Assembly (NCBI GenBank): GCA_009841225.1
Contig: VXMF01000048.1
Location: forward strand, 1 to 64,000
Direction: 5' to 3'
Source of the DNA: Terriglobia bacterium
Lineage (GTDB): Bacteria > Acidobacteriota > Terriglobia > Bryobacterales > UBA6623
DNA length: 64,000 bases
Positions 1 to 64,000 of this stretch are shown here, one piece after another (position 1 is the stretch's first letter; every line of letters begins with the position of its first letter). The notes beneath the pieces are model-generated. The model had not been told where the DNA came from. It was given only the letters and a program-made list of their open reading frames with translations, and ran no database searches. Position numbers and translations under genes: made by a program.

Positions 1-594
1 TGCATCATCGGCGGCTCCGAGAGCGGCGTCGACGCCGCCGTCGCGCTAGCCGCCGCCGGGCGACGAGCCGTCGTCTTCGACCGCGAGGAGCCATGGAAGC
101 GAAAAGGCCCGGACCCCAGCCAACTCTTGTCTCCCTTTACGAAGGAACGTCTGAACTCGGCCGTTGACGCGGGGCGGGTGACGCTGCGCGGCGGCTGTAC
201 GGTTATCGACGTCCGCCGCAAGGACAACGGCTATCAGTTGGCGCTGGAGGACGGCGACGTCGTCGACTGCGCCGAGCAGCCGATCCTAGCCTCCGGATTC
301 GTCGGTTCGGTAAGCCTCGTTCGCTCGTTGTTCGATTGGCGAGATGACAGTTTTCCGCTGCTGACAGAAAACGACGAGTCCACCGTGACGAAAGGGCTAT
401 TCCTAGTCGGGCCGCAGGTGCGCCAAGACGATGTAATCTTCTGTTTCATCTACAAGTTCCGCCAGCGCTTCGCCGTGGTGGCCAACCAGATCGCCCGCCG
501 CCTGCGGGTCAGCACGAAGCCGCTCGAGGAGTACCGACGCTACGGAATGTACCTGGACGACCTATCGTGCTGCGGCGACGATTGCGCTTGTTGA
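1..594 (+). CDS. FAD/NAD(P)-dependent oxidoreductase, C-terminal part (5' end outside window)
   Basis: The frame is open from base 1, so the start lies upstream. The first residues, CIIGGSESGVDAAVALAAAG followed by RRAVVFD, form a glycine-rich dinucleotide-binding fold (GGxxxGxxxA, then an acidic end of strand 2). The segment ASGFVGS and the late LVGPQV resemble the second nucleotide-contact region of thioredoxin-reductase-like flavoproteins. The protein ends in a metal-ligand-rich tail, SCCGDDCAC. It sits 12 bp upstream of a FeoB-like gene and is probably the first visible gene of a metal-handling operon. A redox role, such as reducing a metal or a bound thiol, is inference. The family call is fairly safe; the substrate is unknown. 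Confidence 0.75.
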   Translation, partial: CIIGGSESGVDAAVALAAAGRRAVVFDREEPWKRKGPDPSQLLSPFTKERLNSAVDAGRVTLRGGCTVIDVRRKDNGYQLALEDGDVVDCAEQPILASGFVGSVSLVRSLFDWRDDSFPLLTENDESTVTKGLFLVGPQVRQDDVIFCFIYKFRQRFAVVANQIARRLRVSTKPLEEYRRYGMYLDDLSCCGDDCAC

Positions 595-606
595 AGGAGC
601 CGTGAA

Positions 607-2235
607 ATGCTCCAGACGCCGATTCGAACTGTGGTTCTGTTGGGTAAGGAAAACGCCGGCAAGACGCAACTCGCCGCATCGCTGGCGGGGGCGCCCAGCG
701 CTGCCTCGAACTTCCGAGGAGCCACCGTCGGCTGCGACTCCTACCGAGTGGACGACTGGGAGCTCATCGACACGCCCGGGCTGCTACCAAGCTCCGATGT
801 TGAGACCAGCCGACTAGCCATGGAGCGGCTGCGCGGCGATGATACCGTCCTTCTGGTCGCCCAGGGAACCGAACTGGACGCGGACTTGGCCGACCTGCTG
901 CCGCTCGCAGCAGGCCGACTCGGCGCACTGGTCGTGACCCTTCGGGACCGACTCGCCCGGCTGGAGGTGGAGGCAAGGCTGGGAGAGCTCGCGCTCCGCA
1001 CGGGCTTGCCGGTAGTCGCCGTGGACGCTCGACGGCTCGGCGCCGACGATCGTCGAAGGCTGCTGCAGGCGCTGGAAGCGCCCAGCCCGATTCCCGCCGA
1101 AGCCGGTTTGAGCTTCGGCGATCTAATCGACCGTCCGCGCCCTCTATTCCTGGAGCGCTCCGTCCTTGGGCCTTTCTGGGCGCTACTGCTGTTGTTGATG
1201 CCAGCTTGGGTTGCGGTGGACGCCGCTAACCGTCTCGCGGATCAAATCGCCCCTTGGGTCGGCACCCTGACTGAGCCGCTGGCTGGGTTGCTGAGGAGCT
1301 GGCCCCAGCCGCTTGCAGAGATCCTGGCCGGCGACTACGGCTTTGTCACGATGGGGCCGCTGCTGTTGGTGTGGGCAACGCCGGTGGTGGTGCTCCATGC
1401 GCTGCTGATGGGTGCGTACAAGGCGAGCGGCCTGCTCGATCGCCTGACAACCGCCATGAATCCGTGGCTGCGGCCGTTCGGCATGACGGGCCGGGAGTTG
1501 TCGCGGGTCGTGATGGGTTTCGGCTGCAACGTGCCCGCCGTCATCGGCGCGCGCTCGTCGTCGGCTTGCTCGCGTGGCGTATGCGTCTCGGCCATAGCTT
1601 TCGGTTCGGCCTGTTCGTATCAGTTGGGAGCCACGCTGGCGGTCTTCGCCGCCGCGGAAAAACCCGAATTGATCGTGCCCTACCTGCTTTATCTTGGCGC
1701 CACGACTCTGGCCTACGCCCGCCTAGTCGTGCCGCAAGCGGCTCGTTCTCCCTTCAATCTGCTGTTGACGGAGGGCCGGGTATTCTTGACTTGGCCGCGC
1801 CCGAGGGCCGTCTGGCTTGAGGCGCAGGGGGTTGTTCGGGAGTTCTTTCGCAGGGCCTTGCCGATCTTCTTTGTGATCACGGCCGTGGCTTCTCTGCTGC
1901 ATTGGCTGGGCGCGCTGCAAGCTGCGTCGGCCGTCGTCGGGCCGGCGATGGCCATCTTTCGATTGCCCTCGGAGGCGGCCCTGGCCGTGGTCTTGGCGAG
2001 CGTACGCAAGGATGGCATCTTGCTGCTGGCGGAGCCGGGCGTCGCTGCAAGCCTCAGTGCCGTCCAACTGTTGACGGCCGTCTATCTGGTCGGTGTGCTG
2101 CTGCCGTGCTTGGTCACCTGCTTGACGATCGCGCGCGAGCAGGGCCGCGCGTTCGCGCTGCGATTGGTGGGTCGGCAGGCTATGGCGGCCACCGGGTTCA
2201 GCGCTTTGCTGGCTTGGGGTGGAGCATGGCTGTGA
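607..2235 (+). CDS. Short FeoB-like GTPase/membrane permease
   Basis: This 542-residue protein joins an N-terminal G domain to a polytopic membrane domain, the architecture of the ferrous-iron transporter FeoB, but it is clearly shorter than usual FeoB (about 700-800 residues). The G1 loop is GKENAGKT (residues 14-21) and G3 is DTPG. The G4 position reads TLRDR rather than NxxD, so nucleotide specificity may be altered or lost. The membrane part keeps the FeoB signature GFGCNVPA followed by a second gate-like repeat (SACSYQLGATLAVF). AAGGAGC lies 8 bp before the ATG. The stop overlaps the next gene by 10 bp, implying translational coupling. The cluster also encodes a CobW GTPase but no FeoA is seen, so the cargo could be Fe2+, Zn2+ or another divalent metal. 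Confidence 0.8.
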   Translation: MLQTPIRTVVLLGKENAGKTQLAASLAGAPSAASNFRGATVGCDSYRVDDWELIDTPGLLPSSDVETSRLAMERLRGDDTVLLVAQGTELDADLADLLPLAAGRLGALVVTLRDRLARLEVEARLGELALRTGLPVVAVDARRLGADDRRRLLQALEAPSPIPAEAGLSFGDLIDRPRPLFLERSVLGPFWALLLLLMPAWVAVDAANRLADQIAPWVGTLTEPLAGLLRSWPQPLAEILAGDYGFVTMGPLLLVWATPVVVLHALLMGAYKASGLLDRLTTAMNPWLRPFGMTGRELSRVVMGFGCNVPAVIGARSSSACSRGVCVSAIAFGSACSYQLGATLAVFAAAEKPELIVPYLLYLGATTLAYARLVVPQAARSPFNLLLTEGRVFLTWPRPRAVWLEAQGVVREFFRRALPIFFVITAVASLLHWLGALQAASAVVGPAMAIFRLPSEAALAVVLASVRKDGILLLAEPGVAASLSAVQLLTAVYLVGVLLPCLVTCLTIAREQGRAFALRLVGRQAMAATGFSALLAWGGAWL

Positions 2236-2807
2236 GCCCGATCTCCGGCACCCGCCGCCGCAAGGGGCAAGAACTGCTGCACCGGCAGTGCTGGATCTGG
2301 GGCCGGGACATCGTGCGTCCGGAAGGCAATCTGCTGCTCGAAGCGGGATTCCTCAAGCGACAGCCGCCCGAGGGAGAGGCAGGAACGAGCTGGTACACGC
2401 GCGCGCTGCCCGATGGCGACAGCCTCGTGTTGTGGGGTTTCGGCGTCCTGTACGGAGCGCCGAGGAAGGGCGGCGTCTACCTCAACCGCTACCAGTTTCG
2501 ACCCGTTTGGCTGCCGTCGGAGACGCTACAAGCGCCGATTTGGAAGCCCGACATGATCCCGGCTGGACAGTCGCCTCCGTCGCCCCGGATACCAGTTGAC
2601 TTGACCGTCGCCGCGATTCGGCGCATCGCGGACTACGAGGAGTGGGCGCTCGCGCGCTGCGGTGTGGAGTATCGTTGCGCCGTCCTGCGCCAATCGAAAC
2701 GGCCTAACAAACCACTGTCGCCGCAGACGCTTCCCCAGGCGTGGCGTGCGCTCGCGGACGCAATCGACGGCCAACCCAGTCCTGAGCTTGAGGAGAAATC
2801 GAATTGA
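2226..2807 (+). CDS. Conserved-looking hypothetical protein in metal cluster
   Basis: This 193-residue soluble protein belongs to no family I recognise. I chose the ATG at 2226 because it overlaps the FeoB-like stop by 10 bp; the reading frame is also open further upstream, but only inside the FeoB-like gene. The sequence is rich in Trp and Tyr in its first 110 residues ([32 protein letters not shown]) and has a helical C-terminal half ([22 protein letters not shown]). No signal peptide, membrane segment or Cys/His metal cluster is evident. Its stop overlaps the TTG start of the CobW gene, so it is sandwiched and coupled between two metal GTPases. A role as an accessory factor for either is inference from context. 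Confidence 0.7.
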
Positions 2808-4018
2808 ACGATCCACGCCTTCCCGTAACCGTGCTCTCCGGCTTCCTCGGTGCCGGCAAGACGACGCTGCTCAACCACGCGCTGCACAACCGCGAAGGCC
2901 GACGCGTCGCGGTCATCGTCAACGACATGAGCGAGGTCAATGTCGACGCCCAGCTCGTTCGCAACGGCGGCGCCGAGCTCAACCGCGTCGACGAGCGGCT
3001 GATCGAGATGTCCAACGGCTGCATCTGCTGCACGTTGCGCGAAGACCTGCTCGAGGAGGTCTCACGCTTGGCGCGGGAACGTCGCTTCGACTACCTGCTG
3101 ATCGAGTCAACCGGTATCTCCGAACCGCTCCCCGTCGCGGCCACCTTCGCACTATCGGACGAGTTCGGTGTCCATCTGGGCGAGCTGGCCCGGTTGGATA
3201 CGATGGTCACCGTCGTCGACGGCCCGCGTTTTCTTCGCGACTTCGGCTCCGGAGAAGACCTGCTTGATCGCGGGCTGGGGCTGGACGCCGAAGACGACCG
3301 CTCCATCGCCGAGCTCCTCGTCGATCAAGTCGAGCTCGCCAACGTCCTCGTTCTCAACAAGACCGACAAGATGAGCGGGAGAGAAGTCGCACGATTGATC
3401 GGGATCCTGCGCAAGCTCAACCAAACGGCGACGCTGGCCCAGACGACCTACGGGCGGATTCCGCTCGACCTGATCTTCAACACGGGCCTGTTCGATTTCG
3501 AACGCATCGAGCAAACCGCGGGTTGGCTTCAGGAACTGCAAGGCAGCCACACTCCCGAGACCGAGGAGTACGGCATCGGCAGCTTCGTCTATCGGAGGCG
3601 ACGGCCCTTCCATCCGGTGCGGCTGGCGGCGATCTTTGAAGGTTCCTTTGAGGGCGTGCTGCGGGCGAAGGGTGTGGTCTGGCTGGCCACCCGGCATGAG
3701 ATGGCCGGTGCGCTTTCGATCGCCGGAGACTCGCTGAGCTTGGAGCCCGGAGGCCCTTGGTTCGCCACGCAGGACCCGGCAGAGCTCGCCGCCGACCCAG
3801 AGACCTTGGAGTGGGCGGGCCGAATATGCGATTCCGACCACGGCGACCGCCGTCAGGAACTCGTCTTCATCGGAATCGAGATGCCGCAAGAGGCCATCGA
3901 GGCCGAGCTGGACGGCTGTCTGCTGACCGACGCCGAGATGGCTTCCGGCGCTTCTGGGTGGGCTTCTTTGGACGATCCGCTGCCGGGGTGGATGGCGGCC
4001 GAAGAGGACGGACCGTAG
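2804..4018 (+). CDS. CobW/COG0523 family GTP-binding metallochaperone
   Basis: This 404-residue COG0523 G3E GTPase would use GTP to insert or deliver a metal, often zinc, to client proteins in the cytoplasm. The Walker A motif is GFLGAGKTT (residues 13-21). The diagnostic metal site CxCC is CICC at 73-76. The G3-like segment is ESTG, and G4 is NKTD. A CobW C-terminal domain follows ([17 protein letters not shown]). The start is TTG at 2804, which overlaps the upstream TGA and has AGGAG 8 bp before it. Co-transcription with a FeoB-like permease and a flavoprotein points to metal starvation physiology; Zur or Fur control is plausible but no operator was identified. Cobalamin synthesis (CobW proper) is less likely because no other cobalamin gene is nearby. 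Confidence 0.9.
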
Positions 4019-4103
4019 TTCGTCAGCTCCCCAGCAGAATTCCTCAGGGAAGTCGTCAATCAGCGGCCGCCGGAGAGGGCACCGGCGGGGGGCCTCACCC
4101 CAG

Positions 4104-4131
4104 AGCTCTTGCCAAGCGCTTGGCAAGAGCT
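4104..4131. repeat. Perfect 28-bp palindrome
   Basis: The two 14-base halves, AGCTCTTGCCAAGC and its exact reverse complement, abut with no spacer. The palindrome lies 86 bp after the CobW stop and 61 bp before the start of a possible TonB-receptor remnant. It has no T-run, so a simple intrinsic terminator is not the best reading. A dimeric repressor operator or a cruciform-forming element are alternatives. Confidence 0.8.
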
Positions 4132-4164
4132 GGCCCAGCGGCTGGATGCGGCCTCCGACCAGTC

Positions 4165-4305
4165 ATGCCGTGCGTTGCCAGGCTGAACCCCAAAGTGGAG
4201 TTCGCGGGCCGACCGGCCGGTGTGTTCCGGGACGCGACCGAGACCGAAGGCTATTCTGTGGTCAACCTGCGGACGTCGTACGTGCTTGTCTACAAGCCCG
4301 GTTGA
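4165..4305 (+). pseudogene. Possible C-terminal remnant of a TonB-dependent receptor
   Basis: A 46-residue open frame begins with ATG at 4165 and contains ETEGYSVVNLRTSYVLVY. This resembles the penultimate strands of metal-type TonB-dependent receptors, where a 'TPGYxLLNLxASY' pattern is common. The last roughly 40 residues and the terminal aromatic of such receptors are missing, and no upstream receptor frame is present. If the identification is right, an outer-membrane metal receptor gene once followed the FeoB-like/CobW operon and has been deleted. The match is by eye only and the piece is short. Confidence 0.35.
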
Positions 4306-4334
4306 GGTTCCCGGAACTAGCTCCGGCTTGGAGC

Positions 4335-5594
4335 TTACTGGTCGTCTTGGCTGAAACGCCCAGCCAATCCGGAAGGGTTTTCATGCACTCGTTCCCTGCG
4401 CCCGTGGCGCAGCGCGGCTGCCAGCCCGACAGACGATTCGCCGTAGCGGTCGCGCAACGAGTCCACAGCTTGCAAGGCCTTGGCCCACTTGGTATCGCCG
4501 TCCTTGTCGAATAGCCTCGGCTGGGTTCCTGGCGCTCTCTGAAGCGAGCCCGCGTAAACACCCAGCAGGCGCACAGCCTTCCCGCGTACGTAGTTGCGCT
4601 CGTACAGGCCGCGAGCCGTCTGCAGCAAGGCGCTGTCCAATTGCGTCGCTTCCTCAAGGGTCTTCGCCCTCGTCTGCGTCGAGAAGTCGGAATAGCGGAT
4701 CTTGATCTGCACGGTCTTGGCCCACAGGGAATGCTCGCGCAAGCGTCGCCCCACGAGTTGCGTCAGCGTTGCGATCGTAGCGTTGACCAGCACCGCGTCG
4801 AGCGTGTCTTCCGGGAAGGTTGTCTCGTGGCTGATGGACTTCGGATCGCTCTGCTCCGCGAAGTCCTGACTGAACCAGGCCCCGGCATCGCGTCCGAGCG
4901 CCTTGCCAGCCAGATCTGCACCCGCCTTGCCCAGATGGGCTTCAAGAAACGATTCTCCTCGCTTGGCGGCCTCGCCAATGGTGCGTATTCCTAGCGCCGC
5001 GAGTTTCTCTCGAGTGACCCTGCCGACGCCCGGGATGCGGCCGATCTCGAGCGGGGCCAAGACTTGGGGCTCCGCGCCGGGCCGGACAAACAGGATTCCG
5101 TTCGGCTTTGCCAGAGCGGAGCAGATCTTCGCCACCAGTCGTGACGTCCCGATGCCGACCGAACACGGCAAGCCGGTCTCGTCCTTGACGGCTTCATGCA
5201 AGGCGTGCGCCGCAGCGAGCGGTGGTCCAAGCAGGCGCTCGGTTCCGCTGAGGTCAAGGTAGGCCTCGTCGATGGACGCCATCGATACTAGGGGCGAGAA
5301 CTGCCGCAAGGTCTTGCCAACCCGTTTGGAATACTCTAGGTATCGTTCCGGATGTCCCTCTAAAAAAATAGCTTGTGGACATCTACGAAAAGCTTCCCGA
5401 AGTGGCATCGCCGAGCGCACGCCGAACTTGCGGGCCGCATACGATGCCGCTGCCACCACGCCGCGCTCGTCCGGCTTGCCGCCCACCACAACCGGGCGCC
5501 CCTTGAGCGCGGGATCGGACAGCTCCTCCACGGACACGAAGAAAGCGTCCATGTCGACATGGAAGATCACTCGCCCGCTGGGGTCCTTGGTCAT
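4335..5594 (-). CDS. dinB: DNA polymerase IV (Y-family, translesion)
   Basis: This 419-residue Y-family polymerase carries out error-prone synthesis across damaged template bases. The first catalytic carboxylates lie in HVDMDAFF (residues 12-19) and the second pair in SMASIDEAYLDLSG (around 104-117). The HhH motif region IGRIPGVGRVTREKLAALGI follows, and then the little-finger domain. The length is slightly above E. coli DinB (351). The ATG overlaps the stop of the upstream alkyladenine glycosylase gene by 4 bp (ATGA), so the two repair genes are translationally coupled. No LexA box was recognised at the head of the operon. The extreme C-terminus (HENPSGLAGRFSQDDQ) lacks an obvious beta-clamp motif. 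Confidence 0.95.
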   Translation of the reverse strand: MTKDPSGRVIFHVDMDAFFVSVEELSDPALKGRPVVVGGKPDERGVVAAASYAARKFGVRSAMPLREAFRRCPQAIFLEGHPERYLEYSKRVGKTLRQFSPLVSMASIDEAYLDLSGTERLLGPPLAAAHALHEAVKDETGLPCSVGIGTSRLVAKICSALAKPNGILFVRPGAEPQVLAPLEIGRIPGVGRVTREKLAALGIRTIGEAAKRGESFLEAHLGKAGADLAGKALGRDAGAWFSQDFAEQSDPKSISHETTFPEDTLDAVLVNATIATLTQLVGRRLREHSLWAKTVQIKIRYSDFSTQTRAKTLEEATQLDSALLQTARGLYERNYVRGKAVRLLGVYAGSLQRAPGTQPRLFDKDGDTKWAKALQAVDSLRDRYGESSVGLAAALRHGRRERVHENPSGLAGRFSQDDQ

Positions 5595-6208
5595 CGTCGG
5601 CTGACGTGTTCATTGTCTGCGATAAAAAAGCGAAGATCAAGCTCCCGAGCCTTGCGGATCCCGATTCTCTTCGCGGTTCCCACCTCGACTTGTGGCTCCT
5701 TGTGTGGCAGGCGGATGCAGAGCGGCTCGCCGAGCAGATCCGCTCCGTAAGCTTCCATCCCGATCCCCATCGCTTGGGTCAGCTTTGCTGGCCCGCTAGC
5801 GATCTGGTCCGCCCGCCGAGCAGCCACGCGGCGAGAGCGCATGGCGGCGATCCCGCAGACCGGCTCCAAGGCGCGGATCAGCACGCAGCCAGGTGTTCCG
5901 GCAGGCTCGGCCACGACATTCAAGCAGTGATGAAGGCCGTAGATCTTGTAGACGTAAGCATGGCCCGGACCGCCGAAGATGACTCGTGTGCGGGCTGTCC
6001 GGCCGGCGCTGCTGTGCGCGGCCGGGTCGTCTTGGCCGAGATAGGCCTCCACCTCGACGATCACGCCAGCCAAGAGACCATCGTTGGTGCGATGCAGCAA
6101 GGTCGCACCGAGCAGGCTCCGCGCCACTTCCACGGTAGGCCGGGCGTAGAACGACCTCGCGGGTAGCCGTGTTGCTGCCAGCAACTCCGAGGGAGCGATC
6201 TCCGACAT
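5591..6208 (-). CDS. 3-methyladenine DNA glycosylase (AAG/MPG family)
   Basis: This 205-residue glycosylase of the AAG/MPG family excises alkylated purines by base flipping. Recognisable landmarks are the N-terminal ARSLLGATLLH, the catalytic VIVEVEAYLGQDDPAAHS segment carrying the conserved Glu, GPGHAYVYKIYGLHHCLN, and VLIRALEP. The length matches bacterial members (about 190-210). It is the middle gene of an operon: the M3 peptidase ends 15 bp upstream and DinB starts within its stop codon. Pairing a base-excision enzyme with a translesion polymerase makes sense for alkylation damage, though joint regulation is inferred. Confidence 0.93.
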   Translation of the reverse strand: MSEIAPSELLAATRLPARSFYARPTVEVARSLLGATLLHRTNDGLLAGVIVEVEAYLGQDDPAAHSSAGRTARTRVIFGGPGHAYVYKIYGLHHCLNVVAEPAGTPGCVLIRALEPVCGIAAMRSRRVAARRADQIASGPAKLTQAMGIGMEAYGADLLGEPLCIRLPHKEPQVEVGTAKRIGIRKARELDLRFFIADNEHVSRR

Positions 6209-6223
6209 GGCCGATGGGCGAGC

Positions 6224-8242
6224 CTAGGCTGCTAGCCCAAGCCGGCGCAGTAAGGCTTCGGGGTCTGGATCGCGGTCCATGAAGGCCCGGAACAGGTCTT
6301 CCGGCTCGGCGCTATGACCCTTCTCCAAGATGTTGCGGCGGAAGGCCTTGCCGGTCTCGGAGTTGAAGATGCCTTCGCGGGCGAAGCGCGTGAAGGCATC
6401 GGCGTCCAGCATCTCTGACCACTTGTACGAATAGTAGCCCGCACCGTAGCCAACCGGGCTGGAGAAGAGGTGCGTGAAGCCCGCGACCATCGCATAGTCT
6501 TGGGGCAGGGGGGTGGGAGCGTGAGCTTGCAGGACGCCGCGCGAGTACTCCATGACATCGCCGTCCTTATCGGGATCGAACTCGATGTGCAGCGCGAGGT
6601 CAAGGCTGGCGAAGCCCAGTTGCCGCATCTGCGCGTTCGCACTGCGGAAGTTCTTGGCTCTCTTCATCTTGGCCAACAATTCTTCAGGGATCGGCTGGTC
6701 TGATACATGGTGCTTGGCAAACAAGTCGAGAGCTGCGCGCTCCCAGCACCAGTTCTCCATGATCTGAGACGGCAGCTCCACCCAGTCCCAAGCCACGTTC
6801 GTGCCGGCGAGACTCTTGACCTCCACCCTGCTGAGCAGGTGGTGCAGCAGGTGGCCGAACTCGTGGAAGATCGTCTCCACTTCGCGATGGGTGAGCAGGG
6901 CCGGCTTGCCGCTGGTAGGCGGGGTGAGATTGCCGCAGTTGAGTCCGAGGTGCGGCGAGAAGCCATCGCCGGTCGGCTCGCCGGTGATCAGCGAGTCCAT
7001 CCAGGCCCCTCCGCGCTTGTTCTCGCGCGGGAAGTAGTCAGCGTAGAACGAGCCGAGATGGCTGCCATCGGCGTCTAGGAGCGCGTACGAGTCGACGCCC
7101 TTGTCCCATACGGGCACGCGCTCGCGGCGCTCGATTCTCACACCGAAGAGCTGCTGTGCCACGTCAAATAGTCCGGCTAGAACCCCCTCGTAGGGAAAAT
7201 ACGGGCGCAGATCCTCTTCGTCGAAGTCGTAGCGCTCCTTCCGGAGCCGCTCGGCTTGGAAGGCTACGTCCCAAGGTGCCAGCTCGCCGCCGCAGAAGTC
7301 GCGCAACTCTTGGTTCTCGCGCTCGAACGCAGCTTGCGTGCGTCGCCTGAGTCCGTTGACGAACGCTAGTGCGCTGGAGCCCGATTTCGCCATTCGGTCT
7401 TCCAAGACCAGGTCCGCGAAGTCTGTGTAGCCGAGCAATTCGGCCTTTTCTTTGCGGAGTGCAAGGATCCGGCTGATCTTCTCTCGATTGTCGAATTCGC
7501 CCGAGGCGGCCCGCCGTGAGTACTCGCGGTACAGCGTTTCCCGCACCGCCGCGTCGTCGAGGTACGTCATCACGGCCAAGTAGCTCGGCGCCTGAAGAGT
7601 GAAGCGCCAGCCCTGCAGTCCCTTGCTTTCTGCGCTCTCGCGTGCCGCGTCAATGGCGGTCGCGGGAAGGCCGGCGAGACCCGCCTCGTCGTCGATGACC
7701 AGTTCGAAGGCGTTGGTGGCATCCAGCACGTTCTCGGAAAACTTGGTCGTCAACTTGGCCAGTTCGACGTTGATTTTCAGCAGCCTCGCCTTGCCCTCCG
7801 GATCGAGTTCGGCTCCGCTGCGCCGAAAGCTGTCCACGGTCTTCTTCAGCAATCTCTGGCGCGTCGGAGAGATAGTTCGGGCTTCAGGCGATGCGGCGAA
7901 CGCCTTCAGGCGCTTCCAGACACCCTCGTTGAGGGGGATGCCGGAGAAGAATGCGCTGACTCTGGGCTGCACGGCGTTGAAGGCAGCCCGCAGTTCCGGG
8001 TATGTGGCGACCGATTCTAAGTGGCCCACGACACCCATGGCGTAGCCGAGCTTTTCCCCAAGTGACTCCAATGCTCCCAGGGTGCGGTCGTAGGTGGCCG
8101 GGCGGTCGTCTTCCGCCAGCGCGGCGAGAGCAACTCCAGCTTCGTCCAGCAACTGGTCGATCGCCGGCTCGACATGCTCGGCGCGGATCGTATCAAACGG
8201 AACGTCGAACTGGATCTCGACCAACGGGTTTGTCATGAGCAT
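6224..8242 (-). CDS. prlC: M3 family oligopeptidase A-like metallopeptidase
   Basis: This 672-residue cytoplasmic zinc peptidase of the thimet oligopeptidase (M3) family degrades short peptides, including cleaved signal peptides in characterised relatives. The zinc motif is HEFGH (about residue 460), followed by the distal Glu in the WDWVELPSQIMENW helix. The substrate loop GYGAGYYSYKWSEML near the C-terminus is typical. Length agrees with E. coli OpdA (680). Two ATGs lie close together (MLMTNPLVE); the second, at 8236, is also possible. It is the first gene of the operon with the glycosylase and dinB. There is no signal peptide. Confidence 0.92.
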   Translation of the reverse strand: MLMTNPLVEIQFDVPFDTIRAEHVEPAIDQLLDEAGVALAALAEDDRPATYDRTLGALESLGEKLGYAMGVVGHLESVATYPELRAAFNAVQPRVSAFFSGIPLNEGVWKRLKAFAASPEARTISPTRQRLLKKTVDSFRRSGAELDPEGKARLLKINVELAKLTTKFSENVLDATNAFELVIDDEAGLAGLPATAIDAARESAESKGLQGWRFTLQAPSYLAVMTYLDDAAVRETLYREYSRRAASGEFDNREKISRILALRKEKAELLGYTDFADLVLEDRMAKSGSSALAFVNGLRRRTQAAFERENQELRDFCGGELAPWDVAFQAERLRKERYDFDEEDLRPYFPYEGVLAGLFDVAQQLFGVRIERRERVPVWDKGVDSYALLDADGSHLGSFYADYFPRENKRGGAWMDSLITGEPTGDGFSPHLGLNCGNLTPPTSGKPALLTHREVETIFHEFGHLLHHLLSRVEVKSLAGTNVAWDWVELPSQIMENWCWERAALDLFAKHHVSDQPIPEELLAKMKRAKNFRSANAQMRQLGFASLDLALHIEFDPDKDGDVMEYSRGVLQAHAPTPLPQDYAMVAGFTHLFSSPVGYGAGYYSYKWSEMLDADAFTRFAREGIFNSETGKAFRRNILEKGHSAEPEDLFRAFMDRDPDPEALLRRLGLAA

Positions 8243-8443
8243 CTGAATTCAGAGTATCAATGCGCCAAGCAGTTCCAATTGCCCGTTCAGGCTGTCGGTG
8301 GACACGGCGTGAGTCGATTGCGGAGCCGAATTGGGACAGACGATGAACTTCCACCGGAAAGCGAGGTGGAGGGTCGTCGGCGGTGTCGTTAGCGTCCGCC
8401 ACAGTTCACCGCGAACAACCTGCTCGGAGATCGGAGTGCCGTC

Positions 8444-8614
8444 CTAAACGGCTGCGGACTCGCCGAAGCTGCCATCAGCTGTGTCCTTGAGTGCGGTCGG
8501 TCGCATTCTTGCCTTGGAAGGGCCGTCCGTTCGCACCCCGGTGAACTTCCACACCCCATGCCTCAGCAGGGCGTTGATTTCGACGCGGGCTAAGGCCTCA
8601 GTTGTTTCGGTCAT
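8444..8614 (-). CDS. Short hypothetical ORF after toxin remnant
   Basis: This 56-codon frame starts with an ATG that overlaps the TGA of the FitB-like remnant (ATGA). It begins TETTEALARVEINALLRHG and ends soon after in a stop. The opening is loosely similar to the N-termini of type I restriction R subunits that often follow PIN toxin genes, but this is weak. It may be the beginning of a truncated gene. The rest of 8243-8443 shows nothing I can identify. Confidence 0.3.
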   Translation of the reverse strand: MTETTEALARVEINALLRHGVWKFTGVRTDGPSKARMRPTALKDTADGSFGESAAV

Positions 8615-8853
8615 GCGCCGTGCCAGGGGTCGAGCACATGGATCCCGATGTTCTCCAAATCCCGAATGTTGTGCGTTGCAACCGCCATGCCGCGGGAGCG
8701 AGCAATAGCAGCAATCTGTCCATCGGCCTGGGAAACTGGACGCCCAATGAGATGGCGCGCCGCGACAATCTCCGCAAAGGCGCGGGCTCCGTCGCTATCA
8801 AATGGCAACACTCGTCCGGCAAGAAAGTTATTGAGGGTACGCTCGCAAGCCAC
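8611..8853 (-). pseudogene. C-terminal part of a FitB/VapC PIN-domain toxin
   Basis: The 80-codon frame (GTG at 8853) matches the second half of FitB-type PIN ribonucleases: GRVLPFDSDGARAFAEI, then GRPVSQADGQIAAIARSRG with the conserved Asp, and HNIRDLENIGI ending in NPW-like DPWHGA. About 55 N-terminal residues, including the first catalytic Asp and Glu, are absent. An in-frame TGA lies three codons upstream of the GTG. The neighbouring frame reads DDMLWLASVPS, which resembles the PIN segment just before the break, so an internal deletion plus frameshift is likely. No antitoxin is recognisable upstream. It should be inactive. Confidence 0.75.
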
Positions 8854-9026
8854 AGCATGTCATCGGACTCAAAGTCCGCTCTTCTACGGGCCGTCGCTCG
8901 GGGATCATGGGTGTTCGCCAGTCCTCTTGCCCGACTTGGAATCACGAGAAAAACGGCAACTCTCCCGTGTTGTGGAATGGGAATCGCAGACTATGTCGTA
9001 CACCCGAAAAAAAGACGAGAAACTGC

Positions 9027-9081
9027 TTGACAGAATCAAGAAAGTTTGCTTCTCTGGGCACGGTTAAGATTCCGTTAAGAT
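9027..9081 (+). promoter_or_regulatory. Direct repeat with helical-turn spacing before the TonB receptor
   Basis: GTTAAGAT occurs at 9063-9070 and again at 9074-9081, an exact 11-bp period, giving TTAAGA-N5-TTAAGA. Tandem hexamers one helical turn apart are the binding pattern of OmpR/PhoB-type response regulators. A TTGACA sequence lies at 9027-9032, but no convincing -10 box follows at 16-18 bp. The repeat is 47-65 bp upstream of the receptor start codon. Confidence 0.45.
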
Positions 9082-9127
9082 CGCACAGGTTGTTCGATCG
9101 CAGGGAACACGCCGAAGGAGTCACGTC

Positions 9128-12100
9128 ATGACCAGAACATCGGGAATACTCAGAGCCCGTCTATGGCTCGGCTTCCTGGCTGTGGTGATACTCAGCAGCG
9201 GATCCGCTTGGGCCCAGGTGGCTCCAACTGCATCACTGGCCGGCACAGTTATCGACAGCTCGGGTGCCCTCGTGCCAGCTGCCTCGGTAAGCGTCACGAA
9301 TCTCGGCACGCAGTTCAAAAGGACCTCTACGACCGGCGCAAACGGGAGGTTCCTCCTTACCCTCCTGCCCATCGGGAGTTACAGTCTAGAGGCCAGCGCG
9401 CCCGGCTTTGCAACCTATCAACAGACGGGTATCACTCTAAACGTCGATACCACACACAGCCTCACCGTGGAGCTTTCGGTTGGCGAGGTTCTTGAGGTAG
9501 TCACCGTGACCTCCGAAGCCCCCATGACAGCAACGGAATCTGGCACTCTGAGCCGGGTCGTCAACACGCGGGTAGTGGAAGACCTTCCGCTCAATGGCCG
9601 CAATGTTGCCTCGATGGTTTACCTAGTTCCTGGCGTTGTCTACGGGACAAGGACCAGCAGAGCGGGCTACGCCAACACCGAGGAGGCGCTGGCGATCTCG
9701 GCGAATGGAGCGCGAGGGAGCGAGGTGGGCTACAAGCTCGATGGCGGCACTCACTCGGATGTCATCTGGCGCAACAACGCGATCTTCCCCAACCCGGACG
9801 CCATCCAGGAGTTCAGTGTTCAGACAAGCAACTACAACGCCGAATACGGCAACTCCGCTGGGGCCATCGTCAATGTCGTTACCAAGTCCGGAACCAACGA
9901 GTTCCACGGAGCGGCGTTCAATTTCCTGCGCAACGGAAGCATGAATGCGCGCAACTTCTTCGCTCGAAGACACGACAATCTGAAGCGCAACCAGTTTGGA
10001 GCCACTCTCGGAGGCCCCGTACTCGCTAACAAGCTGTTCTTCTTCGGCAGCTACCAGGGATATCGGATCAAGAACACCTCCTTGTCAAACACGGCATTTG
10101 TGCCCTCGCTGGAGAAGCGCCAAGGAGACTTTTCGGCACTAAGGAAGCAACTGAAAAACCCGTTCACCGGAGAATTGTTCCCCAACAACCGGATACCGGA
10201 GGCACTCTTTACGCCCGCCAGTGTGGGTCTCCTTGAATTCTTACCGCCGCCTCAGTCCCCGGACGGGAGAGTCTTGTTTGCTCGTCCAGATGACCGTGGC
10301 AATAACCAGTACCTGGGCAAACTGGACTACAATCGCGGGCTCCATATGATCTCGGGAAGCTTCTTCTATGTGCGGCACACGGAAGATGGCTGGGACGGGG
10401 ACAATACGCTTCTCAACTCGAGAATGGCTCAGCTGCAGACGACCAAGAGCTTCACTGGTCGATGGACTTGGACTGCATCCCCGAACCTTGTCAATACATT
10501 TATTGCCAAGACACTCTTCCTCGACTCATTCAACATTCGGACGACACCATTCGACCTTACGGATTTTGGCGTCAAGGTCGCGCCGACTGCACCTGAGCGC
10601 CGCGCACTCTTGCTCAGGATCACCGGATATGGGGGTTGGGGCAGCGGCTCCGGACCTCCAGGCAGTAACTGGATCCGGCAGAATCACGAATTCTCGAACA
10701 CGGTCAGCTACATCAAGGGAAAGCACTCGATACAGTTCGGGGCAGAGTTTGTTCCCCGGATCAAGTTCGAGTCGAACACGGGTTTCCGCCAAGCCCCCAG
10801 TATCGATTTCAGCGGTCGTGCAACCGGCGATGGTTTCGCAGACTTCCTGACCGGTAGAGCGGCGCGCTTCCGGCAGAGCGGTGGCAAAGCCAAGGACATG
10901 CGAGGTTTCGAGATGAGCTTGTACGTCCAGGACAAGTTTAATGTCGCCCGTGACTTTAGCCTTAACGTCGGACTGCGTTGGGACCCCTGGTGGCCCTACA
11001 CCGACGAACTCGGCCAGGTCACCGGTTTTCGTCCGGGACTTCAGTCGGAGCGATTTGGGAATGCTCCGCCCGGCCTTGTTTTTGCCGGTGATCGCAACTT
11101 CCCAGAGGCTGGTACGAACAACAATCTACTGAATTTAGCTCCACGGTTTGGATTTGCTTGGAACGTCGGCGGGAAGAATCGGACTAGCGTTCGGGGAGGT
11201 TATGGTGTCTTCTTTTCGCGGCTTCCTGGCGTCATGTACAACAACTTCGTCGAAGCAGCGCCGTTCTCTCCGTCGTTTACACTTCGGGACGTGGATTTCA
11301 TGGATCCGTATGGATCCAAAGGCGTACGAGATCCCTTCCCGGAGGCCTTTGCTCCCTACACTCCGCCATCCGACGTAACCTTTGCATCTGTCGGGAACAA
11401 TTTCACGATTCGTCCAGACTTCAAGACCGGCTACATCCAGCAGTGGAATCTTACGATTGAGCGACAGCTAGTAGCAGATCTCCTGTTGCGAACGGCCTAC
11501 GTGGGCTCTAAGGGCACGCGACTGGTCAGCACTGACCAGCTTAACCCGGCCATCTTTGGGGCTGGAGCGACCAACGGAAACACGAACAGACGACGCGCGC
11601 TGTATCCCAATTTCGCCTCTCTGGTCCAGCTTGGGAGTGACTACTTCTCGACGTACCACTCGTTGCAGGTAAGCTTGGAGAAGCGATATCGGGACAATCT
11701 GTCGTTCCTGACGTTCTACACCTTTTCCAAGTCCATCGATCAGGACTCCCGGGATCCTCAATTTAATCAGCCTCACAATCCGTTTGACCGAAGCGCGAAC
11801 CGAGGATTGTCCGCCTTCAATGTGCCACACAACTTCCGACAGTCGTTCATATGGGACCTGCCGAGGCTCGCGGGTCAACACGCGTTGATGAGGCACGTGG
11901 CGGGTGGCTGGAGCCTCACCGGCATCTGGACCTGGCAAAGTGGGAACCCGATCAGAATCCGAACCGGGAGAGATCGATCACTTGCAGGCACCAACGACGA
12001 TCGGCCGGATTTGCTCTCTGGTATCAGTCCTTTCTTGCCATCCAATCGACCTCGAGCCGAGGTTATTCAAGAGTACTTCAACACCGATGCCTTCACTCTG

Positions 12101-12358
12101 AATCCACTCGGCACGTTCGGCACCACCCCGCGGAACCTCATTCACGCCCCCGGGGATTTCAAAGTGGACGTGAGTCTGCAGAAACAAATTCCTCTTTCAG
12201 AAGGACACAGGCTTCAGTTTCGCGCTGAGTTTTTCAATATGCTCAACAACGTGAATCTGGGTAGCCCACAGCGGACTATGGTGAACAGGCGGTTCGGCAG
12301 GATCACGAGCGCAGGGAGCCCGAGAATCATCCAACTCGCGTTGAAGTACGTGTTCTGA
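9128..12358 (+). CDS. Oar-like TonB-dependent receptor with carboxypeptidase-regulatory domain
   Basis: This 1076-residue outer-membrane protein has a signal peptide (RLWLGFLAVVILSSGSAWAQ). It is followed by a CarboxypepD_reg-like beta-sandwich (about 35-115: LAGTVIDSSGALVPAASVSV), then a plug (VVEDLPLNGRNVASMVYLVPG) and a large beta-barrel ending in the aromatic LALKYVF. This architecture is expanded in Acidobacteriota, where such receptors are thought to import oligosaccharides or peptides; the ligand here is unknown. AGGAG lies 7 bp before the ATG. It stands alone, transcribed towards the convergent defence operon, with a possible response-regulator repeat upstream. The coding frame is intact. 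Confidence 0.92.
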   Translation: MTRTSGILRARLWLGFLAVVILSSGSAWAQVAPTASLAGTVIDSSGALVPAASVSVTNLGTQFKRTSTTGANGRFLLTLLPIGSYSLEASAPGFATYQQTGITLNVDTTHSLTVELSVGEVLEVVTVTSEAPMTATESGTLSRVVNTRVVEDLPLNGRNVASMVYLVPGVVYGTRTSRAGYANTEEALAISANGARGSEVGYKLDGGTHSDVIWRNNAIFPNPDAIQEFSVQTSNYNAEYGNSAGAIVNVVTKSGTNEFHGAAFNFLRNGSMNARNFFARRHDNLKRNQFGATLGGPVLANKLFFFGSYQGYRIKNTSLSNTAFVPSLEKRQGDFSALRKQLKNPFTGELFPNNRIPEALFTPASVGLLEFLPPPQSPDGRVLFARPDDRGNNQYLGKLDYNRGLHMISGSFFYVRHTEDGWDGDNTLLNSRMAQLQTTKSFTGRWTWTASPNLVNTFIAKTLFLDSFNIRTTPFDLTDFGVKVAPTAPERRALLLRITGYGGWGSGSGPPGSNWIRQNHEFSNTVSYIKGKHSIQFGAEFVPRIKFESNTGFRQAPSIDFSGRATGDGFADFLTGRAARFRQSGGKAKDMRGFEMSLYVQDKFNVARDFSLNVGLRWDPWWPYTDELGQVTGFRPGLQSERFGNAPPGLVFAGDRNFPEAGTNNNLLNLAPRFGFAWNVGGKNRTSVRGGYGVFFSRLPGVMYNNFVEAAPFSPSFTLRDVDFMDPYGSKGVRDPFPEAFAPYTPPSDVTFASVGNNFTIRPDFKTGYIQQWNLTIERQLVADLLLRTAYVGSKGTRLVSTDQLNPAIFGAGATNGNTNRRRALYPNFASLVQLGSDYFSTYHSLQVSLEKRYRDNLSFLTFYTFSKSIDQDSRDPQFNQPHNPFDRSANRGLSAFNVPHNFRQSFIWDLPRLAGQHALMRHVAGGWSLTGIWTWQSGNPIRIRTGRDRSLAGTNDDRPDLLSGISPFLPSNRPRAEVIQEYFNTDAFTLNPLGTFGTTPRNLIHAPGDFKVDVSLQKQIPLSEGHRLQFRAEFFNMLNNVNLGSPQRTMVNRRFGRITSAGSPRIIQLALKYVF

Positions 12359-12397
12359 TCACCTCCGGACAGTCAGTACACGCAACCAGTTGGCCTT

Positions 12398-12425
12398 GGG
12401 CCGAGCCGGATTTTCGGTTCGGTCC
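12398..12425. terminator. Possible bidirectional terminator hairpin
   Basis: GGGCCGA at 12398 pairs with TCGGTCC at 12419 (one G-U pair), extended inside by CCG/CGG around a GATTTT-type loop. It lies 40 bp after the receptor stop and between convergent genes. There is no strong T-run. The rest of 12359-12627 shows no gene I can support. Confidence 0.35.
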
Positions 12426-12627
12426 AACGCCAGCGGAAGCAGGTCGGTACCAACATCCTTGAGCTAGGGAAGCCGGTTACCCAGCTCCCCGAGCAGTTCT
12501 GCTGACGCTAGATGTCCGATCCACCGTGATGAGGGTCTCAATGCCAAGCCGTCGTCGTCGGCAGGCTACAGCAGGGGACCATTCGCGGTACTCGCAAGCC
12601 CAATAAGGTTCGCGAACGGATCGGCCA

Positions 12628-13812
12628 TCACTGCCTCACAACGAGTGACGCCGAGCTTGCGTCATATCGGTACTGAGTAATGGTTCCCTCGCGGATCTTC
12701 TCGACTGCCTCGTCTATGGCGTCGAGTGGCGCGAGAAACCACTCGCGCGGCACGACGGGATTGCCGAAACGGTCCGCGATTTCGATGTCAAGACGTGCGG
12801 GACCGAAGATGCGGTGGATCAGCTTCTCGAGCTTAGTCCGGTCGATATTGTAGAGACTGTAAGTGGCGACGATCTCGACCTCCGCCATCAGGAAGGTAGG
12901 ATCCAGCCGAGCGCCGGCGATACGCGTCTCCACCTTCGCGGTCGTGACGCCGATCTTATGGACGAGATCACGATTCTCGGCGACGAAGGGAATATCCGCC
13001 TTGCTCCGCAGCACATAAATGGTACCGCTTGCCTCGTCGCCGTCCGCTGTTACCTCGGCGAATAGGGGGCCCGCCGATGCCTCTAGGATCCGTCTGCCAG
13101 TCTCGTCCTTGTGGAGCGCGCGTTGCAGCGAACGTCTGAGCATGTTGCTCTCCGTGGCGTTGTCGAAGATCACGCGCAGCCGCGCGTCCCGGTCGCCGTA
13201 TCGCTGCGTGAACTCTTCACCTACCTCCGCCACATAGGCCTTCTGGCCGCCCACGATGAAGAACCGGCCGGACTCGATGTCGGACTGGATGCCCAGGGGA
13301 CGGGTCTCACGGAGACCGGCATCAAGCTCTTTCTGCACTTGCTCGAAGAGCGGCCGGAACGTTTCGAAGTCCTCGCACTTGCGACGGGTTGCGATTTCCT
13401 CGGCGGCACGCTTCTCCGCGCTCGACCGCACATGACGAAGCTCGCCGATGTCCGGCACCCCGGACTCGACGCCAAGCTCGGCAAGCAACGCGTCATCGTC
13501 CATGCCGTCCGGGGACGCGGACTCGTGGAGATTGCCAAGCAGTCCCTGATGGTCGAAATGGTTCAGGAGCGTGCGGCATTCCTCCTGATTTCGCATACGG
13601 TCCAGGCGCACCGCATAGAGGCGTTCGAAGATGTTGCCCTCATGATCGTGGCGTGGTGTGCGGCCATGCGTCTCGAAGAAACGCTGGATCTCCTCGAAGC
13701 CCGCAATGATCCGCTCCTCTCGCAGCGTGCGACTCGCTGGCTGTCCGGGTTCTACAACGATGCCGAGTTCGGCGAGCAGGGCGTCGTCCTCGTCTGAGAA
13801 TTTCCTATCCAT
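12628..13812 (-). CDS. GIY-YIG (T5orf172/Mug113-type) nuclease of defence cassette
   Basis: In this 394-residue protein the C-terminal third is a GIY-YIG domain of the T5orf172/Mug113 type: TIYVLRSKADIPF (about 265), then HKIGVTTAKVETRIAGA with the conserved Arg, and DRTKLEKLIHRIFG with the likely catalytic Glu. The YIG tyrosine position reads His (VHKIG). The domain ends with the family's PREWFLAPLDAIDEAVEKI. The first 250 residues are charged and helical with repeated DDALLAELGV-like stretches (near the start and near residue 105), perhaps protein-interaction helices. It is the last gene of a four-gene operon, and its ATG overlaps the helicase stop by 8 bp. The expected activity is DNA cleavage, presumably directed by the helicase. 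Confidence 0.85.
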   Translation of the reverse strand: MDRKFSDEDDALLAELGIVVEPGQPASRTLREERIIAGFEEIQRFFETHGRTPRHDHEGNIFERLYAVRLDRMRNQEECRTLLNHFDHQGLLGNLHESASPDGMDDDALLAELGVESGVPDIGELRHVRSSAEKRAAEEIATRRKCEDFETFRPLFEQVQKELDAGLRETRPLGIQSDIESGRFFIVGGQKAYVAEVGEEFTQRYGDRDARLRVIFDNATESNMLRRSLQRALHKDETGRRILEASAGPLFAEVTADGDEASGTIYVLRSKADIPFVAENRDLVHKIGVTTAKVETRIAGARLDPTFLMAEVEIVATYSLYNIDRTKLEKLIHRIFGPARLDIEIADRFGNPVVPREWFLAPLDAIDEAVEKIREGTITQYRYDASSASLVVRQ

Positions 13813-15850
13813 CGACGGCCTCGGCCTTCATCCGGACGAGGAAGGCGACGCCTTCCGCCATCCGTTGCTCCCACGCATCCTGCGACGTGATTGACGGCAA
13901 GCGGCCGCGCTCATGCTTGAACCTCAGTGCACGACGAGCGAGGTCTCGCGCCTCCTCCGGCGTAAGCTGGATCTTCTTCGCGGTAATGACGGCGGCGACC
14001 TGTTTCAGGCTCTCCTCGCTCATCGTCTTGGCTAGGATGGCGTAGGCCTCGCCAAAGGGGTTGATCCTGTCGATGAGGTCGATGTCCAGATCGCGAACGT
14101 CCATGGCGAACTTCCGGACGCCGTCGATTAGCGCGGTGCTGCCATTCGTCTGCGCTTCAAGATCGTCGAGCGCTTTCTCTTTCGCTTTCTGGGTCAAGTT
14201 CAGGGCGGCGATGGCGTGCTGACGCACCGCCTCCCGATCTTCTTCGGAGAGGTCTGGGTAACGGTCCTTTACGATCTTTCCCATGCGAACCTGGGTCAGT
14301 TCCTCGGGTACCAGTTCCTCGTCGAAGAGCCCACGCTCGACGGCAGTCTTGTCCTGTGCAAACGCGGCGATCACCTCGTTCAGGTCCTCCCGGCAGATGC
14401 GTTCAGCATCCTTGCCCTTTGGCGCCGTTAAGCCCTTGATCTCGATGTGGAACTGGCCGGTATTGTGATTGAAGCCTACATTGCACTTCTCCGGGTCGTA
14501 GCCTTCCTCGCCATAGTCGGTGCCCTCGACGGGACCGCTTTCCGGCTTCTTCGGAGTGAAGTTGAAGCGGGGCGCGAGCACCTGCTCCATCAGTAGGCTG
14601 GCCGCGATGGCCTTGAGAGTGTCGTTCACCGCCTCAGTGACTGCCTCTTCCGAGGCGTCGGGCTCGGCGATCAGGTTTGTAAAGCGAGCGCGGGTCTTGC
14701 CGGGCGCGTCACGCGTTGCGCGCCCGATGATCTGGACAATCTCGGTCAGGCTTGACCGGTAACCAACCGTCAGCGCGTGATCGCACCAGACCCAATCGAA
14801 GCCCTCTTTGGCCATACCGAGGGCAACAATGATGTCGACATTATCCCGGTTGTTCATTCGCTCCGAGTCTCTGAGCGCGGCCGCCACCCGCTCCCGCCTG
14901 CCCGGGTCGTCGTCAACGAGGTCGGCGATCCTGAGGATCCGGCCCTTGGGGGTCTTGACAAGTTGGAATCCAGTCGCCGGATCGGCGCCCTGCCATTCAC
15001 CAAGTTCCTCGATGATGTGCTCGACCTCCCGAATCTTGTCCTTCGTGCTCTCACGCGAGTTAACGTTGGGGATGTGGACGATCGTCTTCTCATTGGGGTC
15101 CAGCACCCGGAGAATGTCGTCCGCATAGTTGCCTGTGTAGAAGAAATAGCCGATGTCGAGTTGCTTCAGATGCTCGTAGCCGTTGAGCTGCTCGTAATAC
15201 GTGTAAGTTACGGTCTCGAACTTCGCCTCGTCATCGGGCATGAGCACAGGCTCGGCATCGCCCCGGAAATATGATCCGGTCATCGCCACAATGTGCGACT
15301 TGTCGCGCGCGATGATCTGTCCAACATGCTCGCCAAGCCGGTTGTCGGGATTGGCGGAGACGTGGTGGAACTCGTCGACTGCGATCAACCGGCCATCAAA
15401 GGCGCCCGCACCGAAGCGGTCGACGGCGAACCGGAAAGTGGCATGCGTACACACTAGGATGTGGTCGTCGCTGTCGAGAAACGCCTTCACAGAATTCACC
15501 TTGCCGCCGTCCGTCCCCGGCGCGTTGCATAGGTTCCATCTTGGGGGAACACTCCAGTCGGCCCAAAAGCCGAACTCGCTCAGTGGTGCGTCGTCGAAAC
15601 TCGCGCCAATGGGCCTCTCGGGGACGACGACGATCGCTTGGCGGAGACCTTGGTTGTGCAACTTGTCGAGCGCGATAAACATCAGCGCACGGCTCTTGCC
15701 CGATGCCGGCGGCGACTTGATTAGGAGATACTGCTCCCCGCGCTTCTCCCAAGCTCGTTCCTGCATCGGGCGCATGCCGAGTTCGTTGGAACTCGTGGAT
15801 TTGCCGCTACAGGCGTAAGGGACCGACACGGATGGGATGGTTTCATGCAT
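13805..15850 (-). CDS. DExH-box helicase/ATPase of defence cassette (type III Res-like)
   Basis: This 681-residue superfamily 2 helicase is of the kind found in restriction systems. Walker A is PPASGKS (about residue 45), Walker B is DEFHH (about 157), motif III is MTGSYFRGD, and motif VI is EIVQIIGRATRD in the second RecA lobe. Upstream of motif VI, IIVALGMAKEGFDWVWCD is typical of these enzymes. The C-terminal 300 residues are helical without a recognised nuclease motif, so cutting is probably left to the GIY-YIG partner. I prefer the ATG at 15850, which gives an 8-bp overlap with the preceding gene, matching the next junction; an upstream in-frame start at 15874 exists. ATP-driven translocation or unwinding of target DNA is the expected role. 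Confidence 0.88.
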   Translation of the reverse strand: MHETIPSVSVPYACSGKSTSSNELGMRPMQERAWEKRGEQYLLIKSPPASGKSRALMFIALDKLHNQGLRQAIVVVPERPIGASFDDAPLSEFGFWADWSVPPRWNLCNAPGTDGGKVNSVKAFLDSDDHILVCTHATFRFAVDRFGAGAFDGRLIAVDEFHHVSANPDNRLGEHVGQIIARDKSHIVAMTGSYFRGDAEPVLMPDDEAKFETVTYTYYEQLNGYEHLKQLDIGYFFYTGNYADDILRVLDPNEKTIVHIPNVNSRESTKDKIREVEHIIEELGEWQGADPATGFQLVKTPKGRILRIADLVDDDPGRRERVAAALRDSERMNNRDNVDIIVALGMAKEGFDWVWCDHALTVGYRSSLTEIVQIIGRATRDAPGKTRARFTNLIAEPDASEEAVTEAVNDTLKAIAASLLMEQVLAPRFNFTPKKPESGPVEGTDYGEEGYDPEKCNVGFNHNTGQFHIEIKGLTAPKGKDAERICREDLNEVIAAFAQDKTAVERGLFDEELVPEELTQVRMGKIVKDRYPDLSEEDREAVRQHAIAALNLTQKAKEKALDDLEAQTNGSTALIDGVRKFAMDVRDLDIDLIDRINPFGEAYAILAKTMSEESLKQVAAVITAKKIQLTPEEARDLARRALRFKHERGRLPSITSQDAWEQRMAEGVAFLVRMKAEAVDG

Positions 15851-16709
15851 GGGAAGGACTGAGCCTCTGGTCAAGTCGGCGAAGGAAAAGACGTGCGGTC
15901 ACGAGCGAAACCTGAAGCCTGAAGCTCGCATCTTCTTCTTCGGAGAGGCCCGGGTGTCCACCATGGGGGTGCATTCTGCTCATTAGCCCCTGAACGTATT
16001 GCGGCTTTTGGTTGTTGGGATTCCACTCGTTGTAGTCGGCAAGCAGGAACGGCGGCTGAAGGCCGCCAAGATAATCTCGTTTCGCCTTGCTGTCTCCGCT
16101 ACCTGTATAGCCCAGGCTGGCAGCAACTTCGTTGAGATAGCTCTCGTAGAAGTTTCGCAACTCTCCGTTGGCCGATGACCATTCTCCGCGACTGAACGCT
16201 GATACCGCGTGCTTCAAATGTCCCTTCGCAATGTCGAACCCGTGTCGATCCAACAAGAGCACGACTTCGCTTTCGGCTTCCCGAAAGTCGAGTTCGGGAA
16301 CACCCGAAGGCAACATTCGGACGAGATGAAAGGATGTCTCGGTTTGCCCGCTCTGACAATAATCTTCTGGGTTGGCCTCACTCTGGGCCGTGCAAATCTC
16401 AAAGCCATCAAATCGTAAGCCCGCAACGAGTTTTCTCCATGCAGCCGAACCTCTGTGGTCCTGCGGCGCCGAAATTGCGATCTCGACCAAGGCGCGGCTG
16501 AGATCCACTTTTCCACCCTCCGTCAGGACCTTGATTCTTTCCTCACAGGCGATGCGAGCCAAATCCGCGACTCGCGACGATTTGCTTGAAGAGCTGCACC
16601 TACCCGCTATCCCCCATTGCACTTCCAGTAATTCCATGTCGCTGTGTGAGCGGAAGCTCGAGATGACCTCGGCAGCAGCGACGATGGTCATCCGATTCAA
16701 TGCGGTCAC
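15843..16709 (-). CDS. Unknown cassette protein with Abi-like C-terminal region
   Basis: This 288-residue protein has no family name I can assign. It starts with GTG at 16709, overlapping the methyltransferase stop by 4 bp (GTGA), and overlaps the helicase start by 8 bp. The N-terminal 140 residues are mixed alpha/beta. The C-terminal half is helical: HLKHAVSAFSRGEWSSANG, ELRNFYESYLNEVAASLGY, then HPGLSEEEDASFRLQVSLV. That pattern recalls the C-terminal domain of abortive-infection proteins and HEPN-like folds, where a His-containing loop precedes a last helix. No catalytic site can be named with confidence. Its fixed position between modification and helicase genes suggests it is a working component, possibly the specificity or sensing subunit. 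Confidence 0.7.
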   Translation of the reverse strand: MTALNRMTIVAAAEVISSFRSHSDMELLEVQWGIAGRCSSSSKSSRVADLARIACEERIKVLTEGGKVDLSRALVEIAISAPQDHRGSAAWRKLVAGLRFDGFEICTAQSEANPEDYCQSGQTETSFHLVRMLPSGVPELDFREAESEVVLLLDRHGFDIAKGHLKHAVSAFSRGEWSSANGELRNFYESYLNEVAASLGYTGSGDSKAKRDYLGGLQPPFLLADYNEWNPNNQKPQYVQGLMSRMHPHGGHPGLSEEEDASFRLQVSLVTARLFLRRLDQRLSPSHA

Positions 16710-19459
16710 GCTGCCCCCTCCCGTGTGGTCGTGTCGACATAAAGCTCGAAGAGCTTCTCTAGGCGCTCCGTGTCGTTTCGGAAGCGGCGACCAATGTAGA
16801 TGCGCTCAACGACCTCGTCGTTACGCTCATGCGCACCGCGGAGGTTGTCGGGCATTCCGGTCCGGTCGTAGAGTTGGGCGATCGTAGCCGGGAAGTGAGC
16901 TTCGCGCGCCAGCAGGATGTTCTCTGCGCAAGCCGTAAGATCGGCTCTGTTCTTCGTCGTGAGCGACGGCACGGGGAACGTGTTCCAGCCGAGAGTATTG
17001 GAATACCTGAAGCGGGTTTCCAGCTTGCCGCAGATCGTGGCAATCCAGACAAGATGAAGCCGCGAAGCGGCCAGGGCCATGTTCCAGAGGGGAGCGTCGT
17101 AAAGGGCGAATGCGAGATCGCTCACGATCGCTCTTTGCGGCAGTAGACCCACCGGGAGATACTGTCGCCCTTCTGAACTTACCTTCGGCATGATGAGCGT
17201 ATGTCGCTCAGCCACTGACTGGATCTGTCGGAATCGATGCGGATAATCGGAAGCGGGTCTTGTTTCGGCTGCCTTACTGGACGCTCGAAATTCACGCACC
17301 CGGTCGAACCGCCGAGAAAACTCGGCGATCTTTCGGGCTTCGGCCGCCTCGTTGTCTTCTACCCAAATGCAGAACCTCTCAAGTCCCCGAATATACTCTG
17401 CTGCACCCAAGTAGGGCCGAACGTACCTGACCGCACCTTCGTGTTCCGCCTCGATGTGCCTCTTTTCGCTAGAAGACAGGACAAGATTGCCACCGTCCGT
17501 AGGCTTATTCCCCCAGACCATGGGTGCCCGGTCTATAGGGGTCTTCGGAATTGCCCTGACGATTATGTCGGGCCCGGAAACAAGATAGGCATTGATGTTC
17601 TCCGTGTTGAGGACGGACACCTCACCGTCTTCGGCATTGGAGAAAACCGATCTAAGCTTCGGCACCTGCCTAGAAATGCCTACGATAACAACGGTGACTC
17701 CGGCATTGTGGCTCGCCAAATTGGCCCACTTGAATGAAGTATGGGCAAAAGTCACGACATGGCCGGTAGAAAAAATCAGAGGCCACAGGATTGGTACCTG
17801 TTGACCCTGGCATATAGAATTTGTCGAGACGAAGGCAGTTGAGGCTTGAGTTCGCATCCCGTAGTGTGCAGCCTTCATAAACCATGCTGCGACATAGTCC
17901 AGAGATTTCCATTTCCGCGTGTGTACGGCGAAGATTCCTTCAAGGTCGGACTTTTGGGCTCGCGATTGCCAAGTGGAACCAACATACGGAGGATTACCGC
18001 AAATATAGGTTTCGCCGCCCTCGTTCTCGAAGTCTATCTCGGCTTGGTCGAGCGGCGTTGCAAACAAGTCATCGGCGGTAAGCTTGACACCGGTCCCGGT
18101 CGGTGGGCAGATGTCCAGCCAGTCGAGCCGCAGCGAGTTGCCGCAGGTAATCCAGTTCATGGCGTCCAACGGCAGGAACTCCGCTAGCGCTTCCCGTTGG
18201 CCACGATAGAGCACGTCGCACTGGTATTCCGCTATTACGAGGGCGAGGCGGGCAATCTCAGCCGGGAAATCGTGCAATTCGATACCCCTAAAGTTGGTTA
18301 GAGGAATGTCCGACCTGCGCCCGCTTTCGCGTCTCCTCTGGTTGATCTCCGCCTCGATCGCCCGAATCTCCTTGTAGGCGATCACAAGGAAGTTACCAGA
18401 ACCGCACGCGGGATCGAACACCCGTATACGGGCCATCCGGTTGCGCAGGTTCAGGAGCTTGCGAGAACTGGTCCCAGCGTCTTCCAGTTTCTGGCGGAGA
18501 TCGTCGAGGAACAGCGGATTAAGCACCTTCAGGATATTCGGCACGCTGGTGTAGTGCATGCCGAGCGCGCCGCGCTCCTCGTCGTCCGCGACGGCCTGGA
18601 TCATCGAGCCGAAGATGTCAGGGTTGATCTTCTTCCAGTCGAGGTTACCGATGTGGAGCAGATAGGACCGGGCGATCCGGCTGAACCGGGGCACCTCCGT
18701 CAAGTCCGAGAAGAGCCCTCCGTTCACATACGGAAACGAACTGGCCCAGCGGGGGATGTCGGTTGCCTTCCGTGCGTCGGTATCTGTGTTCATCGTACGG
18801 AAGATCTCACCGATCACGACGTGGGTGTTCGAGCTGTCGGCTGCGCTCATCCGTTCGATCGTGTTCGTGAAGAGGGCCGAGACATTGAAGATATCGGTAT
18901 CTTCTGCAAAGAAGCAGAAGATGAGCCGCGCCATGAAGTGGTTCATTTCGGAACGACGATCCGCAGAGCCCCACGTCGGATTCTCCTTCAGGAGCTCGAC
19001 GTAAAGCCGGTTCAAGCGTCCGGTGGCCTTGATGTCGAATGCGCTCTCGCGGATCTGCTTGACGGTCGTGATACCGGCGAGAGGCAGAAAGAAGCCGAAG
19101 TGCTCGGGGAAATCTGAGTAGTGACAGACGATGACGTCGCCGCTGTTCAGATCTTCGGCGTGAAACTCCCTTCCGTCGGTGGCGAGAACGAACTTCGCTC
19201 TCGCGCGTGATGTTGCGGGACTGGCTTTGAGCGCTGCCAGAGTATCAGCCGCCTCGCCTTCAGCGCAGACCTTGATGTGAATGTTGCTGCGCTGGAGCAC
19301 GCCGCCGAGGTCGGAACTGTTCGATGCGCCGGAACGCAGCCGCTTGACCGTGGTGGCCTTGTTGCCGAAGGACTGAAGGAACTCGAAGGGAAACTCCCCG
19401 CCCTCGAAAGGGCATTCGGCGAGCGCGGATACCGCTTCCTCGATCTCGACGGCGTTCAT
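16706..19459 (-). CDS. MmeI-like/Eco57I-like N6-adenine DNA methyltransferase
   Basis: This 917-residue class I SAM-dependent DNA methyltransferase carries motif I DPACGSGNFL (about 347) and catalytic motif IV NPPY (about 488), as expected for N6-adenine methylation. The N-terminal 300 residues resemble the MmeI N-terminal and helical-spacer regions (FPFEFLQSFGNKATTVKRL, FMARLIFCFFAEDTDIF). The C-terminal 350 residues, with ALYDAPLWNMALAASRLHLVW and LGWNTFPVPSLT, look like an MmeI-type target-recognition domain. No PD-(D/E)xK nuclease motif was recognised at the N-terminus, so unlike MmeI it may only modify. It heads the methyltransferase - X - helicase - GIY-YIG operon and would protect self DNA. 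Confidence 0.9.
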   Translation of the reverse strand: MNAVEIEEAVSALAECPFEGGEFPFEFLQSFGNKATTVKRLRSGASNSSDLGGVLQRSNIHIKVCAEGEAADTLAALKASPATSRARAKFVLATDGREFHAEDLNSGDVIVCHYSDFPEHFGFFLPLAGITTVKQIRESAFDIKATGRLNRLYVELLKENPTWGSADRRSEMNHFMARLIFCFFAEDTDIFNVSALFTNTIERMSAADSSNTHVVIGEIFRTMNTDTDARKATDIPRWASSFPYVNGGLFSDLTEVPRFSRIARSYLLHIGNLDWKKINPDIFGSMIQAVADDEERGALGMHYTSVPNILKVLNPLFLDDLRQKLEDAGTSSRKLLNLRNRMARIRVFDPACGSGNFLVIAYKEIRAIEAEINQRRRESGRRSDIPLTNFRGIELHDFPAEIARLALVIAEYQCDVLYRGQREALAEFLPLDAMNWITCGNSLRLDWLDICPPTGTGVKLTADDLFATPLDQAEIDFENEGGETYICGNPPYVGSTWQSRAQKSDLEGIFAVHTRKWKSLDYVAAWFMKAAHYGMRTQASTAFVSTNSICQGQQVPILWPLIFSTGHVVTFAHTSFKWANLASHNAGVTVVIVGISRQVPKLRSVFSNAEDGEVSVLNTENINAYLVSGPDIIVRAIPKTPIDRAPMVWGNKPTDGGNLVLSSSEKRHIEAEHEGAVRYVRPYLGAAEYIRGLERFCIWVEDNEAAEARKIAEFSRRFDRVREFRASSKAAETRPASDYPHRFRQIQSVAERHTLIMPKVSSEGRQYLPVGLLPQRAIVSDLAFALYDAPLWNMALAASRLHLVWIATICGKLETRFRYSNTLGWNTFPVPSLTTKNRADLTACAENILLAREAHFPATIAQLYDRTGMPDNLRGAHERNDEVVERIYIGRRFRNDTERLEKLFELYVDTTTREGAA

Positions 19460-19462
19460 CTA

Positions 19463-19741
19463 TCAGCCCATGTCCGCACCGAGGTTACGCGACTTGGCTC
19501 GGCAATACCAGTGTCGAGCACTGTTCCGCTTCCTGGGAATGCCAACGGTACCGTCAAAGCTGATACCACCCCGCCCTTCTTCTTCTGATTGTGACAACGA
19601 GATCTGGGAGAGAATCGCTGCCGGGGCGTATTGGCTCCATGCATCTGCCACCTCGTCGTCTAGTCCGAGCGCCTCGTCCTGCACGCCGTTGGCTTCCACC
19701 GCAGCTCTCTCGAGCTCATCGAGCCGGTTGTCAAGGGCCAT
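19463..19741 (-). CDS. Small hypothetical ORF upstream of methyltransferase
   Basis: This 92-codon frame ends 3 bp before the methyltransferase ATG. Its first 55 residues (LDNRLDELERAAVEANGVQD, ALGLDDEVADAWSQY) look like a real helical protein. The remainder looks non-coding, so a 3' frameshift is possible. No Shine-Dalgarno sequence is visible before the ATG. It might be a small regulator or a decayed gene start. Confidence 0.35.
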   Translation of the reverse strand: MALDNRLDELERAAVEANGVQDEALGLDDEVADAWSQYAPAAILSQISLSQSEEEGRGGISFDGTVGIPRKRNSARHWYCRAKSRNLGADMG

Positions 19742-19846
19742 CTAGGAAGGTGGTCATTGTCGTGATGGGACAACTGATCTGGGATCGTCGGCTTAGTAGT
19801 CATTTGGGTGCCAGCCGGCCGGTTCAGTGGTCCCGCTGAGGGGACC

Positions 19847-19933
19847 TCAGTGGGGGGAATTCGAAACTGACCCGATCATAGCGGACCGTTGGGAACGGGA
19901 CTGTCCCACGGTATTCGCGTAGATCACTAACAT
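19847..19933 (-). pseudogene. N-terminal stub of a FitB-like PIN toxin
   Basis: An ATG 11 bp after the FitA-like remnant opens with MLVIYANTVGQS, close to the PIN toxin start 'MLVIDTNVVSE', but with the catalytic Asp replaced by Tyr. Only 28 codons remain before TGA. GAGGCGG precedes the ATG. The rest of the toxin is missing, and the flank towards the methyltransferase operon (19742-19846) contains no recognisable gene. Confidence 0.5.
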
Positions 19934-19943
19934 TGTTACCGCC

Positions 19944-20187
19944 TCATTCCAAGCGAGGCGGATCACACGTCAACTCGCACGGCCACGGTTCCAGATCAAC
20001 GTCATTGAAGGGCTTGAATCGTTCTTGGATTGCCGTTCCTAGCCCCTCCACCCGAGCGGGCCCCTCATCAACCACGTCGGCTAGTATCAACCGTGCCTCC
20101 TACTCCATCAATCAGCTGTTGGCGGATGTACAAACAAGGGCGAAGTCCAACTTCGTCTTCGAAGTTGCGGATCGTAATGCTTGCCAT
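19944..20187 (-). pseudogene. Frameshifted FitA-type ribbon-helix-helix antitoxin
   Basis: Starting at the ATG at 20187, MASITIRNFEDEV is the classic FitA/VapB ribbon-helix-helix strand and first turn. The frame then shifts, and the continuation in the next frame reads LMExEARLILADVVDEGPAR (x marks an amber codon), then AIQERFKPFNDVDLEPWP and DPPRLE before TGA. This matches the full FitA layout, including its C-terminal toxin-wrapping tail. Total length is 244 bp, as expected for an 80-residue antitoxin. The lesions are one frameshift near 20145, an in-frame TGA and an in-frame TAG. It does not appear in ORF calls because no frame is long. Confidence 0.75.
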
Positions 20188-20731
20188 TGCGACAACCTCG
20201 CAATACGAATCCTATACGACGACTGTGTTGCGATCGAGACTGCCTCCCGTGCATCCGCTCCGGAACGTTGAAATTGCCGGTGTCTCCATCTGCATCTGCG
20301 AGTCCCGCAGCTTGCTCGGTTGGGTCGGCACGATGCCCGCGGGATCGACTTCGGAATGGTAGCGACCGTCGGCGGAAGTGGGATACGCTGTGCAAGCAAG
20401 CCCGCCCGACACTGCCGATCCGGGCATTCCCACATGGTGTTGCCGTTCCATCAAGGCATCCTGGCTCAGCGATTCATGTGGCTACCTCGGTAGCGTCATC
20501 ACTTGGATCAAATTCGAGACTGTTCTAGGAGACCTCCGCGACTGCATCCCAAGAATCGGCGATTCCCCTCGAGCTATTTCTTCGCCGATCTTGATGTGGG
20601 CGAGGTGACATGCGCCGGCAAAGAATCAGCCGGACAGTGAGACCAAAGCGCCCTCCTAAGCATTGCGGAAGCTGGTACCATAGCCGGTGCGGGTGGCGAT
20701 ACGTGCCCCAAGGCAGAGTGGAGGCGACGCG
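20188..20731. other. Intergenic region without recognisable gene
   Basis: This 544-bp stretch lies between the decayed antitoxin and the PLD nuclease gene. A minus-strand frame at 20212-20454 (80 codons) has no recognisable motif, and no tRNA-like fold, repeat or IS end was seen. GGAGG at 20720-20724 is the ribosome-binding site of the following gene. Confidence 0.5.
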
Positions 20732-21937
20732 ATGCTCATCACCCGGGAGAACATAGTCCATTGTTTTTTACAAAACCTTCTGTGGGCAAAGGAAATCGAT
20801 CTCGCGACGGCATGGATGACCCCTAACCCAGGTATTAATGCATTGCGGCGTCGGCCACGTGACGTTAGACTTCGCGCGGTGGTTGGTTTAGCAGATACAA
20901 TTAGTGATCCAAAGGCATTGCGAGATCTGGCTGATCTGGGCCAATTGCGTACGCCTAAAACAATTGAAGAGAGTCGCCGATTCCATCCAAAAGTCTACAT
21001 TTTCCGAGGTGAAAACAAGTCCGTTGCTTGGATCGGAAGTGCTAATTTCACGGACAGTGGATTGGGGCAGAACGAAGAAGTTCTGCTCGAAGTTGAGGAC
21101 ACAGCAGCTACGGACCTTTGGTTTAATCAACTGTGGGGCAGGTGCGATCTACTCGACGAGAGTTCCATCAATCACTACGAGGGTTGGCGAAAGCTAAATT
21201 CTTCCCGGCCAATGATCGTGCCTTGGTCTCGGGTTACGATCGATTTGCTTTCCCCAATCCAGCTGCTGAAGAAGGTCGACAGTTGGAACAGCTATGTCGT
21301 GGCCTTGAAAGAATGCGATTGCTGGTGGCAGCGATGGAGCGGTCATAATGCCAAACAACAATGGTCAGTTCTCGGATACAGCTGTAGCTGGAGCGAGACA
21401 ATTCGGAGGTTGCATAGTCTCATACAGAAAAACTGGTACTTGCTCAGCACAGAGGACCAGTCTCAATTGCTCGGCCTGAAAAAGAATTGTTCCGCGTTGC
21501 TCGGCAGCATGAGAGGGCCGGCCAGACAGGCCGTATTTGTTGATTGGCGAGAGGACATTGAGGAGATTGTTCTGAAAGTCCTCGTAGCTAAGGATGAAAA
21601 GTTTCCCGATGTAGCCGTTGATTCCTACGAGTCGCTGCTGAAATGCAAAGGAGTCAGGCGTAGACCTGGCTTAGGCCCAGGAATTGCAACCCGTTTGCTG
21701 ACACTTGCGAGACCGGATCGCTTCGTGTCGTTAAATGATAAATCGATGGTGGGATTAGAATGTTTCTTTAACTTTCCAGAAAATGCATTAAGTGATCCGC
21801 AAAATTACGGTCATTTATTGGAAAAAATATACAATTTGAAATGGTATTCTGATGCGATTCCAATTAGTGAACAAGAACGAGAGATATTTGGAATGCGCTC
21901 AGCCTTATTGGATAGCTTTTTTTACGATGCTAGATAG
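20732..21937 (+). CDS. PLD-like (HKD) nuclease with helix-hairpin-type C-terminal region
   Basis: In this 401-residue protein the N-terminal half carries a single phospholipase-D-type active-site motif, FHPKVYIF (His and Lys at about 84-88) followed by IGSANFTDSG (about 101-110), as in PLD endonucleases; one copy implies dimerisation. The C-terminal region contains GLGPGIATRLLTLARPDRFV (about 310-330), which resembles a helix-hairpin-helix/DNA-glycosylase-like DNA-binding element. I chose the ATG at 20732 because GGAGG lies 7 bp before it. The gene is visibly more AT-rich than its neighbours, especially 21740-21940, suggesting recent transfer. It lies beside the methyltransferase/helicase cassette but is transcribed away from it. 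A defence or mobile-element function is inferred. Confidence 0.8.
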   Translation: MLITRENIVHCFLQNLLWAKEIDLATAWMTPNPGINALRRRPRDVRLRAVVGLADTISDPKALRDLADLGQLRTPKTIEESRRFHPKVYIFRGENKSVAWIGSANFTDSGLGQNEEVLLEVEDTAATDLWFNQLWGRCDLLDESSINHYEGWRKLNSSRPMIVPWSRVTIDLLSPIQLLKKVDSWNSYVVALKECDCWWQRWSGHNAKQQWSVLGYSCSWSETIRRLHSLIQKNWYLLSTEDQSQLLGLKKNCSALLGSMRGPARQAVFVDWREDIEEIVLKVLVAKDEKFPDVAVDSYESLLKCKGVRRRPGLGPGIATRLLTLARPDRFVSLNDKSMVGLECFFNFPENALSDPQNYGHLLEKIYNLKWYSDAIPISEQEREIFGMRSALLDSFFYDAR

Positions 21938-22332
21938 AACAATTATACACCGATTTATCCGAGTGATGTAGTTCGTTAAGAGCGTGCGTTCGGTAAAGCG
22001 TCTTCGCCGATGGTCCCCGGAACACGACATAACTTACAGCGCCGCGACTCCGCTGGCAGCGGTAGGAAGAAGAATTTCCGAATGTCGCAGAGCTTGCCCG
22101 CGATGATTCCGCACACGAGGATTGTCGTGAGATCCGAAGTGACCAAGGCCACCCTTCGCTCGCCGGGGGCTGGAATACCTTCAGCATGTTAATCGAAGAC
22201 TTCGGAATCGATCGTAATGAAGAGTCGTTGACGCGCAGCACTACGCAGGCTTCGGAAACGGATCTGAAGACTGAGAATCACTTGTCGTGGGTGGCCAGTG
22301 GAGAACCGCAGGCTTCAGGCACACTAGAATGA
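21938..22332. other. Gap with an open frame but no convincing start
   Basis: The only long frame runs from just after a TAG near 22068 to the TGA at 22330-22332, reading for example NVAELARDDSAHED and WNTFSMLIEDFGIDRN. Its only ATG is at 22188, late in the frame. It ends exactly where the dapF start codon begins. I do not recognise the sequence. It may be the degraded end of a transferred gene. Confidence 0.4.
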
Positions 22333-23166
22333 GTGCCCGTTGTTCGCTTCACAAAGGCCCACGGGGCCGGCAATGATTTCGTGATCGTCGAACGCCGCGA
22401 GCTTGCCGAGATCGGAGTCGGAGCCGACGCCTTGCCGGAATTCGCCGCCAAGATCTGCGACCGCCGCTGCGGGGTTGGAGCGGACGGCCTGGAAGTTGTT
22501 AGTCTCCCCAGCGATCCGCAGGCCATCGCCCAGTTGCATCTCTGGAACAGCGATGGCAGCGAGGCGGAAATCTCCGGCAATGGCACGCGGTGCGTCGCCG
22601 CCTACTTGACCGAGTTTGCGGGAGCGCCGGAGCGATTCTACGTCGAGACCGCGGCCGGAGTCCGCGAGATCGACCGCATGCTGGCGAAGGCCCCGTACTA
22701 CGAATTCCGGATGACGACTGACGAATCGGAGTGCAGAGTGTCGGAGGACCGGCCAGTCGGGGAAGGCTCCAAGCTGCGTGGCGAGATGACTGCCGTCCAC
22801 GTAGGCAATCCGCAGTTCGTGGTTCGCGTGGAGAGTTTGGACTTCGACTGGCAAACTTGGGGGCCGATCTTGGAACGGGACCCGCGCTTTCCCGAAGGGA
22901 CCAATGTTTCGTTCATGACGGTGAACCACGAGGAATGCCAGACGCCGACGTTGGAAGTCCGCTTCTGGGAGCGGGGAGCCGGGGCGACGTTGAGTTCCGG
23001 CACCGGGTCGCTTGGCGCGGCAGTTGCGGCACGTCACCGCGGATGGATCACGGACCGGGCGCGGATCATCACTCAGGGCGGCGAGATGTGCGTAGATTGG
23101 GAGGGCGGAATACGCCTGACAGGTCCGGCGGTGATTGTGGCACGCGGCAACTATAGGTTTGAATGA
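22333..23166 (+). CDS. dapF: Diaminopimelate epimerase, second catalytic Cys replaced
   Basis: This 277-residue protein interconverts LL- and meso-diaminopimelate for lysine and peptidoglycan synthesis. The N-terminal FTKAHGAGNDFVIVE and the first catalytic cysteine in ISGNGTRC are canonical. The second half of the pseudo-symmetric fold reads ERGAGATLSSGTGSLGAA, where the family normally has ACGTG; the cysteine that acts as the other acid/base is serine here. A lineage-specific variant or lower activity are both possible. The start is GTG at 22333; no upstream ATG is in frame. Length is normal (about 275). It is monocistronic, or leads into the secreted protein 77 bp downstream. Confidence 0.9.
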   Translation: MPVVRFTKAHGAGNDFVIVERRELAEIGVGADALPEFAAKICDRRCGVGADGLEVVSLPSDPQAIAQLHLWNSDGSEAEISGNGTRCVAAYLTEFAGAPERFYVETAAGVREIDRMLAKAPYYEFRMTTDESECRVSEDRPVGEGSKLRGEMTAVHVGNPQFVVRVESLDFDWQTWGPILERDPRFPEGTNVSFMTVNHEECQTPTLEVRFWERGAGATLSSGTGSLGAAVAARHRGWITDRARIITQGGEMCVDWEGGIRLTGPAVIVARGNYRFE

Positions 23167-23243
23167 GCCGGACTTGCAGTAGTAGGCGCGGGTGAGAGGG
23201 GGGCCGTCAGACATCGCGGCCGCGATCTGTCATTCTAGATGCG

Positions 23244-24161
23244 ATGCGAAAGGCTTGGCTTCTTCTGCTGGTCCCCACGATTGCGCTGACCCAAGGCGCC
23301 GACGATGGCGTCATGACCCAGGGGCTCGCCGTCGAGACTTTTTCCTGTGGCAAGCTCGCTCGCGAGTGCTCTGGTCCGGCTCGCCGATTCATCGAGGCTC
23401 GTTGCGGCATCGTGATCGCCGCAGATGGAACGCGGATCCAAGTGCCGACCGTTCCTGCTGAGGGACCCGATCCCACGGATCTCTACAACGACTGCGGCGG
23501 ACCCGGCCACAATCCTTCACACCTCGAAGACCTCCAGACTGTTCAAATCGACGCGGACGGCGACGAGGTCACCGGCTTCGTGTTCGGGGACAACTACTAC
23601 GAGCTGTACGTCAACGGCCAGATCGTGGCCCGCGATCCGGTCGGTTTCGTGCCGTTTAACTCCGGCGTAGTGCGCTTCAAGGCCAAGGGCCCTCTCACTT
23701 ACGCTGTCAAGCTGGTCGACTGGGGCACGCACTTGGGAGTGGGCATGGAATATGACCGCTGGAACGTCGGAGACGGCGGGTTCATCGCTGCGTTTAGCGA
23801 CGGCACGGAGACGGGCGCGGATTGGAAGTGCAAGGCGTTCTACATCAGTCCGCTTGAAGACGTCAGCTGCGTCAAGCCGGGCCCGGACACTTCTGGTTGC
23901 CCCGAAAGGCCGGCTTGCGTCGAGCGCGACCCGGCCTCGTGTCGCGCCCTGCACCTTCCCGTTCCGGAAGACTGGGCACAGCCGGGCTTTGACGACAGCG
24001 ATTGGCTGCCGGCCACGACCTATCCCGCAAGTGCGGTCACGAACCAGCGCGCCTATAGCGGGTACGTGGAAAAGTTCGACTCGGCGGAGTTCATTTGGTC
24101 CCCCAACCTAGACCAAGACAACTTGGTCTTGTGTCGCGGCCGCGTGGCAGGCGAGCGCTGA
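23244..24161 (+). CDS. Secreted Cys-rich protein with jelly-roll-like region
   Basis: This 305-residue protein starts with a signal peptide (KAWLLLLVPTIALTQG). It has many cysteines, suggesting disulfides outside the cytoplasm. The middle part (FVFGDNYYELYVNGQIVARD) and the end (WAQPGFDDSDWLPATTYP) look like beta-sandwich modules that resemble the sugar-binding jelly rolls attached to glycosidases. No catalytic motif is evident. I cannot name a family. It follows dapF on the same strand but shares no obvious pathway with it. Confidence 0.7.
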   Translation: MRKAWLLLLVPTIALTQGADDGVMTQGLAVETFSCGKLARECSGPARRFIEARCGIVIAADGTRIQVPTVPAEGPDPTDLYNDCGGPGHNPSHLEDLQTVQIDADGDEVTGFVFGDNYYELYVNGQIVARDPVGFVPFNSGVVRFKAKGPLTYAVKLVDWGTHLGVGMEYDRWNVGDGGFIAAFSDGTETGADWKCKAFYISPLEDVSCVKPGPDTSGCPERPACVERDPASCRALHLPVPEDWAQPGFDDSDWLPATTYPASAVTNQRAYSGYVEKFDSAEFIWSPNLDQDNLVLCRGRVAGER

Positions 24162-24198
24162 TATCTCGGCATCCCGCTGCCGTAGCAGGCCGCTTGCG

Positions 24199-25404
24199 TT
24201 AGTCGATGTGCTGGACCGGGGCGCCGTTGACGATCCGGAGTCCCCTGCGTCCGTTGAGGATCGCGACTAGGTCGTCCCCCACCAGATCCACGGCGCGCGG
24301 ATCCAAGATCTGGCTTCTGCGCAGGCTCTCGACATCTTTGAATTTGTCCCGGAGCAGTTCGACCATTCTGTCGCTATCGACCAAGAGCCGCACAGGGATC
24401 TGGTTGTCGGCTGCCAGCGTATTTAGGAAGCACTTGAGAACCACCAGAGCTGCGGCTTCGGTCGCCGTGGTCGTTGGCTTGCGCTTGGCTGGCGCATAGT
24501 CCTCGGCGGGCGAGTCGATGCCCTTGCGTATCGCGCTCAGAACGCGCTTGACGCCCTCGGAGTTCTTGATGCCGCCCAGTCCCCGGAAGTCAGCGAGTTG
24601 TTCGCGCGTGGTGGGGCGCGCGGTGGCGAGCTTGACTAGGGTCTTGTCTTCCGAGATCCACTTGCGAGGAACGTCCGAACGCTGAGCGGTTGATTCGCGC
24701 CACGCGATCAGCTCCCGCAGCACGCTGAACGTAGTCGGGCCAAGACGCCTGCCGTCTGCGAGCTTGCGAGCCAGAGCGCCAGCGTCAAAATGCGCCTTCG
24801 CAAAGTGCCCTCCGCGCGCCGAGAGTTCCAAGGCCCAATCCGTGCGACCCAGGTCGCCCAGCCGCTCGCTAAGGACGTCGGCAGCCCTGGGAAGATGTGC
24901 GACATCTTCCGCTGCGTAGCGGAGCATCGCTTCGGAGAGGGGCCGCTTGAGCCAGTTCGTGCGGCTGTATCCCTTGGCGATCTCGATGCGCAGGAGCTTG
25001 TGCAAGAGCTTCGATAGCCCGACCTGCTCTCCCATGCCGATCAGTGCTGCGGCTGCGGAGGTGTCGAGGACTGGCTCTGCGACCACGCCGTAGGCCATGT
25101 GCAGGCAGATTTGATCCTGGTCGACCGCGTGTGCGACCTTCAGGGTCTCCGGAGCCACGAAGACATCTAATAGAGGCCGCAGGTCTCTGGCGGACAGGCG
25201 CACGGGATCGATCAGCCACGTCTGCTCGAAGTCCGCCACTTGGATCAGGCCCAAGTGTGGCGAGTAGGTCCGCTCCCAGAGAAACTCTGTGTCGAACGCA
25301 ATCAGGCGCTGGCCTGTTAGGCGCTCCGCCAGCGAGCGAACTTGGTCAGGCTTGTCGACGTAGGGGATGGCACCGTCAGATGAATTGTTATCGGGTCGGG
25401 GCAA
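24199..25404 (-). CDS. rnd: Ribonuclease D-like 3'-5' exoribonuclease
   Basis: In this 401-residue protein the N-terminal DEDD exonuclease domain shows motif Exo I as IAFDTEF (residues 34-40), Exo II in VAHAVDQDQICL, and the Exo III Tyr/Asp in MLRYAAEDVAHLP. An HRDC-type helical domain follows (LRELIAWRESTAQRSDVPR). A role in tRNA 3' maturation is known for the family. The start is TTG at 25404, as no ATG or GTG exists near the homologous N-terminus. About 150 bp separate it from the membrane protein gene upstream on the same strand. Confidence 0.9.
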   Translation of the reverse strand: MPRPDNNSSDGAIPYVDKPDQVRSLAERLTGQRLIAFDTEFLWERTYSPHLGLIQVADFEQTWLIDPVRLSARDLRPLLDVFVAPETLKVAHAVDQDQICLHMAYGVVAEPVLDTSAAAALIGMGEQVGLSKLLHKLLRIEIAKGYSRTNWLKRPLSEAMLRYAAEDVAHLPRAADVLSERLGDLGRTDWALELSARGGHFAKAHFDAGALARKLADGRRLGPTTFSVLRELIAWRESTAQRSDVPRKWISEDKTLVKLATARPTTREQLADFRGLGGIKNSEGVKRVLSAIRKGIDSPAEDYAPAKRKPTTTATEAAALVVLKCFLNTLAADNQIPVRLLVDSDRMVELLRDKFKDVESLRRSQILDPRAVDLVGDDLVAILNGRRGLRIVNGAPVQHID

Positions 25405-25554
25405 TTAGCTTTGTGTCTGCCAGTGTAGGTGCGACCTGTCCAGATTAGCACCAAGCAGCGCAGTCGATTCATTCGACCGCGGAAGCCACTCGAACGAGAG
25501 CCCAGCCGCCCCGCTTGTGATTGCGGGGCAACGACTAGCGGCAGTGCTCTGCGG

Positions 25555-26562
25555 CTAGCGCGCGAATTGGCCTGCCGCCTTCGCGCTAAGCCAGTCCGCC
25601 GAGATCCCGAACCCACTCATGATGGCTGCGCCGAGGGCGACATTCCACAGCACCACGAGAACCAGCCACCCGACAATCGGGACTAGTTGCACGGCAGCCA
25701 CCAATACTCCCCCGGACATGGTGGCGAGCAGAGGACGTGTGCTCGGCAACAGGTTGCGCCCGATCGCGAATGCTATGCCACAGTAGCCGATGACTGAAAC
25801 GATCGGGAACAGCAAGACCATCGGCAGCGACACCGGTAGGAGCATGGACATCATCAAGCCGATCACGGCCAGACCGAAGCACGTGCCGAGACCGACGAGA
25901 AAGCAAGCCGCGGGGGTTTGCGTGCAGGCGTCGGCCATCACTGTCAGGCGCTGCACGCCGAGCAGCACGTATCCGAGCAAGCTCAGCGTCAGCACGATCC
26001 CGAGAGCGAGCAGGCCGACCAGGAGCAGGCCGCCAACCAGCCCCGAGATCAACATCCGGCCGATCGACGGGGTGCCCAGCCGCGTTACGTTTCCGGCAAC
26101 GCTGCCCGGCATGAGGCCGTTCTGCTGCCCTAGCACGGTCCACGCGTCGCCGCCGATCCGCACGTTGCTTGCACCGATCTCGAGATCGCCCATCACAGTG
26201 ACGGCGTTGCCGTCTAGGCCGTCCTCGAGGCGCAGGGTCCCTCCGACCACGAGTGCGCTGCCTCCGATCGGGCCCGATGACATCACCGACCCGCCTAGGA
26301 CCACTGCGTTGCCCTTGATCTCGCCCTCGTTGTGGAGTCGCCCTAACAGGAGCAGGGCGCTGTCGTTGACCACCCCTTCCACGTGGATCGAGCAACCAAT
26401 GCAAGTGGTCTGTTCTAGCACCTCGTCTGGCGCGACATGGATGGACTCCAGGACCATCACGCGCCGTGAGGCGGCTTGGAGCGGACTTGCTGCGAGCAGG
26501 GTGCTCGCCAGCGCTAAGAGTGCAAGGTCCGTGCGAATCCGCGAACCGCTCACGAGCCCCAT
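25555..26562 (-). CDS. Bactofilin-like repeat protein with C-terminal membrane segments
   Basis: In this 335-residue protein a signal peptide (LALLALASTLLAASPLQA) is followed by short beta-helix-like repeats typical of polymer-forming (bactofilin-like) domains: NDSALLLLGRLHNEGEIKGN, VVLGGSVMSSGPIGGSALVV and NAVTVMGDLEIGASNVRIGG. Four or so hydrophobic helices follow from about residue 185. I chose the ATG at 26562 because the upstream extension of the frame is unlike protein. Similar proteins occur widely in Acidobacteriota and are usually annotated as polymer-forming cytoskeletal proteins. With a signal peptide the repeat domain would be extracytoplasmic. Function is unknown. Confidence 0.75.
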   Translation of the reverse strand: MGLVSGSRIRTDLALLALASTLLAASPLQAASRRVMVLESIHVAPDEVLEQTTCIGCSIHVEGVVNDSALLLLGRLHNEGEIKGNAVVLGGSVMSSGPIGGSALVVGGTLRLEDGLDGNAVTVMGDLEIGASNVRIGGDAWTVLGQQNGLMPGSVAGNVTRLGTPSIGRMLISGLVGGLLLVGLLALGIVLTLSLLGYVLLGVQRLTVMADACTQTPAACFLVGLGTCFGLAVIGLMMSMLLPVSLPMVLLFPIVSVIGYCGIAFAIGRNLLPSTRPLLATMSGGVLVAAVQLVPIVGWLVLVVLWNVALGAAIMSGFGISADWLSAKAAGQFAR

Positions 26563-26636
26563 GCTATACCAAGGCTCGCATATGCAGCTACCGCACTGCC
26601 ATGCGGAGCCCTTTGGACGCGCTGTTCCAATGGCAG

Positions 26637-27887
26637 TTATCGCCGCATCTGGAGGCAGGCAAGTCCAAGCAGCAACCTGCGCAGCCCGAGATCTCGACCC
26701 TTGGGGTCGTACCACTCGCTCGGGGCGTGCACGTTGCCACCGAGGCCGCCGCAGCCAATCGCGGCGGCGGGTATGCCTGCCGCCAGCGGGATGTTCGCAT
26801 CGGTGGACGAGCAGTCCGATGCTGAAGGGATCTTCAGATGGAGGTCGACCGCCTGGAAGCACTCCGCAACGGGATTGCTAGGCAGCGCCAGAGCTGCCGG
26901 CCGGCTTCCGATCTCGCGCAAGATGCATCCGAGCCGGCCGCCTGACGCGTTCTGGTTCTCAGCGGCCACGGCCTTGCGGGCTGCTTCCTCGACGGCTTGC
27001 TGGACGCGCCGGATCTCGGCCGGGTTGACAGATCGCACATCGATCTTGGCCGAGGCTGAGGTAGGAATCGAATTGACGCTCGTGCCGCCCTCGACGAGTC
27101 CCACGCTGAGCGTGGTCTTGGGCTGGGACGGCAGGTGCGCCCGTGTCATTCGAACAATCGCCCCGGCCAGCGCATGGACGGGGTGAGGAGTTCCGAAATC
27201 GTTCCAGCTATGGCCACCCGCTCCGTCGATGACCAATTCGAAGCGCTTGCTGCCCAGCGCCGCGTCGGTGATATGGTTCAACGAGGCGCCGTCCAGCACC
27301 AGGTAGCGGTCGATTCGATCCGCGTAGGGCGAATCCTCGACGAGGTAGCGGATTCCCCGCAGGTTGCCCTCGCCCTCTTCTGCGACGTTGGCTACGAGCA
27401 GCACGTTCCGCTCCGGGCTCTCGACCAGCGGATCGGATAGCAGCCGGGCAAGGCCCAGCAGGGTCGCAAGGCCTGCTCCGTTGTCCGTCACTCCCGGCCC
27501 AGTGATTGTCCCGTCGGGCTTGACGCGGACGTCGTCCGGAGCAGAGGGCGCCAGGATGGTGTCCATGTGCGCCGTGACTGCAAGGTAGGGCAACTGCTCG
27601 GAATGGACGAGGGGGACCACCACGTTTCCGGCGTCGTCGATACGCGGACGGTGGCCCAACTCGGCAAAGACTGCTGACAAGTGCTCGCCCCTGGCTCGCT
27701 CGGCGAATGTCGGAGCGGGCACCTTGCACAGCTCTACTTGTTGCCTGTTGATCCAGTTGAGCTGGTGCTTGGTGCGCCGCCAAGCACGACCAACTCCCGT
27801 GAGCGTAGTCGCGTCGGCAACGGATCGCGGCCAATTCAAAGCCCTGAGATCAGGTGCCGAGACCGCGAGCCGGGGCTGCACCAACAC
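26637..27887 (-). CDS. M20/M28-type zinc aminopeptidase (tripeptidase-like)
   Basis: This 416-residue cocatalytic dinuclear zinc peptidase has the first metal motif VTAHMDTI (His and Asp) and the next, GVTDNGAGLATLLGLARL (Asp), followed by the general-base Glu pair in VANVAEEGEGNL. A dimerisation (lid) domain comes next with GGHSWNDFG and a final metal His in NVHAPSEW. This matches the PepT/M20 'tripeptide aminopeptidase' type. The listed start is GTG at 27887; homology seems to begin near residue 33, so a later start is possible. There is no signal peptide. Confidence 0.88.
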   Translation of the reverse strand: MLVQPRLAVSAPDLRALNWPRSVADATTLTGVGRAWRRTKHQLNWINRQQVELCKVPAPTFAERARGEHLSAVFAELGHRPRIDDAGNVVVPLVHSEQLPYLAVTAHMDTILAPSAPDDVRVKPDGTITGPGVTDNGAGLATLLGLARLLSDPLVESPERNVLLVANVAEEGEGNLRGIRYLVEDSPYADRIDRYLVLDGASLNHITDAALGSKRFELVIDGAGGHSWNDFGTPHPVHALAGAIVRMTRAHLPSQPKTTLSVGLVEGGTSVNSIPTSASAKIDVRSVNPAEIRRVQQAVEEAARKAVAAENQNASGGRLGCILREIGSRPAALALPSNPVAECFQAVDLHLKIPSASDCSSTDANIPLAAGIPAAAIGCGGLGGNVHAPSEWYDPKGRDLGLRRLLLGLACLQMRR

Positions 27888-27953
27888 AGTCTGGAGTTTA
27901 GCAATCGCTCGGATCTCCGCCCCGTGCCGCGAGCGTGCTAAGTTGCATTTGTG

Positions 27954-29483
27954 ATGAACATTGGCCCACGTTCGCGATGCATCGGCTGGCTGCGCAGTCC
28001 GATTCCAGTCCTCTTGCTCGCCGCCCTGGGCGCCAGCGCCCTAGCGTCTGCGGAGTACTCGGCGAACTGGGAGTCGTTGGATTCGCGCCCCACCCCGGAG
28101 TGGTTTCTTGACGCCAAGTTGGGAATCTTCATCCACTGGGGCGTCTACTCCGTGCCGGCATACGCGTACCCCGATTCGTACTCAGAATGGTACTGGCACT
28201 CGCTGCGGGCGCCGCTGGAGGGGCGCAACGAGCGACAGCGCCGCAACGCGTTGGCCACGCGCGAATTCCACAACCGGGTCTATGGAGAGCGGTTCAGCTA
28301 CCCGGAGTTCGCCCCCGAGTTCAAGGCGGAGCTATTCGATCCCGAGCAGTGGGCAGATCTTTTCCGCAAGGCCGGCGCCCGCTACGTGGTGCTGACCTCC
28401 AAACATCACGACGGCTTCGCGCTTTGGCCCAGCAAGGATGCCAACCGCACCTGGGGACGCCCTTGGAACAGCGTGGATGAAGGGCCCCGGCGCGACCTGC
28501 TAGGAGACCTCGGAAGCGCGGTCAGGGATGCCGGGCTCAAGATGGGGTTCTACTACTCGCTCTACGAGTGGTTCAACCCGCTCTGGTTGCAGGATCGGGA
28601 CCGCTACATCCAAGAGCACATGATTCCCCAATTCATGGATGTGGTCAGCCGCTATCGGCCTGCCTTGATCTTCAGCGACGGAGAATGGGACTTGGAGCAC
28701 GAGCGCTGGCAGAGCACGGAATTGCTGGCCTGGCTGTTTAACGAGTCGCCGAGCCGTGACGAGGTCGTGATCAATGACCGCTGGGGGAAGGGCATTCGAC
28801 ACGAGCACGGAGGCTATTACACGACCGAGTACGGGGCAGGCATGGCCGACGGGACGCATGCTTGGGAAGAGAACCGGGGAATCGGGCACTCGTTCGGCTA
28901 CAACCGCAACGAGCCGATCGAAAACTACATGACTGCCAAGCAGTTGGTCTGGGTGCTGGTGGACTTGGTCAGCCGGGGCGGGAATCTGCTCTTGGATGTC
29001 GGCCCGACCGCGGATGGTCGCATTCCCCTGCTTCAACAGCAGCGCCTGCTGGAACTGGGAGCATGGCTCGAGGTCAATGGCGAGGCCATTCATGGTACCC
29101 GGCCATGGAGGATCCCCGCTCAGTGGACGGCCGGGGAGCGGCCAGTCCAGGAGTACAAGCAGTACCGCCAGCAGTACGACATCCTGAGAGTGGCAGGCTT
29201 GGAACCGGACGGCAACATGGCCCGCAAGATGGTATTTTTCACTCGCAAGGGCGCCGACCTGTACGCAATCCTGCCTGGCTTTCCCGCAGGGCCCGTCACG
29301 TTGGAAGGCGTCTCGGCGCCGACAGGAGCGCGCGTGACCATGCTGGGCTTTAATGCGGACTTGGCGTGGCGGCAGTCGCAGGCGGGCTTGCAGATCACGC
29401 CGCCGGTGATCGCTCCGGACCAGTTGCCCTCTCGTCATGCCTTCGTGTTCAAGATCGCGGGCGGTGCTGCGGCGTCCCAGTAG
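27954..29483 (+). CDS. Secreted GH29 alpha-L-fucosidase
   Basis: This 509-residue protein has a signal peptide (LRSPIPVLLLAALGASALAS). The GH29 hallmarks are LGIFIHWGVYSVPAYA, VVLTSKHHDGFALWPS, and the retaining-nucleophile region LIFSDGEWD, followed by NDRWGKG and LLLDVGPTADGRIP. A beta-sandwich occupies the C-terminus. It would release alpha-L-fucose from host or algal glycans in the periplasm or outside the cell. The ATG at 27954 is preferred over the GTG one codon earlier. It heads a plus-strand run with a sugar kinase 11 bp downstream. Confidence 0.93.
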   Translation: MNIGPRSRCIGWLRSPIPVLLLAALGASALASAEYSANWESLDSRPTPEWFLDAKLGIFIHWGVYSVPAYAYPDSYSEWYWHSLRAPLEGRNERQRRNALATREFHNRVYGERFSYPEFAPEFKAELFDPEQWADLFRKAGARYVVLTSKHHDGFALWPSKDANRTWGRPWNSVDEGPRRDLLGDLGSAVRDAGLKMGFYYSLYEWFNPLWLQDRDRYIQEHMIPQFMDVVSRYRPALIFSDGEWDLEHERWQSTELLAWLFNESPSRDEVVINDRWGKGIRHEHGGYYTTEYGAGMADGTHAWEENRGIGHSFGYNRNEPIENYMTAKQLVWVLVDLVSRGGNLLLDVGPTADGRIPLLQQQRLLELGAWLEVNGEAIHGTRPWRIPAQWTAGERPVQEYKQYRQQYDILRVAGLEPDGNMARKMVFFTRKGADLYAILPGFPAGPVTLEGVSAPTGARVTMLGFNADLAWRQSQAGLQITPPVIAPDQLPSRHAFVFKIAGGAAASQ

Positions 29484-29494
29484 GCGAGCGTTAC

Positions 29495-30448
29495 ATGGAC
29501 AAGACTTTCGATGTGGTGGGCGTTGGCCTCAACGCCACGGACACGCTGCTGGTGGTTCGGCAGTTTCCCGCCTACGGTGGCAAGGCACCGTTCGTGCGGG
29601 AGATTCGCTCTCCGGGCGGACAGGTAGCCAGCGCCATGGTGGCCTGCGTCAAGCTCGGGCTGAAGACGAAGTACATCGGCAGCGTCGGAGACGACGACGG
29701 CGGCCAGATCCTGCTGGAGAGCCTGTCCGGGTCAGGCATCGATGTCTCCCACGTGCAATTGCGGGCCGGCTGCCCGAACCAGTCTGCCTACATCGTCATC
29801 GACCAGACGACGGGGGAGCGCACGATCCTTTGGCAACGGCCAGATTGCTTGAAGATCGTGCCGGAACATATTGAACCCGAGCAGATTACGTGCGCTCGCC
29901 TGTTGCACATCGACGGTCACGACACCGCAGCGGTTGAACACGCCGCGCGCATCGCACGCCAGCACGAGATTCCGGTCACGGTGGATGTGGACACGATTTA
30001 CCGCGGCTTCGACCGAGTGCTGCCCTATGTGGACTACCTGATTGCCAGCACCAACTTTCCCGTCGAATGGACCAGCGAGCGGGATCCTTTCGTGGCCCTC
30101 GAACTGATCCAGAAGGAATACGGAATGCGCGTTGCGGCCATGACGCTGGGGCCGCACGGCGCCTTGGCGCTGGTGGGGGGCAAGTACATCTACTCGCCGG
30201 CCTTTGTCGTCAATTGCCGCGACACTACCGGTGCGGGCGATGTATTTCACGGTGCCTTCTGCTATGCGGTCGTGGAGGGATACTCAATCGAGGACGCCCT
30301 GTCGTTTTCCAACGCCATGGCCGCGCTGAACTGCAAGGAACTCGGTGCGCAGGGCGGCATCCGCGACGCGGACGCGGCACGCGATCTGATCGCGACGGGC
30401 GAACGTCGGGTCAACGCGGACTTCTTGGTCAGGGCGGCTGCTACCTGA
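29495..30448 (+). CDS. PfkB/ribokinase-family sugar kinase
   Basis: This 317-residue protein carries the N-terminal PfkB features VVGVGLNATDTLLVV and SPGGQVASAMVACVKLGLK. The C-terminal signature is NCRDTTGAGDVFHGAFCYAV, with the catalytic Asp in GAGD. Substrate identity cannot be read from sequence. Because it starts 11 bp after a fucosidase gene, phosphorylation of a fucose-derived intermediate such as 2-keto-3-deoxy-L-fuconate is an attractive but unproven role. The ATG at 29495 is chosen over the long upstream frame extension, which overlaps the fucosidase. Confidence 0.9.
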   Translation: MDKTFDVVGVGLNATDTLLVVRQFPAYGGKAPFVREIRSPGGQVASAMVACVKLGLKTKYIGSVGDDDGGQILLESLSGSGIDVSHVQLRAGCPNQSAYIVIDQTTGERTILWQRPDCLKIVPEHIEPEQITCARLLHIDGHDTAAVEHAARIARQHEIPVTVDVDTIYRGFDRVLPYVDYLIASTNFPVEWTSERDPFVALELIQKEYGMRVAAMTLGPHGALALVGGKYIYSPAFVVNCRDTTGAGDVFHGAFCYAVVEGYSIEDALSFSNAMAALNCKELGAQGGIRDADAARDLIATGERRVNADFLVRAAAT

Positions 30449-30463
30449 GGCGGTCTCGAAGCC

Positions 30464-31153
30464 ATGATTCCGCTGCGGGACTTGACCCCTCGCCAGCGGA
30501 CGCCTTTCGTGGCGTGGACCTTGGTGCTCGTCAACGTGGCGGTCTTCGCCTACCAGTACTTCGTGCTGGACTCAGGCCAGGCCCAGACGGCCTTCCTGGC
30601 ATCGTTTGCCGCCGTTCCGGCCAATGTCGGGGCAGCGGTTCTGGGGCAGGAATCTCTGGTGGTCGGACTGATGCCGCTGGTGACTTCAATGTTCCTGCAC
30701 GGGGGCTTCATGCACCTGCTCGGCAACATGTGGTTCCTGTGGATCTTCGGCGACAACGTCGAGGACGAACTGGGGCACGCCAAGTTCTTGCTGTTCTATC
30801 TCGCTTGCGGCGTGCTGGCGACCTTGGCCCACTTTGCAGCCGAGCCCTCGTCGACCGTCCCGCTGGTCGGAGCGAGCGGAGCCATCGCCGGTGTCATGGG
30901 GGCGTACTTGATGCGTTTTCCGCGATCCCGTGTCATTGTCTTGCTGCCACTGATTGTGATCTGGACGACAGTTCAACTGCCGGCTTTCGTGATGTTGCTG
31001 TATTGGTTCGCGATCCAAGTGCTCAACGGCACAGCTGCTTCCAGCGGTGCCGGCGTGGCCTGGTGGGCTCACGTGGGCGGATTCGTGATCGGCGCCGGCC
31101 TGGCGCTATACCTGACCCGAGGGCGTCCCAAACGGTCATTGCAGTTCTACTAG
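30464..31153 (+). CDS. Rhomboid-family intramembrane serine protease
   Basis: This 229-residue polytopic protein has the rhomboid landmarks GGFMHLLGNMWFLWIFGD (HxxxN), the catalytic serine in VGASGAIAGVMGAY (GxSG), and the catalytic histidine in WWAHVGGFVIGAGL (AHxxG). About six to seven transmembrane helices are predicted by eye. It starts 15 bp after the kinase gene and is likely co-transcribed. Substrates are unknown; the operon neighbours give no hint of one. Confidence 0.92.
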   Translation: MIPLRDLTPRQRTPFVAWTLVLVNVAVFAYQYFVLDSGQAQTAFLASFAAVPANVGAAVLGQESLVVGLMPLVTSMFLHGGFMHLLGNMWFLWIFGDNVEDELGHAKFLLFYLACGVLATLAHFAAEPSSTVPLVGASGAIAGVMGAYLMRFPRSRVIVLLPLIVIWTTVQLPAFVMLLYWFAIQVLNGTAASSGAGVAWWAHVGGFVIGAGLALYLTRGRPKRSLQFY

Positions 31154-31223
31154 ATCGCAGCTGCTCGAGCCGGGGCATCCCGCTCAGCTAGGCGTCGTCG
31201 CGGCTGTCATACTGGATCTCTGG

Positions 31224-31454
31224 ATGCCTCGCGTCACGTTCTACTCCCGTCCGGGCTGTCGGCTCTGCGACGATGCGCGAAGGCAGTTGGAACTGGCCGA
31301 GCCCGGTCTGGAGATCGAAGAGATAGACGTAGATTCCGACCCCGCTCTGTGCCAGCGCTATGGTCTTGACATCCCGGTGGCGGTGGCCGGGGGGCGCGAG
31401 CTCTTCCGGCACCGCTTCACGCCCGCGGCGCTGCGCGCGCTGCGAAACGCTTGA
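31224..31454 (+). CDS. Glutaredoxin-like small thiol protein
   Basis: This 76-residue thioredoxin-fold protein has the redox motif CRLC in FYSRPGCRLCDDARRQLE and the cis-proline segment DIPVAV. It belongs to the short 'glutaredoxin family protein' (DUF836-like) group and would act as a dithiol reductant. It ends 6 bp before the Fe-dependent dehydrogenase and is presumably in the same transcript. Confidence 0.88.
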   Translation: MPRVTFYSRPGCRLCDDARRQLELAEPGLEIEEIDVDSDPALCQRYGLDIPVAVAGGRELFRHRFTPAALRALRNA

Positions 31455-31460
31455 ACAAAA

Positions 31461-32753
31461 ATGACAACCTCTGACGGCTCAACCGAGTACGCGGTCGAAC
31501 TGGCGACGTCGAACATTCGCTTCGGCGCGGGTGTGACCCGAGAGTTGGGGCCCGATCTGGCGGATCGGGGAATCCGGCGGGTCCTCTTCGTCACGGATCC
31601 GTTCCTGAAAGACCTGCATCCGGTGCAGGTCGCCTTGGCATCGCTGGACGACGAGGGCGTCCGCGCTACGGTCTTCTCGGAAGTGTCGGTCGAACCCACC
31701 GACGCTTCTTTCCAAGCGGCTATTCGAGTTGCCAGTGAGGTCCAGCCCGACGCATTCGTGGCGGTCGGTGGCGGATCGACGATCGACACGGCCAAGGCCG
31801 CCAATCTGTATTCCACCTACCCTGCGGAGTTCCTGACCTACGTCAATCCTCCGATCGGGAAGGGCGTGCCGGTGCCAGGTCCGCTCAAGCCCCTGTTCGC
31901 GATTCCGACCACGGCCGGAACGGGCAGCGAGACGACGGGAGTGGCGATCTTCGATCTGGTCGAGATGCATGCGAAGACCGGAATCGCGGATCGGGGCTTG
32001 AAGCCGACTCTGGGGCTGCTCGATCCCGATAACACCCGAACCCTGCCTCCGGCCGTGGCCGCGTCGACCGGCTTGGACGTGCTCTCGCATGCGATCGAGT
32101 CGTACACCGCGCTCGATTACCGCACCCGGGCCGCGCCCCAGCGCCCTAAGTTTCGACCCGCGTACCAAGGCGCCAATCCGATCAGCGACCTGTGGGCGTT
32201 GCAGTCGTTGCGCATGGTGCGGACTTATCTGCCCAGAGCGGTCGCCGACCCGTCCGACGACGAGGCGCGCGGGATGATGCTGCTCGCAGCCGCATACGCC
32301 GGCATCGGCTTCGGAAACGCGGGCGTCCACTTGCCCCACGGGATGTCCTATCCGGTGTCGGGAATGGTGCGCGACTTCCGTATGCCCGGTTACCCCACTT
32401 CGCACCCGATGGTTCCGCATGGGGCCTCCGTGATCTTGAATGCGCCGGCGGTATTCCGATTCACCGCTGCGGCCGAGCCGCGGCGACATCTCGAAGCCGC
32501 TGCTGCGATCGGAGCGGACGTGTCGAACGTGGGCCAGGAGGATGCCGGCGAAGTGCTAGCTGACGCGATCACCGGCTTCATGCGCGAGTTAGACATGCCG
32601 AACGGGCTTCAAGCGCTCGGCTACACGGAGGCTGACATACCCGGGTTGGTCGAAGGGACACTGCCTCAACATCGCGTGACGAAGATCTCTCCAAGGAAGT
32701 TCTCGAACGACGATCTATCCGGGATGTTCCAGGACGCCCTCCAAGCTTGGTAG
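31461..32753 (+). CDS. Fe-containing alcohol dehydrogenase, hydroxyacid-oxoacid transhydrogenase type
   Basis: This 430-residue group III (iron-dependent) dehydrogenase has the NAD-binding segment AVGGGSTIDTAKAANL, the substrate/cofactor segment PTTAGTGSETTGVAIF, and metal ligands in DVLSHAIESYTA and HLPHGMSYPVSG. The long insert around RAAPQRPKFRPAYQGANPIS and the C-terminal HRVTKISPRKFS are features of the ADHFE1/HOT branch, which couples 4-hydroxybutyrate oxidation to 2-oxoglutarate reduction. The alternative, a lactaldehyde reductase (FucO-like) matching the fucosidase context, is less supported by the insert. The ATG lies 6 bp after the glutaredoxin stop. Confidence 0.9.
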   Translation: MTTSDGSTEYAVELATSNIRFGAGVTRELGPDLADRGIRRVLFVTDPFLKDLHPVQVALASLDDEGVRATVFSEVSVEPTDASFQAAIRVASEVQPDAFVAVGGGSTIDTAKAANLYSTYPAEFLTYVNPPIGKGVPVPGPLKPLFAIPTTAGTGSETTGVAIFDLVEMHAKTGIADRGLKPTLGLLDPDNTRTLPPAVAASTGLDVLSHAIESYTALDYRTRAAPQRPKFRPAYQGANPISDLWALQSLRMVRTYLPRAVADPSDDEARGMMLLAAAYAGIGFGNAGVHLPHGMSYPVSGMVRDFRMPGYPTSHPMVPHGASVILNAPAVFRFTAAAEPRRHLEAAAAIGADVSNVGQEDAGEVLADAITGFMRELDMPNGLQALGYTEADIPGLVEGTLPQHRVTKISPRKFSNDDLSGMFQDALQAW

Positions 32754-32763
32754 CCGTCGGCCT

Positions 32764-33738
32764 TCACTCAACTGCCTGGCGCGCAAGGATGGCGGCGCCC
32801 TGCGTGACCACGCTTTCCCGTAAGCGCGAGGGGAAAATCTCGTAGCTGTCGCGGAAATAGGGCACGACGTATCCGTGCGTTTGGTCTCGGATGAGTTCAA
32901 TCAGGCGCGGCGTCGCCGTGCCCAAGCCTCCCCCGATCACGACTCTCTCCGGGACTAGGAGATTGATGACGGCACCGAGCGCTCTCGCCAACCGGTTAGC
33001 CGAGACGCGCATCACTTCCGTGGCGAAATCGTCGCCGCCTTCCCACGCTTGAACGACTTGAATGCTGCTGATGCCCGTCGGACCGGTTTCGCTGAATAGG
33101 GCAGAAGACTTCCAAGACTCGTGGGAGGACGACGCCAGAGCGGCGGCCAGCTTGGCTAGGCCCGGCCCCGAGCAGTGCGCCTCGACGCAGCCCTTGTTTC
33201 CACAGCAGCATTCGGGACCGTGCTCGTCGACGACGATATGGCCGATTTCGGCTTCGCCAAGGTCACCGAAGGGCTGGATCCGGCCCTCGAGGACGTAGCC
33301 GCCGCCGACGCCCGTGCCGAGGGTCACGTAGAACACTGAACGAGCCCCGACACCGGCGCCAAAGTGCGCCTCGGCCAGCGCGGCGAGCTTGCAGTCGTTT
33401 TCCACAACGACGGGGACTCCGAAGCGGCCTTCCAGCTCGGCAGCGACGTTCACTTCTTCCCAGCCGTCCTCGTGGAGGCATATGTGCGGGCTGTTTGTGG
33501 ACCGCCGCACTGTGCCGCCGAATCCGAAGCCAATCGCGCGCAGCTGGGCCGCTTGCGGCGAATCGGAAAGCATCTGCTCGGCGGCGCCTACGATACGCGC
33601 AAAGCTGTGCGCCGCCCGGTCGGACGAGTCCCGCCGGATAGATGTGGTCGTTTGGAGCCTGCCATCGCTGAAAGCGAACCCGGCAACAAGCTTGGTCCCA
33701 CCTGTCTCGAAGGCTAGGAATGCCGCGTTGCTGCTCAC
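32764..33738 (-). CDS. ROK-family sugar kinase
   Basis: This 324-residue protein has the N-terminal phosphate-binding motif AFETGGTKLVAGF and a second glycine-rich motif, TLGTGVGGGYVLEG. The ROK zinc-binding signature is GHIVVDEHGPECCCGNKGC followed by VEAHCSG. The ATP motif is ERVVIGGGLG. ROK kinases phosphorylate glucose, fructose, mannose or N-acetyl sugars; the closest look is fructokinase/glucokinase. The GTG at 33738 is supported by its 4-bp overlap with the rdgB stop (GTGA). It is third in the operon rph-rdgB-ROK and ends convergently 10 bp from the dehydrogenase stop. Confidence 0.92.
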   Translation of the reverse strand: MSSNAAFLAFETGGTKLVAGFAFSDGRLQTTTSIRRDSSDRAAHSFARIVGAAEQMLSDSPQAAQLRAIGFGFGGTVRRSTNSPHICLHEDGWEEVNVAAELEGRFGVPVVVENDCKLAALAEAHFGAGVGARSVFYVTLGTGVGGGYVLEGRIQPFGDLGEAEIGHIVVDEHGPECCCGNKGCVEAHCSGPGLAKLAAALASSSHESWKSSALFSETGPTGISSIQVVQAWEGGDDFATEVMRVSANRLARALGAVINLLVPERVVIGGGLGTATPRLIELIRDQTHGYVVPYFRDSYEIFPSRLRESVVTQGAAILARQAVE

Positions 33739-34316
33739 TGGTTGTCCCGTAGCCACGCAAGCATGGCGCGGAAGGCGCGCCCTCGGTGGCTGTGCTGCCA
33801 CTTCATGTAGGCGGGAATGCGCCCGAAGCTCGCGCGTAGCGGAGGATAGTAGAACAGGGGGTCATAGCCGAAGCCGTGGCTGCCGGAGTGCCGCCGAAGG
33901 ATTCTCCCCTCGACCGTCCCTCGGAACGTTTCGGCGAGCCTGCCGTCATGCAGCAAGGCGATCGTGCAGACGAATCTGGCGGTGCGCCTCTCGGGCGGAA
34001 TGCCGGCTAGGCTGCGCAGCAGAAGCATGTTGTTTTCTCTGTCGCTGGCCGCCGGGCCGGCAAAGCGCGCAGAGTGGATTCCAGGAGCCCCCTCCAGGAC
34101 ATTGACCTCCAGCCCAGAGTCGTCGGCAAAGAGCCATGCGGCCGGATTCGCCCGGTGGTAGCACAGCGCCTTCTGGAGCGCATTCGCCTCGAACGTGGTA
34201 CCAGTCTCCGGGCAGTCGGCAGCTGGGCTGCCCGTGATCGAGATATCCGCTCCCGAAGCCAGCCGAAACTCCTTCAGCTTGCCGCGGTTCGACGTGGCAC
34301 AGACAAGTTCGAGCAT
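33735..34316 (-). CDS. rdgB: RdgB/HAM1 non-canonical purine NTP pyrophosphatase
   Basis: This 193-residue house-cleaning enzyme hydrolyses dITP, XTP and similar nucleotides to monophosphates. The N-terminal CATSNRGKLKEF and the central FADDSGLEVNVLEGAPGIHSARFAG are the family's phosphate- and Mg-binding motifs. The C-terminal GHGFGYDPLFY-type segment appears as GSHGFGYDPLFYYPP. Length is typical (about 195). It starts 3 bp after rph, the common bacterial rph-rdgB pairing, and is coupled to the ROK kinase gene. Confidence 0.95.
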   Translation of the reverse strand: MLELVCATSNRGKLKEFRLASGADISITGSPAADCPETGTTFEANALQKALCYHRANPAAWLFADDSGLEVNVLEGAPGIHSARFAGPAASDRENNMLLLRSLAGIPPERRTARFVCTIALLHDGRLAETFRGTVEGRILRRHSGSHGFGYDPLFYYPPLRASFGRIPAYMKWQHSHRGRAFRAMLAWLRDNQ

Positions 34317-34319
34317 GAA

Positions 34320-35036
34320 CTATAGGGCGACGAGGTCGCGCTGGGCTGCGATGAGGCCTTCGATGCCTTGCTCGGCCAAGCGCAATTGCGTGTCGAACTG
34401 CTCCCTGTCGAACGTGCTGCCCTCGGCACTGGCCTGCAGTTCGACGAACTCGCCGGTGGAGGTCATCACCACGTTCATGTCCACATCTGCCCGGGAGTCC
34501 TCTTCGTAGCACAGGTCCAGCATGGGCATGCCGTCCACGATGCCGACGCTGATTGCGGCTACGTAGTGCCGCAAGGGGGAAGCGCCGATGACGTTGAACT
34601 TCAGGAGCTCTCTGATGGCGCAAGCCATGGCCACCCAGCCGCCTGTGATCGACGCCGTGCGGGTGCCGCCATCAGCCTGCATCACGTCACAGTCAACGGT
34701 GATGGTGCGCTCGCCCAGCTCTTCCATGTCCACTGCCGTCCGTAGCGAGCGTCCAATCAGTCTTTGGATCTCGAACGTGCGGCCCGACGGACGGCCTTGC
34801 GCTCCTAGGCGCGGTGTCCGAGTGGAGGTGGATCTCGGCAGCATGCCGTATTCCGCTGTCACCCAGCCGCGTCCCGTGCCTCGCAGGAAGGTCGGGACCC
34901 TATTCTCGACCGTTGCCGAGCAGATGACCTTGGTGTTGCCCGCTTCGATCAGCGCCGAGCCTTCGGCAGTTGCCAGGATGCCCGGCTGGATGCGCGTTTG
35001 TCTAGGCTGTTCCGGCCTCCTGCCATCGATCCGCAT
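34320..35036 (-). CDS. rph: Ribonuclease PH
   Basis: This 238-residue phosphorolytic exoribonuclease trims tRNA 3' ends. It starts [18 protein letters not shown] and contains [16 protein letters not shown], the phosphate-site region [19 protein letters not shown] and the acidic catalytic segment [20 protein letters not shown]. The ATG at 35036 is preferred over a TTG one codon upstream. It is the first gene of the rph-rdgB-ROK operon. Confidence 0.95.
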
Positions 35037-35534
35037 CAATTCTCATTCTCTCCTACTGCCGGCTTGGCCCGGCAACCTGCCGGACACGTCGCCCTCCGCG
35101 GCGTTCCACCCCTGGCCAAGTCGGCACCGAGATGGGTGCGAAGGCAGTTGGCGCTAGAGAGCTAGTGACTGATCACGGTCAACACAGTGGCCAGGCTTCG
35201 AGAGGGGCCGGTGTTCTGCACCCCTGGGCAAGCTCGGTCAAGACCACGCAGCGTTTGCATCTTAGGCACCGTCATCTGCAGGTGTACGTATGCACTAGAG
35301 AGCACCGCATCGCCCGGATGTCAGAGACAAGCGACTCAATTGCACACATCTGGAGGGATCAGCTGCGGGTTGCGCAGAGCGGTCAAGCGGAACGGACGTT
35401 CGCGTTGGCGACTTGTTGGATTGCGGCGAGAACGTCGCAAGGTGAATGTTAGAACAGAAGTGCCAAACAGACCGGTACGACGTGACAAAGAGGATCGGCC
35501 GACTTCAAGGGAATGAGGTGGGAGGAGATTGAGG
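35037..35534. other. Intergenic region, no gene recognised
   Basis: About 490 bp lie between the divergent rph operon and the CPBP protease gene. Open frames here look non-coding by composition, and no tRNA, IS end or TA remnant was recognised on either strand. The region must contain both promoters. GGAGGAG at 35521-35527 is the ribosome-binding site of the next gene. Confidence 0.5.
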
Positions 35535-36302
35535 ATGAAAGCACTTGCATCAAGACGCCCGACTGGAGTTCTGATCGATTCGGCGGTTGAGCCTCATTCT
35601 TTGGGAAAGTGCCTTTTCCTCCATTTAGCTCCCGGCATCGCAAACCTAGCGGCGACCTTGTTGGGATTAGCGACCTTTTGGAACCCGTCACTACCGCCGG
35701 AGCTGTTCTTCGGCTTATTCACAAACGCATTCGTGCTGATTCCTGTGCAGCTAGGCTACCTCTACTACCTGGCGAAGAAGCGGCACAACCCAGGGTGGTC
35801 TCTTGAAGGCATCGTTGTATACAACCAACGAGTCTCCTGGTCTCGCTATTTCATATGGGTTCCCGCGATCCTGCTGCCAACCGCCATAATCTTCGCGGCG
35901 CTTGAGCCGCTCACCCGTTGGCTTGAAACTCTCGTAGGTGTCAGCATCTTCGCGAAGTACCAAGTGACTGGGGTTTCGGAGGCCGCAGGGATCGTTCTAA
36001 TTGGGAACATCGTCCTCACCGGCATCTTCGCCCCCATAACCGAAGAGCTCTATTTCCGCGGGTATCTGCTCCCAAGAATGCCAAGTCAGTTCGGTCGCCT
36101 GAAGCCCGCCGCACACAGCTTGCTTTTCTCCATATACCATTTCGACACGCCTTGGATGATTCCGGTCCGCACGTTGGGCATCCTGCCGCTCATTTACCTA
36201 ACCATCCACACGCACAGCGTCCGCCCCAGCATAATTGCGCACTGCTTGGTCAATTTGGCAAACTTCTCCGATTCCATATCGAGGCGAGTTGGAACCCAGT
36301 GA
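35535..36302 (+). CDS. CPBP-family intramembrane metalloprotease
   Basis: This 255-residue polytopic protein has the ABI/CPBP motifs: ITEELYFRGYLLPRM (the EExxxR motif 1), LLFSIYHFDTPWM (motif 2 His), and IIAHCLVNLANF (motif 3 HxxxN). These bind the catalytic metal within the membrane. The ATG at 35535 has GGAGGAG 7 bp upstream; the TTG at 35529 is rejected. Function in bacteria is often protein maturation or bacteriocin immunity; no bacteriocin gene is adjacent. Confidence 0.88.
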   Translation: MKALASRRPTGVLIDSAVEPHSLGKCLFLHLAPGIANLAATLLGLATFWNPSLPPELFFGLFTNAFVLIPVQLGYLYYLAKKRHNPGWSLEGIVVYNQRVSWSRYFIWVPAILLPTAIIFAALEPLTRWLETLVGVSIFAKYQVTGVSEAAGIVLIGNIVLTGIFAPITEELYFRGYLLPRMPSQFGRLKPAAHSLLFSIYHFDTPWMIPVRTLGILPLIYLTIHTHSVRPSIIAHCLVNLANFSDSISRRVGTQ

Positions 36303-36403
36303 CTGTACGAGTATGGATCTTCAAAGACGCGGGCGACGCCTGGCAGGGCGTCGAAACTCGATTGGGTTACCAGGGCCGCAGACCCGCGCGGCATGGCTTG
36401 GTT

Positions 36404-36712
36404 TCAGCCGTGTGAACCGGTGTGGCGGTCAGTGCTCGCAGCATCGATGGATTGCCGGGATCGGTCCGCTTCCGGCTCGCGGCGGAGCGTCCCGATCGAC
36501 ATTCCCGCTCCGGGTTGCTGATCGTTATCGAGTTGCATGAGGATACGGCCCAGCCAGCCAGCCGTGATGCTGACCAATGGAATTGCGGCTGTGTACCAAC
36601 GATCCCAGTCGATCAAAGTGCCAATGAAGGCGAACGGACTAATGAGAAATAGGAGTAGAAAGGCCTTCCCGTGCAGCGACTTAGGCCAGTAGCTGCCGGG
36701 CACGGCATTCAT
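36404..36712 (-). CDS. Small membrane protein, unknown
   Basis: This 102-residue frame starts with ATG at 36712. Two hydrophobic segments, GKAFLLLFLISPFAFIGTLI and WYTAAIPLVSITAGWLGRIL, are separated by DWDRW. A polar, Arg/Asp-rich tail follows. No family recognised. The upstream extension of the frame to 36913 looks non-coding. The gene is antisense to no other gene, so it is reasonably likely to be real. Confidence 0.5.
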   Translation of the reverse strand: MNAVPGSYWPKSLHGKAFLLLFLISPFAFIGTLIDWDRWYTAAIPLVSITAGWLGRILMQLDNDQQPGAGMSIGTLRREPEADRSRQSIDAASTDRHTGSHG

Positions 36713-37023
36713 TATATTTCGCTTGTCGGCGTGCTCCAAGATTCGGCGCGGCCCACGCCCACACGGTGACCCCCACCGGCCCCGCGGCCTTCGCCTGCCT
36801 GCGCCTGTCCTGTCGTGGGGAAATCGTCGCCCTACCGCGGCCGTTAGACTAGCATCGAAGAATTCCAGTCTCGGGGTACTCCAAGTCGATCCGCTCTTCG
36901 TGGAGACCACCAATCGTGACGATCTGCATTTGTGGAGCGGATGCCGAAGAAGCCCCGGTCGTGCGGCAGCCGGTATAGTACGCTAACGCTAGCGATTCGC
37001 ATGTGACGGGCGCCCGTCCCTTT

Positions 37024-37659
37024 ATGAATCTGCCCAACCTACTGACGCTATCGAGGATCTTCCTCGTCCCGCTGCTCGTGGCGGTCTTGCTGCGCAAGAG
37101 TGCCGTCGAGCTCGATACCGGCTGGGTTGTCCTGACTCGGGAAGCCATTGCGCTGGCCATCTTCCTTGCCGCGGCGCTAACGGATCTGCTGGACGGCTAC
37201 CTTGCGCGGCGTCGGCGACAGGTCACCACCTTAGGCAAGCTCCTCGACCCGATCGCCGACAAGGTGCTCGTGTCCGCCGCCCTGATCTCCCTGGTCGAAT
37301 TGGACAGAGTGGCCGCTTGGATGGTGGTGTTGATCGTCAGCCGCGAGTTTGCAGTATCGGTACTGCGCAACGTGGCCCTGTCGGAGGGAATCGTGATCGT
37401 GGCCAGCGAGTTTGGCAAGGCCAAGATGGTATCTCAGGTGACGGCGGTTTCCCTCTTGCTGCTGGCGCCGCACTCGGCCATCGTCGAGCAAGTCGGCTAT
37501 GTCGTGCTGTGGCTCGCCTTGCTGCTTACCGTGTGGTCGATGGTCGACTATTTCCGTGCCTTCTTGCAGCGGACGGGCAACGGCGAGAAGCCTGCGACGG
37601 GGGAAGAGCAGGTTCCTGTAATCCGTAGCGACGTGCCGGACGCTGGCAACCGCACGTAG
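37024..37659 (+). CDS. pgsA: CDP-diacylglycerol-glycerol-3-phosphate 3-phosphatidyltransferase
   Basis: This 211-residue membrane enzyme makes phosphatidylglycerol-phosphate from CDP-diacylglycerol. The CDP-alcohol phosphotransferase motif DGxxAR(x8)GxxxDxxxD is present as TDLLDGYLARRRRQVTTLGK followed by LLDPIADK. The N-terminus MNLPNLLTLSRIFLVPLLV is canonical, so I chose the ATG at 37024 over an upstream in-frame start at 37003. Several transmembrane helices follow. It is convergent with the redoxin gene, with a hairpin between. Confidence 0.93.
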   Translation: MNLPNLLTLSRIFLVPLLVAVLLRKSAVELDTGWVVLTREAIALAIFLAAALTDLLDGYLARRRRQVTTLGKLLDPIADKVLVSAALISLVELDRVAAWMVVLIVSREFAVSVLRNVALSEGIVIVASEFGKAKMVSQVTAVSLLLLAPHSAIVEQVGYVVLWLALLLTVWSMVDYFRAFLQRTGNGEKPATGEEQVPVIRSDVPDAGNRT

Positions 37660-37666
37660 GAGCGCA

Positions 37667-37686
37667 TTCCCGCCGTTGGGCGGGAA
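37667..37686. terminator. Hairpin between convergent pgsA and redoxin genes
   Basis: TTCCCGCC and GGCGGGAA form a perfect 8-bp stem with a GTTG loop, beginning 8 bp after the pgsA stop and 34 bp beyond the redoxin stop. It lacks a T-run on either strand, but its position between convergent genes suggests bidirectional termination. Confidence 0.5.
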
Positions 37687-37719
37687 ACGTGGGGATGTGC
37701 TCTGGAGCGTTGAGCTGAC

Positions 37720-38229
37720 TTAGCGAAGCCGAGCGACGGCAGCTCGGAAGTTCGACTCGATATTTGCGAACCACGCTTCCTCTGAGCCTTGATGCTCTTC
37801 TTGGATCATGCCGGCGCTATCGACGAATAACACGTAAGGGTAGTAGATCGGCCGCATCACCGAGATCTTGGTGATGCGCGAGAACTCCTCGCGCGACGAG
37901 AGCGCGAGTGGATAGCTGGCCCCGAACCGGGCGGCATAGTCACGCAGCCCGGCGTTGTCGATCCGATTCAGGCTCAGGCCTACGATTTGCAGGCCTCCCG
38001 ATTGCAACTGACGGTAGACCGGTCCGATGCGCTGTGTAGCCTGTTGGCAGGTTGGACAATCGGTGGAAAGAAACATGAGCACGAACGGTCGGCCTTTGAG
38101 GTCGTTCAGCGAGACTTGGCGTCCGTCGAAGGCCGTGACCTCGAACGGACTCACGGGGCGCGGGTCCGCCCAAGCGAGAGCCGCCAGCCCAAGTGCCACC
38201 GCAACGACGGTCAGTGTGCGCCCCACCAT
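37720..38229 (-). CDS. Exported thioredoxin-fold (TlpA/redoxin) protein
   Basis: This 169-residue protein has a signal peptide (GRTLTVVAVALGLAALAWA) and a thioredoxin fold whose redox site is CPTC in LMFLSTDCPTCQQATQRIG. The AhpC/TlpA-like body includes LKGRPFVLMF and YPYVLFVDSAG. I chose the ATG at 38229 because AAGGAG lies 6 bp upstream. It follows the zincin-like gene on the same strand by 17 bp and probably belongs to its transcript. A role in extracytoplasmic thiol chemistry is expected. Confidence 0.85.
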   Translation of the reverse strand: MVGRTLTVVAVALGLAALAWADPRPVSPFEVTAFDGRQVSLNDLKGRPFVLMFLSTDCPTCQQATQRIGPVYRQLQSGGLQIVGLSLNRIDNAGLRDYAARFGASYPLALSSREEFSRITKISVMRPIYYPYVLFVDSAGMIQEEHQGSEEAWFANIESNFRAAVARLR

Positions 38230-38246
38230 CCGATTCTCCTTGCCGA

Positions 38247-39524
38247 TCACAGCGGCAGCCCTTCTACGCTTCGAACGACGTTGTCGTCGATTTCCAGCAC
38301 CACTCGGCCCGCGGCCGTGCTTCCCTCGCAGCGATCCGGACCGCTGTCTACGAGGGCTAATCCAGGCCGCTTCCTCTCGCAGATCTGCCGATACAGATGA
38401 TAGTACTCCCTGGCTGCGTCACTGTCTTGCCATCGCACTGCGTAACTCAGGAATGATTCTCCGGTGCGACGCTTCTCGTAGATTTCAAAGCGCGCGCCCT
38501 GCCAGCGGTCAAGCAGCTCTCCGCGTTCTTCGTCGCCTAGGTGGTGCTGGAGCAGGATGCGGTGGTCGAGTTGGCCGAAGGTGCCATCATAGACGCGCTT
38601 GAAGCCCTTGGGAAGCGGGTGCTCGGGCAGCGGTGGCGCGGCTGGCACCACGCCGCTGAGATACAAGCTCGGCTGCAAGATCTGCTGAGTGGTTTCTGGC
38701 GGCTGCTCGAAGACTCGCTTGAATCCGTCTTTGCCAAGTCGTCGGATCAATTCGTCTTGGAACAGCAGGCCATCGGTGTAGGGAAAGATCAGCACCTCGC
38801 GGAAATACAGCGGGGTGCTGTCATAGACCGGGAATTGCTGGGCCTCGAACCGTGTCGCGCTGGCGGTCGCAATGGCCAGGAGGCGATTGCCCTCGAGTGT
38901 CTTTTCGGAACTGCGCATGGCCCATTCGGTCATCACCCACGAGGCTTGGCCCTCCATCGCGGCTAGGCGGGCTAGCTCGCCCTCGGACTCGCGTGCGCCT
39001 TCGACGTACTTGAGCAGGTTGAAATGGTGGTCGTCGATCGCGTGGACGAGTTCGTGCAGTAGCGCGTACTCCAAGGCCTCGGCGGGAGCCCAGTCGGCGA
39101 GGTACAACTCGCGCTGCTTGAAGTCGTACAGTGCCCATGCCTGCTCGCTGAGCAGGTCTAGCACCGTTTTCTCATAGTCGAAGTCTTCGGGGACGAGGCC
39201 GAATAACCGCAGGAACAGCAGCTCTCGCTCAAGTTCTCGCGGTTTCTGGCTCTGCTTCATGCGCGTCGCGTACAGCTTGCGGAAGCTTGCCTTCGAGATG
39301 GTCTTGTGTTCGATAGGTCGCCGTGGGCCGAGGCCCATGATGTCCTTGAGCTCCTCCAGCATCGAGTCGATCTGCTGAAAGACATCGAGAGCCGGGTGAG
39401 GATCGTCCTCGGCTGCCTGCACTGGAGCGGCCGTGCCAGCCGCTAGGAGGGCAACCGCGATCCAGCCAAGTGCTGCTCGCTTGGTCCGGCTGTGTAAGCT
39501 AGGCTGGCCGACTGAGGGATTCAT
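38247..39524 (-). CDS. Secreted zincin-like metallopeptidase, unknown family
   Basis: This 425-residue protein has a signal peptide (LGWIAVALLAAGTAAPVQA). A zinc-peptidase motif, HELVHAIDDHHF, lies at about residue 157, and ELARLAAMEGQASWVMTEW about 27 residues later could supply a glutamate third ligand. The rest is helical with many charged residues. It resembles conserved acidobacterial hypothetical proteins rather than a named peptidase family. It is upstream of the redoxin gene in the same orientation. Confidence 0.75.
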   Translation of the reverse strand: MNPSVGQPSLHSRTKRAALGWIAVALLAAGTAAPVQAAEDDPHPALDVFQQIDSMLEELKDIMGLGPRRPIEHKTISKASFRKLYATRMKQSQKPRELERELLFLRLFGLVPEDFDYEKTVLDLLSEQAWALYDFKQRELYLADWAPAEALEYALLHELVHAIDDHHFNLLKYVEGARESEGELARLAAMEGQASWVMTEWAMRSSEKTLEGNRLLAIATASATRFEAQQFPVYDSTPLYFREVLIFPYTDGLLFQDELIRRLGKDGFKRVFEQPPETTQQILQPSLYLSGVVPAAPPLPEHPLPKGFKRVYDGTFGQLDHRILLQHHLGDEERGELLDRWQGARFEIYEKRRTGESFLSYAVRWQDSDAAREYYHLYRQICERKRPGLALVDSGPDRCEGSTAAGRVVLEIDDNVVRSVEGLPL

Positions 39525-39600
39525 GCGGTGTGCGAACTAGCCCGCGGAATGCGCAGGCCTTGGAACGGCCCCGACTACGAGCAGTGGCGATTTGCCGGGC

Positions 39601-40398
39601 TTAGGGCTGATTGGCCTCGCTCTCCTCGTTCCCTTCCAGTACATCCCCGAACGTGATCACCGAGGTTCCCTCGAACTTCTTGTAGTTGTCGTATTTGATG
39701 ATCATGCGGATCTTCTGCGGACCGGAGCGGAATTGGAGCGTGTCGTCCGCTCGCGTGTATACCGGGAACCAGTACGTTCCGTCAATCTGGTCCCGATAGG
39801 TCTCGAAGCGCGGGAACTGCTCGTCCTTGTTCTTGCCCAAGACACCGACGCCCTTGCCGTAGGTCTTGACAATCTGGAGCCCGAGTTGGTCGACCCAGAT
39901 CTGGCCTTCGAAGTAGCGCTTGCCCTTGATCAGCTTCTTCGGCTTGACGGAGAACATATAGGTATCGATCTCGTCGACCAGTTGCTCGCCGAGGTAGTCG
40001 ATACGGTACTCGTCAGAATTCGCGCGCGTCATCACGAACGGCTGGACACTACGCAAGTCCTCCATGTCGCTCGGAGTGAGAATCAGGTTCTTCAGCGATG
40101 AAGGGGGCGCGAAGACGACCCGCTCGATGCGCTTGCCCTGACCGCCGAAAAGGACGTCCTGGACCATCTCCCAGCGGCCTCGAACGCTGCCGGAGTTGGT
40201 GTACTCGAGAATCTTCACCGACTGGCGGTAGGTGTACGATTCGCGGGCCTTGGCGAACTCGGTCTCCTTGTCGATAAAGCTGTCGATGATCTTCTGGACC
40301 TGAAGCCCTGCATCGGTTTCGTTGGCCGAGGCCGGCGCAGGTGCGCCGACCGCTAATCCGACTAAAACAGCAAGGGAGCTGAGAATCACTCGTCGCAT
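39601..40398 (-). CDS. LolA-like outer-membrane lipoprotein-sorting protein
   Basis: This 265-residue protein has a signal peptide (RRVILSSLAVLVGLAVGAPA). The body resembles the LolA/LppX-like beta fold found in DUF4292-type 'outer membrane lipoprotein-sorting' proteins: LRSVQPFVMTRANSDEYRID, GKRYFEGQIWVDQLGLQIVK and DGTYWFPVYTRADDTLQF. It would bind lipid or lipoprotein in the periplasm. I chose the ATG at 40398 because the upstream extension is non-protein-like. It stands 76 bp upstream of the zincin-like gene on the same strand. Confidence 0.75.
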   Translation of the reverse strand: MRRVILSSLAVLVGLAVGAPAPASANETDAGLQVQKIIDSFIDKETEFAKARESYTYRQSVKILEYTNSGSVRGRWEMVQDVLFGGQGKRIERVVFAPPSSLKNLILTPSDMEDLRSVQPFVMTRANSDEYRIDYLGEQLVDEIDTYMFSVKPKKLIKGKRYFEGQIWVDQLGLQIVKTYGKGVGVLGKNKDEQFPRFETYRDQIDGTYWFPVYTRADDTLQFRSGPQKIRMIIKYDNYKKFEGTSVITFGDVLEGNEESEANQP

Positions 40399-40570
40399 GG
40401 CTGCTTCAATTGTACAGACGCGCGGGTGCGACGGGGCGTTGCACGCGTCTGTTCTCGCCCTACTACTGCACCAACCCGCGCGTCGCGCCGGATGCGGATG
40501 TACTCGGCGCGGCAATGCCGCGATGGCGCCGCCCGCCGCAGCCGTCGCATGGCAGCCGGCCATGTGCTGC

Positions 40571-41221
40571 TCAGCGTGAGTGTTCGCCCTCGCGCTCCGG
40601 CTGCCGGTGCCGCAAGGGGTAGCCTCTCCCTAGCTTCTCGTTGAGGGCTCTTGCCACCGGGGCTGGCCAGAGGTCACCCTGGGGCTCGGACTCCTTGTCG
40701 AAGGGGTCGTACCCAGCGATCTCTTCTAGGCTGTACGGGCATTCCTGCGGAAGCCGCAGTTGCCAGCTACGCAGAATCCTTTTCTCAGCCGCCCAGTCCT
40801 CGGGGCTGGCTTGCTCGACCAGCTTCTCTGCGGCATCCCGCCGGCCGTCCTTCCAAGCCCGGGCCAGCATCTCGGAGAGCTCTCCCTTCATGCCGGGATT
40901 TTCCGTGAGCGTGTCGTGCATCTCCCGCTGCCATGCCACGATTTCTTTCCGCCAGTGATCGAGATCCCGGCTCGCCGGGCAGTGCTCGATCTTCAGTAGG
41001 TGCGCCATCACGTTCGTGCAGTGCGATCTCCAAGCCCTCTTTTCGCCCCGCCCCAAGGTTTCGATCTCCTCGATCACATTGTCCCAGTCGATCGCTTCGA
41101 GACGACGCGCCCGCAGGGCCGCAGCCTGCTCCTGCGTCCAAGTCCAAAAGTCTTCGTCGTAGAGTCCCCGCTCCCGCCGCTCACGGGCGGTAAGCTCCCG
41201 CATCGACGTCGCCACTGGCAT
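40571..41221 (-). CDS. DUF29 family protein
   Basis: This 216-residue protein has the DUF29 pattern: LYDEDFWTWTQEQAAALRAR, then IDWDNVIEEIETLGRGEKRA and LKIEHCPASRDLDHWRKEI. DUF29 proteins are small, soluble and common in cyanobacteria and acidobacteria, with no established function. This member has a longer C-terminal tail containing YSLEEIAGYDPFDKES. The ATG at 41221 places the motif near the N-terminus as usual. Confidence 0.88.
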   Translation of the reverse strand: MPVATSMRELTARERRERGLYDEDFWTWTQEQAAALRARRLEAIDWDNVIEEIETLGRGEKRAWRSHCTNVMAHLLKIEHCPASRDLDHWRKEIVAWQREMHDTLTENPGMKGELSEMLARAWKDGRRDAAEKLVEQASPEDWAAEKRILRSWQLRLPQECPYSLEEIAGYDPFDKESEPQGDLWPAPVARALNEKLGRGYPLRHRQPEREGEHSR

Positions 41222-41681
41222 GTCTGCATTGTAGGCGATGGGCTCAGCCAAGTACGTCAAGCGCATTTCGTAATGACGCTCCATCGGGCCGCGCCGGAGG
41301 AGCAATCGGGATGGACCCGGCATGGCCTAGTCTTCGTCGACTCGATGTCGAGCCTGAGTCGCAATGTAATGCCGACAGACGTCATCTAAGCCGTCATCGC
41401 GGTCATGAGCTGGGTCTCCCGGCAAGCCTCCCGAGTCTCGACCAAGCAGCCCGGTGGGTCGTTGTGCTGAATCGCTCCATCGACTAGTCGCCCAACATCT
41501 GGCTGGGGACCGGCGTCGATAGTGTGGTCTGGCGCGCGCAGTGCGGGCCGCAGGACGCCAGCGGTGGGACGAGTCCCGGCGCCTCACGCGCATGGCCACG
41601 CAGTGGCCGGTAGGTTTCCGTAGCTCGGGTTCGTGAGCGGGGGCTTGACTTGGACGACGGTCCGGCCATCGCGTTGATACG
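41222..41681. other. Intergenic region, no gene recognised
   Basis: About 460 bp lie between the divergent DUF29 and sulfatase genes. No frame here reads like protein and no IS or TA remnant was recognised. A TTGACT hexamer occurs at about 41645 upstream of the sulfatase, but no good -10 box is spaced correctly. Confidence 0.45.
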
Positions 41682-43241
41682 ATGGTGCTCATGCCGATTC
41701 GCATTCCGTTCCTTCTGATGGTGTCGGCGGTTGTGGCCGCCGCTGTCACGCCAGTGCCCGATTCCGTGGTGGCCGAAAGGGCCGAAGGTGCCAAGCCCCG
41801 TAACGTCGTGTTCATCCTGTCCGATGACCATCGCTATGACGCGATGTCGTTCTTGGACCACCAGTTCGCCCGCACGCCACACATGGATGCGATGGCCAAG
41901 AACGGTGTGCATCTCAAGAACGCCTTTGTCGGGACATCACTCTGCTCGCCCAGCCGCGCCTCGATCCTGACCGGGCTCTACACGTTCCGCCATCGGGTCA
42001 TCGACAATCAGCGCCTGGTGCCGAAGGGAACGCTATTCTTCCCGCAGTACCTGCAGCAGGCGGGCTTCGCCACTGCCTTCATCGGCAAGTGGCACATGGG
42101 CGCGGCGAATGATTCACCGCGGCCGGGGTTCGATCACTGGGTCAGTTTCCGCGGACAGGGACACTACCTGCCACCGAGCCCGGACTACACGCTGAACGTC
42201 AATGGCGAGCGAGCAAAGCAAAAGGGCTATATCACTGACGAGCTCACCGACTACGCGATTGATTGGCTCTCGAGCCAGAAGCCCTCTGAAAAGCCATTCT
42301 TCCTCTATTTGTCGCACAAGGCGGTGCATGCGAATTTCACGCCGTCCGAACGCCACGAGGGGTCGCTGGACGACGCTCCGTTCACGCGGCCTGCGAGCGA
42401 GGCGGATACCTTCGAGAACTACCGCGGCAAGCCGCGCTGGCTGCGGGACCAGCGCAACAGCTGGCACGGCGTGGATTTCCCATACCACAGCGCTCTCGAC
42501 GTTGAGCGTTACTACAAGCGCTACAACGAGGCCCTCAGCGCCGTGGACGACAGCATCGGCCGGGTAATGGGCAAGCTCGAGGAGATGGGCGTGGCTGACG
42601 AGACGCTGGTGATCTACATGGGCGACAACGGCTTCATGTTCGGCGAGCATGGCCTGATCGACAAGCGTGTGGCCTACGAGACATCAATCCGCGTTCCCAT
42701 GCTGATGCAGTGCCCGGACTTGTTCGAGGGCGGCACGGTAGTCGAGCAGGTCGTGGCCAACATCGATATCGCCCCCACGGTCTTTGAGGCGATGGGAATC
42801 AAGAAGCCGCCGCACATGGACGGCCAGAGCTTCCTCGCGCTGGGGCAGGGCAGGGAGATTCCGTGGCGCGATTACTTCCTATACGTGTACTACTGGGAGA
42901 AGAATTTCCCGCACACGCCGACGCAGTTCGCGTTGCGTGGCGACCGATTCAAGTACATCACCTATTACGGGCTATGGGACACCGACGAACTGTACGACCT
43001 GCAGGCAGATCCCGGCGAGACCAAGAATCTGCTGCATGACCCCGCGTACGCCAACACGGCGAAACAGATGGAAACCAGCCTGTACGAGATGATGTCCGAA
43101 CTAGGTGGAATGGCGATTCCCCTCAATGCGCCGAGGGGCAGTTCGCAGAACAAGCGGCTGCGACGGCGCGGCGGGAAAAAGGCGGCGGACTTTCCCGAGC
43201 CAATGGTGCTTGACGAACCGGTGCACCAAAACGCGCAGTAG
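41682..43241 (+). CDS. Exported type I sulfatase
   Basis: This 519-residue protein has an export signal (IRIPFLLMVSAVVAAAV). The metal site NVVFILSDDHRYDAM and the formylglycine motif CSPSR in GTSLCSPSRASILTGLY mark a type I sulfatase, with GKWHMG and MGDNGFMFGEHGLIDKR further on. The cysteine would need oxidation by a formylglycine-generating or anSME enzyme encoded elsewhere. The C-terminus is Lys/Arg-rich (NKRLRRRGGKKAADF). Together with the GH117-like and fucosidase genes it suggests sulfated glycan use. An alternative ATG lies at 41691. Confidence 0.92.
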   Translation: MVLMPIRIPFLLMVSAVVAAAVTPVPDSVVAERAEGAKPRNVVFILSDDHRYDAMSFLDHQFARTPHMDAMAKNGVHLKNAFVGTSLCSPSRASILTGLYTFRHRVIDNQRLVPKGTLFFPQYLQQAGFATAFIGKWHMGAANDSPRPGFDHWVSFRGQGHYLPPSPDYTLNVNGERAKQKGYITDELTDYAIDWLSSQKPSEKPFFLYLSHKAVHANFTPSERHEGSLDDAPFTRPASEADTFENYRGKPRWLRDQRNSWHGVDFPYHSALDVERYYKRYNEALSAVDDSIGRVMGKLEEMGVADETLVIYMGDNGFMFGEHGLIDKRVAYETSIRVPMLMQCPDLFEGGTVVEQVVANIDIAPTVFEAMGIKKPPHMDGQSFLALGQGREIPWRDYFLYVYYWEKNFPHTPTQFALRGDRFKYITYYGLWDTDELYDLQADPGETKNLLHDPAYANTAKQMETSLYEMMSELGGMAIPLNAPRGSSQNKRLRRRGGKKAADFPEPMVLDEPVHQNAQ

Positions 43242-43544
43242 CGGCTGCCTCGAGCGCGCCCGGGTGAAGAATCGGTAAAGGCCAAGCTCGAGCCGTAACG
43301 TCAGTGCGGCTTCAGCGCCTTTCCTAACGTGCTCAAAGGCCAGTTGCAGGCCGCGAGGACCGGGCGGACCGGCGGAATGGAGGCTCTCTGTCCTAGCACT
43401 GGCATGCGCGGCTCTTGGCGCCGATCTGCAGATTGGTCCGTACGTCCTTCAAGACCCATTCGACTGTGCGGGCAGCATACTCTCGGACTACCGCTGCTGT
43501 AGCAGCTCTTGCGGCACCGGCGACCATTGACGGAAGGAACAGGC

Positions 43545-45221
43545 ATGGCCACAGGTTCAGCGTCTAGCAGATCGATTCGACCGAAGTCTGGGAGGGGGTT
43601 GCCGGACACTACGTTCCGAATGCTGAAGCCGACGATCATCGGGCTCTTGACCGTCGTCTTGCTATCGGTCCTGACCTGTTACTGGCTGATCTTCATCCGC
43701 GTGACCAACGCAGGATTGACGTTTGAGAATGAACTGCAGATTCCCGAGCAATCGTTCGGAACCGTTGTGGAGGGCCGCCGGCAGTTTCACCTCACCGTTG
43801 CCGAAGGGACGCGGGAGTTCCTGCCAGGCAGACAGACGCCGACAGCTGGCGTGAACGGACCGTATCTCGGACCGACGCTGCGACTGCGCCGCGGCGAAGA
43901 CGTCGATCTCGTCGTCCAGAACAATCTGGATGAGATGACGACGATGCACTGGCATGGCATGCACGTTCCCGCTCGCATGGACGGCACGCCGCATCAGAGA
44001 ATCGAGCCCGGGGAGTCGTGGACGGCCAGCTTTGAGGTCCATCAACAGGCCGCTCCGCTGTGGTACCACCCGCACCCGCATGGTACGACGGGACGGCAGG
44101 TCTATCGGGGGGTTAGCGGCCTGATGTGGATCGATGACGATGAGAGTGATGCGCTGGATCTGCCGAAGACCTACGGCGTTGACGACATTCCACTTGTCAT
44201 CCAAGACCGGGAGTTTGACGGTGACGGTGCGTTCCGCTTCGCCGTAAACCAGGGTGCTGTTTATGGAAGCACGATGCTGCTCAATGGAACATGGAGTCCG
44301 TTGCTCCGGGTTGAGGCGCGTCGCATACGATTCAGACTGCTAAACGGATCGAATGCGCGAATCTACTACATTGGCTTTGACGACGGCCGCGAGTTTCATC
44401 AGATCGCCACTGATGGCGGATTCCTTGAGGCGCCCCTCCAGACCAATCGAGTGATCCTCGCTCCCGGTGAGCGGACCGAGATCTTGGTGGACTTCAGCGA
44501 TGGTGCTGAGGCGGTTCTAAAAAGCTATCCGGAAGCTGGATTAGTGGAGACGATCGGTTCGTATTTTGGAGGAATCGGTACCGGGAACCTGCAACTTCTC
44601 AAGATCGTTCCCCAACCGCCAAGCCGCGTATCCCACGGGCTGCCAGAGCGCCTCAGTTCCATCCCCCGCATCGATGCCGCACAAGCTGCCAAGGCGCGTC
44701 CAATGGTATTGGCTGGGCCCGTGCAAAGGGGACCAGAGGGACAAGGGGGACGAGGTGGACGAGCGGCGCGAGTCGGGCAAGGTGCACAGGGACCGCAGGG
44801 AGGACAGGGAGGCCGAGCTCGGAGAGTTGGACCATTGGGGATTCCGATTAACGGCAAGACAATGGACATGGCGCGAATTGACGAGGTCGTGCGATTGGGA
44901 GACATCGAAATCTGGGAAGTGACCAATCGCGGCGGTCAGCCTCACCCCTTCCATGTCCACTTGGTCCAGTTTCAGATTCTCGACCGAAACGGCCGACCGC
45001 CTTCCGCTTCCGAACGCGGGTGGAAAGACACCGTGCTTGTGCCTCCCGGCGATCTCGTTCGAATCATCATGAGGTTCGACCGCTACGCTGATCCTCAGGT
45101 CCCATACATGTATCACTGCCACATCATGGAGCATGAAGATAACGGGATGATGGGCCAATTCCTAGTCGTGGAAGATCCGGCGCTACTCAGCAACAGCCCG
45201 AGCCACGTGGCGGGCGGATAA
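43545..45221 (+). CDS. Multicopper oxidase with Gly/Arg/Gln-rich insert
   Basis: This 558-residue three-domain cupredoxin protein is related to CueO/laccase. All four copper-binding motifs are present: HWHGMH (about 135), WYHPHPHG (about 175), HPFHVH (about 466) and HCHIMEHED (about 523). An N-terminal hydrophobic segment (IIGLLTVVLLSVLTCYWLIF) anchors or exports it. Between domains 2 and 3, at residues 393-433, lies a collagen-like low-complexity stretch (RGPEGQGGRGGRAARVGQGA and more) where CueO has its methionine-rich copper-binding insert. GGAAGGAAC precedes the ATG at 43545. Copper(I) or organic substrate oxidation outside the cytoplasm is expected. Confidence 0.92.
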   Translation: MATGSASSRSIRPKSGRGLPDTTFRMLKPTIIGLLTVVLLSVLTCYWLIFIRVTNAGLTFENELQIPEQSFGTVVEGRRQFHLTVAEGTREFLPGRQTPTAGVNGPYLGPTLRLRRGEDVDLVVQNNLDEMTTMHWHGMHVPARMDGTPHQRIEPGESWTASFEVHQQAAPLWYHPHPHGTTGRQVYRGVSGLMWIDDDESDALDLPKTYGVDDIPLVIQDREFDGDGAFRFAVNQGAVYGSTMLLNGTWSPLLRVEARRIRFRLLNGSNARIYYIGFDDGREFHQIATDGGFLEAPLQTNRVILAPGERTEILVDFSDGAEAVLKSYPEAGLVETIGSYFGGIGTGNLQLLKIVPQPPSRVSHGLPERLSSIPRIDAAQAAKARPMVLAGPVQRGPEGQGGRGGRAARVGQGAQGPQGGQGGRARRVGPLGIPINGKTMDMARIDEVVRLGDIEIWEVTNRGGQPHPFHVHLVQFQILDRNGRPPSASERGWKDTVLVPPGDLVRIIMRFDRYADPQVPYMYHCHIMEHEDNGMMGQFLVVEDPALLSNSPSHVAGG

Positions 45222-45433
45222 TCGGCCGGGCGGCCACGCACGTCCCGACGGCAGGCGAGACCAAAGTCCCATCCGCGTCCGTCCGGCTGCCTCGGGCTGT
45301 TCGCATCTTTGCGATCGCCGAGGCACAGACTTGCCTGCTGATCGCTCCCGCATGAGCTCTTGCGAGATGTGGCAGTGCGGCCGAGTGGGACGACATGGCG
45401 CACGTGCTCCAGGTCATAAACGGCCGCATGTGC

Positions 45434-45474
45434 GCCTGCCTCGATCACCGAGATCCGGGCGCATCGAGGCAGGC
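45434..45474. repeat. 12-bp perfect inverted repeat upstream of Nramp-like gene
   Basis: GCCTGCCTCGAT (45434-45445) and ATCGAGGCAGGC (45463-45474) can form a strong stem with a 17-nt loop. It lies 213 bp after the oxidase stop and 85 bp before the transporter start. No T-run follows, so an mRNA-leader structure or operator is as likely as a terminator. Confidence 0.6.
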
Positions 45475-45559
45475 CGACCACTGGCTGGATTTACGTCTCT
45501 GGGCGGTGCCCGCAAGAGCGCAACCGGCTCAGGGGCGTGTGCTAGGATTGCGAGACGCT

Positions 45560-46921
45560 ATGGCTTCGACCGTCATCAAAGACCCCTACCGCTTGGATCC
45601 GGAGCGGGTCGCGACCGCCCCTCGAGCATTCAGCGGGATCCTTCGGTTTCTCGGGCCCGGCCTGATCCTTGCCAGTTCTATCGTCGGCTCTGGGGAGCTG
45701 ATCGCGACCACCGTGTTGGGTGCCGAGAACGGCTATGTGCTCCTCTGGCTGATCATCATGAGCTGCTTGGTCAAGACGGTGGTTCAGAACGAATTGGGCC
45801 GTTACGCCATCGCTACGGGACGCACAACGCTCGAAGCGTTCAATGACGTGCCCGGTCCTCGGCTGAGGGTGTCTTGGCTGGTGTGGATGTGGTGCGGGAT
45901 GGTCACCTTCACCCTGTTTCAAGTGGGCGCGATGCTGGGCGGAATCGCGGAGATCCTCCATCGAGCGATTCCGGGCGTGCCGATCACGGCGTTCGTCTGG
46001 ACCTTGGCCGGGCTGTCGATTCTGCTGCTGATTGCCGGCAAGTATGTTGTCGTCGAGAAGATTGCGATGGGGCTGGTGGTCAGCTTCACACTGCTTACAG
46101 TCAGCTGCTGCTTCTTGCTGTTCAAGCTGCCGCAGTACTTTGACTGGGCTGCGGTTGCGGAAGGATTGACTTTCCGTCCCCCAGAAGGCGGGATGGCAAC
46201 CGCGGTCGCGGCGTTCGGCATCACGGGCGTGGGCGCGACCGAGCTGGTCATGTACCCATACTGGTGCATCGAGAAGGGTTATGCGCAATACGCCGGCAAG
46301 CGCGAAGACTCTCATCGCTGGACCCAGCGGGCGCTCGGATGGGTTCGAGTCATGGGCTTCGATGTCATGTTCTCGATGGTGATCTACACGTTTGCGACCG
46401 TGGCGTTCTACTTCCTCGGAGCCGGAGTGCTGAAGGGCATGGGGCTAATCCCCGAGGGCTCGGAAATGGTGCAGGTGCTATCCAGCATTTACACCGAAAC
46501 GCTGGGAAGCTGGTCGCTGGGGCTGTTCATGGTCGGGGCCTTTGCGGTGCTGTACTCGACGGTGTTCGCGTCGACCGCGGCCCACTGCCGCGTGTGGGCC
46601 GATTTCATAGGCATGCTTGGTGTATATGACAAGTCCAACTATGTGAAGCGGCTGAGGGCGATCCGGGTTTTCGTCGTGGTGCTGCTGACGGTACCGTGTC
46701 TGTATTTCATGTTGATCAGGGAGCCCGTGCTGATGGTCAAGATCGGCGGAATCGCGCAGGCAATCATGTTGCCGGTGATTGGCGGGTTCGCGATCTACTT
46801 GCGGTACAGGAGGATGCCGAGCAGTATCCTGCCCAAGGCTTGGATCACGTTGATGCTGTGGGTCTGCGCGGCGCTCATGGCGCTGCTCATGGGCTACTCC
46901 GCAATCGACAGGATCGTCTAG
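45560..46921 (+). CDS. Nramp-related transporter lacking the canonical metal motif
   Basis: This 453-residue protein has about eleven membrane helices and the Nramp/APC (LeuT) fold. Helix 1 reads LGPGLILASSIVGSGELIAT, aligning with Nramp 'GPGFLVAVGYMDPGN' but with VGSGE in place of DPGN. Helix 6 has ELVMYPYWCIEKGY in place of the A/MPHN metal site. Transition-metal coordination by the known residues is therefore absent, and Mn/Fe import should not be assumed; Mg2+, Al3+ or another solute are possibilities known for divergent Nramp relatives. The ATG at 45560 is chosen because upstream frame sequence is not protein-like. A near-copy of the last 56 bp region appears at 49565-49620. Confidence 0.85.
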   Translation: MASTVIKDPYRLDPERVATAPRAFSGILRFLGPGLILASSIVGSGELIATTVLGAENGYVLLWLIIMSCLVKTVVQNELGRYAIATGRTTLEAFNDVPGPRLRVSWLVWMWCGMVTFTLFQVGAMLGGIAEILHRAIPGVPITAFVWTLAGLSILLLIAGKYVVVEKIAMGLVVSFTLLTVSCCFLLFKLPQYFDWAAVAEGLTFRPPEGGMATAVAAFGITGVGATELVMYPYWCIEKGYAQYAGKREDSHRWTQRALGWVRVMGFDVMFSMVIYTFATVAFYFLGAGVLKGMGLIPEGSEMVQVLSSIYTETLGSWSLGLFMVGAFAVLYSTVFASTAAHCRVWADFIGMLGVYDKSNYVKRLRAIRVFVVVLLTVPCLYFMLIREPVLMVKIGGIAQAIMLPVIGGFAIYLRYRRMPSSILPKAWITLMLWVCAALMALLMGYSAIDRIV

Positions 46922-47014
46922 CGGATCGAGTCATTGTCGACGCGCCTTACGCGGTGTAGTAGGCCGGCCTCAGATACGACAGCATTTGGCGCTGGCGATG
47001 GTGTGGCGTGCAAC

Positions 47015-47345
47015 ATGCCGATCACAAAGCTGAAGGCGGATCCCGGCATGCAGATGCATCAGGAACTGGAGATTGCTCCAGAGTCGGTGTGGCACCTAGC
47101 ACACCGGATCAGTGAGATCTGGGATTGCGACAACGTTCTCTTCTGCGGTCATGCGGACGTGACCTAGCTCGGCGGAAGGCGAAGGAACATGCCGAACCAT
47201 GCGGGCAAGGAACTAAGCGGACGTCGGCCGACCGGCAAGACGGCCGCGGTGGGTTGCCGGAATCGAGCGACGAATCAAGTGGCAGCCAGAGCTGTCGAGT
47301 CCACCTGACAAGGAGACGCTGCAAGAGCTTGTAGTGAGCGTCGTG
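47015..47345 (+). pseudogene. Decayed IS1595/ISXO2-like transposase
   Basis: Translated in one frame, the stretch reads MQMHQELEIAPESVWHLAHR (the ISXO2 'LHRELGIsqksAWfm' helix). An in-frame TAG sits inside ADVTxLGGRRRNM, where the family has VDETYIGGK. GRRPTGKTAAVGCRNRATNQ and VAARAVEST follow. A one-base shift near 47305 continues the match as DKETLQELVV (family 'TDkeTLqgFV'). Only the C-terminal half of a transposase of about 300 residues is left. No terminal inverted repeats were found. The order of motifs makes the identification strong despite decay. Confidence 0.75.
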
Positions 47346-47356
47346 GCGAGCTGCCC

Positions 47357-47754
47357 CTAGATTGTTGTGACGGTCAGTGGGTGCCCTGCCATCTGTTGGT
47401 CAGTCGTCAGGAGTTTGAGGCCCTCTTCTTGGGCTTGAACGAGGAGCAGTTCGTCGAATGGGTCTCGGTGTTCAGGCGGTGTGTCGAGTTCACGTGCGGC
47501 GTGTCGGACGGTGATTGGAAGAAACGACACGTTCTGCCCCTAGAGCACAGCAATGACGTCATTCGGATCGAAGGGGCTCTTTCGCAGACCAGTTCGTCGG
47601 CGGGCATTGTGCTTCAGCCGCATCTCCCAGATCGAAACTGTGCTTACCTAGATCTCTGTCTCAGGCCGGGCAAGGAAGCGGCGCTCGACTTCGGAGAGTC
47701 TCCCAGGTGCCGCCATCAAGTCATACAGAAGGATGTATCGAGGACAATGCGCAT
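47357..47754 (-). pseudogene. Full-length VapC-type PIN toxin with frameshift and two amber codons
   Basis: The minus strand starts MRIVLDTSFC (ATG at 47754; catalytic Asp in LDT). After a frameshift it continues LMAAPGRLSEVERRFLARPE, then TEI, TAG (47650-47648), VSTVSIWEMRLKH, FDPNDVIAVL, TAG (47542-47540), SFLPITVRHAARELDTPPEH, RDPFDELLLVQAQEEGLKLL and TTDQQMAGH to the terminal TAG. Every block matches the VapC consensus (DTHVLLWALAAPERLS, VSAASxWEI, LPIT, HRDPFDRLL). The total of 398 bp equals a normal 132-residue toxin. Both internal stops replace single codons (Trp- or Glu/Gln-like positions), so this is a recently inactivated gene. No antitoxin was recognised upstream. Confidence 0.8.
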
Positions 47755-47870
47755 CTCCGGAACAACTAGCCGTCAAGCCCGAGCAGCTGGCGGCTAAGGG
47801 CGCGTTCGGTCTTGGCATTGACGCTGATCCTCGTATGATATGAGGGCAGCCCGCGGAGCTGGAGGACGCC

Positions 47871-49034
47871 TTGGCACACCTGATTCTTCGTCGCGACATT
47901 CTCGGCAGGATGCTGGGTTCGAGCCTTGCCGCTCGCCTGCTTGCGCCGTTCGCCGCAAGGGTCCCAGACGCTACCGCCTCTGAAGCAAGCGAGCCTCGCG
48001 ACGGCATCTACTCACGGGCGGCCGAGGGGACCTACACGATTCCTCCGGAACTCCAGAACTTCTGGAAGAAAACTTCGCCGTTGAAGCTTGTCAATGCCGC
48101 GGAGATCGGATTCAATCCCGAACGGTGGCAGGGAGACACGAGCCGCGTCATTTTCCACAACGGCAAGTACCACTGCTGGGTCATCGATTTCTCGAACGGT
48201 AGGAGCCCGGGACTGACCAACGATCCTTCGAAGGACTGGAGCATCTATGGTCCGCTCGTCCGGGATCACTCGACGGCCCTCTACATGACCTCCGAAGACA
48301 CTCACCATTGGACAGCGGTCGACTATGTTCCCCTAGGGAGACCGGGCATGTTCGATGACAGGGACCGGCTCCAGGTCAATGTCTTCCACCACCAGGGCAG
48401 GTTCTACATGTTCTATGAGGGATGCACGTCAAATACCGCAAAGTACGGTCAGGGACGTGCTGGCATCGGGTGCGTGGTCGCGGACGACCCGGCCGGGCCG
48501 TGGGAATACCTCTCGGAAGAGCTGATCCTTGGCGCCAGCAACGACAACGGGAAGAGCTTTGACAGCTGGATCGTCACCAATCCGAGGCACGTGCACCTGG
48601 ATGGCAAGTGGCTCATGTACTACAAGGGGCTGCGGGGTGTGGGGATACCCACCAAGAACGGCGTAGCGGTGGCGGACTCGATCACCGGTCCGTACGCGAG
48701 ATACGAGGGCAACCCTATTCTGAACGGCCACGGCCATTTCTGCTGGCGCTACAAGCACGGCATGCTCATGATCCCGCACCATGACGAGTGGATCCACTGG
48801 TCGGAGGACGGCATCCATTTCGCGCCGATCTTCCGCGATACCGAGAAGATCTTCCGATTCGGCTCACTGTATGTCCCCAACGACCCCTTGTTTGGCACGC
48901 CGGTCGCGGAGCACAGCGGCACTCGATTCTGGGGATTCGACAACCCCCTGGTGAATCCGGGCGAGACTCCGATGAGGCTGGATGTGGTGCGCATGGAGTG
49001 GGGGTTCGGCGAAACCGATCCGCCTGAAGCCTGA
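47871..49034 (+). CDS. Exported GH117/GH43-like beta-propeller protein
   Basis: This 387-residue protein has the five-bladed propeller look of GH43/GH117-type enzymes, with repeated motifs such as VIFHNGKYHCWVIDFSNGR, VNVFHHQGRFYMFYEGCTS and HVHLDGKWLMYYKGLRG. The N-terminus HLILRRDILGRMLGSSLAAR contains a twin-arginine pattern (RRDIL), so Tat or Sec export is possible. The start is TTG at 47871, preceded by GGAGG. Activity on anhydro-galactose-containing (agar/carrageenan-like) oligosaccharides is suggested by GH117 resemblance and by the sulfatase 4.6 kb away, but this is inference. It is bracketed by pseudogene debris on both sides. Confidence 0.75.
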   Translation: MAHLILRRDILGRMLGSSLAARLLAPFAARVPDATASEASEPRDGIYSRAAEGTYTIPPELQNFWKKTSPLKLVNAAEIGFNPERWQGDTSRVIFHNGKYHCWVIDFSNGRSPGLTNDPSKDWSIYGPLVRDHSTALYMTSEDTHHWTAVDYVPLGRPGMFDDRDRLQVNVFHHQGRFYMFYEGCTSNTAKYGQGRAGIGCVVADDPAGPWEYLSEELILGASNDNGKSFDSWIVTNPRHVHLDGKWLMYYKGLRGVGIPTKNGVAVADSITGPYARYEGNPILNGHGHFCWRYKHGMLMIPHHDEWIHWSEDGIHFAPIFRDTEKIFRFGSLYVPNDPLFGTPVAEHSGTRFWGFDNPLVNPGETPMRLDVVRMEWGFGETDPPEA

Positions 49035-49357
49035 CAGATCGGCAGCCGGCCTCCAGCGGCGAGTTGAGATTCTCGAGCCGCTGATTCGTGTCCGACGCGT
49101 TGGGCCAGGCGGGCGCTATCGACTTGGCGATGGATAGTGGTCCTTGCGATTCGGCTGTCGGGGCACCGAAGCCGAAGGTGCGCGAGAACGCTCAAACGGG
49201 CCTGCGGTCGAGCGGGCAGGGGGCGTCGCGGCTGAAGGCATTCCAGCACGCCCGGCGTCCGCAGCGGATTCCCGCGTAAGCGGGGTTGCTTGCTCCGAAT
49301 CCCCAGTTCCCCTGCCATTGGGCAGCTTCGCGCGATCGAACCACGTGTGTCGCCGTG

Positions 49358-49415
49358 CTAGCAGCCTGTCGGACTTAGGGATATCCAGGCGGAGCAAAGT
49401 GCGACAGGCTGCTAG
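49358..49415. repeat. 58-bp element with 14-bp perfect terminal inverted repeats
   Basis: CTAGCAGCCTGTCG (49358-49371) and CGACAGGCTGCTAG (49402-49415) flank a 30-bp core. The layout resembles two IS ends fused by an internal deletion, or a minimal MITE. No gene is inside. It abuts a pseudogene fragment. From 49035 to 49357 nothing else was recognised. Confidence 0.6.
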
Positions 49416-49560
49416 GGCGAGTCGTTTGTGACCGTGGTGCAGGTTGACTCGGAGCTCCGCCAAACCGCTGACCAGATTGCAGTTGAAGTTGGCTTGATCC
49501 GCGACGATGGCCCCACGCCGTGCTTGGCAGGATGCTGTGGATTTCGGCAGCGTCGATGCC
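49416..49560 (-). pseudogene. Internal fragment of an alpha/beta hydrolase paralogue
   Basis: The minus-strand translation DQANFNCNLVSGLAELRVNL and HKRLALAACR aligns with DQANFNGYLISDLVKRQAEL and RKRLVLTGYF of the intact hydrolase encoded at 51174-52022. The DNA match is also visible, for example GTTGAAGTTGGCTTGATC in both copies on the plus strand. Only this internal piece remains. It ends where the copied Nramp tail begins, so a rearrangement brought both fragments together. Confidence 0.7.
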
Positions 49561-49564
49561 ACCG

Positions 49565-49620
49565 CTCATCGGTTACTCCGCAATGGACAGGCTCGTCTAG
49601 CGGATCGAGCCGTGGTCGAC
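49565..49620 (+). repeat. Copy of the Nramp-like gene tail
   Basis: These 56 bp match 46886-46941 without gaps at 49 of 56 positions, including the stop region GTCTAGCGGATCGAG. In the intact gene this segment encodes the last residues (GYSAIDRIV) and the 20 bp beyond; here the frame would read GYSAMDRLV. It is the 3' end of a lost Nramp-like paralogue or a duplicated segment. Confidence 0.8.
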
Positions 49621-49634
49621 GGCACGTGCATTGG

Positions 49635-50528
49635 CTATGTGCGTCTCATGAAGGCATGCAGCGCCCTCAAGAGTTTCTCCGAGGCCTCTTCAGCCAAGAA
49701 GTGCCCGCAATCCTCGAACTCATGCGACTCAACGTCTGAGAGCTCGGACTTCCAACGTTCGAGTTCCTTTGCGCGAAACGCTATATCCTTGAGTCCCCAG
49801 AAAATCAGTGTGGGATTGTTCGCGAAGGCCGCGCGTTCACTCCAAATCGAGTGCAGCCAGTCAGTGGCGCCGACAATGTAGCCCGGCAGGGCAGCGCTTG
49901 CTGACCGCGCATCAGGCGTAGACATTGCCCGTCGGTAGTGCGCCATCACCTCCGGCGTTAGGGCAGTCTTGTTGCCGACTGCCTTGGGCATGACCTGGTT
50001 CACGAAGAAATTGCGATGCCTGATGAGATATTGCCCGACCCAGCTCGACATAAGGAAGCTGAACGACTTGAAATGAATGTCGTCCGCGACTGGCCAGCAC
50101 CACGTGTTTGCGATCACGATACGCTTGACGCGGTCTGGCTGCCTGCGCGCAAATTCCAGACCGATCGGACCACCCCAGTCCGTCAAGAAGAGCGTCATGT
50201 CCGAGAGTTCGAGGTAGTCGATCAAAGTCGCGAATTCCCGCGCGAGGGCAGCGGGATGGTGGTCTATACGGCGGTCGCTTCGAGACGAAAGGCCGAAGCC
50301 GACATGGTCGGGGGCAATGCACCTATATTCAGATCGAAGCCCCTTGATCAGATGCCTGAACTCGAATGACCAAGCCGGGTTACCGTGCACGAACACGATC
50401 GGCTCGCCAGCACCCTCGTCGACGAAGTGCATCCAGTGACCACATGGGGTGTTGAAGAACTTGCTCTCGAAAGGAAACAAGTCATCTGAAACCCAGTCTG
50501 GACGCGTAGCTGACATGATCCTGTCCAT
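49635..50528 (-). CDS. Haloalkane dehalogenase-like alpha/beta hydrolase
   Basis: This 297-residue protein has an oxyanion region (FVHGNPAWSFEFRHLI), followed by PDHVGFGLSSR, a nucleophile elbow LTDWGGPIGLEFARR with Asp (about residue 117), and a C-terminal catalytic His in EDCGHFLAEE; the acid is probably the Asp in WGLKDIAF. Asp at the nucleophile with Trp next to it (DWGG) and Asn in HGNP is the haloalkane dehalogenase pattern rather than esterase. The natural substrate is unknown. A second in-frame ATG at 50516 is a plausible start. Confidence 0.88.
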   Translation of the reverse strand: MDRIMSATRPDWVSDDLFPFESKFFNTPCGHWMHFVDEGAGEPIVFVHGNPAWSFEFRHLIKGLRSEYRCIAPDHVGFGLSSRSDRRIDHHPAALAREFATLIDYLELSDMTLFLTDWGGPIGLEFARRQPDRVKRIVIANTWCWPVADDIHFKSFSFLMSSWVGQYLIRHRNFFVNQVMPKAVGNKTALTPEVMAHYRRAMSTPDARSASAALPGYIVGATDWLHSIWSERAAFANNPTLIFWGLKDIAFRAKELERWKSELSDVESHEFEDCGHFLAEEASEKLLRALHAFMRRT

Positions 50529-50605
50529 CGATGCCTTTCTGCACTAGGCGGATACGAGGCCTCTTGGCTTTGACCGCGTTCTCCGGCCGAAACTCGCGAC
50601 CCACG

Positions 50606-50935
50606 TCATTTCGCCGGCAGGGATTCGGCGTATTTTGCGGCCCTGTCAACCCACATCATGAGACTCTCGTCGGATGCGATGCCTGCCGGCTCCACGAGTG
50701 CCCAGCCCTTCATGGTCCTACCATTCATGTCAGCCGGCTTCGTGTGCGGCTCCGTCAGCGTCGATTCGTGGTCGTTCTTGCCAAGTCGCACGATGAGCGA
50801 TTCCTTCCATGTTCCAACGCACATGTTTCCGTTGAGCATGAAGCAGGTGCCACCGAACATCTTCCGCTCGGAAAGGCCCCTCCGCATCGCGAGAATCGGC
50901 CGTATCCGCTCACTTAGGACTAGGTCGTTGCTCAT
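50606..50935 (-). CDS. TfoX N-terminal domain protein
   Basis: This 109-residue protein consists of a TfoX/Sxy N-terminal domain: RKMFGGTCFMLNGNMCVGTW, DESLMMWVDRAAKYAESLP. Stand-alone members of this domain are common and uncharacterised, and the C-terminal TfoX domain of competence regulators is absent. The ATG at 50935 matches the family start; the upstream extension to 51004 is unlikely. Confidence 0.85.
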   Translation of the reverse strand: MSNDLVLSERIRPILAMRRGLSERKMFGGTCFMLNGNMCVGTWKESLIVRLGKNDHESTLTEPHTKPADMNGRTMKGWALVEPAGIASDESLMMWVDRAAKYAESLPAK

Positions 50936-51173
50936 GTCTGCTCTCCTTCGCTCGTGCACGCTTTCAGGCGAGACAACACTAGTCTTGTCGCCAAGCTGGG
51001 CCACTAGACTGCAACGCTACAGCAATGAAGCCGCCTCTCGGCAGGAACCGGGGCGTAGACCGCGCCGCCTTTCACATGGGCCGTTGTCGATATGTAGACC
51101 AGCACTCCTTTTACCACACGAATCGGTTTGCTCCGAGGGCCACCAGCGATTGCTGACGAACGGTCTACACCAA

Positions 51174-52022
51174 TCAAGGCGAGAGGAGAAGGCTGACGGC
51201 CTCGTCTAGCCAACCGGACTCCCAGTGGTGATCCCGCTTGGGGCCGTCTCGGTAGGCGTGAGGCACTTGTAGCTCGTTGAGCAACTTGTGCATGGCGATG
51301 TGGTGGGCGCGAAACGACTCGAAATAGCCTGTTAGGACCAGACGTTTGCGCACGCGGAGCAACTCGGCCTGACGCTTCACTAGGTCGCTGATCAAGTATC
51401 CGTTGAAGTTGGCTTGATCGCCGAAGATGGGTCCCATGCCGTACTTGTCAGGCTTTGATTGCATGAGTGGTGCGTCCCAGGCGGCGGCGCGGGCAAACGT
51501 CCCTGGATTGCGCAGCAGAAGAGACCACGCTCCCCAGCCAGATTTTGAAAACCCGACCAGTAAGGTCCGCCCGGACGCCGATTCAGTGCCGTGGTAGCGG
51601 TCAATCAGGGGCAGGACATCACGGAGGAGGTAGGCCTCTTGCTGCAGTTGATCGTCCGAAGGATGGTCGGCGTACCAAGGCAATGCCGTGAAGGTCGGAA
51701 TCGCGGCGACAAGCTGGTAGCGGTTCGTGATATCTGTCCGGCGGATCTCGGCGGCAGGGTCGCCCCAGCGGCTTTCCGTTCCGGCTTCGACTGGGAGCAC
51801 TAGGAGGAGTCGAGGTTGAGCCGAGGGGTCCGGGGCTTCGGGCAGGAAGACCCGCACGGTCGTCTCGCCAGCCTGGCGCGGGCTGCGGAGACGGTGGACA
51901 ACTTCGGCAGCGGAGAGCGAAGCGGCGGTAGCGAGGATCAGCGCTAGGATGCGACACAATCGATCCCCGCCACGCCAGCTGCCGGCACTTGAGGGCTTGT
52001 GCACTGGCTGCAACCGAGTCAT
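51174..52022 (-). CDS. Exported alpha/beta hydrolase (esterase-like)
   Basis: This 282-residue protein has a signal peptide (LCRILALILATAASLSA). The nucleophile elbow is VGFSKSGWGAWSL (GxSxSG, Ser), with the catalytic His probably in KRDHHWESGWLDE near the C-terminus. It resembles feruloyl/acetyl esterase-like hydrolases that remove acyl groups from polysaccharides, but no substrate can be assigned. A fragment of a close paralogue lies at 49416-49560. Confidence 0.75.
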   Translation of the reverse strand: MTRLQPVHKPSSAGSWRGGDRLCRILALILATAASLSAAEVVHRLRSPRQAGETTVRVFLPEAPDPSAQPRLLLVLPVEAGTESRWGDPAAEIRRTDITNRYQLVAAIPTFTALPWYADHPSDDQLQQEAYLLRDVLPLIDRYHGTESASGRTLLVGFSKSGWGAWSLLLRNPGTFARAAAWDAPLMQSKPDKYGMGPIFGDQANFNGYLISDLVKRQAELLRVRKRLVLTGYFESFRAHHIAMHKLLNELQVPHAYRDGPKRDHHWESGWLDEAVSLLLSP

Positions 52023-52143
52023 TCCCCTGCCTACGATTGCTCGATCTCGGGCCGAGTCCTTGGACCCTTGTCCTCAGCCTCGCTTGTTCCAAGCATCCGC
52101 CATGGTGGGGATACCACGACTTCCGGCGAGACCGGCTCCGGTA

Positions 52144-53415
52144 TCAAGGTATCAGCCGTTCGGGCAGCCACAATGCAATTTCGGGAAGTAGCGTGACGAC
52201 GACCAGCGTGGCTGCGTTGGCACCAAGGAACGGAGCCGCGCCTCGGAAGATCTTCCCAATGTCGAGATCGGCGATGGCCGCGCAAACGTTCAGGCAGGTT
52301 CCAACTGGCGGCGTGCAAGCACCCACGGCCAGTCCCGAAACCAGCAACACTCCGAACAGGATCGGCGACACTCCGAGGCTCTCGAGGGCGGGTGCGAAAA
52401 CGGGTGTCAACAGCAGGATAGCCGGGCTGACGTCGATCACAGTGCCAGCGGCGAGGACAATCAGGTTGACTATCAGCAGCGTCCCCGTAGCGCCCAATCC
52501 TAGGTCTACGACAAACGCAGCGATCGCCTCCGGCACACGCTCCAGCGCCAGTATCCAGATATAGGCTTGCGAGAGCGCGATCACGATCATGATCTTCGAG
52601 CTGGTCAGGGCTGTTGAGCGCAGACACTGCCAGAAGGAGCCTGGCGTCAGCGCCCGAGTAAGGGCGAACCCCGCGAGCACTGCGTAGAGCACCCCGAGGG
52701 CGGCGGACTCGGTGGCTGTCGCGATTCCGAAGACGACCGCTCCCACCACGATCACCGGCATAAGCAACACGGGCACTGACCGTGCAGTGAGCCGCAGGGC
52801 GGCGGCCAGCGTGATGTTCCGGCGCTCGGATCCGCCGTGGGCCAGCATGCGGACTAGCGCCATCTGGAACAAGCCGACGATGATCCCGGGGAATACCCCT
52901 CCCAGGAAAAGCTTGCCGACGGATTGCTGCGCCACCACGGCGTAAAGCACCATCGGGATGCTCGGCGGTATGACCATGCCCATGGTGGAAGACGCCACCG
53001 TGATGCCTGCCGCGACTTCCTTGCGGTAGCCCCGTCGCTCCATTTCCGGGATCAGCACGGAGCCGATCGAGGCGGTGTCTGATGCTGACGAGCCTGAGAT
53101 TCCGCCGAATAGCATGCTGGCGAGCACGTTTACCAAGCCCAGCCCGCTCTTGAACCTTCCGGCTATCAGCATGCTGAAATCGATGAGCCGAGAGGTGATC
53201 TGGGCCGAGTTCATGACCTGGCCCATCAGAATGAAGAGTGGCAGGCTCATCAGCGCGTAGGAGTCGAAGCCGGCCAGCAAGCGGAGCGGCAGCATGAGCA
53301 GCAGCTGGGTGTCGCTCAGGGCCACATAGAGCAGGACCGAGACCCCCAGTGCGTATGCCACCGGCACCCCGATTCCGATCAGGGCGAGCAGGCTAAGCAG
53401 GAGCAGCAGGATCAA
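52144..53415 (-). CDS. dctM: TRAP transporter large permease (DctM)
   Basis: This 423-residue protein has about twelve membrane helices and the DctM landmarks: SLPLFILMGQVMNSAQIT, NVLASMLFGGISGSSASDTA, AAGITVASSTMGMVIPPSIP and PPVGTCLNVCAAIA. I chose TTG at 53415 as the start because it overlaps the DctQ stop (TTGA) and AAGGAG lies 8 bp upstream; the much longer open frame upstream is the DctQ region read out of frame. It imports organic acids with Na+ or H+ coupling, together with DctQ and DctP. Confidence 0.92.
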   Translation of the reverse strand: MILLLLLSLLALIGIGVPVAYALGVSVLLYVALSDTQLLLMLPLRLLAGFDSYALMSLPLFILMGQVMNSAQITSRLIDFSMLIAGRFKSGLGLVNVLASMLFGGISGSSASDTASIGSVLIPEMERRGYRKEVAAGITVASSTMGMVIPPSIPMVLYAVVAQQSVGKLFLGGVFPGIIVGLFQMALVRMLAHGGSERRNITLAAALRLTARSVPVLLMPVIVVGAVVFGIATATESAALGVLYAVLAGFALTRALTPGSFWQCLRSTALTSSKIMIVIALSQAYIWILALERVPEAIAAFVVDLGLGATGTLLIVNLIVLAAGTVIDVSPAILLLTPVFAPALESLGVSPILFGVLLVSGLAVGACTPPVGTCLNVCAAIADLDIGKIFRGAAPFLGANAATLVVVTLLPEIALWLPERLIP

Positions 53416-53891
53416 GGAGCTAACTCCTTGCGAAGCAGGGCGACCAGCTTGATGGCGCAGTACAGCGTGGCGAGGCCGCATCCGAGCGGGACGCTGGCTT
53501 GGAGCAGGTAACGGGGCATCTGCGTGACGGGCATGAGGGTCTGCCCAGTCGCATCGATCCAAGCAACGCTGCTGACCGCCAGCACGGCATTGAGGATGGC
53601 GACCATGCCTAGGTTGCAGGCTTCGAGCGCAATCCTGCCCCGCCTGCCAAGGCGGTCCGAGAGGAGATCGACACGGATGTGCTCTTGGCGCCCGACCGCT
53701 ACAGCGGCGCCCAGCGAGGAAAGGTAGACGAACACTACGGTGGCAGTTTCGTTGGCCCCGACCAAGCCAGATTGGAACGCGTAGCGCAGTAGGACCAATA
53801 GAACCACGACGAGGAACATGCCCAGCAGGCCGGCCGCCAACACGGCTTCCAGCACGGCGGTCAGGCGACGCTCGAAAGCCCGGAGGCTCAC
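53412..53891 (-). CDS. dctQ: TRAP transporter small permease (DctQ)
   Basis: This 159-residue protein has four membrane helices, the first being LGMFLVVVLLVLLRYAF. The DctQ pattern GANETATVVFVYLSSLGAAV then GRQEHIRVDLLSDRL is diagnostic. It overlaps DctP by 4 bp (ATGA) and DctM by 4 bp, so the order is dctP-dctQ-dctM in one transcript. Confidence 0.92.
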   Translation of the reverse strand: MSLRAFERRLTAVLEAVLAAGLLGMFLVVVLLVLLRYAFQSGLVGANETATVVFVYLSSLGAAVAVGRQEHIRVDLLSDRLGRRGRIALEACNLGMVAILNAVLAVSSVAWIDATGQTLMPVTQMPRYLLQASVPLGCGLATLYCAIKLVALLRKELAP

Positions 53892-54898
53892 TGCTGTTCC
53901 TCGCCTCGCGCCGCTCGCCTGGCCGCCTCGACATCCTCCCAGCTGAAGTAGCCCTTGGCGATCAGGATGTCGTAGACCGGTGCTGCGGCTTCACGGAACC
54001 GCTCGAGGGCCTCGCCCTCGATGTAGTTGGTCTCAAGCACGGCGGATAGCTTGCTGATGTACTCCTGCTCGCTGTCGCGATTCATGCGGTCGCTATAGGC
54101 GATTGCCTCGCGAGCGGCGCTGTCGAACTGCTCCTGCAGGTCCGCAGGCAGGGAATCGTACCACGCGAGATTCACGATGAACGGATCGGGGCCGGTCATG
54201 TAGTTGGAGATGCTGAGATACTTCTGTACCTCGTGGATGCGCGTGTCCCAAAGGTTGGACGGGGCATTGTCCTGCCCATCGATCACCCCCGTTTTGCAAG
54301 CTTGATAGACCTCTGTAAAAGGTATCTCTTGAGGGTTGGCACCTAACGCACTGGTCAATATTATGTTAGGCTCCTGCGGCGGCACGCGGAGCTTCAGGCC
54401 ACGGAAGTCTTCCGGGGTGCGGATCGGCCGCACGCTGGTCGTGTGGGCGCGGAAGCCTTGAGAGATGCCGCAGGCTGGCACGTGATAGCCATTGCGACGG
54501 CCCTCGGCGTTGACGCGTGCGGCGAAATCACTGTTGACCAACCTCAAGGCTTGGTCCCAGTCTTCGACGAGAAACGGCAGCAGGTATAGCGTGTACTTGG
54601 GACTGACATCGAAGAAGAAGCCGCCGCGTGTGCCTTGAAGCACGTTAACGGCGACTAGGTCCATGAGTTCGCGTTCGCGTCCAAGGGTGCCGCCGAAGTG
54701 GTTCTCGACGTCGATCCGGCCGTCGGTGCGTTTCTCGACGATCTCTTCGAAATAGGCCATCGAGATGCTGCGCGGGTGTTGCGCGGGTTGCGCGTTGGCG
54801 TAGCGGAAGCGGTAGGTTTGCGAGACCTGGTTGCAACCTAGGCACGCGAGGCAGACCGCGATCCCCGCAGACTTGCTGAGGCGGGAGTAGGCAGACAT
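53888..54898 (-). CDS. dctP: TRAP transporter solute-binding lipoprotein (DctP)
   Basis: This 336-residue protein has a signal ending in VCLACLGCNQ, suggesting a lipoprotein. The DctP family features are YRFRYANAQPAQHPRSISMA, RTDGRIDVENHFGGTLGRER, the carboxylate-binding Arg segment PEDFRGLKLRVPPQEP and EIPFTEVYQACKTGVIDGQD. The Arg after DFRG typically binds the substrate carboxylate, so an organic acid (perhaps a uronate or keto-acid) is expected. It is the first TRAP gene, 14 bp after the upstream hypothetical gene. Confidence 0.92.
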   Translation of the reverse strand: MSAYSRLSKSAGIAVCLACLGCNQVSQTYRFRYANAQPAQHPRSISMAYFEEIVEKRTDGRIDVENHFGGTLGRERELMDLVAVNVLQGTRGGFFFDVSPKYTLYLLPFLVEDWDQALRLVNSDFAARVNAEGRRNGYHVPACGISQGFRAHTTSVRPIRTPEDFRGLKLRVPPQEPNIILTSALGANPQEIPFTEVYQACKTGVIDGQDNAPSNLWDTRIHEVQKYLSISNYMTGPDPFIVNLAWYDSLPADLQEQFDSAAREAIAYSDRMNRDSEQEYISKLSAVLETNYIEGEALERFREAAAPVYDILIAKGYFSWEDVEAARRAARGEEQQ

Positions 54899-54912
54899 TC
54901 TGGTTAAAGGGT

Positions 54913-55851
54913 TTAACTCCCGAGATTCAAATCATATACGGCCGCGTCGTTAATCGTATACAGAAGGTTGATGGAGATACCGTCCGAGTCGCTGCCGCCT
55001 CGCGAAGACCGCCGGTCGAAGCCTCCCGTCCGGCCCTGGATGTGCAACGCGGCGGAATCCGCGGACCACTGGATGCGGAACGACTTGGTTGCGTTGCTGC
55101 CATGTTCGCGAAGGCTCACGATCGCCGGCGCGTCGGAAGAGCCGATTCGCCAGACATGAACACTGTAATAGCCGGCTAGCAATGCGCCCGAACGAAGCAG
55201 TACCGCCCGTCGTCCATCGGGCGAGACGGTGAGGGAGTGACCGGGCATCAAGAAGTGCCACTCGCCCGAGTCCGGGGCGGTTCCGTACAGCGAGGATTCC
55301 GGGCGCAGCGAGGGATCAAACCAGCTCGCGACATAGCGCCGAAGCTTGCTCGCGGGTGGGACTGCCCAGGGGTTCCAGCGCACATAGACAATGCCGTCCG
55401 CGGTCCATTGCGGGCGCGCAACCAAGTGGCCGCTTGGCAGCGCAACCTCGTCAAGAGTTGAGCTCGTGTCGGAAACGTAGAGCCGGCGGCGGGATCGTTC
55501 GTGTCCTTCTGTGAGGTACAGCACTCGATCGTCCCAGGCGTGCGTCCAAACGACGCTTCCCGCGATTCCTGCCGGTGCTTGGGATTCCGTGGCTTCCGCG
55601 CCTGTTTCTGCAATTCGAGGCTCGGCTTGGAACTCTTGGCGGTAGGCCTCCACCTCAGGCGCGGGTGCCTTGAAGTCGGGTAGTGTCTCGACCAGCCCCG
55701 AGCCCCAAGTGCCGGGGCCGAGGACCGTAACGCAGGTGCCGTGCAGAACTAGGGCGGGGAACACCACCGCCGCGAGGATGGCTAGGGGCCATTTGCGGTT
55801 GCTGTTGGATTCCTCCATGCCCGCCCCAAGCCTTGATGATCGCAGACTCAC
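54913..55851 (-). CDS. Membrane-anchored protein with WD40/TolB-like beta-propeller features
   Basis: This 312-residue protein has one N-terminal hydrophobic segment (WPLAILAAVVFPALVLHGTC), followed by propeller-like strands such as DRVLYLTEGHERSRRRLYVS, WTADGIVYVRWNPWA, HSLTVSPDGRRAVLLRSG and FRIQWSADSAALHIQG. No enzyme motif is visible. The ATG at 55851 overlaps the thiD stop by 4 bp; an internal ATG at 55818 (MEESNSNRK) is an alternative. It lies between thiD and the TRAP genes in one orientation, with all spacings under 15 bp. Confidence 0.65.
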   Translation of the reverse strand: MSLRSSRLGAGMEESNSNRKWPLAILAAVVFPALVLHGTCVTVLGPGTWGSGLVETLPDFKAPAPEVEAYRQEFQAEPRIAETGAEATESQAPAGIAGSVVWTHAWDDRVLYLTEGHERSRRRLYVSDTSSTLDEVALPSGHLVARPQWTADGIVYVRWNPWAVPPASKLRRYVASWFDPSLRPESSLYGTAPDSGEWHFLMPGHSLTVSPDGRRAVLLRSGALLAGYYSVHVWRIGSSDAPAIVSLREHGSNATKSFRIQWSADSAALHIQGRTGGFDRRSSRGGSDSDGISINLLYTINDAAVYDLNLGS

Positions 55852-56666
55852 TCGGCCTTCGAATCGGTGGGAGCGTGGAGGTTTAGCGGACCCTGCCCCT
55901 GGCCGAGGCCGGGGGCGGTGCGAATCGCTTCAGTGACATAGCGCTTGGCATGCTGCAGGGCGTCAAATAGCGTGTAATCGCGAGCCATCATGGCAGTGAT
56001 GGCTGCCGACAGAACGCACCCAGTGCCATGGGTATGACGACTCTGGATGCGCTCTGCGGGGAAGGTGAGCACGAATCCGTCCGCCCACAGCAGGTCGATG
56101 GGGTCGGAATCCAAGTGTCCGCCTTTGACCAGCACCCGCCTGGCACCCCGTTTGCCAATACGCTCCGCCGCACGGAGCATGTCGCTTTGATCCGTGATGG
56201 CGATCCCGGACAGCCTCGCAGCTTCCGGCACGTTGGGCGTCACCAAGAAACAGCGAGGGAGCAGCTCCTCGACGATCGCATCAATCGTCTCATCACTTGC
56301 CAGGGAATCGCCGTGCGTGCTGGCCATCACAGGGTCGACGACGAGCGGCACATCAAACCTGCGAACCCAGTCGGCCACCACGCTCACGATGGCCGGATCG
56401 CCGAGTGCGCCGGTCTTGGCTGCGACCGGCGGGATGTCGCACTGAATGCAGTCGAGCTGGGCTCGGACCAGAGCAGGCGACAAGCAGGTTGAGGATTCGA
56501 CTCCGCTGGTGTTCTGGACGGTGAGCAGCGTTGGCACAGCCATGCCGTACACGCCGAACTGATGGAACGTCTTGAGGTCGGCCTGCAGGCCCGCTCCGCC
56601 GGATGGATCGGACCCCGCGATCGAGAGAGCGACAGCGACCGGGCGAGTCAAACCGGAGTCTAGCAC
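55848..56666 (-). CDS. thiD: Hydroxymethylpyrimidine/phosphomethylpyrimidine kinase
   Basis: This 272-residue ribokinase-fold enzyme of thiamine synthesis shows ALSIAGSDPSGGAGLQADLK at the N-terminus, VVDPVMASTHGDSL in the middle and HTHGTGCVLSAAITAMMARD at the C-terminal anion hole. Length is normal (about 265). The start is GTG at 56666. It heads a five-gene run with the propeller protein and the TRAP transporter, which raises the possibility that the transporter serves a thiamine-related precursor, though this is only contextual. No TPP riboswitch was recognised upstream. Confidence 0.93.
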   Translation of the reverse strand: MLDSGLTRPVAVALSIAGSDPSGGAGLQADLKTFHQFGVYGMAVPTLLTVQNTSGVESSTCLSPALVRAQLDCIQCDIPPVAAKTGALGDPAIVSVVADWVRRFDVPLVVDPVMASTHGDSLASDETIDAIVEELLPRCFLVTPNVPEAARLSGIAITDQSDMLRAAERIGKRGARRVLVKGGHLDSDPIDLLWADGFVLTFPAERIQSRHTHGTGCVLSAAITAMMARDYTLFDALQHAKRYVTEAIRTAPGLGQGQGPLNLHAPTDSKAE

Positions 56667-56778
56667 CCCGTCGCCGAGAACAAGGTCGCGGATGGGTCGG
56701 TGCCAACCCGCGGGGCAGTGCGAGACTCACCGCAGGCCAAGGGCCTACTCCGCCCGCAACAGCGTTACACTACGCGTT

Positions 56779-57186
56779 CTAAGGGACTTCGACGCCAGAA
56801 GCCTGCGCTGCGGCTGCCAGTTCTCGGTCCAGCGTTGCGAGCGGTAGCCGCAGTCGTAGCGCGAGTTCGAGATACATCGCGTCGTACGCCGAGATCCGGT
56901 ACGTGTCGGCGAGGTCGAGTACCGCGCTCCACACGCGGTCCGTGGAAACGGGATCAATGTTGATGGGTAGCGCCTGGAGACTCTCCCGAATCTGCCGCCA
57001 GTCATTCTTGGCGATCCGTCCTCTTCTGGTCGCCGTGAGCAGCACGTTCCCGGTCTCGATCGGCCAAAGCGCAGGGACGAACGCGCTGTCCTCGACAAGT
57101 GACTCCCGCAACCGGTTGGTCAGCACGCTGGCCTCGTCAGGGAAGATCCACGCCATGGTGACGGAGCAGTCCAAGACGAAGGCCAT
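56779..57186 (-). CDS. vapC: VapC-type PIN-domain toxin (intact)
   Basis: This 135-residue PIN ribonuclease has catalytic acids in AFVLDCSVTMAWIFPDE (Asp6), WPIETGNVLLTATRRG (Glu), and RISAYDAMYLELALRLRLPL (Asp), with LDRELAAAAQASGVEV at the end. All active-site positions are present, so the toxin should be functional. It follows the antitoxin with a one-base stop/start overlap. Confidence 0.9.
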   Translation of the reverse strand: MAFVLDCSVTMAWIFPDEASVLTNRLRESLVEDSAFVPALWPIETGNVLLTATRRGRIAKNDWRQIRESLQALPINIDPVSTDRVWSAVLDLADTYRISAYDAMYLELALRLRLPLATLDRELAAAAQASGVEVP

Positions 57187-57428
57187 CAGAATCGACGTCC
57201 ATCTTCGATCAGTTGACGCACCGACAGGCCGCCTAGGCTGTGCGTCTTCTGAAACGCCGCCAGGTGATCAATCGCAGCGCGGATTCTGATGGTGTCGCGT
57301 TGTCTGAACGGAATAAGCTCAGCCACGGGTCGATTGTGCTTCGTGATGACGAATCGCTCGCCGTCTTGTACTCGCCGCAGGAGTTGCGGAAGATGCGTCT
57401 TTGCATCGAATGCACCGATTACTGACAC
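57186..57428 (-). CDS. Phd/VapB-type antitoxin
   Basis: This 80-residue protein has the Phd/YefM-like N-terminal DNA-binding fold SVIGAFDAKTHLPQLLRRVQ, then DGERFVITKHNRPVAELIP. The C-terminal tail (FQKTHSLGGLSVRQLIEDGR) would wrap the toxin. The start is GTG at 57428, with AGGAGG 8 bp upstream; the ATG two bases earlier leads to an immediate stop. It probably autorepresses through the palindromic site 36 bp upstream. Confidence 0.88.
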   Translation of the reverse strand: MSVIGAFDAKTHLPQLLRRVQDGERFVITKHNRPVAELIPFRQRDTIRIRAAIDHLAAFQKTHSLGGLSVRQLIEDGRRF

Positions 57429-57463
57429 ATGTAGAACCTCCTAGACCGATGGGGTCGAGATAA

Positions 57464-57488
57464 ATAGACCATATTCAGACTAGTCTAT
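57464..57488. promoter_or_regulatory. Putative VapB operator
   Basis: ATAGAC (57464-57469) and GTCTAT (57483-57488) are inverted, and the 10-bp perfect palindrome AGACTAGTCT lies at 57477-57486. A further TAGACC half-site is at 57442-57447. The cluster lies just upstream of the antitoxin start, where TA autoregulatory sites are expected. Confidence 0.5.
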
Positions 57489-57501
57489 CTGTATCGCTAA
57501 G

Positions 57502-57687
57502 TCAACTCGGAGCCTCTGCCCTGTGGCACGTAGTCCGATCAGTCGCATCGACGGGGGCTGGGTCGTCGTGACACAGTAGCTTCGGCACATCGTGCACGCT
57601 GCGCCTGAGGTGACTAGCTGACGCGGTCCAAGGGAGGTCATGTAGCCCTAGCCCGCCAATCTTGGCATCTACGTATCGGTGGCGCAT
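57502..57687 (-). pseudogene. Possible tail of a tyrosine recombinase/integrase
   Basis: A 61-codon frame contains GLGLHDLPWTASASHLRRSV then HDVPKLLCHDDPAP. This recalls the integrase block 'xxHDLRHTxASxLxxxGVxxxxVQxLLGHxDPxxT'. The catalytic Arg and His would be replaced (HDLPW for HDLRH) and the active-site Tyr is not visible, so any recombinase here is dead. The match is short and by eye. Its place beside the VapBC pair fits a former mobile island. Confidence 0.4.
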
Positions 57688-57719
57688 CTGCCTACTCGAT
57701 TCCTGTCAGAATTGATCTC

Positions 57720-59252
57720 GTGACACCCCAATCTGTCGACTCCCCTGCTAGAAGCACGCCACATCGTCCGAATGCGAACCGCGTGCCAACGCTGCTCGTA
57801 TCCGCTTTGCTCGCGCTATCCGCGTGCACGCCGGGCACGACCGAACCCGATGTTGCGGCCCGGCCGAACATCGTCATTCTGCTTGCTGATGACCTAGGTT
57901 GGACCGATGTGACGTTCCATGGCGGCAACATCGCCACGCCGAACATCGACCGCATCGCCGCCGAGGGTGCGGAGCTAGCACGCTATTACGTGGCGCCGGT
58001 GTGTTCTCCTACGCGGGCTGGCTTGCTGACTGGGCGCTACCCCATCCGCTATGGCTCGATGCGGGCGGTCTATCCGCCTTGGCGTGAAGGCGGCATGGAC
58101 GTCTCCGAGCTGACCATCGCAGACGTGCTAGCCGAGGTCGGCTATAAGCACCGCGGCGTCTTCGGCAAGTGGCACTTGGGACATACCGACAAGAAGTATC
58201 ACCCCTTGCGCAGGGGCTTCACCGAGTTCTATGGCCACTACAACGGGGCGGTCGACTACTTCACGCACGAACGCGAAGGCGAGGTCGACTGGCATGACGG
58301 GTTCGAACCGAGCAGCGATCAAGGCTACGCGACCGATCTCATTGCCGATCGCGCCGTCAAGTTCATCCGCGCCCACGCTGGCGATGCTGAGCCGTTCCTG
58401 TGCTATGTGCCATTCAATGCGCCGCACAGCCCGTTCCAAGCTAAGGAAGAACATCTTCCGCTTTATGAGGACCTGCCTCCCGCACGAGGTTTCTTCCAGG
58501 GGTTGCAAGGAGTTGAGCCGAGTTCGACGAACGAGGCGCGGCACAGGAATCGCAAGATCCTCGGTGCGATGGTTCATTCTCTCGACCAAGGTGTCGGCAA
58601 GATTCTCGACGCCATCGATCAGACGGGCATCGCTTCCAATACGTTCGTGCTCTTCAGCTCGGACAACGGCGGGGTCGGCGGCATCGGCGAGAACACGCCG
58701 CTCCGGGGGGCCAAGGCGAGCGTATTCGAGGGCGGGATTCGCGTCGCGGCCGCGGCCCGCTGGCCCGGACAGATTCCGCTGGGCCAGAAGATTGAGGCCC
58801 CGCTGGCCAACATCGACATTCTGCCCACCGTCATGCGACTCGCCGGCGTCGAGAGGTTCCATGGCAAGCCGTTGGATGGATTGGACGTTGTCGATGTGCT
58901 TACCGGCCGCCAGGATTCGCTCGAACGGGAACTGTTCAACTACATCGGGCAGACTGGCCCGCAATCCGAGCAGATTTCTTACATGACCAATGACTGGAAG
59001 CTGGTCGTCGTCGGACCTATCGTCACAGACGAGACGGCAGACGACGCGCTGCGCAAGCGATTTTTATTCAAGATTTCTGAGGACATGGCCGAGGAGCACA
59101 ACGTCTTGGACGAGAACCGCGAGTTGGCGAACTCGATGTATGAGAAGGTCAAAGAGTTCCGCGCTCTTCAGCCCGAGGACGCCGTTGTCCCCTACAACGA
59201 AGGCAGGGAAGGCTTCCAAGCGCCACCGCACTGGGAACTGCCTGGCGAGTGA
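57720..59252 (+). CDS. Arylsulfatase-like lipoprotein
   Basis: This 510-residue protein has a lipoprotein-type signal (LLVSALLALSACTPGT, Cys lipobox). The sulfatase core shows NIVILLADDLGWTDVTFHGG, the formylglycine motif CSPTR in YVAPVCSPTRAGLLTGRYPI, GVFGKWHLGH, and FSSDNGGVGGIGENTPLRGA. It is similar to arylsulfatase B-type (S1) enzymes. The start is GTG at 57720. Unlike the 41.7-kb sulfatase it is probably membrane-tethered. The sulfate ester substrate is unknown. Confidence 0.92.
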   Translation: MTPQSVDSPARSTPHRPNANRVPTLLVSALLALSACTPGTTEPDVAARPNIVILLADDLGWTDVTFHGGNIATPNIDRIAAEGAELARYYVAPVCSPTRAGLLTGRYPIRYGSMRAVYPPWREGGMDVSELTIADVLAEVGYKHRGVFGKWHLGHTDKKYHPLRRGFTEFYGHYNGAVDYFTHEREGEVDWHDGFEPSSDQGYATDLIADRAVKFIRAHAGDAEPFLCYVPFNAPHSPFQAKEEHLPLYEDLPPARGFFQGLQGVEPSSTNEARHRNRKILGAMVHSLDQGVGKILDAIDQTGIASNTFVLFSSDNGGVGGIGENTPLRGAKASVFEGGIRVAAAARWPGQIPLGQKIEAPLANIDILPTVMRLAGVERFHGKPLDGLDVVDVLTGRQDSLERELFNYIGQTGPQSEQISYMTNDWKLVVVGPIVTDETADDALRKRFLFKISEDMAEEHNVLDENRELANSMYEKVKEFRALQPEDAVVPYNEGREGFQAPPHWELPGE

Positions 59253-59274
59253 TCGCGGAGAGCCAAACGGGCGG

Positions 59275-60027
59275 CTAGTCCCGGCGGGGATGCAGGAATC
59301 CTTCGAAGCCCTGCCGTTGGAGCGTTCGCAGGCGCGCATTGGCCTGTCTGGCGTTGCCGCCCGCGACCAGCACCTGGAAGCGCTGCGAGCCGCCTTCCAC
59401 AGTACGCCGCACACTTGTGCGGTGACCCCTTCCGCGGGCCTTGGCTGCCAGCGCATTGGCGTTTTCCCGCTCCTCGAAAAAGCCGATTTGAATGTCAAAC
59501 CGCCCGGCCTGCCTTCGGCTGGCCGGCTTGGCGTTCGAAGCCGCCGCACCGGCGCGGGTGCTGCCTTTGGGAGGTCGAATCAACGTCAGGCGAACCTTGG
59601 CGACCCCACTGCCCAGCATCCCGATTTCGGCTGCGGCTGCTTTTGAAAGGTCGATGATGCGCTTGCCCACGAACGGTCCTCGGTCGGTGATTCGTACCTC
59701 GGTGGTCTTGCCGTTCGAGAGGTTCTTGACTCGAAGCCACGTATCGAACGGCAGGCGTTTGTGCGCTGCCGTGAGTTTGTTCATGTCATAGATCTCGCCA
59801 TTGGAGGCCCGACGCCCGTGAAAGGGTGGGCCGTACCAACTCGCGACACCAACCTGAGTCCAACCGACCCTCGGGTTGATCGGAGGCGGCAGTTTGACGT
59901 TTGTGGTCCGCCGACCCCCGCAGGCCGCCACGACGAGGCAGGCCAGCAGGGCCACCAGCATCATCGTGACGTGGCCGGTGCGCCCGGACTTCGCAGGACG
60001 GACGGCCTTTTCGCCCTGTGCTAACAT
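59275..60027 (-). CDS. rlpA: RlpA-like lytic transglycosylase with SPOR domain
   Basis: This 250-residue septal lipoprotein has a lipobox in MMLVALLACLVVAACGG. The double-psi beta-barrel follows: QVGVASWYGPPFHGRRASNG, LTAAHKRLPFDTWLRVKNL and EVRITDRGPFVGKRIIDLS with the catalytic Asp. A SPOR domain lies at the C-terminus (FDIQIGFFEERENANALAAK, QRFQVLVAGGNAR). It would cleave naked glycan strands at the division site. The ATG at 60027 is only 9 bp from the divergent BASS start; a later start near the signal peptide is possible. Confidence 0.9.
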   Translation of the reverse strand: MLAQGEKAVRPAKSGRTGHVTMMLVALLACLVVAACGGRRTTNVKLPPPINPRVGWTQVGVASWYGPPFHGRRASNGEIYDMNKLTAAHKRLPFDTWLRVKNLSNGKTTEVRITDRGPFVGKRIIDLSKAAAAEIGMLGSGVAKVRLTLIRPPKGSTRAGAAASNAKPASRRQAGRFDIQIGFFEERENANALAAKARGRGHRTSVRRTVEGGSQRFQVLVAGGNARQANARLRTLQRQGFEGFLHPRRD

Positions 60028-60036
60028 GCCGCCTTC

Positions 60037-61115
60037 GTGAAGCGCGTCGGTCTGATCCTGTCGTGCGGTGGGCTGGTCGCGCTTCTCGGCTCGGCCATCG
60101 CCACGCTCACCGGTAATGTTCCGGCGGGCGGCGCACTACTCGTGGCCGCGCTCGCCCTGCTGGCCGTCCGCTTTCAGATCCACCCCACTCTCAACATCAT
60201 CGCATTCACCTTCTGGGTGTTCACGATGACCTGTTGGGCGCTATACTTCCCGGCCCATTTCTTGTCATGGGGCGAGTTTCGACTCGGCACGCTGATCACA
60301 CCGCTGATACAGGTGATCATGCTCGGCATGGGAGCGACTCTCAGCTTGGGCGACTTCGCACGGGCGCTGCGCATGCCGCAAGCCGTGCTGATTGGGATGC
60401 TGTTGCAATTCACGGTCATGCCTCTGCTGGGCTGGTCCATCGCGGTGGCGTTTGGCTTCCCCGATGAGATCGCGGCCGGTGTTGTGCTGATCGGCTCGTG
60501 TTCCGGGGGAGTGGCCTCGAACGTGATGGCCTTTTTGGCCAAGGGAAACGTCGCACTCTCGGTGACGATGACGGCCTGTTCGACACTGATGGCGCCGCTC
60601 TTGACACCGTTGGCGATGCGGCTGCTGGCGGGCCGCTTCATTGAGATCGCCTTCTTGGACATGATGTGGGCGATCGTGGAGTTGGTCATTCTTCCCGTCG
60701 GGGCGGGATTGGTCTGCAACCGCTTGCTGGCGGACCGGCGGGACATACTCCATCGGGTCTTGCCCGGAATCTCGATGGGATCGATCTGTTTCATCTTGGC
60801 GATCATTGCCGCCGGTTCCCGCGACGACCTGCTAAAGAGCGGGGCGGCGCTGCTGGTGGCTGCCTTGCTGCACAACGTGGCCGGCTATGGGCTGGGCTAC
60901 TTTGCATCCGGCCTCTGCAGGCTTGGCGAGACCGACCGTCGCACGGTCGCCTTCGAAGTCGGCATGCAAAATGGTGGCATGGCGGTAGGCTTGGCCACCA
61001 ACGTGCTCAAGAGCTCGGCCGCGGCGCTGGCCCCGGGAATTTTCGGCACCTTCATGAACGTGACCGGTTCGGCGCTGGCGTCTTGGTGGCGAGACCGTCC
61101 GCCCAGCGAGGGCCA

Positions 61116-61119
<4 letters not shown>
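60037..61119 (+). CDS. Bile acid:sodium symporter (BASS) family transporter
   Basis: This 360-residue protein has about ten membrane helices. BASS motifs include LGMGATLSLGDFARALRMP, IGSCSGGVASNVMAFLAKGN and EVGMQNGGMAVGLATNVL. Family members take up organic anions such as pyruvate, pantoate or keto acids with Na+. The GTG at 60037 is the start. It is translationally coupled to the HyuB-like gene (GTGA overlap), which suggests the transporter supplies that enzyme's substrate or a related cyclic amide or amino acid. Confidence 0.88.
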
Positions 61120-62699
<1,580 letters not shown>

Positions 62700-64000
62700 A
62701 AGCTTCGCACTGCCGAGCGCGGATCGCTAACCAGCGGTTCGCCGAAAAGGTTGAACGATGTGTTGTAGAGAACGGGCAGGCCGCTGACGCGGCCGGCCTC
62801 GTTCAGCAGGTCCCAGTACAGGCGGTTGTCAGCCCGGCTCACCACGTGCAGCCGGATGCGTTCGCCGTCCAGCAGGGCAGACTCGAAGGTCTTGCGATGG
62901 GCGGGCTTGACACGCGAGACCGTCGCGAGATAGCGGGAAGCCGGGGTGCTCTCGAAGTACTCCTCCACGGCTTCCTCGGGGACGGACGCTGCGAACTTGC
63001 GGAAGTTCTCTCGGCGCTTGATATATACGTTGAGATTCTCTGTGGAATAAGGATTTAGCGGCGATGCCAGAATGCTGCGGTTGCCGAGCGCCCTCGGGCC
63101 GAACTCGGTGCGGCCTTGGAACCAAGCCAAGATCTGGTCGTCAGCCAAGCGCTCCACCGCCGAGCCGATCAGCTCGGCATCCGTGAGCAGGAAGCGGAAG
63201 TTGAGCTTGCAATTCTCCAAGACCTGGCTGATGTCCTCTTTGCCGTAGCGAGGCCCGAGGAAGAGGTCCCTCAGCGGCACTCGCTCCGAGCGTTTCAGTA
63301 CCCTGTGCCAAGCGTGGTACACCCCGCCAACCGCTGTCCCGGCGTTGCCAGCGGCGGGCTGGACAAAGACCTCCCCGAACTTCCCGCTGCGCTCGAGTGC
63401 TTCCACGAGCAAGGCGTTCATGGCGATACCGCCTGCCAAGCAGAGATGGCTAGCGTCGCCTGCCAATCGCAAGACGGCGTCTGCGACCGCCTGATGCATG
63501 CTGGCGGCGAGGTCGCGTTGCATCGCGTCGGAAATGCTAGCGGAGGGCTCCAGCCCCAGCTCGCGGTAGAACTTGTCGCTGAATGCCCCCTGCGTCGGGC
63601 GTGCCGGATCGAAGTAGCTATGGTCCAAAGTCGGCAGCCGGCCCGCTCGGCTACCCATCATGGCGGCGAATAGGTCGCTGTAACGCGGCTCGCCGGATAG
63701 CGCGAGCCACTGGACCTTGTGTTCCTCTCGCCCCGAGCGAAATCCCAGCAGCTCCGTCACGCGGCTGTAGACCACTGCCGGGGAGTCTGGAGCGTACAGG
63801 TCCTCCTCGGATTCGAGGCCGGCGCCCCGGCCCCGCCAGACCGCGCCACAGCGCATGTCGCCTTGGCGATCCAGGGTTAGCACGCGAGCTTCGTCAAACG
63901 GCGACGCATAGTATGCACTGGCAGCGTGGGCATCGTGGTGGTCCGTGACCACGATGCGGGCCCGCGGAAACAGGGACCTCAGGTGAATTTGAAACGTGTT

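Follow-up and report, generated by a model that had tools for sequence, protein, structure and literature searches.

Four overlapping genes in a 64,000-nucleotide stretch of a Terriglobia bacterium contig (the whole stretch analysed, hereafter the window) encode a methyltransferase (MTase), a protein of unassigned family (X), a helicase and a GIY-YIG protein. Do they form a distinct four-gene restriction system, or a known restriction-modification (RM) system that has taken up an additional gene? We therefore compared the cassette with described systems and with related loci. All four reading frames are intact and lie on the minus strand, and coordinates, strand, lengths and overlapping junctions match the original prediction (Table 1). 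The MTase stop and the X start share a GTGA overlap, and the helicase and GIY genes overlap by 8 bp. X and the helicase also overlap by 8 bp, given a helicase start at ATG 15850. This ATG is the better start, because helicase homology begins at about residue 9-12 of the TTG-initiated frame. A scan for promoters and terminators gave scores no better than those of shuffled sequence.

Table 1. Features of the cassette and its surroundings (positions in the window).
Feature	Position	Strand	Remarks
MTase (DnmA/YeeA-type, MmeI-family, N6-adenine)	16706..19459	-	917 aa; own TRD, nuclease motif absent
Protein X	15843..16709	-	288 aa, GTG start; slot cargo
YeeB-type DExH helicase	13805..15850	-	ATG 15850; ORF list has TTG at 15874
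YeeC-type GIY-YIG (MUG113/T5orf172) nuclease	12628..13812	-	394 aa
Strain-specific island	12500..22310		cassette and PLD nuclease; absent from closest congener G005
PLD-family (NgoFVII-like) nuclease	20687..21937	+	same island; outside cassette
PIN/VapC-like C-terminal fragment	8611-8853		PIN E = 0.0065, below Pfam cut-off

The Core Genes Form a DnmA-YeeB-YeeC-Type Cassette

Domain searches assigned the three recognisable proteins. The MTase contains all five MmeI domains (N, hel, Mtase, TRD and C; Pfam, E-values down to 2e-115) and could be matched along the length of the MmeI of known structure, 5hr4 (E 3.6e-140). It keeps the motifs DPACGSG (position 349) and NPPY (position 489). A PD-ExK-like motif ([DE]-x6..18-[DE]xK) was not found in MTase residues 1-180, as expected from the predicted MmeI-like enzyme without a nuclease motif. 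The searches also bore out a DExH helicase without a nuclease domain (DEAD/ResIII, Pfam) and a Mug113-type GIY-YIG protein (MUG113/T5orf172, Pfam). The helicase motifs PPASGKS (Walker A), DEFH and QIIGRATR are present and conserved, and the GIY residues Y266, K286/G288, R297, E329, H333 and E357/W358 are kept in at least 80 of 81 homologues. Catalytic motifs of all three proteins are near invariant (74-90 homologues). The sequence thus supports the proposed division of labor, in which separate polypeptides carry out modification, translocation and cutting, with functions assigned from domains. PDB sequence matches of the GIY protein to a myosin light chain and a telomere-binding protein were dismissed as chance.

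The original prediction saw no match to a known gene content. This does not hold for the core. A plasmid annotation calls a helicase homologue "restriction/modification system component YeeB," pointing to the DnmA(YeeA)-YeeB-YeeC cluster. DnmA of Bacillus subtilis methylates GACGAG and is an MmeI homologue without a nuclease motif; YeeB and YeeC homologues lie downstream of DnmA homologues in many bacteria, and the conserved cluster was proposed to be a putative type I-like RM system (PMC7261158; PMC9973331). Since the B. subtilis cluster has the same content, the MTase, helicase and GIY protein of the window have a described relative. In both, an MmeI-like MTase whose N-terminal nuclease motif is missing is followed downstream on the same strand, in identical order, by an SF2 helicase and a T5orf172/GIY-YIG protein. 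The difference is the extra gene between MTase and helicase, whereas in B. subtilis yeeB is the first downstream neighbor. The published neighborhood survey mentions only unspecified "uncharacterized" neighbors (PMC9973331). We conclude that the core is a known, little-studied DnmA-YeeB-YeeC-type cassette, likely serving in anti-phage defense, and an apparently novel four-gene cassette can thereby be placed in a known, neglected RM family.

Other RM and defense classes fit less well. Resemblance to MmeI and the type IIL/IIG enzymes extends over the MTase, TRD and spacer domains, and the PADLOC type IIG profile matches at 4e-284, so that PADLOC would label the MTase alone type IIG. However, the PD-ExK nuclease that single-chain enzymes carry within the MTase polypeptide is absent here, and cutting would fall to the separate helicase and GIY protein. 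A type I (hsdMSR) arrangement is likewise not found, the TRD lying inside the MTase (PF20466) and the helicase showing no nuclease-domain match. No BREX or DISARM core (PglZ/BrxC, DrmA/DrmB) was detected among the five island proteins scanned, and MTase matches to PglX and DrmMI were weak and partial (PglX: 27.7 bits versus a cut-off of 500).

By analogy to MmeI and DnmA, the MTase would place m6A on host DNA at an asymmetric site, with its TRD defining the sequence. At an unmodified site on invading DNA it may serve the helicase as its specificity subunit; the helicase would then translocate and bring the GIY-YIG subunit to cut, as the domains and conserved catalytic residues suggest.

The Cassette Lies on a Strain-Specific Island

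In most congeners the M3 peptidase gene and dapF lie about 0.1 kb from each other. The distance is 1.1 kb in G006 and about 4.4 kb in both G005 and G010; it reaches 14 kb in the window genome, where it is made up of two insertions. An older one (8275-12499), containing the PIN fragment and a TonB-type receptor gene, is common to G005 and largely to G010. The younger one, the island with cassette and PLD nuclease, occurs only in the window genome among the genomes compared; G005 lacks it at flanks that are 95% identical. The cassette island, probably a horizontal acquisition, was inserted after the split from this relative. Its closest cassette relatives are found in metagenome-assembled Alphaproteobacteria (helicase 91% identical at the amino acid level), and a helicase match occurs in seven of 297 sampled genomes of the window's phylum, the window's own counted. 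A defense island had been proposed for this region. The strain-specific island and the PLD nuclease agree with this; the proposed toxin-antitoxin debris is the sub-cut-off PIN/VapC-like fragment. A defense reading of the cassette is plausible.

It has been argued for B. subtilis DnmA that only the MTase works, and the cassette might similarly be a relic, with X and the nuclease carried along silently. Indeed, neither restriction nor phage protection was seen for the B. subtilis cluster (PMC9973331; PMC7261158). Four intact frames, the conservation of helicase and GIY catalytic residues across loci, and the gain of the island after the split from a 95% identical relative all argue against a relic. 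Furthermore, according to a passage in PMC9973331 that cites this work, deletion of the Vibrio crassostreae homologues increases sensitivity to some phages. We regard the relic as quite improbable.

The Junction Between MTase and Helicase Is an Exchange Slot

We surveyed helicase loci from genomes, plasmids, viral contigs and annotated regions and measured the intergenic gaps. All three core genes were found in order in 82 loci, and a junction was counted as filled when its gap exceeded 150 bp. The MTase-helicase junction was filled in 41 of these loci and closed in the remaining half, while the helicase-GIY junction was filled in none (0/82; sign test 9e-13). After near-identical helicases were collapsed, the MTase-helicase slot was still filled in 40 of 80 loci. 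Cargo genes are codirectional with the operon and mostly begin at or overlap the MTase stop. They cluster into about two dozen families, and the recognised ones are largely defense or toxin families: RhuM, RelB-type antitoxins with toxins (RelBE), complete Septu (PtuA and PtuB), SLFN_AlbA_2 (Schlafen-type), YhcG/DUF1016, Fic (SoFic), KilA-N, DUF3800, CoiA-like and PDDEXK_4 proteins. PLD-like proteins also occur as cargo (e.g., in L123), and the slots of L041, L074 and L081 hold short remnants only. X occupies the slot in the window and in L007, L008, L028, L046 and L111.

Given this identical position in five further loci, and the GTGA and 8-bp overlaps that indicate co-translation, X could belong to the machinery as a true subunit, perhaps bridging MTase and helicase as an adaptor, and the four genes would then make up a restriction system of their own. 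Comparison of close relatives contradicts this. The X-bearing L007 and the PtuAB-bearing L009 have helicase genes that are 94.1% identical in DNA, and L008 (X) and L010 (PtuAB) are 93.6% identical. Similarly, the helicase DNA of L077, which carries RhuM, is 92-93% identical to that of L075, L076 and L085, in which the slot is empty. On the helicase tree (81 rows; a quick tree with long branches) slot content changes at least 31 times, and the slot switches between empty and filled at least 17 times. In addition, half of the loci have an empty slot, and relatives of X occur without a nearby core gene. Because slot content swaps between near-identical helicases as well as across the tree, X can hardly be a subunit on which the core depends. 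It is facultative, interchangeable cargo, and the adaptor reading appears highly unlikely.

Consequently, the proposed four-gene system has to be given up: the slot is otherwise occupied or empty in most relatives, including loci whose helicase DNA is 94% identical to that of an X-bearing one. Conservation of gene order, which had been suggested as a check, is seen for the core in the 82 loci and not for X. The original prediction had named prior description of the gene set, or failure of the genes to co-occur, as grounds against it, and we found the core set already described and the fourth gene without regular co-occurrence. A description of a slot in DnmA-type operons was not found in the open-access literature. 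What is new is that this RM family has an exchange slot, together with a probable HEPN-like cargo family.

The DNA-recognition domain is subject to exchange as well. When near-identical operons are compared, MTase identity is high on either side of nt ~1500-2400 and drops to chance-like levels within it. The drop is confined to this segment, and thus the TRD is swapped too. Exchange of TRD and cargo is out of step: L013 and L014 have different TRDs and the same cargo, and X is present in both L007 and L028 despite their different TRDs. Between L028 and the window the match continues across the TRD (78-89%), and, judged from this similarity, the two probably share a target site. Complete defense systems are therefore exchanged at a fixed position, independently of DNA-recognition-domain exchange.

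The C-Terminal Half of X Is Likely HEPN-Like

X had been described as unknown, and searches of Pfam, PADLOC, NCBIfam, PHROGs and PDB sequences indeed returned nothing significant. A phage collection gave no match; in viral contigs, a scan with the single sequence found none and a scan with an alignment found three. The family alignment has fifteen members, including that of the window, and conservation is concentrated in the C-terminal half. Most relatives lie outside RM slots and have no core gene nearby. On plasmids they are found near AbiEii, reverse transcriptase, restriction endonuclease and HEPN/Toprim genes, and a relative on a viral (phage) contig adjoins tail and lysis-type genes.

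An AlphaFold2 model built from seven sequences reached a pLDDT of 78.3 and a pTM of 0.72; a run with four close sequences (pLDDT 51.5) was set aside. In the model, the N-terminal half forms a separate alpha/beta domain. Control genes are often present in RM operons, and such a domain would suit a control protein, either a regulator or antitoxin-like, that holds restriction back in the establishment phase. Against this, none of the family and PDB-sequence searches found a helix-turn-helix or regulator family in X, and operons with empty or Septu-filled slots do without it. A control function seems very improbable to us.

The top VIA structural neighbors of residues 154-288 are HEPN domains (1o3u, Z 7.9; 4nqf, 7.5; sacsin, 7.2), with the HEPN toxin 7ae9 (6.0) and Csm6' (6.1) also among the matches; all Z values of X stay below 8, on a scale on which common helical-bundle arrangements can reach 13. 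Foldseek listed 1ufb (prob 0.91) and 4nqf (0.89), with no E below 0.001, and its viral library gave no usable match. The residues R245-x6-H252 fit the HEPN motif Rx4-6H, precede the last helix (257-283) and are present in all slot members. In the distant relatives H252 is kept, but R245 is absent in seven. Based on the model and the motif, the C-terminal half of X is likely, but unproven, to be HEPN-like, and we infer a putative RNase activity.

X May Act as a Second-Line Effector

Effectors embedded in other defense loci provide a framework. PrrC resides inside EcoprrI and is a HEPN RNase (PMC3710099; PMC12707154), and TgvAB in the type I cluster of V. cholerae VPI-2 protects alone and adds to restriction (PMC11411939). 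Both are second defense functions embedded in an RM operon, as is suggested here, and X resembles an embedded guard such as PrrC in that it lies inside the operon and is dispensable to the core, judged by position and interchangeability. However, prrC and tgvAB reside in type I hsd operons and not in a DnmA-YeeB-YeeC cluster, and X belongs to another, unclassified family without the PrrC ABC ATPase. BREX and related loci recruit back-up effectors, diverse nucleases, HEPN and Schlafen modules to their core (PMC12839542). The attachment of diverse effector modules is alike, whereas the island proteins scanned include no BREX core protein, and cargo enters the three-gene operon at one junction only.

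Since the slot is filled by many different defense genes elsewhere, X is probably a swappable back-up weapon. We consider it likely, with reasonable confidence, that the locus is a horizontally acquired, type I-like split RM operon whose cargo slot contains an accessory gene for a probable HEPN-like second-line effector. X would be co-translated with the operon and dispensable to the core. Like PrrC in EcoprrI, it may act as a second-line HEPN-like RNase that halts growth once a phage has blocked or overrun the first line; this guard role is inferred by analogy. Septu and toxin-antitoxin pairs are complete, independent systems in the same slot, and therefore a guard role cannot be assumed. A stronger version, in which the junction is a dedicated plug-in port and X represents a new HEPN-like RNase family that guards the RM system and fires on anti-restriction, strikes us as rather unlikely.

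X could also be a plain hitchhiker, a stand-alone defense or selfish gene that uses operon expression and has no functional link to the RM system. Unrelated complete systems (PtuAB, RelBE) enter the slot and X homologues exist alone, in line with this view. On the contrary, repeated use of one slot by codirectional genes overlapping the MTase stop suggests a benefit of co-expression. The hitchhiker is a substantial, if doubtful, possibility.

A benefit of co-expression would fit a sensor of RM failure and an independent effector alike. For a second-line effector as for a passenger, the slot offers a natural test of guard versus passenger roles of RM-embedded genes and a simple route to new effectors (X, a 263-aa family and others). 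The three-gene B. subtilis version is free of cargo and this, speculatively, might help to explain its lack of a phage phenotype.

Cargo Genes at the MTase-Helicase Junction

Several other genes were found in the slot between the methyltransferase (MTase) and helicase genes of surveyed loci (see table). The 263-aa family was detected at the two loci tabulated and at four further ones, with RhuM coming next in most of them, and its members were without match in Pfam and PADLOC searches. The cargo of L102 likewise gave no match in Pfam; judged by its motif, it is possibly a further HEPN cargo besides X, the window's own cargo protein. In L046, VapC was found upstream, overlapping the MTase start. 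The position of the X relative in L112, between tail-type and lysis-type genes, is typical of phage accessory genes. Among the surveyed loci, the only exception to the empty helicase-GIY-YIG junction is L023, a rearranged operon in which about 1.6 kb separates the helicase from the GIY-YIG gene and the MTase lies downstream.

Slot cargo, X relatives and the PLD-family protein
Locus	Position	Feature	Remark
L009	6018-7891	Complete Septu (PtuA+PtuB)	Nested between MTase and helicase genes of the RM operon
L010	2871-4750	Complete Septu (PtuA+PtuB)	Nested between MTase and helicase genes of the RM operon
L013	6210-7001	263-aa family member	Recurrent slot cargo
L045	6210-6992	263-aa family member	Recurrent slot cargo
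L102	276-1109	Slot cargo containing RDFRNYIH	HEPN-typical motif
L046	4326-6825	X and Schlafen AlbA_2/HATPase protein	Tandem pair within a single slot
L112	5830-6651	X relative	Viral contig; tail-type gene on one side, lysis-type genes on the other
Window	20687-21937	PLD-family protein, 416 aa	N-terminal domain NgoFVII-like

Target Recognition and Helicase Annotation

The window MTase (16706-19459) has the same target-recognition domain as that of L028, an X-bearing locus in an alphaproteobacterial MAG; the domain of L007, which also carries X, is different. Since this domain is common to both, the window and L028 enzymes may have the same recognition site. YeeB-type helicases are labelled 'pseudomurein-binding repeat-containing protein' in public plasmid records H2-H6 and H8 (e.g., NZ_CP085157.1). 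The label apparently stems from a PMBR match that was marginal in our analysis (E 2.6e-05).

Nested Insertions Between the M3 Peptidase Gene and dapF

The M3 peptidase gene adjoins dapF in most other congeners. In the window the two are separated by two nested insertions (8275-22310), and no tRNA was found within the 64 kb. The older insertion, a PIN fragment and a TonB-type receptor, is shared with congener genomes G005 and G010, while the younger, comprising the RM cassette and the PLD nuclease gene, is present in the window's genome only among the congeners compared. The PLD-family protein is a candidate nuclease apart from the RM cassette, and its gene lies in a GC minimum (about 0.51).
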